DNA from: Pontibacter virosus
Lineage (GTDB): Bacteria; Bacteroidota; Bacteroidia; Cytophagales; Hymenobacteraceae
DNA: 64,000 nt
Assembly: GCF_003096355.1 (NCBI RefSeq)
Contig: NZ_QEKI01000002.1
Location: 310,001 to 374,000 of the forward strand
Reading direction: 5' to 3'
The notes under the pieces are model-generated. The model searched no databases and was not told the origin of the DNA. It saw nothing but the letters and a program-made list of their open reading frames with translations. The position numbers were made by a program, and so were the translations under genes. Shown in pieces: positions 1 through 64,000 of this stretch. The stretch's first letter is position 1; each line of letters begins with the position of its first letter.

Positions 1-390
1 AGCATCGGCCCGCTTCACATAGAAGTAGTCGTAGTTATCGTTGAGCTGGTTCATGATCTGCACCCGGAAGGGGTTGGAATTGCCAAAGGTGCAGTAGTCA
101 ACCCTGGAGACGTATAGGTGCTCCATCACCGACATATCGCCGTCGGTTTTGAGCAAGGCGTAAATCTGAGTCAGGCCAATGTTCAACTCCGCCTGCGCCT
201 GCTGGTCAAACATGATCGTTTCCCAGAGGGTGTCATGCCCTTTTTTGTCATAATAAGGGAAAGCGTCGGTATAGTGGATCAGGTCTTCATAGTGCACCGG
301 CAGTTTCGTCTCCCGGTCATACTCGTGCAGGTAGCTGCGCAGGCAAGCAGCGATCGGGTAAAACAGCTTCTTTTTAGAGATGGAGTTCAA
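1..390 (-). CDS. Unrecognised protein, N-terminal part, cut by window edge
   Basis: A reading frame on the minus strand is open from about 390 to the left edge, giving about 130 residues such as LRSYLHEYDRETKLPVHYED and FGNSNPFRVQIMNQLNDNYD. It is rich in Tyr, Asp and His and looks like a soluble globular protein. I do not recognise the family. An in-frame TGA lies at 397-399, so the start must be downstream of it; the first candidate is TTG at 388-390, inside a low-complexity GAGTT-rich stretch, and the first in-frame ATG lies about 50 codons later. The true start may have been altered by that repeat. The coding sense is supported by codon pattern and by the length of the open frame, not by homology. 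Confidence 0.5.
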   Translation of the reverse strand, partial: MNSISKKKLFYPIAACLRSYLHEYDRETKLPVHYEDLIHYTDAFPYYDKKGHDTLWETIMFDQQAQAELNIGLTQIYALLKTDGDMSVMEHLYVSRVDYCTFGNSNPFRVQIMNQLNDNYDYFYVKRADA

Positions 391-400
391 GGGAGTTCAG

Positions 401-626
401 GAGTTAGAGAGTTTGGGAGTTTGGGAGTTAATCATTGGGAGTTAACAGTACAGCCCCTGCCGTGCCTTTACGGGAAAGAAGGAAACTATGCTACGAGTTA
501 AGGTATAGAAGTTTTACCTCATTCGCTATATCTGCCTGTATCGGGCCAATCATTAAAACGGAGCAAACACATTTCGCTTCTGTCAATCCAACTCCTTCCC
601 TCTTAATTTCCTAAACTCTCTAACTC
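401..626. repeat. Low-complexity GAGTT/AACTC inverted repeat in intergenic space
   Basis: Positions 381-440 consist of degenerate repeats of GGGAGTT and GAGTT. The 14-mer at 401-414 (GAGTTAGAGAGTTT) has an exact inverted partner at 613-626, so the two sides of this roughly 250-nt gap could pair. The left block reaches into the presumed 5' end of the gene at 1-390 and the right block ends just before the stop of the response regulator at 644. No gene was seen between 391 and 643. Confidence 0.6.
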
Positions 627-643
627 AAAAACTCCTCAACTCT

Positions 644-1381
644 CTAGCTTTCCAGCAGGTTGTTCTGTCCGAGCACTTGTAGCACATCGTTTTTGTAGAG
701 GCGGCCGATCGGGATTTCGGTTTTGCCTACATCGACAGCGGTAGCCGAGAAGGCCTGTACTTTGTCGAGGGAGATGATGAAGCTGCGGTGAATGCGCAGA
801 AACTTGTCGGTGGGCAGTTTCTCTTCCAGGAAGGAAATCTTCTGGTACGAAATGATCTCTTTCGTATCGGTCTTCACCCGGATGTAGTCTTTCAGGCTCT
901 CGATGTAGAGAATATCGGCCAGCATCACCTTCACCATTTTCTTGTCGGCTTTCAGGTAGATGAAGGCATCCTTGTAATCCGGCTCAGCATGATTTATCGG
1001 TGCAGCCGAAGTAGCTATACCTTTGTTCTCGACCGGCGTCACCTTGGCCACGGCCTTCAGGAAACGGTCGAAGGAGATGGGCTTGAGAAGGTAGTCTACG
1101 GCGTTGAGCTCGTAGCTGTCAAGGGCGTAGTCGCGGTAGGCGGTGGTGAAGATGACCCGGGGCGGGTTGGGTATGGACTTAAGGAAATCTATACCTGTAA
1201 GCTTGGGCATTTGGATGTCGAGGAACATCAGGTCGATGTGCTCGTTTTGCAGGCAGTTGTAGGCCTCCACGGCGTTGTTGCAGCGGCACACCAGTTCCAG
1301 GTTGTCGAGGCGTTCCACAAAAGTCTCCAGCACATCCAGTGCCAGGGGCTCGTCGTCTACTATCAGGCAGCGTAGTTTCAT
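644..1381 (-). CDS. LytTR-type DNA-binding response regulator
   Basis: This 245-residue protein has a receiver domain at about 1-120, with acidic pocket D9/D10, phospho-acceptor D55 in FLDIQMP, a TTAYRDYA segment and the conserved Lys in YLLKPIS. A LytTR DNA-binding domain follows at about 140-240 (ILYIESLKDYIRV, FLRIHRSFIISL). Length and order are normal for the LytR/AlgR family. It is expected to bind promoter DNA when phosphorylated by the sensor kinase encoded upstream at 1759-2868 on the same strand. The two genes are separated by 377 nt that hold a large palindromic element, so they may not be a simple operon. The target genes cannot be deduced from the sequence. Confidence 0.93.
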   Translation of the reverse strand: MKLRCLIVDDEPLALDVLETFVERLDNLELVCRCNNAVEAYNCLQNEHIDLMFLDIQMPKLTGIDFLKSIPNPPRVIFTTAYRDYALDSYELNAVDYLLKPISFDRFLKAVAKVTPVENKGIATSAAPINHAEPDYKDAFIYLKADKKMVKVMLADILYIESLKDYIRVKTDTKEIISYQKISFLEEKLPTDKFLRIHRSFIISLDKVQAFSATAVDVGKTEIPIGRLYKNDVLQVLGQNNLLES

Positions 1382-1456
1382 GTTCTATTCAGGTATGGCA
1401 CAAGGTATAGTCATTTAGGTATAGGAGTTACTCTTGGCAGATGTACTGTTTATACG

Positions 1457-1744
1457 TTAACCCACCCTTCCCTACCCAAGAGGGAAATTACACAGGAGTG
1501 GAATTGGGAATGATTGTCATCCCCCTACCCCTCTCAAGGGCAGGGCTGTTTCATTCTACCTCTTTTGTCATCCTGTAATGATCTTGTTAGCGTGTAGGAT
1601 AAGCTTAACCTCCCTTCAACCAAGTTTCTTTACAGAATGACAGTGAGTTTAGAGCAAGTTTTCTTAGAATGAAACGACCCTGTCTCCGAAGGGGGACTTC
1701 TCTGCACGAGTATTCCCCTCCTCGGAGGGGCAGGGGTGGGTTAA
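1457..1744. repeat. Nested palindromic intergenic element, about 290 nt
   Basis: Outer arms pair 1457-1483 (begins TTAACCCACCC) with 1716-1744 (ends GGGTGGGTTAA). Inner arms pair about 1522-1557 (AGGGCTGTTTCATTCT) with 1666-1697 (AGAATGAAACGACCCT). The transcript of either strand could fold into one long imperfect hairpin. This resembles non-autonomous palindromic intergenic repeats of the MITE or REP type. It fills the gap between the response regulator and kinase genes and holds no open frame of note. Confidence 0.65.
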
Positions 1745-1758
1745 AATTTCTAAAAATC

Positions 1759-2868
1759 TTAGTTCTCCCCCAAGTTTAGCTCCAGGCGCACGGCGTAGCT
1801 TTCGGGTTCGTCTTCCACTTCGAGGCTATACCTGTTTTCGTAGAGCAGCTCCAGACGTCGGCGCACATTTTTAAGACCGATGCCCGAGGCAAAGTCACGG
1901 TTGCTTTCGCTGGCCTTCTCGCCACATTTGCAATTCTCAACCAGCACCACCAAGGTATGGCCCTGCACCTTCACATCAATCCGTATCCAGGCGTTTTTAG
2001 TTTCAGTGCTCACGCCGTGCTTAAAGGCATTCTCCACAAAAGGCAGCATCATCATGGGCGCAATCTGCTTGCCGGCTATACCTCCCGACTCGGTATAGGC
2101 AATGTCCACACGGTCGCCGTAGCGGATGCGCTCCAGGGCAATGTAGTTCTGTATGTAGCTTAGCTCTTTTTCCAGCGGCACTTTGGCAGCAGCGGCATCA
2201 TAGAGCATGTAGTCCATCAAACCCGACAGCTTGAGTACCACCTCCGGCGCATTCTCGGATTTACGGAGCGTGAGCGAGTATAGGCTGTTGAGGGTATTGA
2301 AAAGAAAGTGCGGATGGATCTGGCCTTTCAGAAACTTGAGTTCAGCCTCCAGCTTGTCCTTTGCCAGCGACTGCGTGGCCTGCTGGTCGCGGTACCAGTT
2401 CTTGAGCAGGTAAATGGCCGCTGACATCGACACCAGGTAGCCCAGGTTGACGATATTGCGCACAAAGCGGTAGAGTGTCAGATTGTCGTTGGTGCAGGTA
2501 GTGGGGCAGATGAGCGGATGGATGAGCAGCGGCATGAGCACAAACTGCATCAGGATGCCAATAGCGCCCATCATCAGGAGCAGGTATACGGCAAACTCCA
2601 TGTAGCGCTGCTGCAACAGGTACTGCGGCATCAGGAAGTACATGTTGAAGTATACCAGCAGCATCTTGAAAGGCAGCTCGATGAGCTCGATCATGAAGGC
2701 ATTGTAGTAATCGTCGATGTAGCTACCGTAGAGCAGGCCGAAAAAGCACACGTACACCGCCCAAAAGAGCAGGTGCAGCAGCAACCTGTTCTGGGTGATG
2801 TTACGCACATCCGGCAGACTCCAGCTCTTTACCTCCAGTTCACGTGCCGCGTTCAGTTTTACTTCCAT
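1759..2868 (-). CDS. LytS/YehU-type membrane sensor histidine kinase
   Basis: This 369-residue protein has four predicted membrane helices in residues 30-165, then the His_kinase domain (PF06580 type) with the phospho-acceptor motif GQIHPHFLFNTLNSLYSL, and an HATPase domain containing MMMLPFVENAFKHG and a GIGLKNVRRRL glycine box. There is no recognisable extracellular sensor domain, so the signal is unknown. It should autophosphorylate and pass phosphate to the LytTR regulator encoded downstream on the same strand. The ATG at 2868 gives an N-terminal extension of about 20 residues before the first helix. Confidence 0.93.
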   Translation of the reverse strand: MEVKLNAARELEVKSWSLPDVRNITQNRLLLHLLFWAVYVCFFGLLYGSYIDDYYNAFMIELIELPFKMLLVYFNMYFLMPQYLLQQRYMEFAVYLLLMMGAIGILMQFVLMPLLIHPLICPTTCTNDNLTLYRFVRNIVNLGYLVSMSAAIYLLKNWYRDQQATQSLAKDKLEAELKFLKGQIHPHFLFNTLNSLYSLTLRKSENAPEVVLKLSGLMDYMLYDAAAAKVPLEKELSYIQNYIALERIRYGDRVDIAYTESGGIAGKQIAPMMMLPFVENAFKHGVSTETKNAWIRIDVKVQGHTLVVLVENCKCGEKASESNRDFASGIGLKNVRRRLELLYENRYSLEVEDEPESYAVRLELNLGEN

Positions 2869-3059
2869 CCTGCAAAGTTACATTTTCTGCGCATCAAGTC
2901 CCTAACCAACAGGTGCTTTTAGACGAGCGGCTATACCTGCCACCCGAAGTGCAGCCATGGTGCCGCGTACAGCCTGCAGGGTGCTATACCTGCTGTAAGG
3001 GCACGTAAAACGGTCGCTTGTCTAAAATTTAAAATCGTGAGTTTAGGAGTGCCTATACT

Positions 3060-3224
3060 TGCATCACTATCGGGGAAGACAGAGCCCCCTTGGTGCTGCA
3101 TAGACATTTTTTCTGTAGGCTGTGATAAGGCCGTTGTCAGCATCGTAGTCTCCGGACTCTTGCCGACAGTGATTTGTTAGAGTGGTTAAAGGCGCTGCCC
3201 GCAAGGTGGTGCCTTTTTCTTTTT
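3060..3224 (+). ncRNA. Candidate structured small RNA (6S-like?)
   Basis: The 423-nt gap 2869-3291 has no convincing gene but contains a foldable unit ending in a strong terminator. 3064-3073 (TCACTATCGG) pairs with 3163-3172 (CCGACAGTGA) with one mismatch, and 3092-3098 (GGTGCTG) pairs with 3138-3144 (CAGCATC), giving a long rod with internal loops. TATACTTG at about 3052-3059 is close to the TAnnTTTG promoter box, which would start a transcript of about 165 nt. Size and rod shape recall 6S RNA, but I cannot confirm family membership. A plain untranslated leader for the gene at 3292 is less likely because the terminator intervenes. Confidence 0.4.
3191..3224 (+). terminator. Intrinsic terminator of candidate small RNA
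   Basis: A 9-bp stem (3191-3199 with 3205-3213, including three G-U pairs), a CGCAA loop, then TTTTTCTTTT. It lies 68 nt before the membrane-protein gene at 3292, so it ends transcription coming from the left. Confidence 0.75.
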
Positions 3225-3291
3225 GGGGTTTGGCTGGTAGGGCGCAATAGCTGTACATTCGTAAATCACTATACCTGAAAATACGCTTGTC

Positions 3292-3855
3292 ATGTTTAAG
3301 TACTTAAGCTCTTTCTTCATCTCGCTTTTCGCGGTGTGCATGATCGCGGCCATCGCTTACCTGCAGGGTTTTACTTCCTTTACATTTGCTTGGGTACTGA
3401 ATTTTATGCTAATGATGGCCGTATCGTCTCCTATGCAAATGTTTAAGCCTGTCCTGAAAGCTAAATATTTTGATGTTAAGGTATGGGAAAACGACGGGAA
3501 GGTATACAAGTGGGTTGGTGTCCACGCTTTCCGGAAACTACTGGTGTGGGTTGGCTGGGAGAAGCTGCACAATGCGGTTAACCCGGTTAAAAAGGATCTT
3601 CAGGCATTAAGACAGCTGGAGTACAACACCCGGCAATCCGAGTTCGGTCACCTGGTCATCTTTTTCATCGTCCTGGCATTCACCGTCGGGGTAACCTTTC
3701 GCGAAGGTATAGCGCAGTCACTTTGGTTGATTTCTTTGAACGTGCTTCTGAACGTATACCCCATCCTGGTGCAGCGCTACAACCGCCCCCGGCTGCAAAG
3801 GGCGATTCAGGTATGGGAGAAGTTGCCGTTTAACCAACAAAAGACAATAAGATAG
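3292..3855 (+). CDS. Membrane protein, possibly CrtO-like acyltransferase family
   Basis: This 187-residue protein has four predicted hydrophobic segments (about residues 5-25, 29-48, 120-140, 143-160). Between them lies a loop with KVWENDGKVYKWVGVHAFRK, and the C-terminal side carries YPILVQRYNRPRL. This layout resembles small integral membrane proteins annotated as glycosyl-4,4'-diaponeurosporenoate acyltransferases, which act in carotenoid modification; here that is only a resemblance, since no carotenoid genes are nearby. It stands alone, following the candidate ncRNA terminator and convergent with the alkyltransferase-like pseudogene. The ATG at 3292 is preceded by an AT-rich stretch with a CTATACC copy. 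Confidence 0.7.
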   Translation: MFKYLSSFFISLFAVCMIAAIAYLQGFTSFTFAWVLNFMLMMAVSSPMQMFKPVLKAKYFDVKVWENDGKVYKWVGVHAFRKLLVWVGWEKLHNAVNPVKKDLQALRQLEYNTRQSEFGHLVIFFIVLAFTVGVTFREGIAQSLWLISLNVLLNVYPILVQRYNRPRLQRAIQVWEKLPFNQQKTIR

Positions 3856-3967
3856 CCGACACATAGGCAACTTCAAGGCACTAGTCGCAACAAAACAACG
3901 ACTTTAGCAACGCCTTGGCGAAGCGCGTTACAGGGTAATGAGTTATACTTTCCTCAACTCCTATACC

Positions 3968-4302
3968 TTACAACAACTCCTTCGCCGGATCCCAGAACAG
4001 CTTTTCGAACTCCACCACCTGGTCATTTTCTACTTTGATGCCTTCCTGCTGCAGCCGCTCCTGCATAGCGTTAGAAGCTTCGAAGTGCTGCTTGCCTGTG
4101 AGCATACCACCCGGTTAACTACCCGGTGCGCAGGTATAGCGGTAAAGGGCTGCGAAGCGATCAAAGCCCAGCCCACCATCCGGGCCGAGCCCTTCGAGCC
4201 CAGGTAGCTGGCAATGGCTCCATACGAGGTTACCCGCCCTTCGGGGATCAGCTTAACTACCTCATAAACATCCTCAAAAAAGTTTTTCTTGTTGTCGCTC
4301 AT
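3968..4302 (-). pseudogene. Alkyltransferase-like (MGMT-fold) protein, frameshifted
   Basis: The 5' part encodes MSDNKKNFFEDVYEVVKLIP and GRVTSYGAIASYLGS, then IPAHRVVNR. This is the DNA-binding domain of O6-alkylguanine transferases, with Ala where the catalytic Cys (PCHRV) would be, as in ATL proteins that flag alkylated bases for excision repair. After NR the homologous sequence continues in another frame (GGMLTGKQHFEASNAMQERL, ending FWDPAKELL) to a stop at 3968-3970. The span is 335 nt, one base short of a whole number of codons, which places a 1-nt loss near 4104-4114. It could be a real lesion or a sequencing error. Without the shift the product would be about 111 residues, normal for an ATL. 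Confidence 0.8.
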
Positions 4303-4473
4303 ACCTTTGCGCAAATTCTTTTAACCGTTTTTAAACCTATGAAGCTGCCGTTTGTCTTACAATAGCGTCAGCTGGTAGAGTTCAGCTAGCCCATGCTTTT
4401 TACTACCATGATAAGCATGTAAATTTAGTCGTTTTTTGCTGTTGTCTATACATTAAATACAAACTGTAATTTT

Positions 4474-4481
4474 TACCTTTG
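4474..4481 (+). promoter_or_regulatory. -7 box of RND efflux operon promoter
   Basis: TACCTTTG matches the Bacteroidota TAnnTTTG -7 consensus, 34 nt before the adaptor-gene ATG. No clear TTG -33 box was found at the right distance. Confidence 0.5.
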
Positions 4482-4515
4482 AGGTTAGATCACCTTATTC
4501 GAAGTTTAAACTTAA

Positions 4516-5604
4516 ATGAACAAAACTGTCAAAACCATCCTTCTCCTGGTAGTTGCCGCCGTTGTAGGTTACCTGCTATACAGCAAAGTATTCTCTGGCG
4601 ATGAACAAGCAAAAGCTACCGGACCTACGGGCGGTCCAATGGCTCAGAAAGTAGCCGTGGACGTGTTTGTAGTCTCCCATACTGCTTTCCAGAACAAGAT
4701 TACCTCCACCGGCTCCGTTATGCCTAACGAAGATGTGGAACTGCGCAGCGAAATATCCGGCCGCGTTACGGCCATTAACTTCAAAGAAGGCAGCCAGGTA
4801 AAGAAAGGACAGCTCCTGATGACAGTAAACGACGCGGACCTGCGTGCCCAGCTGGCCAAGCTGCAGTCTAACCAGAAGCTATACCGCGACATGGAAGAGC
4901 GTCAGCGCACGCTGCTCGAGAAAGAATACATCAGCCGCCAGGAGTACGACCAGGTAAGCAACCAGTTAGCTACTGCCACAGCTGACATACAAGCCCTGAG
5001 AGCCACCTTGGACAAGGCCTATGTGCGCGCGCCGTTTGATGGCGTGATCGGCCTGCGCCAGGTGAGCGAGGGCAGTTACGTAACGCCAACCTCGCCTGTT
5101 GCCCGCATTGTCGACATCACCCCCCTTAAAATCGATTTTTCTATACCCGGCCGCTATAGCCAGTCCGTAAAAGTAGGCGATAAGATCACCTTCACTTCCG
5201 AAGGCAGCGCTGAGCGATATGAAGCGACCATTTATGCCGTGCAGCCAAACATTGACCCCGCAACACGTACCCTGCAGTTGCGCGCCCTCTACGAAAACAG
5301 CAAACAGGAAATAAAGCCTGGCGCTTTTGTGAAGGTGGAGCTGAGCCTGGAGGATATGGATGAGGCCATCCTGATACCGACAGAGGCCATTATACCGGAA
5401 GCGACGGGTCACAAAATTTTCCTGGCCAAGAACGGGAAAGCCCAGCCGAAGATGGTAAAGATCGGCCAGCGCTCCGAAACCCTGATCCAGATCATTGAAG
5501 GAGTAGAGCCAGGTGACACTATCATCAGCTCAGGTATATTGCAGACACGCCCCGGTTCTGACTTGAACATCAGAAGAGTAGTAACATCTGAAGTAACACA
5601 ATAA
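4516..5604 (+). CDS. RND efflux periplasmic adaptor (membrane fusion protein)
   Basis: This 362-residue protein starts with a membrane anchor (residues 5-25), followed by a barrel-sandwich lipoyl half (EISGRVTAINFKEGSQVKKG), a short alpha-helical hairpin (about 115-165), the second lipoyl half (YVRAPFDGVIGLRQVSEGSY), a beta-barrel, and a membrane-proximal C-terminal domain. It should connect the inner-membrane pump encoded next (5684) to the TolC channel (8854). The substrate is not evident. It is the first gene of a three-gene operon, with 79 nt to the pump gene, and its length is typical of the MexE/MdtA group. Confidence 0.93.
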   Translation: MNKTVKTILLLVVAAVVGYLLYSKVFSGDEQAKATGPTGGPMAQKVAVDVFVVSHTAFQNKITSTGSVMPNEDVELRSEISGRVTAINFKEGSQVKKGQLLMTVNDADLRAQLAKLQSNQKLYRDMEERQRTLLEKEYISRQEYDQVSNQLATATADIQALRATLDKAYVRAPFDGVIGLRQVSEGSYVTPTSPVARIVDITPLKIDFSIPGRYSQSVKVGDKITFTSEGSAERYEATIYAVQPNIDPATRTLQLRALYENSKQEIKPGAFVKVELSLEDMDEAILIPTEAIIPEATGHKIFLAKNGKAQPKMVKIGQRSETLIQIIEGVEPGDTIISSGILQTRPGSDLNIRRVVTSEVTQ

Positions 5605-5683
5605 CGCCTTTAGTGACGTTAGATTAAGTGAGAAGGGTAGGAATTATTGTTCATGCTCTTGGTCTGTTTAGCAAAAGACAATT

Positions 5684-8600
5684 ATGGCAAGTTTATCAGA
5701 TATAAGTATTAAGCGACCGGTGCTCGCCATCGTGATGAGTATCACGATCATGGTGTTCGGGTTTATTGGCATCACTTACCTGGGTGTGCGCGAATACCCA
5801 AGCGTGGACCCACCTATCGTAAACGTATCAACGAGTTATGCCGGTGCCAACGCCGAAACGATCGAGTCGGAGATCACAGAGCCGCTCGAGGAGTCTATCA
5901 ACGGTATCGCCGGTATACGCACCCTTACCTCTTCGAGCAGCGAGGGTAACAGTAACATTACAGTAGAGTTCGACCTGGATGTGGACCTGGAAGCCGCCGC
6001 CAACGACGTGCGCGACCGCGTTTCCCGTGCGCAGCGTCGCCTTCCGGAAGATGCGGAGCCTCCGACGGTATCTAAAGCCGACGCAGATGCCAACCCGATC
6101 ATCTTTTTGGGTATACGCAGCGAAACCCGCTCTCTGCTGGATCTCTCTGACATAGGCCAGAACGTTTTTAAGGAGCAATTGCAGACCATTCCAGGAGTAA
6201 GTGCCATCAACATCTGGGGTGACAAGCGCTACTCCATGCGCCTCTGGATGGACCCTGACAAGCTTTCGGCGCTGCAGGTAACCCCGTTGGAAGTGCGCGA
6301 CGCGCTTGCCCGCCAGAATGTGGAACTGCCATCAGGTAGCATCGAGGGTGCTACCACCGAGCTTTCGGTGAGAACTATGGGCCGTATCTCCACGCCAGAG
6401 GAGTTTAACAACCTGGTAGTGCGCGAAGACGCCACCCGCCTGATCCGCTTTCGCGACATTGGCTATGCCCAGTTATCTCCTGAAAACGAAAAAACCGTTT
6501 TGCGCTACAATGGCGTACCGATGATTGGTGTCGTGATCGTTCCACAACCTGGTACCAACCAGGTCGAGATCGCAGACGAGTTTTACCGCCGTCTGGAGCA
6601 CATCAAGAAAGATATACCAGAAGATTTAGAGCTGACCATCGGCTTTGATAACTCGCAGTACGTGAGGGCCTCCATCGCCGAGGTGAAGGAAACTATTTTC
6701 ATCGCCTTTGGCCTGGTAGTGGTCATCATCTTCCTGTTCCTGCGCGACTGGCGCTCGACGCTTATACCGGTCGTCGCCATACCTGTTTCCCTGATCGGTG
6801 CCTTCTTTGTTATGTACCTGATGGACTTTTCCATTAACGTACTCACCTTGCTGGGCATCGTGCTGGCCATTGGTCTTGTGGTGGATGACGCCATTGTGAT
6901 GCTGGAGAATATCTATGCCCGTATTGAGGACGGGCAGGAACCGATGAAAGCCGCCAAGAAGGGGGCCAAGGAAATCTACTTCGCCATTATTTCTACCACT
7001 ATTGCTCTGGCCGCCGTGTTTATGCCGGTTGCCTTCCTCGAAGATACGACGGGTCGCCTCTTCCGGGAATTCGGTATTGTGGTGGCTGGTTCTGTGATCA
7101 TATCCTCCTTCGTCTCACTTACGCTTACGCCGATGATGTCGTCGCGCATGCTGAAGCACCGTGATAGGCCAAACTGGTTCTACCGCAAAACAGAGCCCTT
7201 TTTTGCTTCCTTAACCAACGCCTACAGAAGCAGCCTGAATAGCTTCCTGGCATATCGTTGGGTGGCCTTCGTACTGGTTATCCTTTCTGCTGGCATTATC
7301 TGGTGGCAGTTCTCTACCATGCGCTCCGAGTTAACCCCGGATGAAGACAGAAGCGGCCTCCGTATTCAGACAACCGGCCCTGAGGGTGCTTCCTTCGAAT
7401 TCATGGACAGGTATATGAACGAGCTTTCTGCGCTGGTGAATGATTCAGTGGAAGGGATTGGCAGTATGACCACCATGACGCGTAACTCTAACTCGGGTTT
7501 TATACGCCTTCGTCTGGTTGATCCAAGTGAGCGAAGCAAATCCCAGCAGCAGATTGTCGACGAACTCCCTGCTCTGCTTAACCAGGTGCCAGGCGCCCGC
7601 GCTTTCGCCGCTGGCGATAAAGGCCTGGGTGGCGGACGTGGTGCTGGTCAGCCAGTTTCTTATGTTGTGCAGGCCCAGAGTATGGCGAAGCTGCGCGAAA
7701 TTATTCCTCCTTTCCTGGAGGCCGCCCGCCAAAACCAGGTGTTCAACTTTGTGGATGTCAACCTGAAGTTCAACAAGCCGGAACTGCGTGTAGAGATTGA
7801 CCGTGAAAAGGCCTTGTCGATGGGCGTAAGTGTTCGTGACGTGGCTCAAACTATGCAGCTTGGCCTGAGCGGTCAGCGCTTCGGTTATTTTGTGCGCGGT
7901 GGCAAACAGTACCAGATTCTGGGACAGGTAGCGCGTGAGAACCGCAGTGAACCGCTCGACCTGCGCAGCCTGTACGTGAAAAATAACGCCGGTGAACTGA
8001 TACAGCTCGACAACCTGATCGAGCTGAAAGAAGAAAGTTCTTCGCCTCAGATCTACCGCTTCAACCGTTTTGCTGCAGCCACTTTCAGTGCTACTCTTAA
8101 TAAAGGCTATACCATTGGTGATGGTATAGAGGCCATGGACGTTATCGCGAAAGATGTACTGGACGAAACGTTCCAGACCTCCCTGACCGGTCAGTCAAGA
8201 GACTTCCAGGAGAGTTCGGGCAGTTTGATGTTTGCCTTCCTGTTGGCGCTTGGCCTGATATACCTTGCCCTGGCAGCCCAATTCGAAAGCTTCCGCGACC
8301 CGATTATCATCATGTTCACGGTTCCTTTGGCATTGGCTGGTGCTATGCTCAGCTTGTGGTACTTTGATCAGACACTCAACATCTTCAGCCAGATCGGTAT
8401 GATTATGTTGGTGGGTCTGGTAACGAAGAACGGTATCCTGCTCGTGGAATTTGCCAACCAGAAAAAAGAACAGGGCCTGAGCAAGCTGGAGGCAGCCCGA
8501 GAAGCCGCTGTCTCTCGTTTCCGCCCTATCCTGATGACGAGTTTGTCCACCATCCTGGGTACCTTGCCGATTGCACTGGCCTGGGGTGCCGGCTCCGAGA

Positions 8601-8800
8601 GCCGTGTGTCGATGGGTATAGCGGTGGTAGGTGGACTTATTTTCGCTACTGGTCTTACCTTGTACATTATTCCTGCTATCTACTCGTTCTTCTCGTCTGC
8701 AGAGGCAAACCTTGCCCTGATGTCAGATAAAGACCAGGAAGAAGAACTGGAACGCAGAAGCGAGCGCAAGCAGGAAAGAGAACCCGCTCTGAGTAAATAA
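5684..8800 (+). CDS. RND family efflux pump inner-membrane transporter
   Basis: This 1038-residue protein shows the internal duplication of hydrophobe/amphiphile efflux pumps: a first helix at residues 9-30, a large periplasmic loop, a helix bundle at about 330-530, a second loop, and a second bundle at 860-1010. The proton-relay Asp pair is visible in GLVVDDAIVMLENI. GRLFREFGI and GLVTKNGILLVEFANQKKEQG are further family signatures. It uses proton motive force to export hydrophobic compounds with the adaptor and TolC proteins encoded on either side. The charged C-terminal tail (about 1015-1038) is cytosolic. No lesions were seen. Confidence 0.96.
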   Translation: MASLSDISIKRPVLAIVMSITIMVFGFIGITYLGVREYPSVDPPIVNVSTSYAGANAETIESEITEPLEESINGIAGIRTLTSSSSEGNSNITVEFDLDVDLEAAANDVRDRVSRAQRRLPEDAEPPTVSKADADANPIIFLGIRSETRSLLDLSDIGQNVFKEQLQTIPGVSAINIWGDKRYSMRLWMDPDKLSALQVTPLEVRDALARQNVELPSGSIEGATTELSVRTMGRISTPEEFNNLVVREDATRLIRFRDIGYAQLSPENEKTVLRYNGVPMIGVVIVPQPGTNQVEIADEFYRRLEHIKKDIPEDLELTIGFDNSQYVRASIAEVKETIFIAFGLVVVIIFLFLRDWRSTLIPVVAIPVSLIGAFFVMYLMDFSINVLTLLGIVLAIGLVVDDAIVMLENIYARIEDGQEPMKAAKKGAKEIYFAIISTTIALAAVFMPVAFLEDTTGRLFREFGIVVAGSVIISSFVSLTLTPMMSSRMLKHRDRPNWFYRKTEPFFASLTNAYRSSLNSFLAYRWVAFVLVILSAGIIWWQFSTMRSELTPDEDRSGLRIQTTGPEGASFEFMDRYMNELSALVNDSVEGIGSMTTMTRNSNSGFIRLRLVDPSERSKSQQQIVDELPALLNQVPGARAFAAGDKGLGGGRGAGQPVSYVVQAQSMAKLREIIPPFLEAARQNQVFNFVDVNLKFNKPELRVEIDREKALSMGVSVRDVAQTMQLGLSGQRFGYFVRGGKQYQILGQVARENRSEPLDLRSLYVKNNAGELIQLDNLIELKEESSSPQIYRFNRFAAATFSATLNKGYTIGDGIEAMDVIAKDVLDETFQTSLTGQSRDFQESSGSLMFAFLLALGLIYLALAAQFESFRDPIIIMFTVPLALAGAMLSLWYFDQTLNIFSQIGMIMLVGLVTKNGILLVEFANQKKEQGLSKLEAAREAAVSRFRPILMTSLSTILGTLPIALAWGAGSESRVSMGIAVVGGLIFATGLTLYIIPAIYSFFSSAEANLALMSDKDQEEELERRSERKQEREPALSK

Positions 8801-8853
8801 TATCTGAAATCTAATCTCTGACGCTAAGATTTAAACCTTTGCATTCTAATATA

Positions 8854-10191
8854 ATGTCCCCACTCAAAGTTGCAGCACTGTTCCTTCTGGGAGTAGTGCT
8901 GCTCTTCCCAAGCAAACTTGCCGCACAGGAACAGCTAACGCTGCAGGATGCCATCCGCATAGGACTTCAAAACAATTACGACATTCAGATCGCCGGCAGG
9001 CAGAAGGCCATTGCCGAGAACAACGTGACCCGTGGCAATGCTGGTTTCCTCCCGAACGTGGAGGCACGCGGAGGGCGTACCTTCAGTGAGAACAACTCCC
9101 GCCAGTCTTTCCAGACAGGTCCGGACCGTACGCGTAACGGTGCCAGTTCCAATAACATCAACGGAAGCATCAACCTGAACTGGACCATCTTTGATGGCAT
9201 GGGCATGTTCATCAACTATGAACGCCTGAAGGCACTGGAAAAATCCGGCATCTTGTTTACCCGCGAAACCGTGCAGAATACGCTTGCCAACATTTTCGAC
9301 AACTATTTTGAGGTGGTACGCCAGTCACAAAAGATGCAGGCCATTGAGGATGCCATTGCCATATCGCAGGCACGTGTGGATATAGCACAGGCACAGTACG
9401 AAGTGGGTGTAAGTGCTAAGGTGGAAATTTTACGCGCCCAGGTAGACTTTAACACCGACCGCTCGGAGCTACTGGTGCAACAGGAAGCGCTGCAGAATGC
9501 CAAGATCAACCTAAACCAGCTGCTCAGCCGTGACCCGAACATAGACTTTGTCGCGGTAGACTCTATTGTAGTAGACCCCAACCTGAACTACGGCAATGCG
9601 GATGCGGGTATGCTGGCCAACAATCCGCTTCTGGAGCGTCTTAAACTTAACCAACAGATTGCCAGCCTGGACATTAAGGCCATTCGTGCCAGCCGTTTCC
9701 CTGTGATCGGAGTGATAGGAGCCTACAACTTCAACCGCTCAGAAAACGAACCGCTAAACGAATTCTCGCCGTTATTTAACCAGAACCGCGGCTACAACTA
9801 TGGCCTGAGTGTGAGCCTCCCTATTTTTAACGGACTCAACACAAATCGGTTGGCTCAGAACGCCCGCATCAACATGGAGTCCGCCAACCTGGAGTATCAG
9901 CGTCAGCAGAACCTGCTCGATGCCGCACTGGCCAGAGCGTACAGTCAGTACAGCAATCGCCTGCAGCTGCTGCAACTGGAAGAAACCAACCTGACTCTGG
10001 CACAGGAAAACGCCGCCATCGCCCTTGAACGCTACCGTCTGGGCCTTCTAACGGCTATTGAACTGCGGGAGGCGCAGCGTAACCAGCTTGTAGCCGAAAA
10101 CCGCCTGATCGACATCCAATTCCAGGCAAAAGCCGCTGAAACTGAGCTCAAGCGTATTAGCAGCACACTACTGCAAGAGGGTGTAGAATAA
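8854..10191 (+). CDS. TolC family outer-membrane efflux channel
   Basis: From ATG 8854 the product is 445 residues with a clear signal peptide (VAALFLLGVVLLFPSKLAAQ, cut near AAQ-EQ). A TTG 15 nt upstream would only lengthen the N-terminus. Two OEP repeats follow, each with a long helical hairpin (LTLQDAIRIGLQNNYDIQIA and LEYQRQQNLLDAALARAYSQ), typical of trimeric TolC tunnels. It is the third gene of the efflux operon, 53 nt after the pump gene, and is followed by a strong terminator. Confidence 0.93.
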   Translation: MSPLKVAALFLLGVVLLFPSKLAAQEQLTLQDAIRIGLQNNYDIQIAGRQKAIAENNVTRGNAGFLPNVEARGGRTFSENNSRQSFQTGPDRTRNGASSNNINGSINLNWTIFDGMGMFINYERLKALEKSGILFTRETVQNTLANIFDNYFEVVRQSQKMQAIEDAIAISQARVDIAQAQYEVGVSAKVEILRAQVDFNTDRSELLVQQEALQNAKINLNQLLSRDPNIDFVAVDSIVVDPNLNYGNADAGMLANNPLLERLKLNQQIASLDIKAIRASRFPVIGVIGAYNFNRSENEPLNEFSPLFNQNRGYNYGLSVSLPIFNGLNTNRLAQNARINMESANLEYQRQQNLLDAALARAYSQYSNRLQLLQLEETNLTLAQENAAIALERYRLGLLTAIELREAQRNQLVAENRLIDIQFQAKAAETELKRISSTLLQEGVE

Positions 10192-10225
10192 GTATACCTT
10201 CAGGTATATATTGTGATTGTCTGAT

Positions 10226-10255
10226 AAAAGTATAGCCTCGGCTATACTTTTATTC
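10226..10255 (+). terminator. Terminator of RND efflux operon
   Basis: A 12-bp perfect stem (10226-10237 with 10240-10251) with a very tight loop, both arms carrying the CTATAC/GTATAG core, with T-rich sequence on both strands. It probably works in both directions. Confidence 0.75.
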
Positions 10256-10304
10256 ATTTATGGCTGTATCTTAGCACCATACCTATAGCCTTTACACCGT
10301 CTGC

Positions 10305-11564
10305 ATGGAACGGGAACTCTTCCAGATACTTGCTATTTCACTGGGGCTGGGCCTGCTGGTCGGCCTGCAGCGGCAGCACGATAACGCACAGATTGCCGGC
10401 ATCCGCACATTCCCGCTCATCACTCTTTTTGGCTCCCTCACCGCCCTGATGTCCCGTGAACTGGGCGGCTGGATCGTGGGGGCAGGCCTATTGGCTACTG
10501 CCGCCATAGTGGTGACCGCCAACCTGATGAAAAAAAAGGAGCCCATACCTGATGTTGGCCAGACAACGGAAGCAGCCCTTTTGCTCATGTTCGCCATAGG
10601 CGCCTACCTGGTGCTAGGCAGCACGACGGTGGCTGTGGCTTTGGGCGCTACCGTAGCCGTTCTTCTGCACCTCAAAGAAACCCTTCACCGCATGGTGTCA
10701 CGCATCGGGCAGCAGGACCTGAGGGCCATTATGCAGTTTGTGGTCATCTCCTTCGTTATACTGCCCATACTGCCAGACGAAGCTTATGGCCCCTACCAGG
10801 TACTAAACCCGAACAACATCTGGCTGATGGTCGTGCTGATTGTAGGCATTGGGTTACTGGGCTATTTTGTGTATAAGATCTTTGGCAACAAGGCAGGCAC
10901 TTTCCTGGGTGGCGTGCTGGGCGGACTGATCTCGAGCACTGCTACCACAGTGAGTTATGCCCGCCGCACAAAGGAGTCCAAAGGGAGCGGGCAGTTAGCC
11001 GCCATTGTGATTTTCATTGCCTCTACGGTAGCCTTTTTCAGAATTCTGGCCGAGATCCTGATCGTGGCACCGGGTGTTATGCCGCAAGTGGCCCCTCCCC
11101 TGCTGGTGGTGGTTGGCCTGATGGTCGTAACGGGCCTGATCGCCTACTTTGCCAACAAAGAGGAAAGCGACCACATGCCCGAACAGGAAAACCCGGCCCA
11201 ACTGAAAGCGGCCCTGGTCTTCGGCGCTATTTACGGACTCGTGATCCTGGCAACAGCTGCGGCAAAAGACTACCTCGGCGATAGTGGCCTGTACATCGTC
11301 GCCATCGTCTCAGGCCTGACCGATGTCGACGCCATTACACTCTCTACTTCCCGCCTGATGAACATGGGCAATTTGTCGCCCGACAACGGTTGGCGCATTA
11401 TTCTGGTGGCCGCACTTTCCAATGTTGCCTTCAAAGGTGCCCTGGTCGGCTTTTTAGGGAACAAAGGCTTGCTGGCCAAGATATCGCTGCTGTTTGGCAT
11501 TGTGCTGCTGGGAGGTTTGCTGGTGCTGTGGTGGTGGCCGGAAAATTTTAAGTTGTTTTCATAG
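10305..11564 (+). CDS. MgtC/SapB-DUF4010 membrane protein
   Basis: This 419-residue polytopic protein has an N-terminal MgtC/SapB-like block (LGLGLLVGLQRQHDNAQIAG, then GIRTFPLITLFGSLTAL) and a C-terminal DUF4010 block (about 180-419) with GGLISSTATTVSYARRTK and GLTDVDAITLSTSRL. About a dozen membrane helices are expected. The cellular role of this family is not established; MgtC relatives are tied to magnesium and membrane-potential stress. It is a single gene, 113 nt after the TolC gene with a terminator between, and convergent with ilvA (7 nt between stops). Confidence 0.88.
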   Translation: MERELFQILAISLGLGLLVGLQRQHDNAQIAGIRTFPLITLFGSLTALMSRELGGWIVGAGLLATAAIVVTANLMKKKEPIPDVGQTTEAALLLMFAIGAYLVLGSTTVAVALGATVAVLLHLKETLHRMVSRIGQQDLRAIMQFVVISFVILPILPDEAYGPYQVLNPNNIWLMVVLIVGIGLLGYFVYKIFGNKAGTFLGGVLGGLISSTATTVSYARRTKESKGSGQLAAIVIFIASTVAFFRILAEILIVAPGVMPQVAPPLLVVVGLMVVTGLIAYFANKEESDHMPEQENPAQLKAALVFGAIYGLVILATAAAKDYLGDSGLYIVAIVSGLTDVDAITLSTSRLMNMGNLSPDNGWRIILVAALSNVAFKGALVGFLGNKGLLAKISLLFGIVLLGGLLVLWWWPENFKLFS

Positions 11565-11571
11565 CTTTCAC

Positions 11572-12843
11572 TTACACAAGCAGGCTAAGAAAGTCTTGCT
11601 TCCCGTTCAGGTACTCATAGTTGAAGCCTTCCGCGTCCATGCGCGCCTTGATAACTTCTACATCGTGCGGTTGCTTTACTTCTATACCTATAAAAACAGG
11701 TCCTTTTTCTTTGTTGTTCTTCTTAATATACTGGAAATGGATGATGTCATCCTGCGGATGCAGCACTTGATTCACAAACGTGCGTAATGTGCCCGGCTGT
11801 TGACTGAACGTGACCATGAAGTAGTGTTTGAGGCCCTGGTGCCTCATAGCCCTTTCCTTGATGTCCTCCATGCGCGTGATATCGTTGTTACTGCCGCTGA
11901 TGACGCACACCACGTTCTTATCCACTAACTGGTCCGCATAGGATTTGAGGGCTGAAATGCTTAGTGTACCAGCAGGCTCCAGCACTACGCCATCTTCATT
12001 GTACATCTTCAGAATGTCTTCGCAGATCTGCCCTTCCGGCACCAGCACAATATCATCCAGTAGTTCTCTGCAGATGCCAAAGGTGAGTTCGCCTGGACAT
12101 TTGACGGCAGCCCCATCTACAAAGCTGTCGATCGAATCAAGCGTCAGGCGCTGCTGTTCTTTCACTGACCTGTACATAGACGGGGCCCCGAGCGGCTGTA
12201 CGCCAATCAGCTTGGTTTTCGGGCTCAGCTGCTTGAATACACTTGCAACACCCGAGGCCAGTCCGCCACCACCGATGGGCATGAACAGGTAGTCAATCTG
12301 ACCAACCGCTTCCCGCAGGATTTCCATACCTACAGTCGCCTGGCCTTCCACAATCGCCAAATCGTCGAAGGGTGGAATAAATGTACTGCCCCGGCTATCG
12401 CAAAATTCTTTGGCAGCCTGAAAGGTATCATCATAAGTCGCACCCGTCAGGATAACTTCCACCTTGTCTTTGCCGAAAAGGCGCACTTTGTTCACCTTCT
12501 GAGCAGGTGTGGTGGCCGGCATAAAAATGTGCCCCCTGATGCCAAGCAGCTGGCATGCGTAAGCTACACCCTGCGCATGGTTGCCGGCACTGGAGCAAAC
12601 GACTTCATTTCCGCGCTGCTCGGGTGGCAGGGTAGCCATTTTGTTGTAGGCACCCCTGATCTTGTAGGAGCGCACCACTTGCAGGTCTTCCCGCTTCAGG
12701 TAGATATTCGCACTATAGAGCTGCGACAGCCACAGGTTTTGCAAAAGGGGCGTTTTCGTGACGACGCCCCTTAGCCTTTGCGACGACTGTTCCACTTTTT
12801 CCAGCGAAACAAGGAAATCGGTATCGGTTTCTACTTTATTCAT
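11572..12843 (-). CDS. ilvA: Threonine deaminase (threonine ammonia-lyase)
   Basis: This enzyme converts L-threonine to 2-oxobutanoate and ammonia, the first step specific to isoleucine. Its 423 residues include the PLP lysine K61 in SYKIRGAYN, a phosphate-binding GGGGLASG loop at about 195, CSSAGNHAQG near 85, and one C-terminal ACT-like domain from about 335 (YFMVTFSQQPGTLRTFVNQV) for feedback control. The single ACT domain matches the shorter IlvA type. It is the last gene of the minus-strand ilvEDBNCA run, 6 nt after ilvC, so it should be controlled by the tandem attenuators upstream of ilvE. Confidence 0.94.
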   Translation of the reverse strand: MNKVETDTDFLVSLEKVEQSSQRLRGVVTKTPLLQNLWLSQLYSANIYLKREDLQVVRSYKIRGAYNKMATLPPEQRGNEVVCSSAGNHAQGVAYACQLLGIRGHIFMPATTPAQKVNKVRLFGKDKVEVILTGATYDDTFQAAKEFCDSRGSTFIPPFDDLAIVEGQATVGMEILREAVGQIDYLFMPIGGGGLASGVASVFKQLSPKTKLIGVQPLGAPSMYRSVKEQQRLTLDSIDSFVDGAAVKCPGELTFGICRELLDDIVLVPEGQICEDILKMYNEDGVVLEPAGTLSISALKSYADQLVDKNVVCVISGSNNDITRMEDIKERAMRHQGLKHYFMVTFSQQPGTLRTFVNQVLHPQDDIIHFQYIKKNNKEKGPVFIGIEVKQPHDVEVIKARMDAEGFNYEYLNGKQDFLSLLV

Positions 12844-12849
12844 TTGAAT

Positions 12850-13896
12850 TTATTTACTGACCGAGCGCAATTCTCTTACCCGCGCGCCTGTCTGCCACAA
12901 CTCTGATTCCCGCAACTCCTGCAGCTCTGCTTCCAGTTCCTGACGATAGCCCGGCGTAGTGCCTCGCTGTATCGTCCGCTCCGCCTCAGCGCCGGAGGCC
13001 ACACTATCATACAGTTCGTTCAGCACAGGAAGTGTAGCTTCTTTGAATCTCCCTTTCCAATCAAGAGCACCACGTTGCGCGGTTACTGAACAGTTGGAGA
13101 ACATCCAGTCCATACCGTTTTCGCCTACCAGCGGCACCAGGCTCTGGGTAAGCTCCTCTACTGTTTCATTGAATGCCTCTGAAGGAGAGTGGCCGCGCTG
13201 GCGCAGCACCTGGTACTGGGCTTCGATGACACCAGCCAGCGCCCCCATCAATATACCGCGCTCGCCGGTCAGGTCGCTGTATACCTCTTTCTGGAAATCA
13301 GTTTCGAACAGGTAGCCGGAACCGATGCCAATCCCCATGGCGATGGCCTTTTCATAAGCTTTACCTGTTGCATTCTGGTACACGGCAAATGAAGAGTTGA
13401 GACCGCCCCCCTGCAGGTATAGCCTGCGCAGGCTGGTACCGCTACCCTTAGGGGCTGCCAGTATGACGTCAACATCAGCAGGCGGCACGATGCTGGTGTG
13501 GTTATGGAAGGTAATGCCGAAACCATGGGAAAAGTACAGAGATTTACCGGCAGTCAGTCTTTCTTTTAGAGTAGGCCATACAGCGATCTGCCCCGCGTCC
13601 GAGAGCAGGTTAGCGATGATCGTGCCACGCTCAGCTGCTTCTTCAATTGTAAACAGGGTTTCTCCTTCCACCCAGCCGTCGTTTAGAGCCTTTTGCCAGG
13701 AAGAGGAATTCTTACGTTGCCCCACGATTACGTTGAAGCCGTTGTCGCGGAGGTTAAGTGCCTGCCCCGGGCCCTGCACGCCATAGCCGATCACAGCGAT
13801 TACCTCGTCTTGCAGTACCTCCCGCGCTTTTGCAAGTGGGAATTCTTCACGCGTTATTACAGTTTCGTCTACTCCTCCGAATTTGATAGTTGCCAT
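12850..13896 (-). CDS. ilvC: Ketol-acid reductoisomerase
   Basis: It catalyses the magnesium- and NAD(P)H-dependent isomeroreduction of acetolactate and acetohydroxybutyrate in valine and isoleucine synthesis. The 348-residue protein has an N-terminal Rossmann domain with G37-Y-G39-V-Q-G42, an NHTSIVPPADVDVILAAPKG segment, and the knotted helical C-terminal domain carrying metal and substrate residues (SDLTGERGILMGALAGVIEA, then CSVTAQRGALDW). The length fits class I. It lies between ilvN and ilvA in the ilv run. Confidence 0.95.
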   Translation of the reverse strand: MATIKFGGVDETVITREEFPLAKAREVLQDEVIAVIGYGVQGPGQALNLRDNGFNVIVGQRKNSSSWQKALNDGWVEGETLFTIEEAAERGTIIANLLSDAGQIAVWPTLKERLTAGKSLYFSHGFGITFHNHTSIVPPADVDVILAAPKGSGTSLRRLYLQGGGLNSSFAVYQNATGKAYEKAIAMGIGIGSGYLFETDFQKEVYSDLTGERGILMGALAGVIEAQYQVLRQRGHSPSEAFNETVEELTQSLVPLVGENGMDWMFSNCSVTAQRGALDWKGRFKEATLPVLNELYDSVASGAEAERTIQRGTTPGYRQELEAELQELRESELWQTGARVRELRSVSK

Positions 13897-13967
13897 AAGG
13901 TTTTTGGTTTAATGGGTTGGTTTAGATTTTCAGATATGTTTTAAAGAATTTATCTCTTGTCTGCGGC

Positions 13968-14462
13968 TTAGCCTGCCATGGTCATGGCACCGGATTTTGA
14001 AACCTCCTGCACTCCGTATGGCTGTAGTGCCTCGAGCAGCGCAAGAGATGAACTGGCATCCCCTGCCTTCTCCAGCACAATACTCTCTGAGTCGGCAGTC
14101 AGCAGCCGAGCCTGGTGAGCCAGCAAGATATGCTCCAGCACCGGCTGCGGCAGCTGCCTGCGGTTGATCCTATACAAGGCTACCGGCATCCATGCCACTT
14201 CCTCCTGTCGCAGGACAGCCGCATGTGCCACTCCGATAATTCGTCTCAGTTCTTTGGTGATCTGCTCTGCCCAACGCTGGGTTGTTTTGGCTTCGATGCG
14301 ATAGTGATAGTTTGCCTCATCATCCGGCCTGGAGGCAATCAGGTTTTGAAAGGCAATATTCCGGCGCGTGAAAAGCTGCACGATACGTCCCAGGATCGTT
14401 TTGTCCGCTGTTGCACTGATCGTGAAGATGAATGACTCTTGCATTGTCTTAGTGTTAATCAT
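13968..14462 (-). CDS. ilvN: Acetolactate synthase small (regulatory) subunit
   Basis: This 164-residue protein has an N-terminal ACT domain (about 9-80: FTISATADKTILGRIVQLFT, then NIAFQNLIASRPDDEANYHY) and a short C-terminal domain. It binds the catalytic subunit encoded by ilvB just upstream, stimulating it and giving valine feedback sensitivity. Sequence conservation outside the ACT core looks weak, as is usual for Bacteroidota IlvN. ATG 14462 is used; an internal Met at codon 7 is an equally possible start. The gap to ilvB is 64 nt. Confidence 0.87.
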   Translation of the reverse strand: MINTKTMQESFIFTISATADKTILGRIVQLFTRRNIAFQNLIASRPDDEANYHYRIEAKTTQRWAEQITKELRRIIGVAHAAVLRQEEVAWMPVALYRINRRQLPQPVLEHILLAHQARLLTADSESIVLEKAGDASSSLALLEALQPYGVQEVSKSGAMTMAG

Positions 14463-14526
14463 TTGAAAAAAGGAAATCTCCCGAGGTTCTCCCCATTGGA
14501 TTCTTTATAAAGCTGGTTGGTAGCGC

Positions 14527-16260
14527 CTACTCCAGCCGGATCTCTGAGACACAGGCTCCCGTAGGCACCATGGGAAAGACATTGTCCTCCTTGCCTACGA
14601 TCACCTCCAGCACCTCTGCATGCGGGCTGTCGAGAACAGCCTCCAGCATGGCTTGCAGTTCTTCCCGGCGTTCAACTTTTCTGGCCCGAATGCCATAGCC
14701 CTGCGCTATTTTCACAAAGTCCGGATTTTCCATTTCTACAAAAGAGTAGCGCTTCTCGAAGAATAGCTGCTGCCACTGGCGCACCATACCCAGGAAGTTA
14801 TTGTTCAGGATGATCACCTTCACAGCCAGTCCGGTTTGCATGATCGTGCCGAGTTCCTGGATGTTCATTTGAAAACCACCATCCCCGATCACGGCAATCA
14901 CCTGGGCCTCTGGACGTCCGGCCTTGGCGCCAATGGCAGCCGGAAGGGCAAACCCCATGGTGCCGAGGCCACCGGAAGTAACATTGCTGTTGCGGCGCCG
15001 ATAGTTAAAATAGCGCGACGCGACCATTTGGTGCTGCCCTACATCCGTCACCAGGATGCTGTCTGCTTCTGCCGTCTCGTTGATGAAGCGGAGCACCTCT
15101 CCCATAGTGATCATCTTTTCATCAGCAGGAAACAGGTCATGGCGCACCACCTTCTCATATTCCTTCTCCATACACACTTGGAATTCCTGCAGCCACTCCT
15201 TGTGCTCATTTTCCTCCGCAAGAACAGACAATGCCGCCAACGCTTCTCTGGCATCTGCCACCAAAGCCACGTCTGCTTTGATGATCTTGTTGATCTCGGC
15301 AGGGTCCAGGTCGATGTGTATGACTTTAGCCTGCTTGGCGTAGGTATCGGTGCGGCCGGTCACCCGGTCATCAAAACGCATCCCTACAGCAATGACCAGG
15401 TCAGCTTCGTTTGTTTTCACGTTAGGTGCGTAGTTGCCATGCATACCCAATAGCCCTACGTTAAGCGGATGTTCGGAAGGTATAGCCGACAGGCCCAATA
15501 AGGTAGTGGCTACCGGAATATCGGCTTTCTCAGCCAGCGCCAGCAACTCCTCATGCGCTCCTGCCAGGTGTACCCCCTGACCGGCCAGAATGAGTGGCTT
15601 TTTTGCACCATTGATAAGGGCCGCAGCCTGCTCCGCCGCTGCAATGCTGAGCGGCGGTTTGGGTGCATAGTGTTTAACCTCTGTGCATCTCTCATAGCTG
15701 AAAGGTGCTTTTGCAAATTGTGCGTCTTTGGTAATATCGAGTAGCACCGGCCCTGGCCTGCCGCTCTGAGCCAGATAAAAGGCTTTGCTGATAGCTGCCG
15801 GAATATCAGCAGCGTCCGTTACCTGTATATTCCACTTGGTAACCGGCGTCGTAATGCTGATTACATCAGCTTCCTGAAAAGCGTCCGTACCCAACAGGGG
15901 AGCTGCCACCTGTCCGGTGATGCATACCAGGGGCGTAGAATCTGCCTTGGCATCCGCAAGCCCGGTTACCAGGTTAGTAGCCCCTGGACCAGAGGTCGCA
16001 AAGCATACACCTACTTTACCGGTTACCCTGGCAAAGCCCTGTGCCGCATGAATGGCACCCTGCTCGTGGCGCACCAGGATGTGGTTGAGTTGATCAGCAT
16101 AATCGTAGAGCGCATCGTATATCGGCATGATCGCACCGCCCGGGTAGCCGAAGATTGTTTCTACACCTTCAGCCAGCAGGGAGAGGATGACTGCCTCTGC
16201 CCCTGACACAGTTTTCGCATTATCAGGCAATGCCGGGGCTGGTTTCTCTTTCCTTGACAT
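14527..16260 (-). CDS. ilvB: Acetolactate synthase large (catalytic) subunit
   Basis: This 577-residue thiamine-diphosphate enzyme condenses pyruvate with pyruvate or 2-oxobutanoate. Visible signatures are the activating glutamate in [35 protein letters not shown], and the ThDP-Mg motif [15 protein letters not shown] followed by [12 protein letters not shown]. The order of PYR, central FAD-binding and PP domains is intact. Its start overlaps the end of ilvD by 38 nt, indicating translational coupling. Confidence 0.96.
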
Positions 16261-17941
16261 AGGTTTCTTCTAAATCTGTTATACATCCCTTACTGGCGTC
16301 GCTCACTGTTCTGATGTACTTGAGCAGGACGCCTTTGGCTGCTCCTGCAGCCGGCCTTACCCATTTGTCGCGGCGCAGGCTCAGCAGCGCGTCTTCCACA
16401 TGCAGGTGAATGGAGTTGGTCATGGCATTGAGTGAGATCCAGTCGCCGTCCTCTACCAGGGCCAACGTGCCGCCGTCGTAAGCTTCGGGACAAACGTGCC
16501 CAATAACAAAGCCATGGGTTCCGCCAGAAAAGCGACCGTCGGTGATCAGGGCTACTTTATCTCCCAGGCCTGCACCCATGATGGCAGAAGTAGGCTTCAG
16601 CATCTCCGGCATACCGGGTCCACCCTTAGGACCCACATAGCGGATTACCACCACATGGCCCGCCTTGATCTTCTTCTCTGCTATACCTTCGTTCAGCTCT
16701 TCTTCGGAATTGAACACAATGGCGGGGCCTTCAAAGGTTAATCCTTCTTTGCCTGAGATCTTTGCCACCGACCCCTCCGGAGCCAGGTTGCCATACAGGG
16801 TCTGGATGTGTCCGTCTGCCTTGATGGGGTTCGAAAGTGGGCGAAGCAGGTCTTGCTCCTCACCCAGCGGTCGTATACCTGCCAGGTTTTCAGCCACGGT
16901 CTTGCCCGTCACTGTCAGCAGATCGCCTGTAAGCAAACCTTCGTTCAGCAGTGTTTTCATCACAGCCGGAACGCCTCCCAGTGCAGACAAGTCTTCCATC
17001 AGGTATTTGCCACTTGGCTTCAGGTCAGCCAGCACGGGCACCCTGTCGCTCACCGACTGAAAATCCTGTAGGCTCAGTCTTACACCTGCGGCATGTGCAA
17101 TCGCGATCAGGTGCAGGACGGCATTGGTAGAGCCTCCGAGTACCGTGATCAGGACCAGGGCATTCTCGAAGGCCTCCCTCACCAGTATATCCTGCGGCTT
17201 CAGGTCCATTTCCAGCAGGCGGAGCAGGTAGTCTCCCGTGCTCAGGCATTCTTCTTTTTTGGACTGGCTGACAGCGGGAGCCGAAGAAGAGAAAGGTACC
17301 GACATACCCAGTGCTTCCGCGGCAGACGCCATGGTGTTGGCCGTATACATACCGCCACAGGCACCCGGTCCCGGACAGGCATTGCGGATAACGCCCCTGT
17401 AATCCTCTTCTGAAAGTTGCCCGTTCAGCTTTTTGCCGTAGGCCTCGAAGCACGAAACGATGTTCAGCTTTTCACCCTTGAACTCACCACCTTTGATCGT
17501 GCCGCCATACACCATGAGCGAAGGACGGTTCAAGCGGGCCATGGCCATGAGTGAACCCGGCATGTTTTTGTCGCAGCCTACCACACAGGCCAGAGCGTCA
17601 TAGTTATGAGCACCGGCTATGGTTTCGATGGAGTCGGCTATGATCTCCCTTGACACAAGCGAGTAACGCATACCTTGTGTACCGTTGGTGATGCCGTCGC
17701 TCACGCCGATGGTATTGAAGCGTAGTCCCACCATGCCAGCCTGGTTCACCCCACGCTTTACCTCATCGGCCAGGCTATTGAGGTGCATGTTGCAGGTGTT
17801 GCCATCAAAGCCTGTGGAGCAAATGCCAGCAAAAGGTTTGCGGAGATCAGCTTCCGAAAGACCCGCGCCGATCAGCATGGCCTGAGAGGCTGGCAGGCTG
17901 TCGTCCTGGGTATAGATGCGGCTGTATTTATTCAATGCCAT
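16223..17941 (-). CDS. ilvD: Dihydroxy-acid dehydratase
   Basis: It dehydrates dihydroxyisovalerate and dihydroxymethylvalerate to the 2-keto acids that IlvE aminates. Starting at ATG 17941 ([14 protein letters not shown]) gives 572 residues, the normal length; an in-frame start 75 nt upstream adds a basic, non-conserved tail and was not used. Iron-sulfur and metal ligands are visible in [17 protein letters not shown] and [20 protein letters not shown], with [19 protein letters not shown] near the C-terminus. It follows ilvE by 268 nt, a stretch in which I see no gene. Confidence 0.95.
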
Positions 17942-18209
17942 TGTTATTCTCTTTAATCTCTTTTCAAATTGGTAGCAGTGTCTGCTGCCGTACTTGCTGC
18001 AATTTCGGCTTTTCACTGTCGCTCCTGAAAACTGCTTTTATACCTGCTTACTATTTCTAACTGTAGCAACAACAAGCTTAATTAACTGACATCAAGCACT
18101 TTAAATCCTGCACACTACAATCTCTAAATGTAAAAACCAGCCAACTTTAGTTGCTTGCAGGCTATCGCTACATGGATGGGGAGGCAGTTGGCGCTACTCT
18201 GGATACAGG

Positions 18210-19103
18210 CTAGTGCGTCAGCACAGGGCTGGTAGCTCGTCCTGTCACCAGTGCTGAATATTTCGCCGCCAGCACAGCGCCAATAGTGTTTTCAAAGGGG
18301 TTCCTGAAAACGTGCTCGCCTATGGAAGATACCCCCACTACCTCAGCGGCAGTGCCCGTCAGGAAGGCTCCTTCTGCCTCGTTCAGCTCCTCCGGTGTGA
18401 AGAATCGCTCATGCACTTTGATGCCAGACGCTTGTGCCAGCTCGATGACGGTGTTGCGGGTTATACCCTTGAGAATGCTGCCTGCCGGCGCTGTGTGAAG
18501 CTCCCCGTTTTTTTCATAGAAGAAATTGGAGCCCGGCCCTTCGGCTACGAAGCCGTTCATATCAAGCAACAGCGCCTCGTCGTACCCTTTGTTTTTGGCA
18601 TCTGAGCTGGCGATAATGGAATTGGCATAATGTCCGGCTATCTTGGCCTCGATGGGCACCGCTCTTGGGTTAGGCCGCTCGTAAGGGGAGACCATCAGGC
18701 GCAGACACTGGTTCCCGAGGTATTTGCCCCACTCCCAGGCAGCAATAAAAACGTTGCTCGTGGCGGGTGCTTTTATACCCATGTTTGGCTCACCGGCATA
18801 TACCAGCGGACGGATGTAGGCTTCTGTCAGGTTGTTTTGCTCAAGCAGTTGGTAGGTGAAGTCTGTCAGCTCCTCCACAGAATATGCCAGAGGCAGGCCC
18901 ACCGACCGGCAGGAATAGTGCAGGCGTTCGTAATGCTCTTTCGCTTTGAAAATCCGCGTGCCCGCTGGTGTGCTGTAAGACCTGATGCCTTCGAAAGCGG
19001 CATACCCATAGTGCAGCGACTGGGCATAGACACTACAAACGGCCTGGTCGGCTTTTACATAATTGCCGTCCAGAAAAACAAGCGTGTTGTTATTAAAATA
19101 CAT
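18210..19103 (-). CDS. ilvE: Branched-chain amino acid aminotransferase
   Basis: This fold-type IV PLP enzyme of 297 residues catalyses the last step for Ile, Val and Leu using glutamate. Recognisable parts are SVYAQSLHYGYAAFEGIRSY, the catalytic-lysine region IEAKIAGHYANSIIASSDAK, DEALLLDMNGFVAEGPGSNF and FLTGTAAEVVGV. It is the first structural gene after the two tandem attenuators (19141-19444), so it and the genes behind it should be expressed when charged Ile or Val tRNA is short. Confidence 0.95.
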   Translation of the reverse strand: MYFNNNTLVFLDGNYVKADQAVCSVYAQSLHYGYAAFEGIRSYSTPAGTRIFKAKEHYERLHYSCRSVGLPLAYSVEELTDFTYQLLEQNNLTEAYIRPLVYAGEPNMGIKAPATSNVFIAAWEWGKYLGNQCLRLMVSPYERPNPRAVPIEAKIAGHYANSIIASSDAKNKGYDEALLLDMNGFVAEGPGSNFFYEKNGELHTAPAGSILKGITRNTVIELAQASGIKVHERFFTPEELNEAEGAFLTGTAAEVVGVSSIGEHVFRNPFENTIGAVLAAKYSALVTGRATSPVLTH

Positions 19104-19140
19104 CGTAGCTAATTATTTAAGGTTTAGGATTGGTATGGGT

Positions 19141-19182
19141 AAACAAAAAAAGCCTTTCTGACCGGGTAGTCAGAAAGGCTTT
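19141..19182 (-). terminator. Attenuator terminator 2 of the ilv operon
   Basis: A 14-bp perfect stem (19149-19162 with 19169-19182) with a 6-nt loop, followed on the minus strand by a run of U. It lies between leader peptide 2 and ilvE. 19161-19167 (ACCGGGT on +) in the loop and stem base is complementary to 19211-19217 (ACCCGGT on +) inside the last codons of leader peptide 2, giving a 7-bp alternative pairing. Confidence 0.85.
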
Positions 19183-19207
19183 CTATAGGCAATAGAAGTC
19201 CGTTTCT

Positions 19208-19270
19208 TCAACCCGGTGGCTGAGGAATAAGAATAATAATGACAATAATGATTGCTGCTATTGCGAGCAT
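19208..19270 (-). CDS. ilv leader peptide 2 (Ile-rich)
   Basis: This 20-codon frame on the minus strand reads MLAIAAIIIVIIILI, then PQPPG and stop. Eight of 20 residues are Ile, with one Val and two Leu. It precedes attenuator terminator 2, and its final Pro-Pro-Gly codons overlap the sequence complementary to that terminator. The known logic of leader-peptide attenuation would be that a ribosome stalled at Ile codons changes which hairpin forms. It is the second of two such peptides in this leader. Confidence 0.82.
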   Translation of the reverse strand: MLAIAAIIIVIIILIPQPPG

Positions 19271-19290
19271 AGTTTTAATAATCAAAGGTG

Positions 19291-19327
19291 TTAAAATAAA
19301 AACAGCCGTCTCTTGTGGGAGACGGCT
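19291..19327 (-). terminator. Attenuator terminator 1 of the ilv operon
   Basis: A 9-bp stem (19304-19312 with 19319-19327) with a 6-nt loop, followed on the minus strand by GTTTTTATTTT. It lies between leader peptide 1 and leader peptide 2. Loop sequence 19312-19318 (CTTGTGG on +) is complementary to 19393-19399 (CCACAAG on +) within leader peptide 1, a 7-bp candidate antiterminator. Confidence 0.83.
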
Positions 19328-19360
19328 GCCAAAGTATAGCTTATAATTTTACTTTCAGTT

Positions 19361-19444
19361 TCAGCAAACCATCTCCACGCCTTGTGTAATTACCACAAGG
19401 TTAATAATGCTAATAATGACGATGGCTGTGAGTTGGTTTTTCAT
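19361..19444 (-). CDS. ilv leader peptide 1 (Ile/Val-rich)
   Basis: This 27-codon frame on the minus strand reads MKNQLTAIVIISIINLVVIT, then QGVEMVC and stop. It has six Ile, five Val and two Leu. It begins only about 11 nt after a TACATTTG promoter box. The codons for INLVVITQG contain a self-hairpin (CCTTGTG with CACAAGG on the minus strand) whose 5' arm can instead pair with the loop of terminator 1. That gives two mutually exclusive folds, as expected for an attenuator. Confidence 0.82.
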   Translation of the reverse strand: MKNQLTAIVIISIINLVVITQGVEMVC

Positions 19445-19454
19445 ACAGTGCTGG

Positions 19455-19462
19455 CAAATGTA
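19455..19462 (-). promoter_or_regulatory. -7 box of the ilv leader promoter
   Basis: On the minus strand this reads TACATTTG, an exact TAnnTTTG match. Transcription would start only a few nt before the leader peptide 1 ATG at 19444. The -33 region is weak. The 137-nt gap from leuB to the leader otherwise holds a small hairpin (CAGCAG/CTGCTG near 19530-19550) and A/T runs. Confidence 0.6.
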
Positions 19463-19581
19463 ATGCATTTTTGACGGGAGCCATACTGTTCAACAGATTT
19501 TTTTTAAAAAAACTTGTTTGCCTGCTACAGCAGAATGTTCCTGCTGTATACCTCCACAGGCTGCGAGCACCACTGTTGTAG

Positions 19582-20700
19582 TTAGATAATCGTGCTCAGG
19601 CCCACTTCAATATTTTCTTTTTGAGGCACGCTCCCTACACCCTCCAGCACACAGTAGGCAATAAAACTGCCCACTTGTTCCGTGGTATACGGAGAAACGG
19701 CATTCAGCTCAGGCGTCAGCACCTCGTTGCGTAAGGCATTCTGCACTGCTTCCTTTACAGCGTCTGCTTCCGCCTGCAGGCCAAAGTGCTCCAGCATCAT
19801 CGCGCCGGACAGGATGGCTGCGATTGGGTTGGCTATACCTTTGCCTTTTGCCTGTGGGTAAGAGCCGTGAATCGGCTCAAAAAGCGACACGATATTTCCT
19901 ACCGAAGCCGAAGGCAGCAGCCCCAGCGAACCGGCGATGACAGAAGCTTCGTCCGACAGAATATCCCCGAACATGTTCTCTGTCAGCATGACGTCAAACT
20001 GACGGGGGTTCAGGATCAGCTGCATGGCGGCGTTGTCCACAAACAGGTAATCTACTGCTACGGAAGGATACTCCGGTGCTATACCTTGCACGACCTCCCG
20101 CCACAAGCGTGACGTTTCGAGCACGTTAGCTTTATCCACCAGAGTCAGCTTGTTGCGTCTGTTGCCCGCAGCTTGAAAGGCAAGGTGAGCAATGCGGGTG
20201 ATCTCTTCCCGGTTGTAGGTGCAGTGATCGTACGCTTCAGCAGCGGTACGGCCTTTTTCACCGAAGTAAATACCACCGGTCAGCTCCCTGAAAATAAGCA
20301 TATCGGCTCCGGCAATGCGGTCGTTCTTTAGCGGTGAGTGGTCCAGCAGCACATCGTAGGCTGTTACCGGACGTATGTTGGCGTACAGTCCCAGTGACTT
20401 GCGTAACTGCAACAGGCCCTGCTCCGGCCGTACCTTGGCCGCAGGATTGTTGTCATACTTCGGATCGCCAATAGCGCCCAGCAGTACCGCGTCGGCATAG
20501 TAGCAGGCCTCCAGCGTTTCTTCCGGTAGCGGGCTCCCTGTGGAATCAATGGCGCAGGCGCCCATCAGGTGCTTTTCAAAGGTAAACCGGTGGCCAAACC
20601 GATCGGCTACGGCCTCCAACACCTTGATCGCTTCCTCACAGACCTCAGGTCCGATGCCATCGCCGGGCAGTACAATGATCTTTTTATTTAATATGTCCAT
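19582..20700 (-). CDS. leuB: 3-isopropylmalate dehydrogenase
   Basis: It oxidises and decarboxylates 3-isopropylmalate to 4-methyl-2-oxopentanoate in leucine synthesis. The 372 residues contain [20 protein letters not shown] at the N-terminus, [16 protein letters not shown], the catalytic-lysine region [16 protein letters not shown], and the Asp-rich metal site [20 protein letters not shown]. It is the last gene of the leuACDB run and overlaps leuD by 13 nt. The ilv attenuator leader follows 137 nt downstream on the same strand. Confidence 0.96.
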
Positions 20701-21284
20701 GCTCTTGTGCTTTCGTATGCTGTTATCGCCTCTTTCTGGCTCACTAAAAAATCAATGTCATCATAGCCTTTGATCAGGCACTCCTTCTTGTAGGGATCTA
20801 TCTCAAAGGAAATGCGCTCCCCGCTTGCGGGTAGGTATAGCTCCTGCTCCGGCAGGTTCACTTCAAATTCTGTCTGCGGGTCTGCCTCTACCAGTGCGAA
20901 CAGGCGCTGCAGCACCTCATCCGTTACCTGCAGGGGCAGGAGGCCGTTGTTGAGGGCATTGCCCCGGAATATGTCGGCGAAATAGCTGGATATGACGACC
21001 CTGAACCCGGCATCATAAATGGCCCAGGCGGCGTGTTCGCGGCTAGATCCGCAGCCAAAATTCTTGCCGGCCAGAAGTACCTGCCCCTTGTAGCGGCTGC
21101 TGTTCAGCACAAAGTCCGTTTTGGGTTCGCCGTCGCTGTCGTAGCGCCAATCCCGAAAAAGGTTCTCACCAAAGCCCTCCCTGGAAGTGGCTTTCAGAAA
21201 GCGGGCAGGTATAATCTGGTCGGTATCTATATTTTCGATCGGCATGGGAACAGCTCCCGTCCGTATGATTTCAAACTTCTCCAT
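20688..21284 (-). CDS. leuD: 3-isopropylmalate dehydratase small subunit
   Basis: This 198-residue swivelling subunit of isopropylmalate isomerase works with Leu[17 protein letters not shown] and [20 protein letters not shown] are the family signatures. It shares one base with the leuC stop and overlaps the leuB start by 13 nt, so the three genes are almost certainly translated from one message. Confidence 0.95.
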
Positions 21285-22678
21285 TAGTTCAGGTATTGGG
21301 TTATGTCCACGATCTTTCCCTCCACAGCCGTGATGGCCGCTACCAACGGACTGGCCAGCAGCGTGCGCGATCCCGGCCCCTGCCGTCCTTCGAAATTCCG
21401 GTTGGAGGTGGAAACACAGTAAGCGCCCGCCGGAATCTTGTCTTCGTTCATGGCCAGACAGGCACTGCAGCCCGGCTCGCGAAGCTCAAAACCTGCATCG
21501 GCGAGTAACTTGTCCAGGCCTTCCTCACGGGCCTGCAACTCTACCTGCTTCGAGCCCGGTACAATGATCGCCTCCACATGGCCGGCTTTCCGCTTGCCCT
21601 TCACATACTCGGCTACCTGGCGCAGGTCCTCGATGCGGGAGTTGGTGCAGCTGCCGATGAACACATAGTTGACCTCTTTGCCGAGCAGGGACTCACCCCG
21701 AGCAAAGCCCATGTACTGCAGGGACTTGTCGAAACTGGCTGCCTCACTGGCTGGTACACTGGCTGGTATTGTGTCGTTTATAGCAATGCCCATACCCGGG
21801 TTGGTGCCATAGGTGATCATGGGGGCAATGTCGGCCGCCTCAAAGTGCAGTTCGGCATCAAACTCTGCTCCTTCTTCGGTATAAAGGGTGTTCCAATAAG
21901 CCAGCGCCTGCTCCCATCGCTCACCCTGCGGCGCATGCGGCCGGCCCTCCAGGTAGGTATAGGTATTCTCATCCGGCGCGATCATACCGCCGCGGGCGCC
22001 CATCTCGATACTCATGTTGCACACCGTCATGCGTCCCTCCATGCTCAGTGAGCGGATGGCGCTGCCGGCATACTCCACAAAATAACCGGTGGCGCCACCG
22101 GTGCCCAATTTGGCGATCACATACAGGATCAGGTCCTTGGCGGTCACGCCTTTGCGCAGTTCTCCCTCCACCGTGATGCGCATCTTGCGAGGGCGGCTGA
22201 GCAGCAGACACTGCGTTGCCATTACCTGCGCTACCTGGCTGGTGCCGATGCCAAAAGCAATGGCTCCGAAGGCGCCGTGCGTTGAGGTATGGCTGTCGCC
22301 GCACACGATGGTCATGCCTGGCTGCGTGATGCCCAGTTCCGGTCCGATGACGTGTACGATACCCTGGTTCGGGTGTCCCAGGCCGAAAAGCTCTACCCCA
22401 TACTTTTCACAGTTAGAAGTCAGCTTATCTACCTGAAACCGTGACAACTGATCCTGAATGGGCAGGTGCTGGTTGCGGGTGGGCACGTTGTGGTCTGCGG
22501 TGGCCACAATCTGGGCCGGGTTGTACAACGGCAGGTTGCGGGCCTCCAGTTCATCGAAAGCTTGGGGACTGGTCACTTCATGGATCAGGTGCCTGTCGAT
22601 GTAAAACACATCCAGGCCACCCGGTATGGAACGCACCACATGGGCATCCCAGATCTTATCAAATAATGTCTTCTTCAT
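21284..22678 (-). CDS. leuC: 3-isopropylmalate dehydratase large subunit
   Basis: This 464-residue aconitase-type subunit carries the [4Fe-4S] cluster. Cluster cysteines are visible in [20 protein letters not shown] and [17 protein letters not shown], and substrate motifs in [20 protein letters not shown]. It lies between leuA (1-nt gap) and leuD (1-nt overlap). Its length is normal. Confidence 0.96.
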
Positions 22679-22679
22679 C

Positions 22680-23846
22680 CTAATTCTCTACTAACAGGTT
22701 TGCCTTCTCTACCAGCACATGCAGATCCTTGTCATGCACTTCTTTTGCACGGTCTGCCACTTCCAGAAAGGATGCATACGCTTTGTCAAGGGTGCTCTTA
22801 TCAAAGTTGTAACCGATTTTCTGCAGTCGGAAGGCCAGGGCAGCACGCCCGGATCTTGCTGTCAGCACGATGGAAGAATCCGGCACGCCTACGTCGCGCG
22901 GATCAATGATCTCGTAGGTTTCGCGGTGCTTGATCACGCCGTCCTGGTGTATGCCGCTGGAGTGGGAGAAGGCATTCGCCCCCACGATGGCCTTATTGGG
23001 CTGCACCGGCATGCGCATCATGTGCGAAACCATGGCCGAAGTCTCAGAAAGCAGTTTGCTGTTGATGTTGGTCTGCAGTTTCAGGTATGGGTGCTGGCGC
23101 ATGATCATCACCACTTCCTCCAATGCCGTGTTGCCGGCACGCTCCCCTACCCCGTTGATGGTACATTCGATCTGTCGGGCGCCGTTGATAGCTCCCGCAA
23201 TGGAGTTGGCCGTAGCAAGGCCCAGATCATTATGGCAGTGTGTAGAAAGGGTCACTCGCTCGATGCCCCTCACATTATCCGCCAGGTACTTGATCTTCGC
23301 GCCATACTCCTCAGGCAGGCAATAGCCTGTCGTGTCTGGTATGTTGAGCACAGTGGCGCCTGCTTTAATGGCTGCTTCGCACACCTGGGCCAGAAAGGTA
23401 TTGTTGGTTCTGCCTGCGTCTTCGGCATAGAACTCTACATCTTCTACAAACCGCTTTGCCAGCTTCACCGCCTCCACGGCACGTTCCAGCACTTTCTCCT
23501 GGGTCGTGCGCAGCTTAAACGCAATGTGCGATTCTGATGTGCCTATACCTGTGTGGATGCGCGGGCGCTTTGCGTGCGTAAGTGCCTCGGCTGCTGTAAG
23601 GATGTCCTGCTCTACTGCTCTGGACAGCCCGCAAACGGTGATTTCTTTTGTCTGGGCCGCAATCGCCTTTACCGCCTCGAAATCGCCAGGGCTCGATATC
23701 GGAAAACCGGCCTCTATCACATCCACCCCCAGCAGCTCTAACTGCCTTGCAATCACCAGTTTCTCATCCACATTCAACTTGCAGCCTGGCACTTGCTCAC
23801 CATCCCGCAGCGTGGTATCAAATATTTGTATTTTCTGGACCGACAT
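22680..23846 (-). CDS. leuA: 2-isopropylmalate synthase, short form
   Basis: It condenses acetyl-CoA with 2-oxoisovalerate, the first leucine-specific step. TIM-barrel signatures include [40 protein letters not shown], and [16 protein letters not shown]. The protein has 388 residues, whereas typical LeuA has about 500, and it ends shortly after the subdomain region. The C-terminal LeuA dimer domain that binds leucine is therefore missing. Homocitrate synthase is an alternative reading, but the leuCDB neighbours argue for LeuA. It is the first gene of its run and divergent from 24013. Confidence 0.9.
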
Positions 23847-24012
23847 TTTAATTTGATTTCTGTATTGCTGAAAAAGTCTCTACTTTGGAGGGCAATTAAG
23901 GCCAAAACCAGCACCTCCAAAAACTATTTCCAGATAAGGCTACTATTTCCAACACTGGATTTCCAGGCTACAACCACCTGAATACCAATGAATTAATTTA
24001 CTTGAAAATACA

Positions 24013-25557
24013 ATGGCTAACGGAATAACTGATCCTGTTTTTCAATTGGTGAAATCACTGACTAAATCAGAGAAGCGGCACTTCCGTCTCTTTGCCAAGC
24101 GTCAGGGTGCCACGGAGGGCTTGAAATTTTTGCAGCTATTCGACGCGCTAGACAGCCTGGGCGTGTATGAAGAAGAGAAGGTACTGGCACTGGCTCTTGA
24201 TGTGAAGAAGGTTCAGCTCGCCAATATGAAGGCGAACCTTTATAAGAACATACTCTCTGATCTACGTCTTTACCACGCAGGTCAGAACATCGATATACAA
24301 CTGCGCGAGCAGCTCGACTACGCCCGTGTGCTGTATAACAGAGGCCTCTATCAGCAGAGCCTGAAAATGCTGGACAAGGTCAAAATGCAGGCCCTGCAGG
24401 CAGAAATGCAGCATACGGCTCTGGAGGCATTGGATTTTGAGAAAATGATCGAGTCGCAGTACATCACCCGCAGCCTGGCCGGGAGGGCGGATACGCTCTC
24501 TGAAGAGGCGATGGATGTTGCAGCGCACGTGTCACAACTGCACAAGCTTTCCAACCTGGGGCTTCGCATGTATGGTCTATACATCAAGGCAGGGCATGTG
24601 CGCAACGACGAGGATTACGAAGCCATAACGGCTTATTTTAAATCGCACTTGCCCGAGATTGACCTTAGCACGGCAGGCTTTTATGAGAAACTGTCTTACT
24701 ACCAGTCGCACGTATGGTATTTTTACATCGTACAGGACTTCCGGTCAGCCTACAGGTATGCCCAAAAGTGGGTGGACCTGTTCCAACAATACCCGGTTAT
24801 GAAGGAAAAGCAAAGCATGCTCTACATCAAGGGTCTTCACAATTTGCTGGCGGCTTTATTCAACCTACTCTATTATAGCAAGTTCAAAGAAGTGCTGCAG
24901 CAATTAGAGGACTTTTCGAGAGACGAGAAGAGGCGCATTAGTCCCAACACCGAAATGCTGCTGTTCCTATACATTGACACAAACAAAATCAACCTGCACT
25001 TTATGGAAGGCCGGTTTACCGAGGGACTGGAACTGGTGCCGGTTATTCTGGAGAAACTGGAGCATTTTAAATTGCAGCTTGACCCGCACCGGCAGCTAAT
25101 CTTTTATTTTAAAATAGCCAGCCTATACTTTGGCAGCGGGGACAACTACAAAGCAATCGAATACCTCAACAAGATCATTCGCTTTAAGGACATCAGCCTG
25201 CGGGAGGACTTGCAGTGCTTTGCCCGGATATTGAACCTGATAGCACACTATGAGGCAGGCGAAGATGAGGCGTTGGAGTACCAGATCAAGTCGGTATACC
25301 ACTTCCTCGGCAAGATGAACAACCAGCAGCAGATGCAGGTAGAGATCTTCCGTTTCCTGCGCAAGCTGGGGGATATTGCACCGCATGAGCTCCGGGACGC
25401 CTTTATTTCGCTCAAGGCCAAACTGGAGAGCATAGCAGCTGATCCGTTTGAAAGAAGACCATTTCTGTACCTGGACATTATTTCCTGGCTCGAAAGCAAA
25501 ATTGAAAACATACCGGTGCAGGAGGTAATTAAACGCAAATCCAGAACGCTGAAATAA
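24013..25557 (+). CDS. Conserved helical-repeat protein of unknown function
   Basis: This 514-residue, mostly alpha-helical soluble protein starts DPVFQLVKSLTKSEKRHFRL and continues with many amphipathic helices resembling degenerate TPR units (for example YFKIASLYFGSGDNYKAIEY). I see no catalytic motif or signal peptide. A role in protein interaction is plausible, but the function is unknown. It is transcribed away from leuA across a 166-nt intergenic region and converges on the DAHP synthase gene. Its N-terminal motif reads like a family conserved in Bacteroidota. Confidence 0.85.
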   Translation: MANGITDPVFQLVKSLTKSEKRHFRLFAKRQGATEGLKFLQLFDALDSLGVYEEEKVLALALDVKKVQLANMKANLYKNILSDLRLYHAGQNIDIQLREQLDYARVLYNRGLYQQSLKMLDKVKMQALQAEMQHTALEALDFEKMIESQYITRSLAGRADTLSEEAMDVAAHVSQLHKLSNLGLRMYGLYIKAGHVRNDEDYEAITAYFKSHLPEIDLSTAGFYEKLSYYQSHVWYFYIVQDFRSAYRYAQKWVDLFQQYPVMKEKQSMLYIKGLHNLLAALFNLLYYSKFKEVLQQLEDFSRDEKRRISPNTEMLLFLYIDTNKINLHFMEGRFTEGLELVPVILEKLEHFKLQLDPHRQLIFYFKIASLYFGSGDNYKAIEYLNKIIRFKDISLREDLQCFARILNLIAHYEAGEDEALEYQIKSVYHFLGKMNNQQQMQVEIFRFLRKLGDIAPHELRDAFISLKAKLESIAADPFERRPFLYLDIISWLESKIENIPVQEVIKRKSRTLK

Positions 25558-25583
25558 CGAACTGGATTACACCTATTTAAGAT

Positions 25584-25619
25584 AGCAGCGGAGATGCGTA
25601 GCGCAGCATCTCCACTGCT
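25584..25619. terminator. Hairpin between convergent genes
   Basis: Nested arms AGCAG/CTGCT and GGAGATGC/GCATCTCC (25584-25597 with 25606-25619). It lies in the 76-nt gap between two convergent genes. There is no long T run, so termination is inferred from position and stem strength only. Confidence 0.45.
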
Positions 25620-25633
25620 TACCAACGTTCTCT

Positions 25634-26695
25634 TTAAACCAGGTTTTGCCTATTGACAGACTCGCGGTGAATGCTGTTGAATAGCTGCGTTACGAACTCT
25701 CCATTCAGGTTTCTGCCAGCAGCCTGGCTTGCATGTTTTGTCAGCAGTTCCGTCCATCTTTCTTCCTGGATCACGGCCATCCCATGCTGCTTTTTGTATT
25801 GCCCGATTTCAGCCACCACTTGCATTCTGTAGCTCAACAAGTCGATTAATTGCTCATCAATGTAATCGATGGAGCTGCGCATGTTGCTTAGATCAGTCAT
25901 GCCCACCTCAGTTGCAGCACCGGTAGTTAATTTCATTTTAGCCAATAGCACTGTCAGTGCCTGTGGCGTGATCTGCTGGGCTGCATCGCTCCAGGCAGCA
26001 TCGGGGTTATGGTGCGTCTCAATCATAAGTCCATCCATCTCAAGACCAATTGCCGTCTCGGCTATACCTGCCAGCAGTTGGCGGTTACCAGCAATATGGC
26101 TTGGGTCGTTGATAAGGAGTATGTCCGGGCGCTGCTCCTTCAGGGCGAGGGGCATTTGCCACTCCGGGTTGTTGCGGTAGATGGATTTACCAAGCGGCGA
26201 TACCCCTCTGTGAATAGCTCCCGGATTGCTGATACCCGCCTTCTCTAGCCGCTCAATTGCACCAAGCCACAGGTTTACGTCCGGGTTCACCGGGTTTTTA
26301 ACCAGTACCGGCACGTTCACACCCTGCAGCGCGTCGGCAATCTCCTGCACGGCGAATGGATTGGCTGTTGTTCGGGCCCCAATCCACAGCACATCGATCC
26401 CATGCTTTAGGCATTCATTGACGTGGTCTCTATTGGCAACTTCTGTTGCCACCCACAGACCGGTTTCTTCCTTTACCCGCTGCAGCCATTTCAACCCTTC
26501 GGTACCTACGCCTTCGAACATCCCGGGACGTGTACGCGGCTTCCAGATGCCTGCCCTGTATATGCTTGTCCCCGTTGTTTTCAGCTGGCGGGCAATTGTC
26601 ATTACCTGCTCTTCTGTTTCGGCACTGCATGGGCCTGCGATGATCAGTGGCTGCTCTTTTGTATTAGTTGGCCAGGTGTTGTTTATCTTTTCCAT
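25634..26695 (-). CDS. Bifunctional DAHP synthase / chorismate mutase
   Basis: The N-terminal 250 residues are a DAHP synthase of the I-beta/KDO8P-synthase-like type (PLIIAGPCSAETEEQ, YRAGIWKPRTRPGMFEG, LLINDPSHIAGNRQL, MIETHHNPDAAWSDA), and residues from about 265 onward are an AroQ-type chorismate mutase (MRSSIDYIDEQLIDLLSYRM). It thus makes the first shikimate-pathway intermediate and also converts chorismate to prephenate. ATG 26695 (MEKINNTWPTNTKEQ) gives 353 residues; a TTG 51 nt upstream adds a basic tail. It follows pheA, whose product uses prephenate. Confidence 0.94.
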   Translation of the reverse strand: MEKINNTWPTNTKEQPLIIAGPCSAETEEQVMTIARQLKTTGTSIYRAGIWKPRTRPGMFEGVGTEGLKWLQRVKEETGLWVATEVANRDHVNECLKHGIDVLWIGARTTANPFAVQEIADALQGVNVPVLVKNPVNPDVNLWLGAIERLEKAGISNPGAIHRGVSPLGKSIYRNNPEWQMPLALKEQRPDILLINDPSHIAGNRQLLAGIAETAIGLEMDGLMIETHHNPDAAWSDAAQQITPQALTVLLAKMKLTTGAATEVGMTDLSNMRSSIDYIDEQLIDLLSYRMQVVAEIGQYKKQHGMAVIQEERWTELLTKHASQAAGRNLNGEFVTQLFNSIHRESVNRQNLV

Positions 26696-26748
26696 GGTAT
26701 TGATGATGGCTGTATTCTTCTTGGTTGATTTCAATCTTAGTTTCAATT

Positions 26749-27561
26749 TCAGTTTGCAGTATATTTCCCCATCAGGTGCAGGGATTCTGTAATTGGTGCG
26801 AGCGCTTGCAGCAGTTCATCCAACTGCTCTTCTGCCTCAAACCGTAGGTCCAGGTAATAGCGGTAGTGCCAGGGCCGCCCGGGTATGGTCAGTGATTCGA
26901 TTTTAGATAGCTGGATGTGATGCTCCTGCAGCAGCGCCATGGCTTGCGTGAAAGCCTCCGGCTGCGGTTGCAGCACCAGACTGATCGTAGCCTTGTTGCA
27001 GGAAATGGACAGCTGCGGTTGCCTGTCCAGCAGCAGAAAGCGGGTGAAGTTCTGCTTGCTCGCTTCAATCCCCTCCCCGAGTACAATCAGTCCATGTTGG
27101 GCAATGGCCAGGGCGCTGCCAATGCCTGCCATTTCTTTAGAGCCGGCTTCGGCCACATCCCGGATGCTCAGCGCCGTGTCTTCCGACTCGATCAATTCCA
27201 CTCCGGGATAGGCATCGAAGAAGGGGCGGCACTGGTTCAGGGCCATGTAGTGAGAGTATACCTTGCGGATGCTCTGAAGCGACGACCCGGGCACACCGCC
27301 CAGGTGCTGTCGGATGCGCATGATCACTTCGCCGCTTATCCGCAGCTGGTGCTCCCGTATCAGTTCCAGGTTAGGCTGTATCGTTCCCGATATGGTGTTC
27401 TCTATCGCCATGATACCTTTATCGGCCAGCCCGGTGGCAACAGCCGCGGCCAGTTCCCGGAAAGTGAGGCAGGGCACAATCTCTATTGGCCGGTCGCCGA
27501 ACCGGAGCCGGGCGGCCTCTTCGTGGAATGCTCCCGCTATACCTTGAATTGCTATTTTCAT
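26749..27561 (-). CDS. pheA: Prephenate dehydratase
   Basis: This 270-residue monofunctional enzyme converts prephenate to phenylpyruvate. The catalytic domain (1-180) shows IQGIAGAFHEEAARLRFGD, KGIMAIENTISGTIQPNLEL and SSLQSIRKVYSHYMALNQCR. An ACT domain (about 190-268, ISLVLQPQPEAFTQAMALLQ) should bind phenylalanine. It is the first gene of the operon with DAHP synthase-chorismate mutase and directly follows the two tandem Phe/Tyr-rich attenuators. Confidence 0.94.
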   Translation of the reverse strand: MKIAIQGIAGAFHEEAARLRFGDRPIEIVPCLTFRELAAAVATGLADKGIMAIENTISGTIQPNLELIREHQLRISGEVIMRIRQHLGGVPGSSLQSIRKVYSHYMALNQCRPFFDAYPGVELIESEDTALSIRDVAEAGSKEMAGIGSALAIAQHGLIVLGEGIEASKQNFTRFLLLDRQPQLSISCNKATISLVLQPQPEAFTQAMALLQEHHIQLSKIESLTIPGRPWHYRYYLDLRFEAEEQLDELLQALAPITESLHLMGKYTAN

Positions 27562-27568
27562 TTAGATC

Positions 27569-27604
27569 AAAAAAAAGCGCCCCGGAGTATGATTCCGGGG
27601 CGCT
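27569..27604 (-). terminator. Attenuator terminator 2 of the phe operon
   Basis: An 11-bp GC-rich stem (27576-27586 with 27594-27604) followed on the minus strand by eight U, ending about 8 nt before the pheA ATG. 27595-27601 (CCGGGGC on +) is complementary to 27639-27645 (GCCCCGG on +) in the last codons of leader peptide 2. Confidence 0.87.
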
Positions 27605-27630
27605 GGTGATAACTTTAGGTTAAAGTATAA

Positions 27631-27711
27631 TCAATACAGCCCCGGGCGTTTACCAAAAAAGTAAAAGCTAAAACCAAAGCCGTAAAAGAAATTCTGCTGT
27701 GTAGTAAGCAT
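27631..27711 (-). CDS. phe leader peptide 2 (Phe/Tyr-rich)
   Basis: A 26-codon frame on the minus strand reads MLTTQQNFFYGFGFSFYFFG, then KRPGLY and stop. Seven Phe and three Tyr occur in 26 residues. Its last codons (Arg-Pro-Gly-Leu) carry a 7-nt sequence complementary to the 5' arm of terminator 2, giving a candidate antiterminator that a stalled ribosome would expose. It directly precedes terminator 2 and pheA. Confidence 0.85.
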   Translation of the reverse strand: MLTTQQNFFYGFGFSFYFFGKRPGLY

Positions 27712-27725
27712 GCTAATTGCTGTTT

Positions 27726-27759
27726 TAAAATAAAAAAGGCCCCGCTGGTTGCGGGGCCT
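27726..27759 (-). terminator. Attenuator terminator 1 of the phe operon
   Basis: A 9-bp stem (27737-27745 with 27751-27759), 5-nt loop, followed on the minus strand by TTTTTTATTTT. It lies between the two phe leader peptides. A GCGGG segment just after the stop of leader 1 can pair with CCCGC in the 5' arm. Confidence 0.85.
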
Positions 27760-27788
27760 CTATATGGTTACATATACCTTTTCCCGCT

Positions 27789-27848
27789 TTAGTCCTGTGG
27801 AGGAAAAAAGTAAAAAAAGAAGGTATAAGACGTCTGTTGCTTGTTCAT
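27789..27848 (-). CDS. phe leader peptide 1 (Phe/Tyr-rich)
   Basis: A 19-codon frame on the minus strand reads MNKQQTSYTFFFYFFPPQD and stop. Five Phe and two Tyr form a near-continuous aromatic run before Pro-Pro. It begins about 9 nt downstream of a promoter-like box and is followed by terminator 1, so it is the first sensing unit of the tandem attenuator. Confidence 0.83.
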   Translation of the reverse strand: MNKQQTSYTFFFYFFPPQD

Positions 27849-27856
27849 TTCAACCG

Positions 27857-27887
27857 CCAATATAGTGACTTTTTGCCGAACGCCAAT
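27857..27887 (-). promoter_or_regulatory. Promoter of the phe leader
   Basis: On the minus strand, ATTGG (27883-27887) as -33 and TATATTGG (27857-27864) as -7 are separated by about 19 nt, the Bacteroidota spacing; the -7 box differs from TAnnTTTG at one position. It implies a start site a few nt before the leader peptide 1 ATG, like the ilv leader. The rest of 27888-28148 holds no convincing gene. Confidence 0.5.
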
Positions 27888-28148
27888 TTATTTTCGTTTT
27901 TTTGTAGTTCAGACAGTCCTCTTTAAGTGATTATCCTTCAGCATTATTCTCGTCTTTTATACTATTTAATTGGCTTTGAAGCGCACAGACGCGCTTTAAT
28001 GGCTGCATCCGCACTCAGGAAATATATAATCCAGACAATAAAACGGGCTGTGCTTCGCAATTGTAAAATTTTTATCGTACATTGTAAAAAAATAAATGAA
28101 CCTATATACTACCTATAATGTAGTTAGTATATAATTAAACAACACAGA

Positions 28149-28340
28149 ATGAATAACGGAACAGTAAAATTCTTTAATGACCTGAAAGGTTTTGGTTTTA
28201 TTAAAGAAGACAACACAGATCAGGAGTACTTTGTACACGTGACTGGCCTGGTACATGAAATCCAGGAAAACGACAAAGTGACTTTTGATTTGCAGGAAGG
28301 AAAAAAAGGACTGAACGCGGTTAACGTTAAGCGTGCTTAG
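28149..28340 (+). CDS. Cold-shock protein (CspA family)
   Basis: This 63-residue single cold-shock domain has RNP1 KGFGFI and RNP2-like EYFVHVTG and binds single-stranded nucleic acid, typically as an RNA chaperone. The C-terminal KKGLNAVNVKRA matches the tail of the larger cold-shock-domain protein at 28756. The upstream region is AT-rich and includes an inverted repeat (28104-28111 with 28125-28132), a possible 5'-UTR structure. A strong terminator follows. Confidence 0.93.
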   Translation: MNNGTVKFFNDLKGFGFIKEDNTDQEYFVHVTGLVHEIQENDKVTFDLQEGKKGLNAVNVKRA

Positions 28341-28364
28341 TTCTCAGAGATAAGTCATTTCGAG

Positions 28365-28398
28365 AAAAGCCTTGCCTGCGGGTGAGGCTTTTTTTTAA
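28365..28398 (+). terminator. Terminator of cold-shock gene
   Basis: A 12-bp stem with two G-U pairs (28365-28376 with 28381-28392), a TGCG loop, then a T run to about 28396. Confidence 0.8.
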
Positions 28399-28474
28399 GT
28401 TCGATGTGCATGTTTTTGCACCACTCCCCGTTAGTATAATGCCGCCCTGGCAATGTTTCACCTAACCCCTCCTT

Positions 28475-28705
28475 ATGATGAATAGAAGATACCTGGTAGA
28501 CACTACCACTCGCGAGTACATCTGCGTAGCCCTCCAAAAAGGACAGGATTGGACCCCAAACAATCAGGATTCCCTCCCAAAGTTCATGAACTCACGTACA
28601 AACAAAGACCAACCCGACTTTGAACTTGTGACCGGCGAGTATAACGACAATTCATTTTTTGAAAAGTGGATTCGCAATGGCACAAATTTCCTGTTCAGGT
28701 ATTAA
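28475..28705 (+). CDS. Small protein of unknown function
   Basis: This 76-residue soluble protein (RRYLVDTTTREYICVALQKG, then DFELVTGEYNDNSFFEKWIR) has no recognised domain. It lies between two cold-shock-domain genes on the same strand. The codon pattern resembles its neighbours and the frame is open from an ATG. An in-frame ATG one codon later is an alternative start. Confidence 0.6.
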   Translation: MMNRRYLVDTTTREYICVALQKGQDWTPNNQDSLPKFMNSRTNKDQPDFELVTGEYNDNSFFEKWIRNGTNFLFRY

Positions 28706-28755
28706 CAGACCTGAACATCCGCTTACCGTAATAATATAGATCATTTAACAGCAAT

Positions 28756-29211
28756 ATGGGTAGATCACAAGAAACCTTCAGTAAAAAAGAAAAAGAGAAG
28801 AAGAGACTTAAGAAGCGTCAAGACAAAGAAGCGAAGAAAGAGGATCGCATCGCCAACTCTGACAAAGGCAAAGGCTTAGATGAAATGCTGGCCTATGTAG
28901 ACGAAGACGGTAATATTACCGACACGCCGCCAGATCCGACGAAGAAGAAAAAAGACATCAAGCAGGAAGACATCCAGATCGGTGTGGCCAAGCAGGCCGA
29001 GATCGACCCGGCTGACCTGATCCGAAAAGGAACTGTCTCTTTTTTCAACGATTCAAAGGGTTACGGCTTTATCCAGGATCATGTAAGCCAGGAACGTATT
29101 TTTGTTCACCAAAATGCTTTGGTGAACGCGATCAAGGAAAATGATCGGGTAACTTTTGAGGTCGAAAAAGGCCCTAAAGGATTAAATGCTGTAAACGTTA
29201 AACTGGCGTAA
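28756..29211 (+). CDS. Cold-shock-domain protein with charged N-terminus
   Basis: This 151-residue protein has a lysine/glutamate-rich N-terminal 45 residues (FSKKEKEKKRLKKRQDKEAK), an acidic linker, and a cold-shock domain from about residue 90 with RNP1 KGYGFI and RNP2 RIFVHQ. It probably binds RNA or single-stranded DNA, with the basic arm adding affinity. This architecture is known in Bacteroidota as a longer Csp variant. It is followed by a terminator at 29282. Confidence 0.9.
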   Translation: MGRSQETFSKKEKEKKRLKKRQDKEAKKEDRIANSDKGKGLDEMLAYVDEDGNITDTPPDPTKKKKDIKQEDIQIGVAKQAEIDPADLIRKGTVSFFNDSKGYGFIQDHVSQERIFVHQNALVNAIKENDRVTFEVEKGPKGLNAVNVKLA

Positions 29212-29281
29212 TACCCTCTGGTTCAAAAGCTTGAAAGAACAGCTTTGAGCCATCCAGCTTAACTTAGGTGATTATAAATCT

Positions 29282-29331
29282 AAAATCTCCTGCTATTGTC
29301 GGTAATAATACTGACTGCAGGAGATTTTTTT
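29282..29331 (+). terminator. Terminator after cold-shock-domain gene
   Basis: A 12-bp perfect stem (29282-29293 with 29317-29328) with a 23-nt loop and a T run. A second hairpin (TCAAAAGCT with AGCTTTGA) lies just before it at about 29222-29248. Confidence 0.75.
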
Positions 29332-29409
29332 GTCGTATAAAGTCTCCCGGCCGCAGCTGTTCATACCTTTGCAGCCAGACCGGTGATCATAAAGCGCGCA
29401 CCCTTAAGT

Positions 29410-30018
29410 ATGGATACGATAAACACCACGAAAGCCCTGATTCTGCAGGAGGCTCAACAACAGTTTTTCAACCAAGGCTACAGCAAAGTCCTGATGGCCG
29501 ACCTGGCCAAACAGCTGGGTATGAGCAAAAAAACGCTATACCAGTATTTCAGAGGAAAAGAGGAATTGCTTCATGCTGTGATCAAGCACTACCTGGAAGC
29601 ATTGCAGCGGGAAGTAGAGAATTTGCTCCTGCAGGAAGAAGAGGATTTCGCCCACAAAGCGGAACAGGTTTTCCGTACCGTCGGGCAGCGCTTCGCGCGT
29701 ATCAACGGGCAGCTACTCACCGACATTAGAAACCACACTCCCAAGACCTGGCAACTTCTACAGCAGTATCGTACCGAAGCGGCTTTCAAGCGATTCAGAA
29801 CATTGCTGGAAGAAGGCAGCCGGAAAGGGTACATCCGGAAAGACGCCAATATCTCGCTGGCCGTGCTGCTATACGCCAGCGCGTTGGAGAAAATCCTGGA
29901 CCCGGAGTTTATCAGCCAGGTGCCACCAGAACTGATGAAAGACATTGACTATACACCTTCTGCTGTATACGAGGGCTTGGCGAATCTCATTTTTCATGGT
30001 TTGCTGGAGAAGAAGTAA
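29410..30018 (+). CDS. TetR/AcrR family transcriptional regulator
   Basis: From ATG 29410 the product has 202 residues; a GTG 27 nt upstream is in frame but lies in the promoter zone. The N-terminal helix-turn-helix is clear (ALILQEAQQQFFNQGYSKVL, then LAKQLGMSKKTLYQYFRGKE), and the C-terminal ligand domain is of unknown specificity. A TACCTTTG -7 box at 29364-29371 gives a short leader. No target gene is adjacent in a divergent position; the exosortase locus starts 310 nt downstream. Confidence 0.9.
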   Translation: MDTINTTKALILQEAQQQFFNQGYSKVLMADLAKQLGMSKKTLYQYFRGKEELLHAVIKHYLEALQREVENLLLQEEEDFAHKAEQVFRTVGQRFARINGQLLTDIRNHTPKTWQLLQQYRTEAAFKRFRTLLEEGSRKGYIRKDANISLAVLLYASALEKILDPEFISQVPPELMKDIDYTPSAVYEGLANLIFHGLLEKK

Positions 30019-30279
30019 GTAATAGCAGGCTTCAACCAGCACCATCAAAACTCACTGCTAAACCTTAACTAAATATGCTCGATGGACTGGAACTGGAAGG
30101 CTATATTATGTACAGGGCTTCCATAGGAAAGTCAGAGGTAGCAGAAGCCGGTTTAGGAGCCGCAAAATAAATACTGCCTGAACCAAAGCGTGAGGAGCGT
30201 ATCCGGTATTCTAAGATTCCTTTCTGCTGCTGTTTTTCTCAGCCAGCTTTAACATTTAAAAAAATATATACTTTCTCAC
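30019..30279. other. Gap between TetR gene and exosortase locus
   Basis: About 260 nt. It contains a 31-codon frame at 30075-30170 that I could not support as a gene, and an AT-rich run leading into the promoter at 30280. Confidence 0.4.
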
Positions 30280-30326
30280 TTGGATTTACGTACTGCAATA
30301 GTAACTTTGAAACACAAAGTACTTTA
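30280..30326 (+). promoter_or_regulatory. Promoter and operator of the exosortase N locus
   Basis: TTG (30280-30282), a 19-nt spacer and TAACTTTG (30302-30309) form a textbook Bacteroidota promoter. Overlapping the -7 box, 30305-30326 contains CTTTG-N5-CAAAG plus AAAGTACTTT. This 22-nt block recurs with a single mismatch at 31285-31306. The likely binder is the winged-helix regulator encoded at 30958. Confidence 0.72.
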
Positions 30327-30328
30327 AC

Positions 30329-30952
30329 ATGAACCAGCAGCACGACCAACTCGCCACTCTGCATGAGATCCGCAGCATCATGGATCGCTCATCCCGCTTT
30401 ATCTCGCTAAGCGGACTATCAGGTGTATTTGCCGGGCTATTTGCCCTGGCAGGGGCAGCCTTGGTCAAGTGGCATTTGAGCGAGCACAATATTGTGTACA
30501 GGGATACTTACACAATCAGTCTGAACTGGAACACGATTGTTTTCCTCTTCACAGTAGCAGCTGTGGTTTTCATGCTGGCCATTGGATCAGCTCTGTATTT
30601 TACTCATCGCAAAGCCAGCAAAAGCGGACAGCGCATGTGGGACAGCAAATCACGTCGACTGCTTATCAACCTGGCTATACCCTTAGCGGTAGGCGGCTTC
30701 TTTTGCGCGGTGTTGATCTATCATGGCATCATCTACCTGGTGGCTCCTGCCATGCTTGTTTTCTATGGTTTGGCCTTAGTAAACGGGAGCAAGTATACGC
30801 TCAGCGATATTCGCTACCTGGGTATAAGTGAGGTCATACTTGGCTTGTTTGCTTCTGTGTTTATTGGCTATGGGCTACTCTCCTGGGCAATCGGTTTTGG
30901 TGTACTGCACATTGTGTATGGCACGCTCATGTATTACAAGTACGAAAGGTAG
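30329..30952 (+). CDS. Membrane protein of the exosortase N locus
   Basis: This 207-residue protein has about six predicted membrane helices (near 30-52, 70-90, 112-130, 135-152, 165-182, 183-200) and a short cytosolic N-terminus (HDQLATLHEIRSIMDRSSRF). I recognise no enzyme motif. It is the first gene of the locus and lies 5 nt before the winged-helix regulator gene, as expected for a membrane partner co-expressed with its regulator. Its link to exosortase function is inferred from position only. Confidence 0.75.
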   Translation: MNQQHDQLATLHEIRSIMDRSSRFISLSGLSGVFAGLFALAGAALVKWHLSEHNIVYRDTYTISLNWNTIVFLFTVAAVVFMLAIGSALYFTHRKASKSGQRMWDSKSRRLLINLAIPLAVGGFFCAVLIYHGIIYLVAPAMLVFYGLALVNGSKYTLSDIRYLGISEVILGLFASVFIGYGLLSWAIGFGVLHIVYGTLMYYKYER

Positions 30953-30957
30953 CCATC

Positions 30958-31266
30958 GTGAGAGCGTATCTGGAAAATATCAACAAGGCTTTTGAAAGCA
31001 GAGCCCGGCTTGGGATTATGTCTGTACTGATGGTAGAGGACACGGTGGATTTCAATACCCTGAAAGAAACCCTGCAACTGACGGACGGAAACCTTGCCAG
31101 CCATCTGAGTGCACTGGAGGAGGCGCAGTACCTGCGGGTAGAAAAGCAATTTGTCGGGCGGAAGCCCAATACGACTTATCATGCCACTGACTTGGGCCGT
31201 AAGGCCTTTACAAACCATTTAGATGCTCTTGAGCAGTTGATTTTGGACAACAGAAAAGTCGATTAA
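30958..31266 (+). CDS. Winged-helix transcriptional regulator (HTH_34 type)
   Basis: This 102-residue protein starts at GTG 30958. It is a single winged-helix domain (FESRARLGIMSVLMVEDTVD, LTDGNLASHLSALEEAQYLR, then the wing FVGRKPNTTYHATDLGRKAF) of the small MarR/ArsR-like group. No ligand domain is present. It lies between the membrane-protein gene and the VIT gene and is a strong candidate to bind the two near-identical sites at 30305-30326 and 31285-31306, which would make the locus self-regulated. Confidence 0.85.
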   Translation: MRAYLENINKAFESRARLGIMSVLMVEDTVDFNTLKETLQLTDGNLASHLSALEEAQYLRVEKQFVGRKPNTTYHATDLGRKAFTNHLDALEQLILDNRKVD

Positions 31267-31284
31267 TATTTTTTTATACCTACA

Positions 31285-31306
31285 CTTTGAAAAACAAAGT
31301 ACTTTA
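31285..31306 (+). promoter_or_regulatory. Second copy of the exosortase-locus operator
   Basis: This 22-nt block matches 30305-30326 at 21 of 22 positions and ends on the A of the VIT-gene ATG. It again has CTTTG-N5-CAAAG and AAAGTACTTT. Its position suggests control of transcription or translation of the VIT and exosortase genes independently of the first promoter. Confidence 0.7.
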
Positions 31307-33819
31307 TGAACACGAAAACAATAACTAAAAAACTTACTCAGAACGAGCTATCCCTCCTGCATGTGGGTACCGGACTAACACTCTTCTCTTTTCTGATCTT
31401 TATGCTGCCAGAGTGGGGAGTTGCAGCGAAAGATGGAGCGGCATTTGGTATCTTTTGGGTAAACTACGGCTTGGCAGTCCTCTATTTTGTACTGCTGCTT
31501 TTGGGTAAGAGGTATACTATCAAAAAACCTTTCCAGGATTTAGAGCACCTCTATCCCCTACTGGTACTGGCCATTATCAGCTGCTATTCCCTCAACCGGC
31601 AGTTGAGCATTTTTCAGGACTCTGTTCCGTGGTTAGAGGCACTTGTATGCACGTTCTGTGTCGCAATGCTAACCTATAGCTACAATACCCTTCTGCCTCG
31701 CCTTGCAAACCAGGTGCTGCTCTTTGTGCTGGGTATAGGCGCTGTGCTTTGGGTATACTACGCCCTATACCTGTTCCCGCTCTATGTTCCCAGTTTCATG
31801 CTCTCATTTGTACTGGGGCTTTCGTTGCACACCTTTGTGCCATTGTGGGTGGTGCTGAGCCTGGTTTTCGCAGTCAAAAAAGCAATGGCCGTTGATCAGC
31901 AGTATGGGCGTAGCTTTCTGGCGGGGGCAGCTTTTCCGGTGCTTTTCTCAGCCTTCTTTCTGGTGCAGTGGCACCAGCGCAACCAGCAAATCAACTTTCT
32001 GGCAAACGAAGAAGTCATAAAAGAAAATGACACGCTGCCGCGCTGGGTAAGCCTGAGCCAACAGCTGCCCGCCGACTACATCACGGAGCGGATCATGAAG
32101 ACGGATCTGGTCTACCAGGCTCCGGCAGAGGAGTTCAGCATGTGGGAGTTGCCAGAGGGCAGCTTCAGCGAAATCAAGCGGCACGACCCGCTTGTGATCC
32201 TCTCGCTCTTCCTGCTGGGCAGGCCGAATGTGGACCGGCAGGAGAAGATAAAAATTCTGGAAAGCATGTACGATGCCCGGCACCAGGCAGAACAGCGACT
32301 TTGGTCTGGCAATAACCTGAGCACGGTCAGTGTGGTATCACAGGTCAGGCTATACCCTGCTCACCGGCTTGCCTATACCGAGAAGGTGCTCAGCATCCAC
32401 AACAGCATGCCCAACAACTGGAACCAACAGGAGGCGATCTATACCTTCTTTTTGCCGGAGGGAAGCGTGGTGTCGTCGCTCTCGCTGTGGATAGAGGGCC
32501 GGGAAGAGAAAGGCTACCTCACCACCAAGGGCAAGGCACAGATGGCCTACAACACAATCGTTGGCAGAGAGCGCCGGGATCCTTCTGTGATACACTGGCA
32601 GGAAGGCAGCAGGGTATCTGTTCGCGTCTTCCCCTGCACACCTGACGAGAACCGGCAATTTAAGATCGGCGTGACCTCACCCCTAAGGCAGGATGGTCAG
32701 GAACTGGTTTATGACAATGTGTACTTCACAGGCCCTTCCACTGCGGGTGCCTCTGAAACCTCCATGATCTATGTGGAAGGGGATGTGCCGCCGCTTTACC
32801 TACCGGCCGATTACAAAGAAACAAAGTTAGGACAGTACAAACGACAGAGCACTTACCGACAGGACTGGAGTCTGCGCCTGCCTGCCACTAAACTGGCAAG
32901 TGACAGCTTTGCCTTTGCAGGTAGCAGTTACCAGCTGCAGGAACTGCCTCTGCAACTGGTGGCCTTTAGCCCCACACAGGTATACCTCGACATCAATGCC
33001 AGTTGGTCAGCACGCGAGTTTGAGCAGGTATGGGACCTGGTAAAAGACAGGCAGGTGTACGTGTGGCAGGACCGCATGCAAAAGCTAACGACAGAGAACA
33101 AAACCCGGGTGTTCAGCCACTTGATGCAGCAACACTACTCCCTGTTCCCGCTACACAAAGTAAAAGCTCCTGACCAGGCACTCGTCATCACCAAGAGCAA
33201 TAGCACTTCTCCCAACCTGAGCGATCTGAAGAACACAGGCTTTGCGGAGGAGATGACCGAAAAGCTGCCATTGCAGAGTCCTGTCAGAGTCTATACCTTG
33301 GGAGAGCAACTCTCCCCATACCTAAGAGGCCTGAAGGAACTACAGGTGATTACCACAATGCAAGGGGACATGCAACAGATGGCTAACCTGCTCCAGCAGG
33401 GGCAATTTATCCAGGCCATACCTGCCAAAGACGTTGTGCGGTTGGGCGCCTCAGGTATAGGTATAGCCAAAACAGCGAACAGCACCGGCGGCAGCGCTCC
33501 TGACCACTTGCTCAGGCTCTTTGCCTACAACCACATCCTGCAGCAGATCGGCCCCCGCTACTTCTGCCAGGGTGACATAGAAGACGAACTGATACAGGAG
33601 GCAGCACAGGCCAACATTGTGAGCCCGGTCTCCAGCCTGATTGTACTGGAAACGCAGTCGGATTACGAACGCTTCGACATACAGAAAAGCAAGGATAGCC
33701 TTGGGAATGCCAGCATGAACGCCTCGGGCGCGGTGCCAGAGCCAGAAGAATGGGCTTTGATCATTATCGCTCTCTTAGCGGTAGCATTTGTGACATTAAA
33801 GCCCTATTTTCTAAGATGA
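31306..33819 (+). CDS. XrtN-associated VIT-domain membrane protein with PEP-CTERM tail
   Basis: This 837-residue protein has about eight membrane helices in the first 230 residues, then a VIT domain at roughly 350-480 (AIYTFFLPEGSVVSSLSLWI, TKGKAQMAYNTIVGRERRDP, SVRVFPCTPDENRQFKI), a long periplasmic region, and a C-terminal PEP motif, hydrophobic helix and basic end (EPEEWALIIIALLAVAFVTL). The tail is the sorting signal read by exosortases, so this protein is the likely dedicated substrate of the exosortase encoded next, with which it overlaps by 4 nt. The function of the VIT part is unknown. Confidence 0.87.
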   Translation: MNTKTITKKLTQNELSLLHVGTGLTLFSFLIFMLPEWGVAAKDGAAFGIFWVNYGLAVLYFVLLLLGKRYTIKKPFQDLEHLYPLLVLAIISCYSLNRQLSIFQDSVPWLEALVCTFCVAMLTYSYNTLLPRLANQVLLFVLGIGAVLWVYYALYLFPLYVPSFMLSFVLGLSLHTFVPLWVVLSLVFAVKKAMAVDQQYGRSFLAGAAFPVLFSAFFLVQWHQRNQQINFLANEEVIKENDTLPRWVSLSQQLPADYITERIMKTDLVYQAPAEEFSMWELPEGSFSEIKRHDPLVILSLFLLGRPNVDRQEKIKILESMYDARHQAEQRLWSGNNLSTVSVVSQVRLYPAHRLAYTEKVLSIHNSMPNNWNQQEAIYTFFLPEGSVVSSLSLWIEGREEKGYLTTKGKAQMAYNTIVGRERRDPSVIHWQEGSRVSVRVFPCTPDENRQFKIGVTSPLRQDGQELVYDNVYFTGPSTAGASETSMIYVEGDVPPLYLPADYKETKLGQYKRQSTYRQDWSLRLPATKLASDSFAFAGSSYQLQELPLQLVAFSPTQVYLDINASWSAREFEQVWDLVKDRQVYVWQDRMQKLTTENKTRVFSHLMQQHYSLFPLHKVKAPDQALVITKSNSTSPNLSDLKNTGFAEEMTEKLPLQSPVRVYTLGEQLSPYLRGLKELQVITTMQGDMQQMANLLQQGQFIQAIPAKDVVRLGASGIGIAKTANSTGGSAPDHLLRLFAYNHILQQIGPRYFCQGDIEDELIQEAAQANIVSPVSSLIVLETQSDYERFDIQKSKDSLGNASMNASGAVPEPEEWALIIIALLAVAFVTLKPYFLR

Positions 33820-35147
33820 GTCTGACCTTCGTTCGTAACCCGCTGATGCTGCTCGTGCTGGCGCTATACCTGCTGGCTGGTGGTTTATTTTTAAAGGATT
33901 ACCTGATTTGGGATGCTCAGTGGCTGCTGGCCCTGGCTCTGGTGCCACTGGTTGTGCAGGGCCGATCCGGACGGAAACTCTCCCCCTGGCTGTTGGTTCT
34001 GGGTATAGCATTGGCCCTTGTGGCGGCTGGCTTGCAGAATTATACCTTCTACTTCTTTGCCTTCCTGCTGACGGTATGGTGCGGGGCGCAGCTGCTCTAC
34101 GGGCGCATCTCGCTCTACCCTTTACTGCTTCTGCTGGTGGCCTCCCCTATCTTTCAGTACGTAGCCAACATCATCAGCTTCCCGCTGCGTATGCAACTGA
34201 CTAACTGGGCAGTTGCTGCGCTGCAGGCCATGGGCACAGAAGCAGAAGCGGCCGGCAATCTGATTTTGGTGAATGGGGAGGAGTTTGCCGTGGATCCGGC
34301 TTGTGCGGGTTTGTCCATGCTCTCGCTCACCTTCATCTTGGCAGTGTTTCTGCTAGCCCGGCTGCAGCACAGCCGGCAGCTGGTCTGGCCGGTTTGGCTA
34401 TTGGGTTTGCTCCTGGGCATTATGCTCGTGCTTAACCTCGTATCAAACCTGCTGCGCATCCTGCTGCTCGTGTGGTTCCGGGTGCTGCCTGATAACCCGA
34501 TGCACGACGTGCTGGGCTTGATCTGCCTCGCCCTCTATGCGCTGGCTCCTTTCTACATCTTATCGCAGTTTCTGCACCGCTGCCTCGGCAATGCTATTCC
34601 AGCCAAAGAAAACGAACCAACCGTCAGCCTGCGGGGGTCCCTGCTCCTGAATTACCTGCTTCTGTTGATGCTGATCGGCACGGGTGCAGGTATAAAAAGT
34701 GAGAACAAACTGATGGCAACCCTTGCCATACCACAGCTGCCAGGCTTTGAGCAGCAGTTGATGCCGAACGGGGTGACCAAGTACAGCAACACGGAGACAC
34801 TTGTATACCTGAAGCCTGTGCAGGCTTTTTACTCTACCGAGCACCATCCGCTTATCTGCTGGGAGGGCAGCGGCTACAAGTTCCGACGGGTGCAGCAACT
34901 GCAGGTAGGCAACCGCACCATTTATGTGGGTGAACTGGAAAAGGGAAGCGAGAAGCTCTACACTGCCTGGTGGATGGACAATGGTCAGCACCAGACTATT
35001 GAACAATGGGACTGGCGCTGGCGCATGCTGAAAGGCGAAGAAAAGTTCAGCTTGGTTAATGTAACAGTGGCCCGGCAGGAGGACTTAACGCAAGCGGCGC
35101 TGGCTGTGATGGAGCTGGCTGAAGTCAAGGCTTATGCCAAGCAATAG
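33816..35147 (+). CDS. xrtN: Exosortase N
   Basis: From ATG 33816, overlapping the preceding stop as ATGA, the product is 443 residues. About eight membrane helices carry the exosortase catalytic set: Cys in VDPACAGLSMLSL, Arg in LNLVSNLLRILLLVWF and His in PMHDVLGL. A C-terminal periplasmic domain of about 150 residues follows (after SENKLMATLAIPQ). Exosortases cut PEP-CTERM tails and transfer proteins to the cell surface. With a single candidate substrate next door, this is a dedicated system rather than a global sorter. A 16-bp-stem terminator follows. Confidence 0.9.
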   Translation: MSLTFVRNPLMLLVLALYLLAGGLFLKDYLIWDAQWLLALALVPLVVQGRSGRKLSPWLLVLGIALALVAAGLQNYTFYFFAFLLTVWCGAQLLYGRISLYPLLLLLVASPIFQYVANIISFPLRMQLTNWAVAALQAMGTEAEAAGNLILVNGEEFAVDPACAGLSMLSLTFILAVFLLARLQHSRQLVWPVWLLGLLLGIMLVLNLVSNLLRILLLVWFRVLPDNPMHDVLGLICLALYALAPFYILSQFLHRCLGNAIPAKENEPTVSLRGSLLLNYLLLLMLIGTGAGIKSENKLMATLAIPQLPGFEQQLMPNGVTKYSNTETLVYLKPVQAFYSTEHHPLICWEGSGYKFRRVQQLQVGNRTIYVGELEKGSEKLYTAWWMDNGQHQTIEQWDWRWRMLKGEEKFSLVNVTVARQEDLTQAALAVMELAEVKAYAKQ

Positions 35148-35152
35148 AAAAC

Positions 35153-35187
35153 AAAAAGCCCGTAAATCGCTGATTTACGGGCTTTTT
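35153..35187. terminator. Bidirectional terminator after xrtN
   Basis: A 16-bp perfect stem (35153-35168 with 35172-35187), 3-nt loop, A and T runs on the two sides. It marks the last core-like feature before the island. Confidence 0.85.
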
Positions 35188-35353
35188 GCTGGTTTTGGTA
35201 TCGCTACCAGCAGAGAGTGAGGTACTGCATTTATCAAACAACTGCATACAACCTCACAACTAAAATTATTTTTAATATACTGTTTTACAGTACTTTACAA
35301 AGTAAAAAATAATGTATGAATCTACAACTATATACAACTTAACACTTGTTTTT

Positions 35354-35389
35354 TTGACTAAATCTTGACTAACTTGACGAAAATTTGAC
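35354..35389 (+). repeat. Four TTGAC direct repeats upstream of integrase
   Basis: TTGAC occurs at 35354, 35365, 35374 and 35385 (spacings 11, 9, 11 nt) as two TTGACTAA and two TTGACGAAA units, ending 9 nt before the integrase ATG. They may be arm-type integrase sites or an autoregulatory operator. The rest of 35188-35353 is AT-rich without a gene. Confidence 0.5.
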
Positions 35390-35397
35390 GAAAGAAA

Positions 35398-36804
35398 ATG
35401 GCACGTCTGGACGAGCATACCTCGCTTATTGTTGTTAAGGAAGGTAACAAACTTCACATTAAAATATACTATTCACGTGGTGGCATAAAAAGGTATAAGA
35501 CCAATGTCTATGTGAAAGACAAGGCGCAGTTCATTAAAGACAAAGGGTTCAAAAAGAACAATGCCCTTAACCCATCATCTTTTCAGGATGACAAAAAGAA
35601 ACTCGATGAACTTCAACTTAAGATTGAAACCATCATCGAAGAGTTTGAGCGGGAACACTTAGTGAAGCCTACTGCAACTCAATTGGATGCCTTGATTTCC
35701 AATTACAAGGAGAACAGTCAGAAAAGCTTTACTTATATCAGTGACTACCTTCAAGAGTACATCAATATCATCGATGGGAAAGAACGCAACAGCAAAAGCT
35801 TGCCTAAAGCAGTAGAATCAGCATTATCTCAGTTTTGGGATTTTAAAAACAGAAAGTACTTTTTCAATGAAATAGATGAAAAGTTTATAAGTGAATTTAT
35901 TGATTTTCTGCTTTTTTACAAGCCTAAGAGAGTTAAAGCCTCGTCTTCCCTACCAAAGCCAGTTCATCACCTTAACAGCCCCACAACTTTTGACAGCCAG
36001 TTTGGGATGAACAACAACACTTTACTTAAAAGACTGGATGCTTTCTGTACTTTCGTAAAATGGGCAATGAGAGTACATAAAATCGAAGTTGATTATGCTA
36101 AAATAAAGGACGCAATAAAAGATAACATCAGTACAAAACGCATCACAAAGTACAGCAACATTGAGTTTGCGTTTCGCACCGTGGATGAAGTAAGGCTTCT
36201 GGCGTCACAGGATTTTGAAAACAGTATCACAGATGATTACTACCCCGAATATATCAATGGCGTTGAAAAAATGAAAGGTGTAAGCAGCAATGTGCTGATA
36301 CGGGCAAAAGATTACTTTATTATTAGCATTTTGACGGGTAATCGAATTTCAGACTTACGTGCCATAAAAGCACATCATGTTGCTTTAGGCAAACAGACTG
36401 CAAAGAAAACACAAGGGCAGTTTTGGTTAAACTCTAATGAGTCTGTCCATAAGCTACTGCGAAAACACAACTTCGACATGAAAATGAGCGAAACGAAGTA
36501 CAATAAATGCATTAAAGTATTTTTAAAACAGTTCTACAGAAATTTTCTAAAACAAGAAGATAAGCTGGTTTACATTTTTGAACGCAGAGGCAATTATGAG
36601 CAAGTAGAGCAAGTACCCTACTTTTCTCTTGCAGAAAGCCATAGTGGAAGAAGGTCATTTGCCACCATTGCTTATCATGCAGGAAAGTCGAAGCGTTCTA
36701 TCATGCAATTCACTGGTCACACCAGTGAGAAAGAGTTTGACAAATACATACAACTTGAACCAGAGAAAGACATGAAAGACTTTGCTGATTTGATGAGCGT
36801 TTAA
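35398..36804 (+). CDS. Tyrosine recombinase (island integrase)
   Basis: This 468-residue protein has an N-terminal arm-binding region, a SAM-like core-binding domain (about 120-260) and a catalytic domain with R316 (TGNRISDLRAIK), H415 and R418 (SHSGRRSF), H441 (FTGHTS) and nucleophile Y450 (EFDKYIQLE). All key residues are present, so it is probably active. It is the first gene of the AT-rich island and is followed 11 nt later by a helix-turn-helix gene, a common integrase/excisionase-like pairing. The attachment site was not identified. Confidence 0.93.
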   Translation: MARLDEHTSLIVVKEGNKLHIKIYYSRGGIKRYKTNVYVKDKAQFIKDKGFKKNNALNPSSFQDDKKKLDELQLKIETIIEEFEREHLVKPTATQLDALISNYKENSQKSFTYISDYLQEYINIIDGKERNSKSLPKAVESALSQFWDFKNRKYFFNEIDEKFISEFIDFLLFYKPKRVKASSSLPKPVHHLNSPTTFDSQFGMNNNTLLKRLDAFCTFVKWAMRVHKIEVDYAKIKDAIKDNISTKRITKYSNIEFAFRTVDEVRLLASQDFENSITDDYYPEYINGVEKMKGVSSNVLIRAKDYFIISILTGNRISDLRAIKAHHVALGKQTAKKTQGQFWLNSNESVHKLLRKHNFDMKMSETKYNKCIKVFLKQFYRNFLKQEDKLVYIFERRGNYEQVEQVPYFSLAESHSGRRSFATIAYHAGKSKRSIMQFTGHTSEKEFDKYIQLEPEKDMKDFADLMSV

Positions 36805-36815
36805 AATAAATAGTA

Positions 36816-37367
36816 GTGAACAAGAAAGAATTGTACGCAGAATTATTGGAGAACTATAGTCTTCAAAAGTCAGAAGCTATCACTTACATAAATCATCGTA
36901 TTGGTGTAGCAGTAGATAAAGGCAAGATGCTCAATACTCTCACTGCTAATATTGATAAGCTGGCAATTTTATGTGGTGACCTGAAGCTGGAATTGAGACT
37001 TCATGAGTCTAACCCTGTATTTGCAATCAACAACCAGCAATTTTATACCACTAAACAGGCGGCTGAGATATTAAATGTTTCACCAGATAAAATCAGGCAA
37101 CTAATAGAAAGTGATAAGCTTAGCTGCAAAAGAATTAACCAAAGGAACTGGAAAATCCCGAGTTGGAGCCTGGAAGCTTATAAGCATGACCTCTGCAACT
37201 TTTTAGCTAACATAGAAGAGCCTGTCTCTGAATTTGCAGTGGTTGATGTTCTGGATGATGAAAACCAACTGTTAGTCAGCATAATTTCGAAGGAAGGCAT
37301 ACACCAGGTTCACGAACATGAGACGAGGTTAAAGAGAAAGGTCGCTGATATTTATTCTGAACTGTAA
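36816..37367 (+). CDS. Helix-turn-helix protein, possible excisionase-like factor
   Basis: This 183-residue protein starts at GTG 36816. The middle (about 75-125) is a MerR/excisionase-type domain (FYTTKQAAEILNVSPDKIRQ, then NWKIPSWSLEAYKHD). The N-terminal helical part and C-terminal tail (VADIYSEL) are unrecognised. It lies 11 nt after the integrase gene and 5 nt before the SRPBCC gene. It is longer than a typical excisionase, so a general regulator is also possible. Confidence 0.7.
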   Translation: MNKKELYAELLENYSLQKSEAITYINHRIGVAVDKGKMLNTLTANIDKLAILCGDLKLELRLHESNPVFAINNQQFYTTKQAAEILNVSPDKIRQLIESDKLSCKRINQRNWKIPSWSLEAYKHDLCNFLANIEEPVSEFAVVDVLDDENQLLVSIISKEGIHQVHEHETRLKRKVADIYSEL

Positions 37368-37372
37368 GACTA

Positions 37373-37858
37373 ATGCCCACTATAAGCCTCGAAACACCTA
37401 TCAATGCACCAGTAGAAGTATGCTTCGACTTATCCAGAAGCATCGACTTACATGTTATCTCGACCGAGCATACGGGTGAGCGTGCTGTTGCAGGGGTAAC
37501 ATCGGGGCTTATTGGTCTTGGCGAATCCGTAACGTGGAGGGCAAAGCATTTCGGGGTTTGGCAGCATCTTTCAAGCAAAATCACCGAATATGAACGCCCC
37601 TTCTATTTTGCCGATGAAATGGCAGAAGGTGCTTTCAAGCGTTTCAAACATGAACACCACTTCCAAGAATCTGGTAACGGCATAACCATAATGCGAGATG
37701 TGTTTGACTACACCTCCCCTTTCAACATGTTAGGTATGCTCGCTGATAGGCTTCTTCTAAAGAAGTATATGACACAACTGCTGGTGGAGCGAAACAGTGT
37801 GATAAAACACTACGCTGAATCTGGTAAATGGGAAAGCTTATTAAAAGTTGACAAATAG
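37373..37858 (+). CDS. SRPBCC (START-like) domain protein
   Basis: This 161-residue protein has the helix-grip pattern of the SRPBCC superfamily: an N-terminal strand ISLETPINAPVEVCFDLSRS, a central beta section with VTWRAKHFGVWQHLSSKITE and PFYFADEMAEGAFKRFKHEH, and a long C-terminal helix. Such proteins bind hydrophobic ligands, but the ligand here is unknown. It is transcribed with the preceding helix-turn-helix gene (5-nt gap). The 281 nt after it hold only a repeat (37883-37919). Confidence 0.8.
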   Translation: MPTISLETPINAPVEVCFDLSRSIDLHVISTEHTGERAVAGVTSGLIGLGESVTWRAKHFGVWQHLSSKITEYERPFYFADEMAEGAFKRFKHEHHFQESGNGITIMRDVFDYTSPFNMLGMLADRLLLKKYMTQLLVERNSVIKHYAESGKWESLLKVDK

Positions 37859-37882
37859 TTAGAGTTAGGGCAAGTATTGAAT

Positions 37883-37919
37883 AATCAACACCAGCAATAC
37901 TGACAACAGTGACAATATT
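37883..37919. repeat. Dispersed island repeat, copy 1
   Basis: This 37-nt sequence matches 39538-39574 at 32 of 37 positions, starting AATCAACACCAGCAAT. A weaker copy, with the ACCAGCAAT core, lies at 60406-60432. All are in intergenic space of the island. Confidence 0.55.
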
Positions 37920-38139
37920 TATTGGGTTCGAGCGGGCGTTTAAAAGGTCAAAACAGTAATACTGATTATAGTTGATAGTAGCAACTTTTCTCCTTAGGCG
38001 CATATCGAAGAAGTTTCAGCTAATTATATCATCCACATCTCAAGCATTTGCACAACTAATGAGTGGCTAAGAGAGTACATTGATTTATTAATTTTTAAAT
38101 AATATATTTAATCATATCAACACCGCACTAAACCTTTGT

Positions 38140-38712
38140 ATGAAAAACGAAGCGGATGCGTTTCACCTGATGCACGGCTCCATGTTTGTAATGCTTCAAC
38201 ACTACGTTGAAAGCGCATATGACCACGGCACATGGGTAAAGCTGCTCGAAGGTGCGGGCGTTGAGCATACCTCCTTTCAGATGCAGGAGATGTACCCTAC
38301 ACATGAGATTTTTGCCATTGTCGGTCGTTTAGGCGAATCCACAGGACAGTCTATATTTAATTTGATGGAGCAGTTTGGGAAGTTCATGGTGCCAGACCTG
38401 ATGCGGATGTACAGCAGGTACGTTCGACCCGAGTGGCGTACATATGAGATGCTCATACATACAGAGGATAAGATGCACGCTGCTGTGAGAAGGGAGGACA
38501 GCAGAACCAGTCCACCGAAGCTAATTATAACAAAAAAAGGCGCAAACCAGCTTGTGATAGAATACAAGTCCAAACGCAGGATGGCTGGCGTTGCTGTGGG
38601 CATCATCAAAGGCATTTCCAGGTACTTCAATGAGAGCGACAAGGTAGAGGTGATGCTGCTCTCTCCTGCGGATGCAGAAAGAGTGCAAATCAAAGTTGAT
38701 TTCCTTAGCTGA
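38140..38712 (+). CDS. Stand-alone heme NO-binding (H-NOX) domain protein
   Basis: This 190-residue protein corresponds to a single HNOB domain. It has the N-terminal helical part (HGSMFVMLQHYVESAYDHGT, then WVKLLEGAGV), the proximal heme-ligand candidate H113 in DKMHAAVRRE, and the porphyrin-propionate motif YxSxR as Y142-K-S144-K-R146. H-NOX proteins sense NO (or O2) through heme and usually regulate a partner kinase or cyclase. No effector is fused here; a PAS histidine kinase is encoded 1.6 kb away on the opposite strand. Confidence 0.85.
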   Translation: MKNEADAFHLMHGSMFVMLQHYVESAYDHGTWVKLLEGAGVEHTSFQMQEMYPTHEIFAIVGRLGESTGQSIFNLMEQFGKFMVPDLMRMYSRYVRPEWRTYEMLIHTEDKMHAAVRREDSRTSPPKLIITKKGANQLVIEYKSKRRMAGVAVGIIKGISRYFNESDKVEVMLLSPADAERVQIKVDFLS

Positions 38713-38915
38713 AGAACTCACCACTCCTTTAGATTATTACAACTTTTGTAAAAAAACAGGCACTACATCATCATGAACAGCACATGCAGCAACATTATAG
38801 CTGACACGTGATTTTTACTTTGGTAAGACGATGTCTTATTTCTTCAACAGAACTGCCATTGAGCAACTTGGGTGTTTTGCTCTCTAATGTTTATTCTACA
38901 GATAAAAATTAGTAC
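38713..38915. other. Short gap without a gene
   Basis: About 200 nt of AT-rich sequence between the H-NOX gene and a convergent small gene. I see nothing specific in it. Confidence 0.4.
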
Positions 38916-39179
38916 CTAAATCGATGCAGGGTCATTAGCCTGAGATGGCGAAAACATTTCCCGTAGCTTTTTTATTCCAGCGGCATCTATCTCTTCCCCT
39001 TCACCGCAAACTGCACACAGCTTAGCCATGACAGCTTCATCATTGATGAACATACGGTCTTTGTACAGCCCGCCCTTGAAGAAACGACAGTAGAGGCGTT
39101 CCTCGCCTATGAAGGTAAGGACTATCAAATCGCAATCACACGTATCAAGTTTGCTTATAAATGCTGTTAATTCACTCAT
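38916..39179 (-). CDS. Small hypothetical protein with Cys pairs
   Basis: This 87-residue acidic protein includes CDCDLIVLTFIGEERLYCRF and CAVCGEGEEIDAAGIKKLRE. The CDC and CAVC cysteines could bind metal, but I recognise no family. It is a single gene, convergent with the H-NOX gene. The codon pattern is consistent with island genes. Confidence 0.55.
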   Translation of the reverse strand: MSELTAFISKLDTCDCDLIVLTFIGEERLYCRFFKGGLYKDRMFINDEAVMAKLCAVCGEGEEIDAAGIKKLREMFSPSQANDPASI

Positions 39180-39537
39180 GCCTCCAAGTCAATCGTATTG
39201 TGGTACGAACTTTACGAAAGTAAAGGCTAAAATAATAACACTTTATAAAATTATATCATAAATATTCGAAGCTGCCTACAATACTAAAAATCCAATCGGC
39301 AAAAAATGGCAATACAAACGAAAGTTTTCATGACAGCTTTCACAGATAGTGACTCGCCTATATAGAGTGAGTTTGCAGGTATATAAAGCCAATTGTCAGG
39401 TTGTGGGGGGAACTGGACGAGTAACGTTGGTTCTATCCCAATATGGAAGGTGCTATCAAATTAGATAGTTGGCAGGAGCCTTATCAATATAGGTGCTGAG
39501 CCTGATTATCTGATGAGTGTGTTGAATGAGTGTGCTG

Positions 39538-39574
39538 AATCAACACCAGCAATTCCGACAACATTATCAATATT
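39538..39574. repeat. Dispersed island repeat, copy 2
   Basis: Matches copy 1 (37883-37919) at 32 of 37 positions. It lies in the otherwise gene-poor stretch 39180-39856, just after the end of the small membrane-protein frame at 39587-39751. Confidence 0.55.
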
Positions 39575-39586
39575 CCTGTTACTCCC

Positions 39587-39751
39587 CTATAAGAAATAAG
39601 TGTTTATCGTTGAGATAAGTAGGGCAATGGCATACACAATAAAGAACCACTTTACGAGCAGCTTTCTATTGACAATATTCTTTAGAAACGGGTAGAACAG
39701 ATAGTAACCTATACCAGCAGCAAGGAAGAGTAATAACAGTGCTTTTACCAC
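39587..39751 (-). CDS. Possible small two-helix membrane protein
   Basis: From GTG 39751 a 54-codon frame reads VVKALLLLFLAAGIGYYLFY, a basic turn (NIVNRKLLVK), then WFFIVYAIALLISTINTYFL and stop. Two hydrophobic helices joined by a positive loop give a plausible small membrane protein. There is no ATG start, and the frame stays open about 20 codons further upstream. It is the only coding candidate I see in 39180-39856. Confidence 0.4.
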   Translation of the reverse strand: MVKALLLLFLAAGIGYYLFYPFLKNIVNRKLLVKWFFIVYAIALLISTINTYFL

Positions 39752-39856
39752 TTTAGTATTAATTGGATAAATCTTAACAACGGATACACGGGAAAATCTT
39801 TTATGCCTTTCCCTTAAGAATCAAAGTTACTATATTGTACAGTATTTAACACGTAA

Positions 39857-40270
39857 ATGATTCTATTCGAAAACAGTATTATTAAATTAGACTACAATCC
39901 TGCTACGGACATCATCGCAGTCGAGTACCCCGACCTGCACCAGTACCTGCTTCCTGAAATCAAGCACACCATTGACATCATGGTGGACATCATCAAATCC
40001 TACGACATCAAAAAACTGCTGCTCGATTCGAGACGAACACTTATAGACGTGACCGAAGAGGAAAGTAGGGAAATAGCATCTTACATGGCAGCAGGGGTGA
40101 TGAAAACCCGCATACAGAAAGTGGCTCGTATCCAATCCCCGAGCGAAAAGATAGAGAAAACATCGGAAGCCAACATTAAGCACATATCGGAAACACATGC
40201 TCTCCCATTTCAACTTCTCAATTTCACTAACAAAGAAGCAGCTATTGAATGGTTACGGCAGGCTGAGTAG
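39857..40270 (+). CDS. STAS/SpoIIAA-like protein
   Basis: This 137-residue protein has an alternating strand-helix pattern (IIKLDYNPATDIIAVEYPDL, DIIKSYDIKKLLLDSRRTLI, then VARIQSPSEK) like the STAS/SpoIIAA-like fold seen in small stress-related proteins of Bacteroidota. No catalytic residues are evident. It ends 8 nt before the convergent stop of the histidine kinase. It may be a signalling partner of that kinase, but this rests only on position. Confidence 0.6.
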   Translation: MILFENSIIKLDYNPATDIIAVEYPDLHQYLLPEIKHTIDIMVDIIKSYDIKKLLLDSRRTLIDVTEEESREIASYMAAGVMKTRIQKVARIQSPSEKIEKTSEANIKHISETHALPFQLLNFTNKEAAIEWLRQAE

Positions 40271-40278
40271 TATAAGAT

Positions 40279-41367
40279 TTACTCCTTTGGCAGTTCGATG
40301 TAGAATGTAGTGCCAGCCCCTTCCTCGCTCTCGAACCAGATGCTGCCACCATGCCACTCCACGATGGTCTTGATAATGGACATGCCGAGTCCTGTGGATG
40401 GCTCTCCCCGAAGCCCCTCTCGTCTGGCAGGTGAGAACTTCTTGAATAGCTGAGCGTGGTACTTCCTTGGAATACCGATGCCGTTGTCTCTGATGGTTAT
40501 CAGCACGGACTTTTCCTGCTCGCTCAGGTCAAGCGAGATGGTGCCGTTGTCAGGGGTGAACTTGATGGCGTTGGAGAAGAGGTTGTTTATCACCTGCATC
40601 AATTTTATGTCATCGAACCAGACGAAGATTTTATCGCTTGAAGAGGTGAACCTAATTTCCTTCTGTATGAGATGTTCACCATCCTTATACTGCTCCATGA
40701 CCTCTTTTACTTTCACCACAAGGTCGAGCCTTCTCTTAAACAGGTCGACTTTGGAGGACTCGAGGAACTCCTGCTTCACAAAATCCCGAATCAGGAGGAT
40801 GTTCTGCTCACTGCTCGCCCTGATAATGCGGATTACCTTGTCGACTTCCTCCATTTCCAGGTGCTTGGTGAGTTCTGACAACACATCCGCAAGTGCCTTG
40901 ATGTTGGCAAGGGGTCCAGCCAGGTCATGGGAGAGGATTTCCAGCACTGCGTTCTTCTTGGCAGCGTACTTCTGAAGGGTCTCGATGTTGTCTTTGACCA
41001 AGGTGATGTCCTCCACGATGCCAGTCACGTATTTCCTGCCCTGCTTGTCTGTGATGAACTGCGGGTCCAGGAGCAGCCATCTGGTGGAGCCATCGGGTTG
41101 CCTGATGCGGAATTCCACGTCCTCTTTCAGCACACCCCTGAGCAACTCCCTGTACTCTCCCACCAGATAGTCTCGGTCATCTGGATGAACAGCCTCCAAG
41201 ATGATGAGTGGGTCTGCCAGTACGCTCTCACGTGTCTGCTTGCACACCTGGTTGAAAGCGTTGTTGAGATAGGTGAAGGAAGCAGACTCCACATCATAGG
41301 AGAAAGCTATCTTCTTCGTTCTTCTGATGTGTTCCCGTAGTATGTCGTTTTTGCTTTTCTCGTTCAC
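40279..41367 (-). CDS. PAS-domain sensor histidine kinase (soluble)
   Basis: This 362-residue cytosolic kinase has a PAS domain (about 20-125: YDVESASFTYLNNAFNQVCK, EFRIRQPDGSTRWLLLDPQF), HisKA with H in EILSHDLAGPLANIKALADV, and HATPase boxes N (NNLFSNAIKF), G1 (IRDNGIGIP) and G2 (STGLGMSIIKTIVEWHGG). It lacks membrane helices and has no response-regulator gene beside it. The nearby H-NOX gene offers a possible NO input, which is inference. Codon use is less AT-rich than the rest of the island. Confidence 0.92.
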   Translation of the reverse strand: MNEKSKNDILREHIRRTKKIAFSYDVESASFTYLNNAFNQVCKQTRESVLADPLIILEAVHPDDRDYLVGEYRELLRGVLKEDVEFRIRQPDGSTRWLLLDPQFITDKQGRKYVTGIVEDITLVKDNIETLQKYAAKKNAVLEILSHDLAGPLANIKALADVLSELTKHLEMEEVDKVIRIIRASSEQNILLIRDFVKQEFLESSKVDLFKRRLDLVVKVKEVMEQYKDGEHLIQKEIRFTSSSDKIFVWFDDIKLMQVINNLFSNAIKFTPDNGTISLDLSEQEKSVLITIRDNGIGIPRKYHAQLFKKFSPARREGLRGEPSTGLGMSIIKTIVEWHGGSIWFESEEGAGTTFYIELPKE

Positions 41368-41643
41368 TGTTAATTGAATTCATGCATGCTTCATACTTAC
41401 TCTGATTGATGGTGTGAAGTTGTGGCAGATGATTCAGGTCTCGGGATAGGTCTTCGTTGTCTCAGGGTCCTGCTCCTGAAAACAGGCTTTATAGTAGATA
41501 TACACACATAACCTCACTACAACCTATATTAAGTACAGGTGGCGAAAGGTAATCAGTATTCAAACCACTATTTAAGTAGTAAGCTGTAGTAGAATCAGTG
41601 TTTATTTAGTTTCGCAAAATCCGATACTACCGTAAAATTGAGC

Positions 41644-41829
41644 ATGGATTACCTGTACGACTATATCAGCCAGTTGGATGTCCGTACATTGAGTGCAGGT
41701 GAGGTAAGCCAGTGTCTGTTCTACCTGCACCAGTTGTCAAAGCAAAAGCCAGAGATTCGTTCTTCACCTGTCATGAACAAGCCGAATGAGAGGCTGAATG
41801 AACAGAGAAAACAGAGGATTAACCGTTGA
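41644..41829 (+). CDS. Small hypothetical protein
   Basis: From ATG 41644 the frame gives 61 residues (MDYLYDYISQLDVRTLSAGE, then VSQCLFYLHQLSKQ and a basic tail). The first 40 residues look helical and the tail is disordered and positively charged. I do not recognise it. It is divergent from the kinase gene. Confidence 0.45.
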   Translation: MDYLYDYISQLDVRTLSAGEVSQCLFYLHQLSKQKPEIRSSPVMNKPNERLNEQRKQRINR

Positions 41830-42236
41830 GGTTTTGGTTAAGTAAAACGAAAGCTTTCTTGACCGTACCAGTTCAGGGTGATTTTTCTGTTTCCACCAGC
41901 TATCAGTAGTAAAGAAAGCCAGGCAACAAATCAACGTCAATAATCTTTACTTATAGACGAGATAGTTTACTTTCCATATACTTCAAAACTATTAATATTA
42001 GGTTATATCAGAATTTAAATCACATATATAGGGAATTGTTTTCATAGGCTATAAATCATCGTCAGATGTCTAACTATATTATGAACACTACTTAGTTAAA
42101 CCGTTATTTTTGTGAGTGTATAGCAACATTATTGTCAAACTTGTTTGCTTCAATAAAGTATTGCTTTGTTCAGCTATTCTATTCACCAGAGAGCAAAAAA
42201 AAACTTATCTTTATATTAATATCATTAGATAGTAAT
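41830..42236. other. AT-rich gap before DUF2971 gene
   Basis: About 400 nt. It holds the 13-mer ATATTAGGTTATA at 41995-42007, repeated at 46603-46615 on the far side of the defence-like block. No gene was seen. Confidence 0.4.
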
Positions 42237-43109
42237 ATGCTCAAGGAAGAAAAGGAAACTATACTCAAGCGAATTGAGAATACAATAATTAAGTTGGAGA
42301 TTGATAATAGTTGTTTAAATGGTGACCCTATAATTTACCACTATACCAACTACAACGCTGCTCGAAGCATACTAAGAAACAGCACCCTCAGATTCGGAAA
42401 CCCCGCAAAGTTCGATGATAAAAAAGATATGGATTTAGGGCTATTAAGCTTTGAAACCAGCACAGCCAATTATATAAAATTCTTTTTACAAACTCACCCT
42501 AACCTCAGTTACTCACAGTTACGAAAAATTGAAAGAGCAAATACCCAAAACCCCTATTTTTATCAAGAAGAAGCTAAGATAGCTCTTGAAAAGTTGAAGG
42601 CTAACTTAGGGGTTACATGTTTTAATCAAAATCACATTAATCATCATCTTTGGAAAGAGTATGCAAACAATGAAAGAGGTGTGTGTTTAGGTTTCAGGTC
42701 TTCAGCAATTAAATATTGTATGAAGTCAAGGGTAAAATATACAGATGATGAATTAGTTGAAAATTTCTTTGACGAAAGTATAGAGGCTCTTGTTCATTGG
42801 GCTTTAATTAAGAAAACAGGCTATACTGACGAGAATGAAATCAGGGCTTTTTGTTTAAATGTCAAAAAGCATTGTCTTAGCATGGATGAAAAATCACCTT
42901 ACTACAGGTGTATTTCTCTTAAGAATAGTGCCATTGAAGAAATATATTTAGGTGTTGATATGCCTACTTACCATAAGACTAACCTGATTAAAATACTGAA
43001 TCAAAAGAATTACCCTAATTCGTTGAAGCTATACCAAATGGTAAAGGATTTTGATACAGGTGAGTTTTTAACACCACAAAAATTAGGCTCCCTATCCCAA
43101 AACTTATAG
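42237..43109 (+). CDS. DUF2971 domain protein
   Basis: From ATG 42237 the product is 290 residues; a TTG 105 nt upstream is in frame but adds a non-conserved stretch. Family signatures are IIYHYTNYNAARSILRNSTL, RFGNPAKFDD, and CFNQNHINHHLWKEYANNER with GVCLGFR. DUF2971 proteins are of unknown biochemistry, possibly related to ADP-ribosyltransferase-like folds, and are frequent in mobile and defence regions. It is divergent from the three-gene cluster at 43386-46469. Confidence 0.82.
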   Translation: MLKEEKETILKRIENTIIKLEIDNSCLNGDPIIYHYTNYNAARSILRNSTLRFGNPAKFDDKKDMDLGLLSFETSTANYIKFFLQTHPNLSYSQLRKIERANTQNPYFYQEEAKIALEKLKANLGVTCFNQNHINHHLWKEYANNERGVCLGFRSSAIKYCMKSRVKYTDDELVENFFDESIEALVHWALIKKTGYTDENEIRAFCLNVKKHCLSMDEKSPYYRCISLKNSAIEEIYLGVDMPTYHKTNLIKILNQKNYPNSLKLYQMVKDFDTGEFLTPQKLGSLSQNL

Positions 43110-43385
43110 TTTTAAAATAAAGCATTTGGAGCAGTCTGATTTGAAAAACGCTACAACAAATAAACGTTCGAATGTTTGGCTGTTTTTTGCAGGGGAGGTT
43201 GGGTAGCGGCAGGAGCAGAAAAACGTGGTTTGGGCGAAGCCAAATTGTTTGGGGGGAGTATTATTTGGTAGGGGTATGAAAAGAAAGAAGCCCGAATCTT
43301 TTTGGAAGTAGTTTATTTAGTAAATAGATTGTTATAATACCTCTCGTCATACAAACAAGTTCGAATACGTCAATGGAGTAATACC
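43110..43385. other. Gap after DUF2971 gene
   Basis: About 275 nt with G-rich patches (GGGGAGGTTGGG near 43192 and GGGGGGAG near 43252). It separates two convergent genes. No clear terminator or gene was seen. Confidence 0.35.
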
Positions 43386-44327
43386 CTAATTATCAGCTTC
43401 ACCCTTACCTCCCATAAGGTTTTGTATAGCTTGTACCTGTTTATCGAATTCTTCTTTAGTTAAATTAGGCATTGATAGTACAGATTCAACAGCACCAATT
43501 ACTTCTTCATCCATCTCTTTTAAGCTTTTAAAATAGTGTCTGTAAGGCTCTGGAATTAATAAGTTTATTATATCTGCCTGTTGCTCGGTATAAAAGCCAG
43601 ACATGGGTCCATTTAAACCGAACTTTTCCTCTAATGGTAAACCTACAAGTATGACTGGATTATAGAGTGCTAAAAATGCGGTGATTTCCCTTACGGTTTC
43701 AATATAGCAATCTAAAAATGATGAAAGTGTTTGTAAATTGATGTTAGGAACAAAAGTGCCTAACATATGAGAGTTGACCTTGTTTAGTTCTCTATAACCT
43801 TTCGCCTGACCTTTGTTGTGCGTATAGTCTGAAATCCGCCAATACAACTGCTTTATATTCAGCTTCCAATTAGCTTCATCACTAATGCGCTTGAATCTTC
43901 CAGCTTTCGTAAGTGCCTCAATCATTGTTGAGAAGAACGGAGAGTCACGCTGAGACATTATCCACTCGAAAGAAGCTTCTCTTTTAGAATGTTCTGATGT
44001 CAGGTAGACATTAATAGCAGTTAACTCTATGGCTCTCCGTAAATCCGCAAAAGCAGCTTTGTAAGACCCTATCAAAGCATGTTTTAAAGAGTAGTCTAAC
44101 TCCATTTCTGCTTCAGTGGCAGGGAAGTATCCTATTCTATAAAACAAATTCTCAACATCTGCTACTATGGCATCGGAATGATGGTACTCCATGAAACTGA
44201 CACATAGGTTCAGCATCTCAGTGTTCTTGTAATTTGTATTGATGAAGTTAAGTCCACGGCTAACTCTTTCATCAATTCCATTTAGGAACACATCAGCTAT
44301 ATTTTTCAGCAGGTCTGGTTCATTCAC
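43386..44327 (-). CDS. HEPN-like protein of the defence-type cluster
   Basis: This 313-residue helical protein is of unknown family. Residues about 95-120 (GSYKAAFADLRRAIELTAIN) and YWRISDYTHNKG at about 170 resemble HEPN-fold proteins; R-ISDYT-H fits the Rx4-6H pattern of HEPN ribonucleases. No signal peptide. It is the third gene of a minus-strand run, 74 nt after the Abi-type gene. An RNA-cutting role is inference. Confidence 0.6.
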   Translation of the reverse strand: MNEPDLLKNIADVFLNGIDERVSRGLNFINTNYKNTEMLNLCVSFMEYHHSDAIVADVENLFYRIGYFPATEAEMELDYSLKHALIGSYKAAFADLRRAIELTAINVYLTSEHSKREASFEWIMSQRDSPFFSTMIEALTKAGRFKRISDEANWKLNIKQLYWRISDYTHNKGQAKGYRELNKVNSHMLGTFVPNINLQTLSSFLDCYIETVREITAFLALYNPVILVGLPLEEKFGLNGPMSGFYTEQQADIINLLIPEPYRHYFKSLKEMDEEVIGAVESVLSMPNLTKEEFDKQVQAIQNLMGGKGEADN

Positions 44328-44401
44328 GACAGTGAAGCTTTAAGTTCGATTTCTAATTTAATAAGATGATTCCTTTAAAAAGCCTAAGACATGAAGCGAT
44401 G

Positions 44402-45229
44402 TTAATTAAATTTAAAGCTTTCCCTTTCGAAGTTTGTTTCCTCCTGTTGCTCAGCCAACTGCTTTTCCAATTCACTAATGAAATGGATAGAACTCGATAT
44501 ATTATTAAATATCAAAATGCTCTCATGATAGTTTAAAATAGTATTGTCGTGAGCGAAGCTTCTATTATTCCTCACATCATTGAAAGCATCAATAATCTGT
44601 ATAGAGTACTTCAGTATCTTCTCAGCCATAGCTGATTGAATTACCCCCTTATTGAAGACTTGCTTTACATACTTCCCAAAAATGCTATTAAGGGATTCGC
44701 TGTTCGAGTATTCGATGTTATGCCTTCTACACAATTCTCTAATATACTTAACCACAAAAGTGTGAAGTCGGTCAAGCGCAGCTTCTGGTTCGTTTTTCTC
44801 TATGCTCGCTCTAATCAGTTTTGCCAAGAGTAAAAAGTCTTTGTCTTCATTGTTAGCCTGTATCGCATCAATATGCTCGATGGGCGACTGCTGCTTGAGC
44901 CTATCGGATATTCGAATACATTCCTCATATAGTTCATGTTCTGAGGCAGTAATTTCCTCAAACCTAATAAGCTTCTTCCCCTTCCAGTACTCGATTAAAT
45001 CGAAACTAAGCTTGCCTACTGTGAAATTCGATTCCTCTTCCCAAAAGCCTCTTAATCTGTTAGCTTTTGAACCACTCCTGTATTTATACCTATCATCAAG
45101 TATATCAAGACCAATTGCTTCTAAGACAAAGCTTTGAAAATCCTTGTCTGAAAAATCAAGAACATAGCCGTTACCCATACCGAACAGCTTCTCAAGCTTA
45201 TGTTTTTCTATGGTGCTTAAATCTGACAT
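44402..45229 (-). CDS. Abortive-infection (AbiJ-like, Abi_C) protein
   Basis: This 275-residue protein has an N-terminal region with GMGNGYVLDFSDKDFQSFVL and NRLRGFWEEESNFTVGKLSF, resembling AbiJ-type N-terminal domains. The C-terminal region has LHTFVVKYIRELCRRHNIEY and RNNRSFAHDNTILNYHE, the abortive-infection C-terminus with a HEPN-type R-x6-H motif. Such proteins stop growth of phage-infected cells, probably by cutting RNA. It lies 22 nt after the nuclease gene and 74 nt before the HEPN-like gene, as the middle gene of a probable operon. Confidence 0.8.
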   Translation of the reverse strand: MSDLSTIEKHKLEKLFGMGNGYVLDFSDKDFQSFVLEAIGLDILDDRYKYRSGSKANRLRGFWEEESNFTVGKLSFDLIEYWKGKKLIRFEEITASEHELYEECIRISDRLKQQSPIEHIDAIQANNEDKDFLLLAKLIRASIEKNEPEAALDRLHTFVVKYIRELCRRHNIEYSNSESLNSIFGKYVKQVFNKGVIQSAMAEKILKYSIQIIDAFNDVRNNRSFAHDNTILNYHESILIFNNISSSIHFISELEKQLAEQQEETNFERESFKFN

Positions 45230-45251
45230 AAATTAATTGGCTTAACTGATG

Positions 45252-46469
45252 TTATTTTTTATCGTAGTGGAAAGCCATCACTTCAACGTAAACAGTTTTG
45301 CCCTCATCTTTCGGAAGATGAAACTCGTATGAAAAAGAAGATTCACCTCTCTCCCCAATTTTCCTTTTAAAGTATGGATGTCTTTGTGTTTCCACGTTCA
45401 AAGTGTTGAGAACCTTAGTGAAGTCAGAGTTTGGAACGAACATCATTATAGCCACTTTTGAATCTCTCCAGGTTAGGTACCTGTCGAACAGTTGTGAGAT
45501 AGCTTTATGATATTCAGATGCACCATGCCAAAACTTACATTCCGCCACAAAAATATTGCTTCCATCTGCGGCATATTTAAGTAGTATATCTGTCTTGCCT
45601 GAGCGGTTGAATGTTTCTCCTGTTGCTGTAACCCCCACGTATCTTGTTTCAAGAACAAAGAGAAACTGGTCTCTAAGCCCTTCTTCATCTTTTCCAATGT
45701 ACAGAGCAGGCTTTTTCTCCATACTTTTACCAGAATCATATACAACCTTGAGGACATCATAATACATTTCCCTACTCATGGCTGGCTCTGAAGCAAATTC
45801 TTTGCCTTTGGGGATTTGGGGTTGTGGAACTATCTTCCTTTTTAGAGTAGGAGCGGTGAAGACGGATTGGGTATCACTATTTACCTTTACATTGATTGCG
45901 GCAAAGAAATCATTTTCTTTCAGGTATTTCTGCTTTTCAACCTTAATACAGTTTCTGATAGTGTTCTCTAACACATTATTAATTTCAGAAACATTCTGAT
46001 TCAGCTTCGGTAAGTTGGTGAAAGCACGTTTGAAGCATTCATCTTTTAATTTCCTAAACTCCTGTGGGTCTTGGTTTCTAATATTAAAACTGAAAGACAC
46101 CTGACAATTTCGTTCATCTACACTAATCTCATATGAGGTCATTGTCCAAGGATTGGATTGAACCTTAAATAACAAGGCAGAACCTGTGAAGTTGTAACTA
46201 ACGGTACACTTATATGCTTCGACTTCATACCGCTCACCTGACCTTCTGCCTTCAGTCCAGTCTTTAACTTTTGTAGGATGTGCGATATGCTCAGAATCTA
46301 AGTCAACCTCTAAAGGTATCAGCCTGTACTCTGCCTCTAAATACTCCGCATAATCATCTTCATCGACTTTCAAGATATAATCTTTGCCTTGGCTTTCTAC
46401 TTCTTTTTTAATCTGGTTTAGCCAGTTATTCTTAAAGTCAAGAAATGATATCTCATTAAACGCCCTCAT
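45252..46469 (-). CDS. PD-(D/E)XK nuclease with novel N-terminal domain
   Basis: The C-terminal 170 residues of this 405-residue protein look like a restriction-type nuclease: an Asp in RSGKTDILLKY, E-x-K in FVAECKFWHGASEYHKAISQ, and a following helix with YLTWRDSKVAIMMF. The N-terminal 230 residues (beta-rich, SGERYEVEAYKCTVSYNFTG) match nothing I know and may sense a ligand or bind DNA. It is the first gene of the minus-strand three-gene cluster, reading away from the serine recombinase. Confidence 0.72.
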   Translation of the reverse strand: MRAFNEISFLDFKNNWLNQIKKEVESQGKDYILKVDEDDYAEYLEAEYRLIPLEVDLDSEHIAHPTKVKDWTEGRRSGERYEVEAYKCTVSYNFTGSALLFKVQSNPWTMTSYEISVDERNCQVSFSFNIRNQDPQEFRKLKDECFKRAFTNLPKLNQNVSEINNVLENTIRNCIKVEKQKYLKENDFFAAINVKVNSDTQSVFTAPTLKRKIVPQPQIPKGKEFASEPAMSREMYYDVLKVVYDSGKSMEKKPALYIGKDEEGLRDQFLFVLETRYVGVTATGETFNRSGKTDILLKYAADGSNIFVAECKFWHGASEYHKAISQLFDRYLTWRDSKVAIMMFVPNSDFTKVLNTLNVETQRHPYFKRKIGERGESSFSYEFHLPKDEGKTVYVEVMAFHYDKK

Positions 46470-46692
46470 TGTGTATCAGCTGTTAAAATCTTTTTTAAAT
46501 TCTGTCAAAAAAATATAGTATAAACAATATACATAATAAAAAATTAATAAGGTCTATTTTATTAAACGCCAATTGCCCTATCTATAGGCTTTGTAACAAT
46601 TCATATTAGGTTATACCCATATTTGAATATATTTTCTTATCTTAGATGCATCATACAGGAGAAAACAAGGTGTTCATACTCCTAAACCTAAA
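46470..46692. promoter_or_regulatory. Divergent intergenic region
   Basis: About 220 nt, very AT-rich, between the nuclease and the serine recombinase. It must hold both promoters and includes the 13-mer repeat copy at 46603-46615. No exact TAnnTTTG box was identified. Confidence 0.4.
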
Positions 46693-47358
46693 ATGACTAT
46701 GATTTTAGCGGTTGCATACGGTAGGGTCTCGACAAGTCAGCAGACAGTTGACCGACAAAAAATCAACTTAGAGGAATTTGCAAAGAGCAAGGGTTGTAAG
46801 ATTGAAAAGTTCTTCAGTGACTCCATAACGGGTAAGACTCACACGCTTGAACGGGATGGATTCCAAAAGATGGTTAAGTTTTGCCAAGAGAAAAACATCT
46901 CTACCATATTCGTATCAGAAATTTCCAGAATCTCTCGTAGAGTGAGCCATACAATCGCCACGATTGAATCGCTTGTTGAGGAATATGGTGTCACCGTTCA
47001 CATCCAGCACCCAAGCGCACTTACCTTTTCACCAGACCAGTATGGTCGAATCGACATTCTTCAAAAGAGTATGCTAATGATGCTCGGACTTGGAGCCGAG
47101 ATGGAGTTGACCTACCAGCAGAGCCGAAGGTTGGAAGGCATAGCTGAAGCCAAAAAGAAGAATGTCTACAAAGGCAGAGTAAAAGGTTCTGCTTACTCCA
47201 ATGAGCAGCTAATCGCTAAACATTCCGATATCGTGAACCTGGTGAGGCACTCTGCTCTGTCTGACACTAAAATATCTGAAATCGTTAAGAAAGGACTTTC
47301 CACCGTTAAACGAGTGAAGAAAGCACTTCAAAGTTTGAAAGCAGAGGCGATAGCTTAA
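46693..47358 (+). CDS. Serine recombinase (resolvase/invertase family)
   Basis: This 221-residue protein begins with the resolvase catalytic motif AYGRVSTSQQ, whose Ser is the nucleophile, followed by DSITGKTHTLERDGFQKMVK and FVSEISRISRRVSHTIATIE, the E helix (MLGLGAEMELTYQQSRRLEG) and a C-terminal helix-turn-helix (DTKISEIVKKGLSTVKRVKK). It appears intact. A DNA-binding-domain remnant of another recombinase follows immediately (47364-47561). It may move or invert DNA within the island. Confidence 0.9.
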   Translation: MTMILAVAYGRVSTSQQTVDRQKINLEEFAKSKGCKIEKFFSDSITGKTHTLERDGFQKMVKFCQEKNISTIFVSEISRISRRVSHTIATIESLVEEYGVTVHIQHPSALTFSPDQYGRIDILQKSMLMMLGLGAEMELTYQQSRRLEGIAEAKKKNVYKGRVKGSAYSNEQLIAKHSDIVNLVRHSALSDTKISEIVKKGLSTVKRVKKALQSLKAEAIA

Positions 47359-47363
47359 AAAAT

Positions 47364-47561
47364 CTTAACCAAGTTGGTCTGTCTGCCGCCAGAGCCAGAG
47401 GTCTCAAAGGTGGTCGCCCCAAAAAAATGAATGATGAGAAGCGTAAACTTGCTGTACGTCTGTATAAAGAGAAGCAGCATTCGGTGGATACCATCTGTCA
47501 GATGATGAACATCACTAAGCCTACTCTATATAGTTATGTAAAATCTGAATCGCAATATTAA
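47364..47561 (+). pseudogene. C-terminal remnant of a second serine recombinase
   Basis: In a different frame from the upstream gene, 47364-47561 encodes GLSAARARGLKGGRPKKMND, then SVDTICQMMNITKPTLYSYV and stop. This is the typical linker and helix-turn-helix end of Tn3-type resolvases (the ARGRKGGRPK signature). There is no catalytic domain and no proper start, so it is a fragment left by recombination or deletion. Confidence 0.75.
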
Positions 47562-47640
47562 CCTCTAAAGTGAATCCGTTTTCCCTTCGATTGAGAATCG
47601 AACAATACATGTTCTAAAATCTGATAATCTTTCAACAAGA

Positions 47641-47667
47641 AAGCAGCTTAATAGCTGCTTTTTTTTG
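47641..47667 (+). terminator. Terminator after recombinase remnant
   Basis: An 8-bp stem (47641-47648 with 47653-47660), 4-nt loop, then eight T. The following 240 nt to 47908 is AT-rich with several TTTACA repeats and no gene. Confidence 0.75.
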
Positions 47668-47908
47668 TGCCTATTAAGCCAATAACCAAAATTTAAAATT
47701 GAATAATATAAAGTATTTTCATATTCCTTAATGGTGCCATACTTTACAGTAAGTAGATTTTGCTTTACAAAATAATCTTATTACAAAGCACAGAAATAAG
47801 CTTTTTAGTCATGCTTTACACTTTCTTTACAATTGCAAAAGGCTGCCCAATATATCAATGTTTAATGTGACTATTTTAATATTTAAAAACCTGCCTTACC
47901 TTTGTAAC

Positions 47909-48226
47909 ATGACAAAAACAAAAAACAAAAAACAGCCAGAGAAAATGATGAATGTGCTGATAGCACCAGGCGTAGGTATGACTAAGGTAAAGCCAGCGAA
48001 TGGCAAAAAGTTTACCTTAAAAGAATTGCAAAAGATGGTAGGGGGCTATATAGAAATGGTTCCTAATGCAACAGGAGAGTTCTGCTATGTATGGAATGAC
48101 AGCGGTTTGCTTCTTGGCTTAGAGTTTAACCCTGATGCAAACTTTCATTTCTTTCTAAAAAGTGGCTATTACAGAGACTTGGGCTTGGTAGGCAACGTGG
48201 CTATTGTTGAGAAAAAGTATTGCTAA
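47909..48226 (+). CDS. DUF3846-like small protein
   Basis: The product is 105 residues from ATG 47909. A TACCTTTG promoter box at 47897-47904 ends only 4 nt before it, so the earlier in-frame ATG at 47858 lies upstream of the likely start site. Segments ELQKMVGGYIEMVPNATGEF and GLVGNVAIVEKKYC recall DUF3846 proteins found on mobile elements. The next gene overlaps its stop as TAATG. Confidence 0.65.
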   Translation: MTKTKNKKQPEKMMNVLIAPGVGMTKVKPANGKKFTLKELQKMVGGYIEMVPNATGEFCYVWNDSGLLLGLEFNPDANFHFFLKSGYYRDLGLVGNVAIVEKKYC

Positions 48227-48564
48227 TGTTTGACAAAAAAAAGAAAAATATGAAGAGAAGAGAGACTCTATTAGAGCAGTTAGACAGAGAAATTTTAGAA
48301 GGCTACAAAAGAATGAAAGAAGCCCCAAAGCAGCTAACAATCTTCGAGGAAACGCAAAAGCTTATTAACGAAGGTTTTATCGTTTTAAACAATGACAGCA
48401 CATTATCTAATGAAAGCAAAAAGCTTATGGCTTATGTAAGCATGCTGCTTTCTTACGCTGTTGCTAACCTGGAAGCTGTCGAAAACGATGAAGGTGTAGA
48501 TTTGTCTATGCACTATGACCTGATAAGTGAAGTGCAAAGTGAGATTAAAGACTATTATGAGTAA
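48226..48564 (+). CDS. Small hypothetical protein, coupled to the preceding gene
   Basis: This 112-residue, charged, helical protein (KKNMKRRETLLEQLDREILE, then YVSMLLSYAVANLEAVENDE) starts at ATG 48226, sharing one base with the preceding stop, so the two are probably co-translated. I recognise no family. Confidence 0.6.
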   Translation: MFDKKKKNMKRRETLLEQLDREILEGYKRMKEAPKQLTIFEETQKLINEGFIVLNNDSTLSNESKKLMAYVSMLLSYAVANLEAVENDEGVDLSMHYDLISEVQSEIKDYYE

Positions 48565-48587
48565 CTGTGCATGCAACAAAGGGCAGG

Positions 48588-49187
48588 CTATTCTGCCCTT
48601 TGTTCGTCACCAAAACCATTTTGCTCAAAGGCATCCCAATCAAAATCAGCTAATTTTTCAGGCTTGATTTTGTACTCATAAATAGACCTGAAACTATCAT
48701 CTGGATTTAATTCTTTTTTATGTATTTCTCTATACTTAGCCTTCAAATCAGATTCCAACACAAATTTATTTTTGCCAGCATCATACGCTGTGATATAACC
48801 CCCTTTACCATCTGCCCAATTGTACAGTGTCTGTCTTGACACCCCGAGTATTTTAGCGCAATCATTTAACTTGTACTTAGGCTGGTTAAAGTCTTTAGCC
48901 TTCTGCCCTGAATAGATTTCATGCTTACGCTTTATAATAACATCGCTGAGGCTGTTGTATAGGTCTTTTAACGTGTTTCGATATCTATCTAACTCATTCA
49001 CGCTTTTTACTAATTGCGACTGCAAATCACCTTCATTAAACTTTTTGACTCTTAGTGTTAGGTATAAATCTACATATTCAACCAGCAAATTTCTGCTCAA
49101 CCCCGTTTTCCTGATTTTATCTAACATAGTAGTTAGTTCGTGAAGATTTGCAAAATTTAATTCTTCTTCTGTTTGTGTATCAACCAT
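48588..49187 (-). CDS. Helix-turn-helix DNA-binding protein
   Basis: From ATG 49187 (MVDTQTEEEL) the protein has 199 residues. A helical N-terminal half (LQSQLVKSVNELDRYRNTLK) may form a coiled coil. A helix-turn-helix follows at about 110-150 (YKLNDCAKILGVSRQTLYNW), with a C-terminal tail. This looks like a MerR/excisionase-type DNA binder. It converges on the small gene pair at 47909-48564, with 23 nt between stops. Confidence 0.7.
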   Translation of the reverse strand: MVDTQTEEELNFANLHELTTMLDKIRKTGLSRNLLVEYVDLYLTLRVKKFNEGDLQSQLVKSVNELDRYRNTLKDLYNSLSDVIIKRKHEIYSGQKAKDFNQPKYKLNDCAKILGVSRQTLYNWADGKGGYITAYDAGKNKFVLESDLKAKYREIHKKELNPDDSFRSIYEYKIKPEKLADFDWDAFEQNGFGDEQRAE

Positions 49188-49320
49188 TATCAAAAATTCT
49201 ATCAAATATGATTTTAGATTTTATCAAAGTTACTACAAAAAGCAACGAGTGGAACTACTTCATCCAACTCATCTGCACTTAGCTACCTCGAAGTGACTGG
49301 TAGTAGCGACAGTTACAACT

Positions 49321-50073
49321 ATGATTAAGTCAAAAAACATACCTACAATACTATTAAATATACCAAGTTATAAACCACTGAATATGAACAAATATAGAGA
49401 GCAAGATAGTACAGCTACTGTAATGAAGAGTCTAAGCAGATTCATCAGAAAAGCTATTGAAGCTGGTGCTAACAAATACATCTTATTTTCTCATAGACTT
49501 ACATTAGAAAGAGAGATACCATTTCGATTCAATGACGAAAACACAACAACGGTAGTCTATTCATATACTATTCATTTGAGTGATGACCTATATGAGATGT
49601 TGAGGGAGAAAAGAAGTGAAGATAGAACACTCAAAGCTTTGTGTGAGTTGGTTGGAGTTGAATATTCGATGAACAACGAACCATTCAATCAGGTGTCTAT
49701 CACATCTACTAACAGAAGATATGACTTGGGAGAAGGAGATATTATCAAAGATGATGGTTCTACAATCGAAAACACAGCATATCACTACATATTTGCTGAT
49801 GGTGTGATGATTGTAGTTGTTAATGACAGGGAGTTAGACGTGCTGCATAAGTTAGAATCCGTTAAACCTGTAGGTGATAGGCTGTACCATTTCTACTATA
49901 GTAAACAATACGTTTATCTTAACAGACACTTGCAAGGTTCTCAACTAACATCACCTGATAAGAATGGTAATTATTGGGCTGTTATTCATCCTATCGAAGA
50001 CCAGGCATTTATCCAGAAAATATATAGGGAACACAAGCACGTGAAAAGAAGTCACGTGATTTCGGCAGTATAA
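49321..50073 (+). CDS. Hypothetical protein
   Basis: This 250-residue soluble protein has mixed strands and helices (YREQDSTATVMKSLSRFIRK, LYHFYYSKQYVYLNRHLQGS). No signal, membrane helix or catalytic motif was found, and I do not recognise the family. A nearer start at the Met of MNKYREQD (49384) is possible. It is followed 56 nt later by another hypothetical gene on the same strand. Confidence 0.6.
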   Translation: MIKSKNIPTILLNIPSYKPLNMNKYREQDSTATVMKSLSRFIRKAIEAGANKYILFSHRLTLEREIPFRFNDENTTTVVYSYTIHLSDDLYEMLREKRSEDRTLKALCELVGVEYSMNNEPFNQVSITSTNRRYDLGEGDIIKDDGSTIENTAYHYIFADGVMIVVVNDRELDVLHKLESVKPVGDRLYHFYYSKQYVYLNRHLQGSQLTSPDKNGNYWAVIHPIEDQAFIQKIYREHKHVKRSHVISAV

Positions 50074-50129
50074 TATTTAATTAACCAGACAGGAAATCAG
50101 AAATAAAAAGATAAACAACATATTGAGTA

Positions 50130-50537
50130 ATGAATAAAGATATACTAAAGCATATTTTGAAAACACATGGTGAAATGTCAGTTACCAACCTGATGAAAAA
50201 TCAGAAATTAGTGAAGCACGCCAAGGGAGAGAAGGTAAGAAATACTTTTATCGTAGCTAAAGATGGATGTGACGATTATGACAGTAAATCAGTGTTGAAT
50301 TTTAAAATAGAAGATTTAACGTTTGTGGGTGCTGATGAATACTGCATCTACTTCATAATTGAAAATGCTTTTCTAATCATGGCTACCTATTCTGCCTACA
50401 ACGGACACACTATCATCCTGCATACCACTGCGCACGAACTATCCGATTGGCAAACTACAGTAGGTCATGATGAAGAAGGTTATGCAGAGAAAGAATTAGT
50501 TGATTTGGGATTCACAGTTGACATAGCAACTCTATAA
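50130..50537 (+). CDS. Hypothetical protein
   Basis: This 135-residue protein (ILKTHGEMSVTNLMKNQKLV, then DEYCIYFIIENAFLIMATYS and HTTAHELSDW) shows no known domain. It is probably in one transcript with the gene at 49321. A hairpin (AAAGGTG with CACCTTT, about 50605-50635) follows and may end transcription. Confidence 0.55.
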   Translation: MNKDILKHILKTHGEMSVTNLMKNQKLVKHAKGEKVRNTFIVAKDGCDDYDSKSVLNFKIEDLTFVGADEYCIYFIIENAFLIMATYSAYNGHTIILHTTAHELSDWQTTVGHDEEGYAEKELVDLGFTVDIATL

Positions 50538-50656
50538 GTCTGTATAGAGCATATAACTGTACCATATGAGAAGCTATTGTTTGGCTTTACGCTGCTATAC
50601 AGCTAAAGGTGCTACGCTTCCAAGTAACACCTTTGGCTTGACCTAAAAACCCCATA

Positions 50657-51025
50657 TCAAAACATGTTTGCTCTACTGCTTACATTGTTGTTTGCTTGTG
50701 CATCATCAAGCGTAGTCACACTTATGTTGAGCGGTAGTGCAGCGTGCAGCTTCAATATCTCATCATAATATAGAAGTAGTAACGTTAAAATAGGCTTGGG
50801 TTGAACATCTGATGTTTTAACGTAGTTTTTTATTACATAATCGTAGTCCTCAACGCTCGTTACAAAGTCATAAAGATTATCCATTCCGCTCAGCTTTTCA
50901 ACTGGTAAGATTTTATAACTACCATTGGCAGTGTTAACAATAAATTCGCTTGGCACCTCCAAAACATATGCTCCCGTTCCAGTGTCATATTGCATGGGAT
51001 TTTGGCAGCTATTCATCTCCATCAT
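50657..51025 (-). CDS. Hypothetical protein, second gene of an overlapping pair
   Basis: This 122-residue acidic protein (YVLEVPSEFIVNTANGSYKI, YDFVTSVEDYDYVIKNYVKT) starts within the last codons of the upstream gene at 51009-51191, overlapping by 17 nt. The arrangement of a short basic gene followed by an overlapping acidic one resembles toxin-antitoxin pairs, but no toxin fold is recognised. Confidence 0.5.
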   Translation of the reverse strand: MMEMNSCQNPMQYDTGTGAYVLEVPSEFIVNTANGSYKILPVEKLSGMDNLYDFVTSVEDYDYVIKNYVKTSDVQPKPILTLLLLYYDEILKLHAALPLNISVTTLDDAQANNNVSSRANMF

Positions 51026-51191
51026 TTTTACCCTCCACGATAAGACCCATTTTCTCTTCCAGAGCCTTCAGGGCTGTGGTAACTACATGCTTCTTACTTA
51101 CTTTCTTTTTTAACTTCTTTGCTAACAAAAGCTGGATTTCTAAGATTTTCAGGTCTGCCTCACTTGACAATTTTATGCTATGGCTCATCAT
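51009..51191 (-). CDS. Small basic protein, possible ribbon-helix-helix
   Basis: This 60-residue protein has a short strand (SHSIKLSSEADL) and two basic helices (EIQLLLAKKLKKKVSKKHVV, TTALKALEEKMG), consistent with a ribbon-helix-helix DNA binder. It overlaps the following gene by 17 nt, implying translational coupling. The assignment rests on pattern only. Confidence 0.5.
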   Translation of the reverse strand: MMSHSIKLSSEADLKILEIQLLLAKKLKKKVSKKHVVTTALKALEEKMGLIVEGKNDGDE

Positions 51192-51315
51192 GTTATATCT
51201 CTATATTTCTATTATATATAAAATCTGATAACTGAAAAAATCTAATTTAAGAGTCGGCTTATTGACTACTCCCACTTTTATTTTTGATATATAGATTAAA
51301 ACTAAAAGAGATAAA

Positions 51316-52044
51316 ATGGAACATATATTAAAGAACGAACTGCTTTATAAGGAAGGTGATGTAGAAATCTATAAGACATATAACAAGGAAGAGGATAGCT
51401 ATGGGTTATACTGGACATCAACCGATGGCTATAGGAGGTCGGAGTACCAATACACTCTTATCCATCCATACGAGCATCAAAAAGCTGCTGCGTTAAGATT
51501 AGTCGGAGGGATTGAGTGGATGTGGGTGTGGGTTGACCCTGACCTAAATGAGACCAAGATGGATGAGTTAAGTTTGCTTATTTGGCAGGATTTGAGGGTG
51601 AGCGATTCACTATGTAATTGCAATAGCTTTGAGGAAATGGCTGAGTGCGAGATGTGCGTGATGGGCAAGATACCAAACAGCTATAATTTTAAGAAGATAC
51701 TCGATTATGAGACTCATGTAGCTTATACTTATGACACAGAGCAAGGCTACTACACGATTAGCCTCGCTATAAGCGATGAAATTCATAACATGAACTTTGA
51801 CTACGTATGGAAAAAAGAGGAATTAGAAGACCGATTGAAAGGCATTATAGACACCTACGAAGAACAGATATTTGAATTGGAAAGCTATCTGAGGGTGTGC
51901 GTTACGGAAAGCTTAGAAGACAGCCCTACTGTTCGACTTACATTTTTTGATGTCTCATTCACAGTTGTCAAAGCTTTAGACATCAACAGTATAGCAGGTC
52001 CTAACAACAGGACTGTCTTGGGCTTTGATGATTTCCCATACTAA
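51316..52044 (+). CDS. Hypothetical protein with CNC...CxxC Cys cluster
   Basis: This 242-residue acidic protein has a tight Cys group (residues about 95-115, SLCNCNSFEEMAECEMCVMG) that may bind zinc. The same pattern (CNCYNLSGTSCIYCNG) occurs in the 128-residue product encoded 23 nt downstream, with similar flanks (NSYNFKKILD against NPYAMKLLD). The two are probably diverged duplicates. The function is unknown. Confidence 0.6.
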   Translation: MEHILKNELLYKEGDVEIYKTYNKEEDSYGLYWTSTDGYRRSEYQYTLIHPYEHQKAAALRLVGGIEWMWVWVDPDLNETKMDELSLLIWQDLRVSDSLCNCNSFEEMAECEMCVMGKIPNSYNFKKILDYETHVAYTYDTEQGYYTISLAISDEIHNMNFDYVWKKEELEDRLKGIIDTYEEQIFELESYLRVCVTESLEDSPTVRLTFFDVSFTVVKALDINSIAGPNNRTVLGFDDFPY

Positions 52045-52067
52045 AAGAAAAAACAATTTAAACATAA

Positions 52068-52454
52068 ATGATACTTATAAATGAAATACTGTATGCTGAT
52101 GGTGAAGAACTGATACTAAGGACAGTAGATGCAGATAAGAGATTGTACGGGATGCATTCGACTTTGCGAGGGAGAATAGTAAAACCCACCTTTTGCCATA
52201 TCTTTAAATTTAAAAATGGCGCAACTTACACCGTTGCTGTAACAAAGGATGAAGATTATGTGGTGGTCGATTACAATGGAATAACAAGTGATTTAGCACC
52301 AGAGCAGGAAACGTTCTATAGCAATCTGATAATTAAAAATAGTCGTTGCAATTGCTACAATCTTTCTGGTACATCTTGTATTTACTGCAACGGATTAAAG
52401 CAGATTTCTAATCCTTACGCTATGAAATTGCTGGACCAGATTTGGAAAGGCTAA
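52068..52454 (+). CDS. Hypothetical protein, short paralogue of upstream gene
   Basis: This 128-residue protein has a Cys cluster (RCNCYNLSGTSCIYCNG) near its C-terminus matching that of the preceding gene. It lacks the C-terminal 100 residues of the longer copy. It is probably co-transcribed with it, 23 nt apart, and a terminator follows at 52578. The function is unknown. Confidence 0.6.
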   Translation: MILINEILYADGEELILRTVDADKRLYGMHSTLRGRIVKPTFCHIFKFKNGATYTVAVTKDEDYVVVDYNGITSDLAPEQETFYSNLIIKNSRCNCYNLSGTSCIYCNGLKQISNPYAMKLLDQIWKG

Positions 52455-52577
52455 CTAAAAGGTAGCTAACAACAGGATTAAAACATATCAGCAATACGGT
52501 ATTGCTAAGCAATATAAATGCGCTGCATAATCTAATCTTACTCTATGCGATAGGTGATTTATAGCCGTGGTATCAGG

Positions 52578-52617
52578 ACTGTCTGGTGTGGATTAACTGC
52601 ATCAGACAGTTTTGTTT
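52578..52617 (+). terminator. Terminator before restriction-modification gene
   Basis: An 8-bp stem (52578-52585 with 52603-52610) followed by TTTGTTT. The loop is 17 nt. Confidence 0.6.
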
Positions 52618-52713
52618 ATTGCTGAACCAACAAATTTGCTCATATAATCTCCTTTAATTGCTATATTGAACTTTTATTTTATTCAGTTTCATATAGCCAT
52701 TATAGGAAAACAA

Positions 52714-55700
52714 ATGACCATCCAGCAATACATTGACATCCTCAACACAAGGTATAAAACAGGCATTTCCAGAGAGCATAGCTATCGCAGTGATTTGCAA
52801 GTACTGATATCAACCTTAGCACTCGATGTATTGGTTACCAATGAGCCTGCTCGGGTAGCATGCGGTGCGCCTGATTACATAATCACCAAGCAGGACATTC
52901 CAGTTGGCTACATCGAGGCGAAGGATATTGGAGTAGCGTTGAGTAGTAAATCATTAAAGGAGCAGTTTGACCGCTACCGTGCTTCACTGGACAACCTTAT
53001 CATCACTGACTACTTGGATTTTCACTTATATATTGATGGTGAGTTTAAAACCTCGGTCAAGATAGCGGAGATACACAATGGTCAGATTCATCCCTTGCCT
53101 GAGAATTTCATGATGTTTGAAAACATGATGAAAGACTTCTGCTCTCACCTCGGTCAAACCATTAAGAGTTCGAAGAAGCTGGCTGAGATGATGGCAGCAA
53201 AAGCAAGAATGCTTGCAGACGTAATTGAGAAGGCTCTTAATAGTGATGAAGAAAATCATGAGAACAGTACCCTGCAAGAGCAGATGAATGCTTTCCAGCA
53301 GATTCTGATTCACGACATTAAGACCAGGGAGTTTGCTGATATCTACGCACAGACTATCGCCTATGGTATGTTCGCTGCTCGTTTGCACGACCCTACGCTT
53401 CCAACATTTTCTCGTCAGGAAGCTGCACAGTTAATACCCAAATCAAATCCATTTTTAAGGACAATGTTCAACTATATCGGCTTTGACTTGGATAGCCGTG
53501 TAGTATGGATAGTAGATGGGCTGGCAGATTTATTCCGTGCTACTGATATCGCTGCGCTGCTCAAGAACTTCGGTAAGGCTACACAGACACACGACCCCAT
53601 CATACACTTTTATGAAACATTTCTTGCTGAGTACGACCCGAAACTGCGTAAGGCACGTGGTGTGTGGTACACGCCAGAGCCAGTCGTAAATTTTATCGTT
53701 CGTGCTGTTGACGATATCCTTAAAGCAGAGTTTAATCTACCACAGGGCTTGGCAGATACCTCTAAAACAAAAGTAAAGCTTAACATACCTACACATGATA
53801 AGCGGTATAAGGCAGGTCAGCGTGAGATTGAGCATGAGGTGCATAAGGTTCAGATTCTTGACCCTGCTACTGGTACAGGTACTTTCCTGGCGGAAGTGGT
53901 GAAGCACATTCACGGCAAGTATAAGAGCATGCAAGGTGTATGGAGCAGTTATGTGGAGAATCACCTGATACCACGCCTGAACGGTTTCGAGTTGCTGATG
54001 GCATCGTATGCTATGGCACATTTGAAGCTTGATTTGCTGCTGACAGAAACAGGATATAAGCCTACCAAAGACCAAAGATTCAGAGTTTATCTTACCAATA
54101 GTTTAGAAGAACATCATCCAGATACAGGTTCATTATTTGCCACTGCTCTGGCGAACGAAGCCAATGAGGCAAATCATATTAAGCGTGATACGCCTGTCAT
54201 GTGTGTGATAGGTAATCCACCATATAGCGGAGAAAGTGCTAATACGGGAGAATGGATTATGAACTTGATGGAGGATTACAAAAAAGAACCAGGTGGTAAG
54301 GTTAAACTTCAGGAAAGAAACTCCAAGTGGATAAACGATGATTACGTAAAATTTATTCGATATGGGCAGCATTTTATAGAGCGTAATGGTGAAGGAATAT
54401 TAGCATTCATCAACCCGCACGGTTTCTTAGAAAATCCAACATTTAGGGGTATGCGTTGGAATCTGCTTAGGACATATGACAAAATTTATACAATTGATTT
54501 ACACGGAAACAGTAAGAAGAAAGAAGTATCTCCTGATGGTTCACCTGACATAAATGTATTTGATATTCAGCAAGGTGTTAGCATTAACCTATTTATTAAA
54601 ACAGGGGAAAAGAATGCAGGTGAACTTGGAAAAGTTTATCACTACGACCTGTTTGGAAAGCGTGAGGTTAAATACGATTTTTTAATTGAAAGTTCATTAA
54701 AAACAATTCCGTTTACTGAACTACAAACCTCGGCACCTAACTACTATTTTTTTCAAAAAGATTTTGGTAATAAACATCTGTATGATGAAGGCTTCATGCT
54801 AACTGACTTATTCACAATTAATGGGGCAGGAGTCACTACAGCACATGACGAATTTGTAGTTGATGAAAATGAAAAGGTATTATTAGAGAGATTCATAGAG
54901 TTTAAAAATTGTCCAAATGATGCTAAGCTTTTACATCGCACTTTTAATGTCAAAGAAAAGAAAGGGTGGGATATCTTAGCTGGTTGGAATAATCTTCAAA
55001 GAGAAAAGGAATTATCAAAATTTGTAGTGCCGTTCTCCTACCGACCTTTTGATACACATTACATCTTTTATGAAAATAAGCTGGTGTGGCGAACTGTCCA
55101 AAAGGTGATGGAGCATTTTATTGTAGGAGAAAATGTAGGATTGTCTTTAGTTAGAAGGTCAAGAAGTAACGAATTTTTAACACCGATAGTAGTTAATGGG
55201 GTTACTGACAAATGCTACTCTTCATCATTAGACAATTCTAATACCTTTCCTCTTTATCTATATCCAGAAAAGACTGCTCAAAAAAGTATAGATAATCAAC
55301 CAACTCGCACACCAAATCTTGACAAGAAGATTTGGCAGCAAATAGCTAATGCAATAGGCTTAAAATTCACAACAGAGAAAGAAAGCACATCAGGCACGTT
55401 TGCTCCTATTGATATCTTAGACTATATCTACGCTGTGCTGCACAGTCCATCCTACCGAGAGAAGTATAAGGAGTTTTTGAAGATAGATTTCCCACGTGTG
55501 CCGTACCCAACTGATGCTGATGAGTTCTGGTCACTGGTAAAGTTAGGTGGTAAACTGCGCCATATACACCTGTTGGAAAGTCCTGCGGTGGAAGACTACA
55601 TCACCAACTATCCAGAAGATGGTAATAACGTGGTTGATAAGCCACGCTATGAGAACGGGAAAGTTTACATCAACGACAACCAGTACTTTGCTGACGTGCC

Positions 55701-55899
55701 ACAGACTGCATGGGAGTTCTACATCGGTGGCTACCAACCTGCTCAAAAGTGGCTTAAAGACAGGAAAGGTCGAGAGTTATCGTTTGAAGATATCCTGCAC
55801 TACCAGAAAATCATTGTTGCCTTGACCGAGACCGATAAGTTGATGAAGGAGATTGATGAAGTGTTGGTTAAAGAGACCTCTGAAGCTACCACCAATTAA
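52714..55899 (+). CDS. Single-chain restriction-methylation enzyme (type IIG/ISP-like)
   Basis: From ATG 52714 (MTIQQYIDILNTRY) the protein has 1061 residues; an upstream TTG adds a hydrophobic stretch and was not used. The N-terminus has a PD-(D/E)XK nuclease (ACGAPDYIITK, then VGYIEAKDIG). An N6-adenine methylase core follows, with AdoMet motif I DPATGTGTFLAEVV and catalytic NPPYSG. The C-terminal third is the likely target-recognition part. It lacks the SF2 helicase of full-length type ISP enzymes. It should cut foreign DNA and protect self DNA. A wHTH/coiled-coil gene follows after 39 nt. Confidence 0.88.
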   Translation: MTIQQYIDILNTRYKTGISREHSYRSDLQVLISTLALDVLVTNEPARVACGAPDYIITKQDIPVGYIEAKDIGVALSSKSLKEQFDRYRASLDNLIITDYLDFHLYIDGEFKTSVKIAEIHNGQIHPLPENFMMFENMMKDFCSHLGQTIKSSKKLAEMMAAKARMLADVIEKALNSDEENHENSTLQEQMNAFQQILIHDIKTREFADIYAQTIAYGMFAARLHDPTLPTFSRQEAAQLIPKSNPFLRTMFNYIGFDLDSRVVWIVDGLADLFRATDIAALLKNFGKATQTHDPIIHFYETFLAEYDPKLRKARGVWYTPEPVVNFIVRAVDDILKAEFNLPQGLADTSKTKVKLNIPTHDKRYKAGQREIEHEVHKVQILDPATGTGTFLAEVVKHIHGKYKSMQGVWSSYVENHLIPRLNGFELLMASYAMAHLKLDLLLTETGYKPTKDQRFRVYLTNSLEEHHPDTGSLFATALANEANEANHIKRDTPVMCVIGNPPYSGESANTGEWIMNLMEDYKKEPGGKVKLQERNSKWINDDYVKFIRYGQHFIERNGEGILAFINPHGFLENPTFRGMRWNLLRTYDKIYTIDLHGNSKKKEVSPDGSPDINVFDIQQGVSINLFIKTGEKNAGELGKVYHYDLFGKREVKYDFLIESSLKTIPFTELQTSAPNYYFFQKDFGNKHLYDEGFMLTDLFTINGAGVTTAHDEFVVDENEKVLLERFIEFKNCPNDAKLLHRTFNVKEKKGWDILAGWNNLQREKELSKFVVPFSYRPFDTHYIFYENKLVWRTVQKVMEHFIVGENVGLSLVRRSRSNEFLTPIVVNGVTDKCYSSSLDNSNTFPLYLYPEKTAQKSIDNQPTRTPNLDKKIWQQIANAIGLKFTTEKESTSGTFAPIDILDYIYAVLHSPSYREKYKEFLKIDFPRVPYPTDADEFWSLVKLGGKLRHIHLLESPAVEDYITNYPEDGNNVVDKPRYENGKVYINDNQYFADVPQTAWEFYIGGYQPAQKWLKDRKGRELSFEDILHYQKIIVALTETDKLMKEIDEVLVKETSEATTN

Positions 55900-55938
55900 A
55901 TACCTATCACTACCTTATCTAAACAAGTATCTACTTCA

Positions 55939-56496
55939 ATGATGAAAACTTCTGAGAAAAAGAACCTGATACTAACCGCTCTTTATGAGCAAGGTTTGAA
56001 TGGTCAATCATATGATGTGAAAGAACTAATGTCTTCTCACAGCATATTCAAGGCTGGTGAACTTCGTGTGCTTACCAAATCATTAGAAGATGCTGGTTTG
56101 ATAAAGATGTCGGCAACACGTGAAGCAATTTATGTGGAGTTAACAGCGGATGGAGCGGAGTACGTTGAGGACTTTCCTGGTAGTTCAACCCAATCAAACA
56201 ATTACGAACCTACTGATACGTTTTCCGCTTCTGAGAAGAAGATTATCATTGAAAAACTAAATGACCTAACTGAGCAACTTAAACAGCTTCAGTTAGGTCA
56301 AGAAATCACCTATGATGATATACGTGCCGAAATGCAGGAGATGAAACAATTGTCAAATGTACTCGGCAAGAAGCACTGGTTTCAGGTATTAAAAGGTAAA
56401 ATGATAGATATTGGTCTTGGCTCTTTATCTGATAAAGCTTTTTCTTTAATGTCAGATGCATTTACTGATGGAACACCATTGCTGAACAACCCATAA
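55939..56496 (+). CDS. wHTH and coiled-coil protein next to the R-M gene
   Basis: In this 185-residue protein, residues 1-75 look like a winged helix (KKNLILTALYEQGLNGQSYD, GELRVLTKSLEDAGLIKM, YVELTADGAEYV). Residues 90-140 form a probable coiled coil (SEKKIIIEKLNDLTEQLKQL), and the C-terminus is helical. It may regulate or assist the restriction enzyme encoded 39 nt upstream. No known controller-protein family was recognised. Confidence 0.65.
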   Translation: MMKTSEKKNLILTALYEQGLNGQSYDVKELMSSHSIFKAGELRVLTKSLEDAGLIKMSATREAIYVELTADGAEYVEDFPGSSTQSNNYEPTDTFSASEKKIIIEKLNDLTEQLKQLQLGQEITYDDIRAEMQEMKQLSNVLGKKHWFQVLKGKMIDIGLGSLSDKAFSLMSDAFTDGTPLLNNP

Positions 56497-56572
56497 AGAA
56501 TGTGAGATAGTATAACAGCACGTTAAACGTAAAACATCATCTTAACAGCATCTAACCACGCTATCGGAATGA

Positions 56573-56809
56573 CTATTCAATGTCTTTGAAGAATTCATCG
56601 AATTCCTTCCACTTATCGTCTCTTTTATAGTTAGATTTTTCTTTTTCGAACATCATCAAGTCATTCTCAAGCCAATCATCCACTTCATCTACATTGTCCA
56701 GAAACAGAGGAAGTAATAATTCATCCATTTCGAAATCTGATATCCTGTAAGGTTGCTTCGGTGCGAATAGTGGGTTCTGGCTATAAACGTATTTATTCTT
56801 GCTGTACAT
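56573..56809 (-). CDS. Small charged hypothetical protein
   Basis: This 78-residue protein (YRISDFEMDELLLPLFLDNV, then DEVDDWLENDLMMFEKEKSN) is rich in Asp, Glu and Lys. It is unrecognised. It converges on the wHTH gene and borders the 800-nt gap that precedes the polymerase-like gene. Confidence 0.5.
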   Translation of the reverse strand: MYSKNKYVYSQNPLFAPKQPYRISDFEMDELLLPLFLDNVDEVDDWLENDLMMFEKEKSNYKRDDKWKEFDEFFKDIE

Positions 56810-56900
56810 CTTATGTAATATTGTTTTAGATTATATATCCAGAACATAACATTACATATTCATGTCACTTCCGACTTCTACAGCACACCCAAAACTTCAG

Positions 56901-56929
56901 TTTTATACAAGTTAATGATATACTATACT
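56901..56929 (+). repeat. 29-nt repeat, copy 1
   Basis: Core ATACAAGTTAATGATATA. It is identical over all 29 nt to the reverse complement of 61921-61949, 5 kb away, and 25 of 29 positions match the direct copy at 57317-57345. Confidence 0.8.
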
Positions 56930-57316
56930 ATCACTAATTATAAGATAGGTTAATGAATTAGTGATTGCTGATACATCAAGAATGTATAGTGAAATCTTTT
57001 TAGGCTCGTGGTCTGAGTTTTCGTGATTATAGAACAACGATTATCTATAATTCCCACTGGTCATAATTATCACACAACAACGGACAGCAACCTATGAACA
57101 CCGTAAGTATATCCGAAAGCTGGTGTTTCGCATCCGCTCACCACCAACTGTTTCACTCCGCTTCGCTACGTTCATGGCTGAACCATTCACTGCAAAGTTT
57201 TTGGTTTATTTAAACTTAAAGAGGTATGCCCAAAAAAATCTACATCATTATTGATAGTATAATGGTTGATATGTGGAGTGGATTGAATGGGAAAAATGGG
57301 AAAAGAAAGAAAATGA

Positions 57317-57345
57317 ATTTATACAAGTTAATGATATAATATATC
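57317..57345 (+). repeat. 29-nt repeat, copy 2 (direct, degenerate)
   Basis: Shares 21 contiguous nt (57318-57338) with copy 1 and differs at four of 29 positions overall. Confidence 0.7.
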
Positions 57346-57395
57346 TTATAGATTTATAACAATCACAGTAAGTAAATTTAAACAACCCACACCAT

Positions 57396-57453
57396 CACCT
57401 GGAACTGTTGTTGTGTCGTCAGACGCAAACAACAACAGTGAGTGAACAAGGTG
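57396..57453. repeat. Nested inverted repeat, large hairpin
   Basis: An inner 11-bp perfect stem (57404-57414 with 57429-57439) with a 14-nt loop, and outer arms CACCT (57396-57400) with AGGTG (57449-57453). There is no T run, so it is not a simple terminator. Possible roles are an origin, a transfer nick site or a protein-binding structure. Confidence 0.55.
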
Positions 57454-57613
57454 AACAGGAATCATAAATCATAGGTTAAAAACTTAAAAGACAGATATAT
57501 GCAACATGTTTGTAATAAATAAAAAATGTTAGAGAAAGACGTGAAATAGTAAGTCCATTCTTAAAACAAAGACCTTTCATTTTTATATATGTATTAAAAT
57601 CCAACATATAGAA

Positions 57614-59317
57614 ATGATTAAAAATGGTCAAAGATGTCCAGTATGCAAATTGTACTGGAATGATAATACAAAGAAGTGGCTGAAGAAACCACCACGTGAA
57701 TCCTCAAAAGGTTCACACAAAGGGAAGTCTTATCTTCATCAACTGAACCAGATTCAGGGTTCAGCATCAAAATGGAAGTCCTATGCATGGCTTCCCATCA
57801 ACCTAACCGTTGAGCAGATTCTGTCCGATGCCGAAAAGCTATGGGATGATAAATCCGACTTCTGCCTGGACAGGGCATTGAGTTTGTCATCGCTGCTCAT
57901 CATATCCCGAACCAAGGACAGCGAAAAACATAAGTTTGGCTACAAGAACGGCTACATCAACGTTTATGCGGATGATATGAGGAAATGGGTGTACAGCCGT
58001 TATGAGGTGTACCTCAGGTTCTTCGAAATGGCTGGCTATATCATGCCTTACATAAAAGGAAGAAAGGGCTATATGGCTTCCAATCAGGTACAGCAAGGGT
58101 ACTCCAAACAGTATAAGTTCAATCCACTGCTGCTGGTAAAGCAAGGCGATAAAAGGAAGTACCACAGAACAGAATATACCACACATCGTCTGCTGGTAAA
58201 GCTTCATCAGCAAAAGGTCTCGAAACAGAACCTGATTAAGAACCTTCAAGTCAGAAGCACCATGGTGGACAACGTTTACAAGATGATTGACGCACTTGAT
58301 TTTGAGGCTTTTGAAAAGTGGTGTCTGGATAACCCATCGGAGTTCAAGTCAGCAGACATCATGAACGATATGATTGTAACGGTGTCGGAGATTAAGAACG
58401 GTAGCGTATACATCAACCCAAAGGATGGTTACGGTTTCCGATTCCACTCTCCTTTCACCAATCTCAAGAAGGTGATTCGAAAGTTCATCATGATTGATGG
58501 CGCACCAGCATCCGAACTTGATATTAAAAACAGCCAGTTCTTCTTTCTGGCTTGTCTTACCCTGTATCCAGAAGCCTGCACGGACATTCTAAAAAGCAGT
58601 GTAAACACAAGGGAGTTGAGGACTATTATCCACACTTTGAGATTCTTCTACTATACGTATCCAGATTTCAAGGACTTCATTGATGCATCCTTAGAAGGAA
58701 CTGTATATGATTCACTGGTAGACAGACTCAACTTAACAGGAAAAAACTATAAGGTAAGAAGAAATAAAGCGAAGGATTTATGTTTCGGTGCCTTGTTTAG
58801 TAAAAAAGAGCAGTGTGAGAACCTGAAGTCTTTACTCGTGTGGGAGTTTCCCAACCTGATTAGGGTATGCGAAATCATTAACGGTGGTAAGTATCCGCTG
58901 CCAAAGCTACTCCAACGAATAGAATCGCATATGATGGTTGATACGGTAGCTGTGACAGCAGCAGACAACGTTGATGGGATTTATACAACCGTGCATGATT
59001 CGGTACTGTGTGGGGCATCTGACCTGCCGATTTTCGAGGCTCTGATTAAAGATGCTTTCGACACCGCTGGATTACCGCAACCCATGGTGTCTATAAAGAA
59101 TAATGGAAGCCAGGTGGAACATGAGATAGTGACTGAGCAGAAGGTTACTGTAACTGCCGAACTACCTGATTTAAAGCCATTAGCTGAACTACAGCAGCGT
59201 TTCGAGGCACAATTCGAATCAGAAGCTTACAGGAAATCAATCGCTCGTAAAGAGCCTGAGGTTAGCTACAATGTAAAAAAGCGGAAGAAGGCAATTACTT
59301 GTGGAATCGAGTGGTAG
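57614..59317 (+). CDS. Divergent family-A DNA polymerase-like protein
   Basis: This 567-residue protein starts with a CPVC zinc-knuckle-like pair (residues 8-11). The second half carries what look like PolA motifs in order: motif A with D303 (SELDIKNSQFFFLACL, compare DYSQIELRILAHL), motif B with R382-R383...K387 and F391-G392 (RRNKAKDLCFGALFS, compare RRAAKAINFGLIYG), and motif C with H461-D462 (TVHDSVLCG, compare VHDELV). Spacings (A to B 84, B to C 75) differ from Pol I (about 53 and 124). No exonuclease domain was seen. It probably replicates or repairs the element's DNA, which remains inference. Confidence 0.6.
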   Translation: MIKNGQRCPVCKLYWNDNTKKWLKKPPRESSKGSHKGKSYLHQLNQIQGSASKWKSYAWLPINLTVEQILSDAEKLWDDKSDFCLDRALSLSSLLIISRTKDSEKHKFGYKNGYINVYADDMRKWVYSRYEVYLRFFEMAGYIMPYIKGRKGYMASNQVQQGYSKQYKFNPLLLVKQGDKRKYHRTEYTTHRLLVKLHQQKVSKQNLIKNLQVRSTMVDNVYKMIDALDFEAFEKWCLDNPSEFKSADIMNDMIVTVSEIKNGSVYINPKDGYGFRFHSPFTNLKKVIRKFIMIDGAPASELDIKNSQFFFLACLTLYPEACTDILKSSVNTRELRTIIHTLRFFYYTYPDFKDFIDASLEGTVYDSLVDRLNLTGKNYKVRRNKAKDLCFGALFSKKEQCENLKSLLVWEFPNLIRVCEIINGGKYPLPKLLQRIESHMMVDTVAVTAADNVDGIYTTVHDSVLCGASDLPIFEALIKDAFDTAGLPQPMVSIKNNGSQVEHEIVTEQKVTVTAELPDLKPLAELQQRFEAQFESEAYRKSIARKEPEVSYNVKKRKKAITCGIEW

Positions 59318-59473
59318 TGTTATAAACCGTTTGATATATCAAAGCCACTTCAATATGCTATGTTGACGAGTTAATGAACTGTTTTCTAAAAGGTCTGAAA
59401 TTAATTTCAAAATATTTTAAACTTCTTCATTTTCTGTTCTATTAAGTGCATTGAATAACTTAAATGAACAGAA

Positions 59474-60322
59474 ATGAATACGATATTAAAGAATATAATT
59501 AACCAACCTGTACAGCAGCAGAAGAAGATTTCAAAATCTAAACTCCGCAAGCTAACCTATAACAGCCCGATTTTGAAGATGCTTGAGCATGGAAGCTTCA
59601 ACAGCTATGATGAGACAGAAGGGATATATCACTTCTACAACTTGGAAGCTGGTTATCAGCGAGGTCTGTTTGATATGGTTAATAAATGCACCCAAAGCAC
59701 AAATTCGGTAGTTCTATACTACATCGACCACTCTGAAACTGCGATATTCAGGATTTACAATGCGGCAGACAATACATCCAGCACCATGCATTTCCATGGG
59801 GAATCGGTGCGTGAGGCGATTGAATACCTCTTTAACATTAGGTTCACCACAGAAATATTGATTCTCAAACCCACGAAGGATAAAGTGTTTGAAGAAAGAA
59901 TGAAGCAGTCGAAAACCGAGTTTGATGGTTTCAAACGCTTCCATGACCATTTGATTTTCTATGATAGTTGTACTGCTTTCGAACTAACTGCTACTACAGA
60001 CAAAGCTTTGAAAGCAGGAATCACCCATATGAAGTACGTTGACCAGATGTTCAGCCACGCAGAATGGGTGGATACTGCACAGCACCCTCAGAAAGATGGA
60101 TTATATAAATGGCTGTGGTATGAAGATGATAACCTCATTATGTACAACTTGTGCCAGATACACAATAACGAGGGTTCGCTATTCCATGACTTTTACTTTT
60201 CATATGATGAAAGTTTGATGAACAGCAGTGCCTATTATGACTTTGACAATGAAATGCTTCTGATGAAGTTAAATGCTTTATGCAGAAAAGATAACATAGG
60301 TAACATCCTTGCTGGATTGTAG
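59474..60322 (+). CDS. Unknown protein, paralogue A
   Basis: This 282-residue protein resembles the 283-residue product of 62219-63070 throughout: GIYHFYNL against GNFHYFNL, YYIDHSETAIFRI against YYLASDNAVCFKI, VREAIEYLFNIRFTTE against VPVLEYVLGIAISPDR, LKAGITHMKYVDQMFSHAEW against FQTGLTHINHLVNSSPEFQW, and similar ends (LNALCRKDNIGNIL against LNVLNRAQRIGDIL). There is no signal or membrane segment. The function is unknown. Confidence 0.7.
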   Translation: MNTILKNIINQPVQQQKKISKSKLRKLTYNSPILKMLEHGSFNSYDETEGIYHFYNLEAGYQRGLFDMVNKCTQSTNSVVLYYIDHSETAIFRIYNAADNTSSTMHFHGESVREAIEYLFNIRFTTEILILKPTKDKVFEERMKQSKTEFDGFKRFHDHLIFYDSCTAFELTATTDKALKAGITHMKYVDQMFSHAEWVDTAQHPQKDGLYKWLWYEDDNLIMYNLCQIHNNEGSLFHDFYFSYDESLMNSSAYYDFDNEMLLMKLNALCRKDNIGNILAGL

Positions 60323-60337
60323 TGCCACATTTAGAAA

Positions 60338-60370
60338 AGGATAGCTGGTTAGTCGGCTATCCTCTTTGCT
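60338..60370 (+). terminator. Hairpin terminator after paralogue A
   Basis: An 8-bp stem (60338-60345 with 60356-60363) then CTTTGCTTTT. Stem and loop are nearly identical to the hairpin at 61681-61708. Confidence 0.6.
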
Positions 60371-60405
60371 TTTATAGATACCGACTTTATAACAAAACTA
60401 TAAAT

Positions 60406-60432
60406 ACCAGCAATATCTACAATATCAACAAT
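60406..60432. repeat. Dispersed island repeat, degenerate copy 3
   Basis: Shares ACCAGCAAT and the spacing of following CAA units with the repeats at 37883 and 39538. It again lies in a gap between genes. Confidence 0.35.
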
Positions 60433-60517
60433 TTCACAGGCTGATAATTGCACTGAAAATCTATCAATCCCTATATTGCGACTCGATTGTTTATTTACGT
60501 TTACGCATACACTTACA

Positions 60518-60733
60518 GTGGAAGAGACATTAACAGAAGAAGTAAAAGAGGTTAAAAGAACCTTTGCCATCGCAGAGGACTTGTTCGTGAAGTTAGAAAA
60601 CCTGGCATATTGGGATAGGACTACACAAAAGGACATACTTAACGAGGCGTTGGAACAGTACTTCGCAGATAAGGAGGTAAAGCCCATACCAGATAAGCAG
60701 CGCAAAGGAAAGCGTGGCAGGAAGCCAGCATGA
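60518..60733 (+). CDS. Small RHH-like protein upstream of methyltransferase
   Basis: From GTG 60518 the product has 71 residues; a TTG 42 nt upstream is also in frame. The central part (KRTFAIAEDLFVKLENLAYW, then TQKDILNEALEQYF) fits a strand followed by two helices of a ribbon-helix-helix domain, with a basic tail (KQRKGKRGRKPA). Its stop is directly followed by the methyltransferase ATG, so it is probably a coupled regulator or DNA-binding helper. Confidence 0.6.
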   Translation: MEETLTEEVKEVKRTFAIAEDLFVKLENLAYWDRTTQKDILNEALEQYFADKEVKPIPDKQRKGKRGRKPA

Positions 60734-61498
60734 ATGCGAGACCTTAACAACGGTGAACTGGAACTTAACAGAATCTATCATGGCGACTGTTTCAACTTTT
60801 TGCCACTAATGAAAGAGAAGTCTGTGGACATGATTTTCACTGACCTGCCTTTTGGTACAACTCAAGCAAAATGGGATAAGCCACTCGACCTGGATAAGCT
60901 GTGGAGCCAGTATGAGCGTGTTATAAAGGATAACGGGGCTATTCTTTTGTTTGCACAGGCACCTTTCGACAAGGTGCTGGCGGCAAGCAACCTTAAAATG
61001 TTCAGATATGAGTGGGTGTGGGAAAAGACCCATGCCACTGGTCATCTGAATTCGAAGAAGATGCCCATGAAGGCGCATGAGCAGGTATTGGTCTTCTACA
61101 AAAACTTACCTACCTACAACCCTCAGAAGACAAGCGGTCACAAGCTGAAGAGCGTTAAGGTCACGAGCAGAAAGTCCATAGAGTCCACTATCTACAACAA
61201 ACATGACAGACATGTGGACTACGCATCGACAGAGCGGTATCCACGGTCTGTTGTGAAATTTGCGTCCGACAGGCAGAAGCTTAGCCTTCATGAGACGCAG
61301 AAGCCCGAGAAGCTGCTGGAATACTTCATAAGGACGTACAGCAACGAGGGGGATGTGGTGCTGGACACATGCGCTGGCAGCGGTAGCCTGGCTGCTGCAT
61401 GCATTAACTCTAACCGCAGGTTCATCTGCATGGAGAAAGACGAGTATCACTACAATGTGTCAGTTGAGCGCATCGCTGGTATACAGGAAAAAGAATAA
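60734..61498 (+). CDS. Site-specific DNA methyltransferase (beta-class)
   Basis: This 254-residue protein begins with the catalytic motif IV (MIFTDLPFGTTQAKWDKPLD) and has AdoMet-binding motif I near the C-terminus (VVLDTCAGSGSLAAACINSN), the order of beta-class N4-cytosine/N6-adenine methylases. The usual DPPY appears as DLPF, a known variant. No cognate nuclease is adjacent, so it is an orphan methylase, as often carried by phages and mobile elements. ATG 60734 directly abuts the RHH-like gene. Confidence 0.88.
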   Translation: MRDLNNGELELNRIYHGDCFNFLPLMKEKSVDMIFTDLPFGTTQAKWDKPLDLDKLWSQYERVIKDNGAILLFAQAPFDKVLAASNLKMFRYEWVWEKTHATGHLNSKKMPMKAHEQVLVFYKNLPTYNPQKTSGHKLKSVKVTSRKSIESTIYNKHDRHVDYASTERYPRSVVKFASDRQKLSLHETQKPEKLLEYFIRTYSNEGDVVLDTCAGSGSLAAACINSNRRFICMEKDEYHYNVSVERIAGIQEKE

Positions 61499-61680
61499 GC
61501 CCAATCACGAAGCCAAATGCCACAGAACCGATAGCAGACAGTTTTTAGCTAATGCGTGGTCAAAAGTGGTGCAGATTATCTTCTATAATTGAATATTTGC
61601 ACCATTTATAACCACTTATTTAAAACAAATTCACTTTCTGGTGTATAATAAGTGTAGTCTTAAACACCATTCCCATGGAG

Positions 61681-61714
61681 AAGGATAGCTGCTTGGTCGG
61701 CTATCCTTTTTTGT
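61681..61714 (+). terminator. Hairpin terminator
   Basis: A 9-bp stem (61681-61689 with 61700-61708) then a T run to about 61712. It is nearly identical to the hairpin at 60338-60363. Confidence 0.7.
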
Positions 61715-61920
61715 TGAGTCAGCTTTTATAAAAAAGGAGGCTACACCTTGAAAATGTATCCAGTATCCTTCGAAGTTACTATACCAAAACTCTGAAAAAT
61801 GACTATAATCTAATCTGCTGTTCATTTTCGTTCATCATGGGTGATTTCAGACAAGATAACGAGTTTAGGTACTCAGTATCCTTGATTTTCTTTGGCTGTA
61901 GGTAAAAGGTAATATTAGTA

Positions 61921-61949
61921 AGTATAGTATATCATTAACTTGTATAAAA
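61921..61949 (-). repeat. 29-nt repeat, copy 3 (inverted)
   Basis: An exact reverse complement of 56901-56929 over 29 nt. The inverted pair encloses the polymerase-like gene, paralogue A and the RHH-methyltransferase pair. Confidence 0.8.
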
Positions 61950-62218
61950 TGACTAATTAGGCACATCCTATGTCCTCTACGGTTGCCTCGCATTAGGTTC
62001 ATTACATTGCCTATAAGAAGAAATCTATTCTATCGCTGGACAATGACCTTCTTGTTTAGCTGGTGCTGCTGTAGTGGCTTATACACCCTAAATAGAGTGG
62101 TTAGATATGCTGATGAAATAGGCAAAAAATTGCTCTTTGAGATACCCGAAATTAATATCTAAGATTTTTAAACTATTCCTTTTTCTGGTGTATAAGATGT
62201 ACAAAGCAATTAAAAATA

Positions 62219-63070
62219 ATGAATTTGACACCAGAAAGTACGATAGGCGCAGCTATAGCCGAACATGCATATAATGTGGAGGAAACGTTCAGGATGCTGA
62301 ATAACAGCGACACGTTTCAAAGACTTCTGCAATCAGGATATAACGTAATTGACCATGATAACGGAAACTTTCACTATTTTAATTTGACTAACTGTGAGTT
62401 ATCCGAAATCCTTTGCAACATCAGGAATGCTTCGCACAAGTCCGAGAAGGTCTTAACATATTATCTTGCCTCAGATAATGCAGTCTGCTTCAAGATACAA
62501 GGTATAGAGGAAGTCATGGCGCAGTCGATGTATATCTATGACCTTTCCCTGGTGCCTGTTTTAGAATACGTTCTCGGGATTGCAATCTCCCCTGATAGAC
62601 AGACCGTAGCAAATTTAAACAAAAGGAGCTTTGGGGTGAGAAAAGCAGGGAGACTGCGAGACTATGGTGATTCAGAGGAAACCTCGACCATATGGCTCTC
62701 ACAGGAAAATAGGCGCATTAGAGTAGTGACGAAGACCTTAGATGCATTTCAAACAGGGCTAACCCATATTAACCATCTTGTAAACTCTTCTCCTGAATTC
62801 CAATGGCTACAAGATGGTAAATCACCTCGACAAGCAGTGCTTTACAAGGATTTCTGCATCCCGTACCCCAATTTCATTGAGCTTATGCTATACGCAGTAA
62901 ACGGGAGCCTTCGTGTACCTGAATACACGATATCCTTGGAGTTTGAAGGAGGGTTAGCTGGAACTATCCACCGTGCAATCAGAAACAATACAGGTGCAGA
63001 AAACGAAGAGCTGCTAAAAATGCTTAACGTTCTGAATAGGGCGCAAAGGATAGGTGATATCCTGACATAA
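62219..63070 (+). CDS. Unknown protein, paralogue B
   Basis: This 283-residue protein shares its layout and several motifs with the product of 59474-60322 (for example GNFHYFNL, VPVLEYVLG, FQTGLTHINHLV, LNRAQRIGDIL). It has no signal peptide or membrane helix. The upstream TTTCTGGTGTATAA element (62182-62195) is shared with 61635-61648 and may be a promoter. Its position just before umuDC does not reveal a role. Confidence 0.7.
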   Translation: MNLTPESTIGAAIAEHAYNVEETFRMLNNSDTFQRLLQSGYNVIDHDNGNFHYFNLTNCELSEILCNIRNASHKSEKVLTYYLASDNAVCFKIQGIEEVMAQSMYIYDLSLVPVLEYVLGIAISPDRQTVANLNKRSFGVRKAGRLRDYGDSEETSTIWLSQENRRIRVVTKTLDAFQTGLTHINHLVNSSPEFQWLQDGKSPRQAVLYKDFCIPYPNFIELMLYAVNGSLRVPEYTISLEFEGGLAGTIHRAIRNNTGAENEELLKMLNVLNRAQRIGDILT

Positions 63071-63222
63071 GAAGATTATTAAGGGTAAACATAAACTTTC
63101 CTGATGAAAGTGGTTTCGCCAAATGGAAGCAGGAATTACTGGCGAATCTGACTTGACCCTACAGTGCTTTGAATAAATAAAACTAATATATTTAGCTTTT
63201 ATAATTCTTGTTTACGTATTTG

Positions 63223-63255
63223 CTAACTGTTTTAGTATTTAAGGCTAAAAGTTAG
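63223..63255 (+). promoter_or_regulatory. Candidate operator of umuDC
   Basis: A dyad: CTAAC (63223-63227) and TTTTAG (63230-63235) pair with CTAAAA (63245-63250) and GTTAG (63251-63255), 6 nt before the umuD start. This is a good candidate site for a LexA-like or UmuD-like repressor. Confidence 0.5.
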
Positions 63256-63260
63256 ACGAT

Positions 63261-63725
63261 ATGTGCAGCGCAAAAATTATCCCTATTGACTCACATCTGC
63301 TGGAGACACTTGATTTCGATTATTTCGGAAGCATGGAAATTCCTCTGTATGCTTCTTTTGTATCAGCGGGATTCCCAAGCCCAAGTGACGATTACTTGGA
63401 AGATAAAATCGACTTGGGTAAGTATCTCATCCAGAACCCCACATCTACTTTCATGATGCGAGTGAAAGGCTCTTCCATGGTCGATGCCAACATCCATGAT
63501 GGCGATATACTGGTCATTGACAAATCTCTGAAAGCTTCTGATGGCATGCCAGTAGTGTGCTTTTTAGATGGGGAGTTTACGGTAAAGACCTTTAAGAAAA
63601 TTGGCAACAAAGCTTACCTGATGCCAGCCAATCCAGCCTACAAGCCCATAGAGGTCACAGAAGAGATGGATATGCGGGTATGGGGTGTGGTGGTGTGGAT
63701 ACTCCATAAACCAGTAAGGCAATGA
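63261..63725 (+). CDS. umuD: UmuD/LexA-type S24 peptidase
   Basis: This 154-residue protein has the self-cleavage site A36-G37 (SAGFPSPS), catalytic S72 (VKGSSMVDA) and K109 (FTVKTFKK). There is no DNA-binding domain, so it is UmuD rather than LexA. RecA-stimulated self-cleavage produces UmuD', which activates the Y-family polymerase encoded next. The stop overlaps the umuC ATG. umuDC pairs are frequent on mobile elements, where they raise mutation under DNA damage. Confidence 0.93.
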
Positions 63726-64000
63726 CTACGCTGTTCGCTTTATGTGACTGCAACAACTTCTACGCATCGTGTGAGCGTGTCTTCGACCCATCGCTAAACG
63801 GGAAGCCTGTTGTGGTGCTGAGCAACAACGATGGCTGCGTGATAGCCCGTAGCAACGAAGCGAAAGCGTTGGGGATACCAATGGGAGAGCCGTACTTCAA
63901 AATCAGGAATCTGGTGGAGAATGGACGCATATCTGCATACTCTTCTAACTATGTACTCTATGGCGATATGTCGGATAGGGTAATGCAAACGCTATCTCTT
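63722..64000 (+). CDS. umuC: Y-family DNA polymerase V subunit, N-terminal part
   Basis: The first 93 codons are visible before the right edge: [40 protein letters not shown] and [11 protein letters not shown], the palm and fingers start of UmuC/DinB polymerases. The acidic metal residue lies in [11 protein letters not shown]. It starts within umuD as ATGA, and the rest is outside the window. Confidence 0.92.

Follow-up and report, generated by a model that had tools for sequence, protein, structure and literature searches.

Two candidate isoleucine/valine leader-peptide attenuators in series before ilvEDBNCA of Pontibacter virosus and their recurrence in Bacteroidota

Introduction

The attenuators of the Escherichia coli trp, his, and ilvGMEDA operons each consist of one unit, in which a leader ORF carrying runs of regulatory codons is combined with an intrinsic terminator and a mutually exclusive antiterminator. 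Textbook amino-acid operons carry one attenuator. Leaders with more than one regulatory unit have been described in other settings. The Salmonella mgtCBR leader contains two short ORFs, each with its own attenuator; these respond additively to two signals, ATP and proline, and their stem-loops are unlike intrinsic terminators (PMC3641672). In mefA-msrD, two leader-peptide attenuators (MefAL and MsrDL) act on msrD in response to the same inducer, an arrangement that its authors call a "double-lock"; the signal is an antibiotic, and the second attenuator lies past mefA and affects msrD only (PMC10314930). The rimP leader of several Gammaproteobacteria has a second tandem terminator upstream with a potential antiterminator, and the available text does not mention a leader peptide (PMC2965389). 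The tandem riboswitches of Bacillus clausii metE likewise contain a pair of sensors and a pair of terminators arranged serially, and there the RNA senses metabolites directly and without a leader peptide (PMC3641672). Within Bacteroidota, leader-peptide attenuation has been suspected before amino-acid operons of Flavobacterium psychrophilum; the main text of that report does not mention ilv or isoleucine and does not describe the leaders as tandem (PMC9723704). A 2010 survey, in its available text, places leader-peptide systems only in Proteobacteria, Actinobacteria, and, newly, Firmicutes (PMC2965389), and the available text of an Actinobacteria survey contains no tandem case (PMC1262725). 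The literature searched, which included few subscription papers and no supplements, yielded no report of serial attenuators for the same signal before amino-acid operons.

Here, we describe a 64,000-nt stretch of Pontibacter virosus DNA (contig NZ_QEKI01000002.1, positions 310,001 to 374,000), hereafter the window, in which two candidate leader-peptide attenuators precede the ilv genes. These units share with the E. coli trp, his, and ilvGMEDA attenuators a leader ORF with regulatory codons, an intrinsic terminator, and a mutually exclusive antiterminator, but they differ in being two in series and in lacking a Shine-Dalgarno-like motif. In contrast to mgtCBR, the same amino-acid class appears twice and the terminators are intrinsic. 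Unlike in mefA-msrD, both units precede the first gene and the predicted signal is an amino acid.

Results

Architecture of the ilv leader region

The 478-nt gap between leuB and ilvE on the minus strand of the window contains, in order, a -7 promoter box, leader 1, terminator 1, leader 2, and terminator 2, and is followed by ilvE, which starts at 19103 (Table 1). The elements named in the original prediction, namely the promoter box, the frames of 27 and 20 codons, the two terminators, and ilvE, were all confirmed by direct reading, and a serial pair of candidate Ile/Val leader-peptide attenuators before ilvEDBNCA is the best reading of the region. IlvE, IlvD, IlvB, IlvC, and IlvA passed their NCBIfam cut-offs and IlvN did so with the Pfam model of the acetolactate synthase small subunit (PF10369), so the order ilvEDBNCA holds. 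Upstream, the names leuC and leuD rest on Pfam aconitase domains plus gene order. No terminator was seen between leuB and leader 1 in a scan of 18900-19700. The leader region (19104-19455) folds far more stably than expected by chance (z = -5.35; 0 of 100 shuffles as stable). Neither a T-box nor any other Rfam family matched at the gathering threshold across the window, and a permissive Rfam search of 19000-19700 returned just two chance-level matches on the opposite strand (E = 1.9 and 3).

Table 1. Candidate regulatory features and neighboring genes, in coordinates of the window
Feature	Position	Strand	Basis
leuA, leuC, leuD, leuB, upstream of the leaders	19582..23846	-	NCBIfam; Pfam
Promoter -7 box TACATTTG	19455..19462	-	Sequence; Bacteroidota consensus TAnnTTTG
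Leader peptide 1, MKNQLTAIVIISIINLVVITQGVEMVC, 27 codons + stop	19361..19444 (ATG 19444, stop 19361)	-	Sequence reading
Local hairpin within leader 1, candidate pause/protector	19380..19400 (19400-19394 with 19386-19380)	-	Compensatory changes
Antiterminator 1, 5' strand, end of leader 1	19363..19379	-	Duplex with 19329-19314, -20.2 kcal/mol
Terminator 1, 11-bp hairpin then T-rich tail	19302..19329	-	-20.0 kcal/mol; consensus scan
A-rich start context of leader 2	19271..19285	-	Position -3 is A in the window
Leader peptide 2, MLAIAAIIIVIIILIPQPPG, 20 codons + stop	19208..19270 (ATG 19270, stop 19208)	-	Sequence reading
Antiterminator 2, 5' strand, spans leader 2 stop codon	19194..19217	-	19215-19194 with 19183-19164, -14.3 kcal/mol
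Terminator 2, 16-bp hairpin then T tail	19148..19183	-	-23.3 kcal/mol; consensus scan
ilvE, branched-chain aminotransferase, first gene past the leaders	18210..19103	-	NCBIfam NF005146 and TIGR01122, above cut-off
ilvD, ilvB, ilvN, ilvC, ilvA, remainder of the gene row	11572..18016	-	NCBIfam; ilvN via Pfam PF10369
Phe leader 1 MNKQQTSYTFFFYFFPPQD (27848-27789) + terminator (27760-27736)	27736..27848	-	Sequence reading
Phe leader 2 MLTTQQNFFYGFGFSFYFFGKRPGLY (27711-27631) + terminator (27604-27576)	27576..27711	-	Sequence reading

Leader 1 has six Ile and five Val codons, and leader 2 has eight Ile and one Val. A further in-frame ATG of leader 1, at 19468, sits upstream of the -7 box, so the ATG listed in Table 1 is the likely start. 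The end of leader 1 is predicted to base-pair with terminator 1, along its 5' arm and into its loop, and the resulting antiterminator is nearly equal in energy to the terminator (-20.2 versus -20.0 kcal/mol). This pairing replaces the one first proposed for unit 1, a 7-nt complement between 19399-19393 and 19318-19312. That complement is present in the window but is not kept in relatives, where the terminator loop varies; its leader segment forms a local hairpin instead, and the stronger antiterminator is the duplex of 19379-19363 with 19329-19314. The local hairpin lies between most of the Ile codons of leader 1 and the antiterminator 1 strand. Among the 12 sequences of a close-relative alignment (11 of the genus of the window and one Cesiribacter), 97.6% of its cells are paired, with changes on both sides at three of seven pairs, and terminator 1 has compensatory changes at two of 11 pairs. 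Counted jointly, the two hairpins have a covariation score that exceeds 500 of 500 shuffles, while their number of pair types does not. A pausing or protective role is conceivable for the local hairpin. Val23 and Val26 of leader 1 fall within the antiterminator 1 strand, so a ribosome stalled there would hide that strand.

In unit 2, terminator 2 supplies the predicted 3' strand of the antiterminator through its 5' arm and loop. The 7-nt complement proposed for this unit (19217-19211 with 19167-19161) lies within this longer antiterminator, and 91.7% of its cells are paired across the 12 species. Since antiterminator 2 is far weaker than terminator 2 in the window (-14.3 against -23.3 kcal/mol), it would need to act kinetically.

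Promoter and translation starts

The transcription start is predicted at about 19450, on the scale of the F. psychrophilum box, which sits at -12 to -5 (PMC9723704); the 5' UTR ahead of leader 1 would then be about 6 nt. Of the 42 tandem loci, 29 have a perfect TAnnTTTG in the 60 nt preceding leader 1 and one (L054, whose first unit is doubtful) has it ahead of leader 2, which suggests that one promoter probably feeds both units. Single leaders have a perfect box in 10 of 45 cases. The box lies at most 13 nt from the leader 1 ATG in 20 of the 29 tandem loci. Among 532 other large ORFs, taken mechanically and of unverified gene status, 40 have a perfect box, five of them within this distance of the ATG. 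Leader 1 would thus often be nearly leaderless. Leaderless mRNAs make up 5.5% of those examined in F. psychrophilum (PMC9723704). In five Chryseobacterium loci (L103, L105, L107, L108, and L110), leader 1 begins 4 nt past the -7 box, predicting a leaderless mRNA. The near-leaderless start is not general: in the 18 of 28 trp leaders that have a perfect box, it lies 25-58 nt upstream. For phe, a perfect box precedes nine of 41 first and one of 15 second leaders, and the phe box of the window matches five of six positions.

Leader 2 has a different start context. Of the 42 tandem loci, 35 have A at position -3, and in 40 loci the fraction of A at -3 is 0.82 for leader 2, 0.40 for leader 1, and 0.31 for the background; upstream of leader 2 these loci are A-rich from -12 to -3. 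Related loci entered the tests of these start features as independent cases, which makes the p-values too small. In Flavobacterium johnsoniae, an A at this position favors translation initiation (PMC6847099). None of 125 leader contexts contains AGGA, GGAG, or GAGG, and no Shine-Dalgarno-like motif was found in them. The original prediction had asked how leader 2 is translated once terminator 1 is read through; the likely answer is its own A-rich start context, which would make it independent of the ribosome on leader 1.

Conservation and coevolution

Persistence of the reading frames and stems in close relatives was a test named at the outset, and both are kept. In the 12-sequence alignment, the lengths of both leaders differ by multiples of three in all sequences, and in one genome (G129) the frame of leader 1 extends two codons further. 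Differences by codon position number 446, 357, and 593 in leader 1, where the third position is highest, and 503, 309, and 490 in leader 2, where it is not. Amino-acid changes outnumber silent changes in both leaders, and many are among Ile, Val, and Leu. The codon-position counts alone do not prove coding for either leader, leader 2 included. Covariation of the antiterminators was assessed in the same sequences. For antiterminator 1, pairing is equalled in 256 of 500 shuffles and covariation in 121; for antiterminator 2, shuffles are as good in 10 of 500 cases for pairing, 42 for covariation, and 415 for changed pairs. The within-genus counts do not clearly exceed shuffles because the 12 sequences hold too little variation.

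Comparison between lineages gave a clearer signal. Arm exchange and codon composition were evaluated in the 41 loci with exactly two units, including the window and excluding the three-unit loci L073 and L090. The pairing of a locus's own arms was -14.44 in unit 1, compared with -10.21 (sd 0.42) after exchange of arms between loci, and -14.81 in unit 2, compared with -10.07 (sd 0.43); in neither unit was any of 2000 permutations as strong, with related loci treated as independent in the statistical tests. Relative to 100 shuffles of the leader, antiterminator pairing had a mean z of -3.01 in first units (31 of 40 below -2), -3.12 in second units (27 of 40 below -2), and -2.99 in single units (n = 45). 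The arm-exchange values indicate that antiterminator pairing coevolves between lineages. Moreover, leader 1 prefers its own terminator in 36 of 41 loci and leader 2 in 40 of 41; L068, the units of which are near copies, is an understandable exception. Since the leaders mostly prefer their own terminators, the units appear to be largely separate switches rather than one nested structure.

Each unit presents the sequence hallmarks of a ribosome-mediated transcription attenuator. The leader ORF is rich in codons for the product and kept in relatives, and an intrinsic terminator lies between the leader and the first gene. The stall codons lie upstream of the antiterminator strand, with the stop codon at or near it, and the predicted antiterminator and terminator are mutually exclusive, the within-genus covariation alone not being significant.

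Recurrence and origin of tandem ilv units

The original prediction was confined to this ilv leader, a scope that proved too narrow, as the design is found again elsewhere in Bacteroidota and, within the window, ahead of pheA. We collected 111 ilv loci, the best 30 of 200 genomes plus the best 80 of 225 relatives, and removed 10 that were identical over the last 150 nt, leaving 101 distinct loci. Upstream of ilvE, 14 of these have no unit, 45 have one, 40 have two, and two have three. At least two units are therefore present in 42 of 101 loci, or 43 when the window, entered as a short copy (L001) with one unit, is read at full length with its two. Since the loci were chosen as best matches, these fractions are not phylum frequencies. 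The counts retain L049 and L054, in which the first unit is doubtful, and L090, in which the first of three looks spurious. Among full-length regions, 39 of 93 have at least two units, compared with none of their 279 shuffles (three with one unit) and none of 103 regions preceding other large ORFs from the same loci (two with one unit); the latter were kept from 274 candidate regions by requiring an intergenic gap of 150 nt.

At least two units were found in Pontibacter, Cesiribacter, Chryseobacterium, Crocinitomicaceae, Fluviicola, Bizionia, Gelidibacter, Aureisphaera, Kordia, Roseivirga, and Flavobacterium, as well as in a genome labelled Bacteroidales; several of the tandem-bearing genomes are metagenome-assembled. 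Three Hymenobacter loci and 16 loci of apparently the same genus have one unit in 15 cases and none in four. Within the genus of the window, where IlvE is 96% identical between the window and Pontibacter amylolyticus, the ilv leaders of L005 are not recognizable and leader 2 of L010 is eroded. A quick IlvE tree implies at least 14 changes between one and two or more units, partly reflecting detection error and with gain not distinguishable from loss.

Aequorivita xiaoshiensis (L073) carries three Ile-rich units in the 700 nt upstream of ilvE. With an identity of 0.93, its units 2 and 3 look like products of a recent duplication. The units of L066 and L068 have identities of 0.91 and 0.86, respectively, and such near-identical copies show that local duplication can generate new units. 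Judged by this similarity, the common ancestry of the units in these two loci and of units 2 and 3 of L073 is clear. The two units of the window are 0.51 identical (z = 2.6).

Amino-acid composition of the ilv leaders

Pooled over the 41 two-unit loci, leader 1 contains 228 Ile, 119 Val, and 39 Leu among 907 residues, and leader 2 contains 246 Ile, 84 Val, and 81 Leu among 778. The Ile codons are concentrated 6-41 nt before the antiterminator strand (196 of 228 in leader 1 and 235 of 246 in leader 2). In leader 1, roughly one Val codon in four falls inside or at that strand.

Phe and other amino-acid operons

A second candidate tandem attenuator, with Phe/Tyr-rich leaders, precedes pheA (start 27561) in the window (Table 1); PheA matches prephenate dehydratase with E = 2.2e-47, below the model cut-off. 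Two units were called in 15 of 59 phe loci, of which L138 and L153 were judged spurious, leaving 13. The tandem form occurs in all nine loci with PheA at least 77% identical (L112 and L142-L149) and in four of seven from another genus of the family. The remaining 21 loci fetched in the genus, where 30 of 34 matches were covered, have one unit in 18 cases, none in two, and a doubtful two in one. By comparison, 28 of 30 trpE loci in the genus (L201-L230), sampled from 50 genomes with a match, have one WWW leader with a strong terminator ahead of the gene; second trp units were called in four loci but discounted, as they contain no WWW run. Stacking is thus selective by operon and lineage.

No tandem was supported at two further operons. 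Before hisG, a single weak candidate was found in 13 of 30 loci, some of them clearly spurious, and two units in none. These loci (L171-L200) contain His-rich short frames, for example one ending in HVHHFHHSS, with weak terminators. For leuA, no terminator-like hairpin is present within the 250 nt upstream.

Discussion

The region before ilvEDBNCA is most probably read as two complete ribosome-mediated attenuators in series on one transcript, both sensing charged tRNA for Ile, with Val. We put the probability of this reading at about 0.82. The candidate anatomy, its recurrence across loci, and the coevolution of its arms are observed in the sequences; we infer one transcript, ribosome stalling, termination in the cell, and a multiplicative output. 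When Ile is plentiful, a ribosome at the stop codon would cover the 5' strand of the antiterminator, leaving the terminator to form and end transcription. Under Ile shortage, the ribosome would stall upstream, and the freed strand would pair with the 5' arm of the terminator, allowing RNA polymerase to continue. A polymerase that had read through terminator 1 would meet the same test at unit 2, served by another ribosome initiating at the A-rich start site of leader 2. Total readthrough would be the product of two probabilities, giving a low leak and a steeper response, that is, a double lock. Multiplying readthrough in this way would lower basal expression and raise the fold change, and it would also lower the maximum. 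The AND logic suggested at the outset gains indirect support from the perfect boxes, found at leader 1 in 29 of 42 loci against one at leader 2, and from the preference of leaders for their own terminators (36 and 40 of 41).

An unlikely alternative is that the units sense different things, leader 1 Ile and Val and leader 2 Ile and Leu, so that several amino acids are integrated, as in mgtCBR. The resemblance to mgtCBR extends to two ORFs with separate attenuators, presumably on one transcript to judge by the promoter boxes; on codon content alone, the predominance of Ile in both pooled leaders (228 and 246) speaks against different signals. Val is nonetheless relatively more frequent in leader 1, both in the window, with five residues in leader 1 and one in leader 2, and across the 41 loci, where it accounts for 119 of 347 Ile plus Val residues in leader 1 and 84 of 330 in leader 2. 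Leu is more frequent in leader 2 (81 against 39), and in single loci such as L011 and L042 Val exceeds Ile in leader 1. However, Val23 and Val26 of the window lie within the antiterminator strand, and the Leu residues of leader 2 are often near the leader start, as judged by eye. A response to two amino acids, also raised in the original prediction, is accordingly the less likely option; with Ile the most frequent of these residues in each leader, a double lock on a single signal accounts for the data better than two separate signals would.

The other explanations are less probable still. If one unit were active and the other a decaying duplicate, the recent duplications with units 0.86-0.93 identical (L066, L068, and L073), the lost leaders of L005, the erosion in L010, and the abundance of single units (45 of 101 loci) would be readily understood; yet the units of the window share just 0.51 identity while each has retained its frame length and terminator among close relatives, and most leader ends find their best partner in the terminator of the same unit, which makes this account improbable. 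It is about as improbable, or slightly more so, that each leader has its own transcription start and the units work in parallel rather than in series. Such an arrangement could use CACCTTTG, which in both the window and L032 lies 12 nt ahead of leader 2 and matches five of six consensus positions, and the spacing of 50-125 nt between terminator 1 and leader 2 in several loci; the near absence of perfect boxes before leader 2, where the one instance follows a doubtful first unit, argues against it. Tandem terminators that merely insulate leu from ilv, with short frames arising by chance in AT-rich DNA, are very improbable. Upstream leuB shows no terminator of its own in the scan, but tandem calls are absent from the 279 shuffles and the 103 other upstream regions, indels preserve the frame, leader ends coevolve with terminator arms, and by eye the upstream frame is not that of leuB in the tandem loci L009, L011, and L034. 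Two serial attenuators for one signal remain the preferred reading.

The individual elements belong to classical leader-peptide attenuation, and what appears new, against the literature searched, is their serial, same-signal arrangement, recurrent in Bacteroidota. A broader interpretation, which we hold tentatively and at slightly less than even odds, is that serial leader-peptide attenuation for a single amino-acid class is a regulatory design used repeatedly in Bacteroidota, at ilv, in some lineages at phe, and with three units in Aequorivita. At ilv, translation would often begin at a near-leaderless start in leader 1 and at an internal start with A at -3 in leader 2, so that two modes of initiation would serve two checks of one signal. 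The result would be a cooperative, low-leak amino-acid sensor that works without a repressor protein. A large phylum without Shine-Dalgarno sequences seems to stack two attenuators, and once three, per signal in at least two operons. This makes it testable whether stacking sharpens the response, how leaders are translated without Shine-Dalgarno sequences, and whether transcription is coupled to translation in Bacteroidota. The double arrangement suggests a double lock on amino-acid production.
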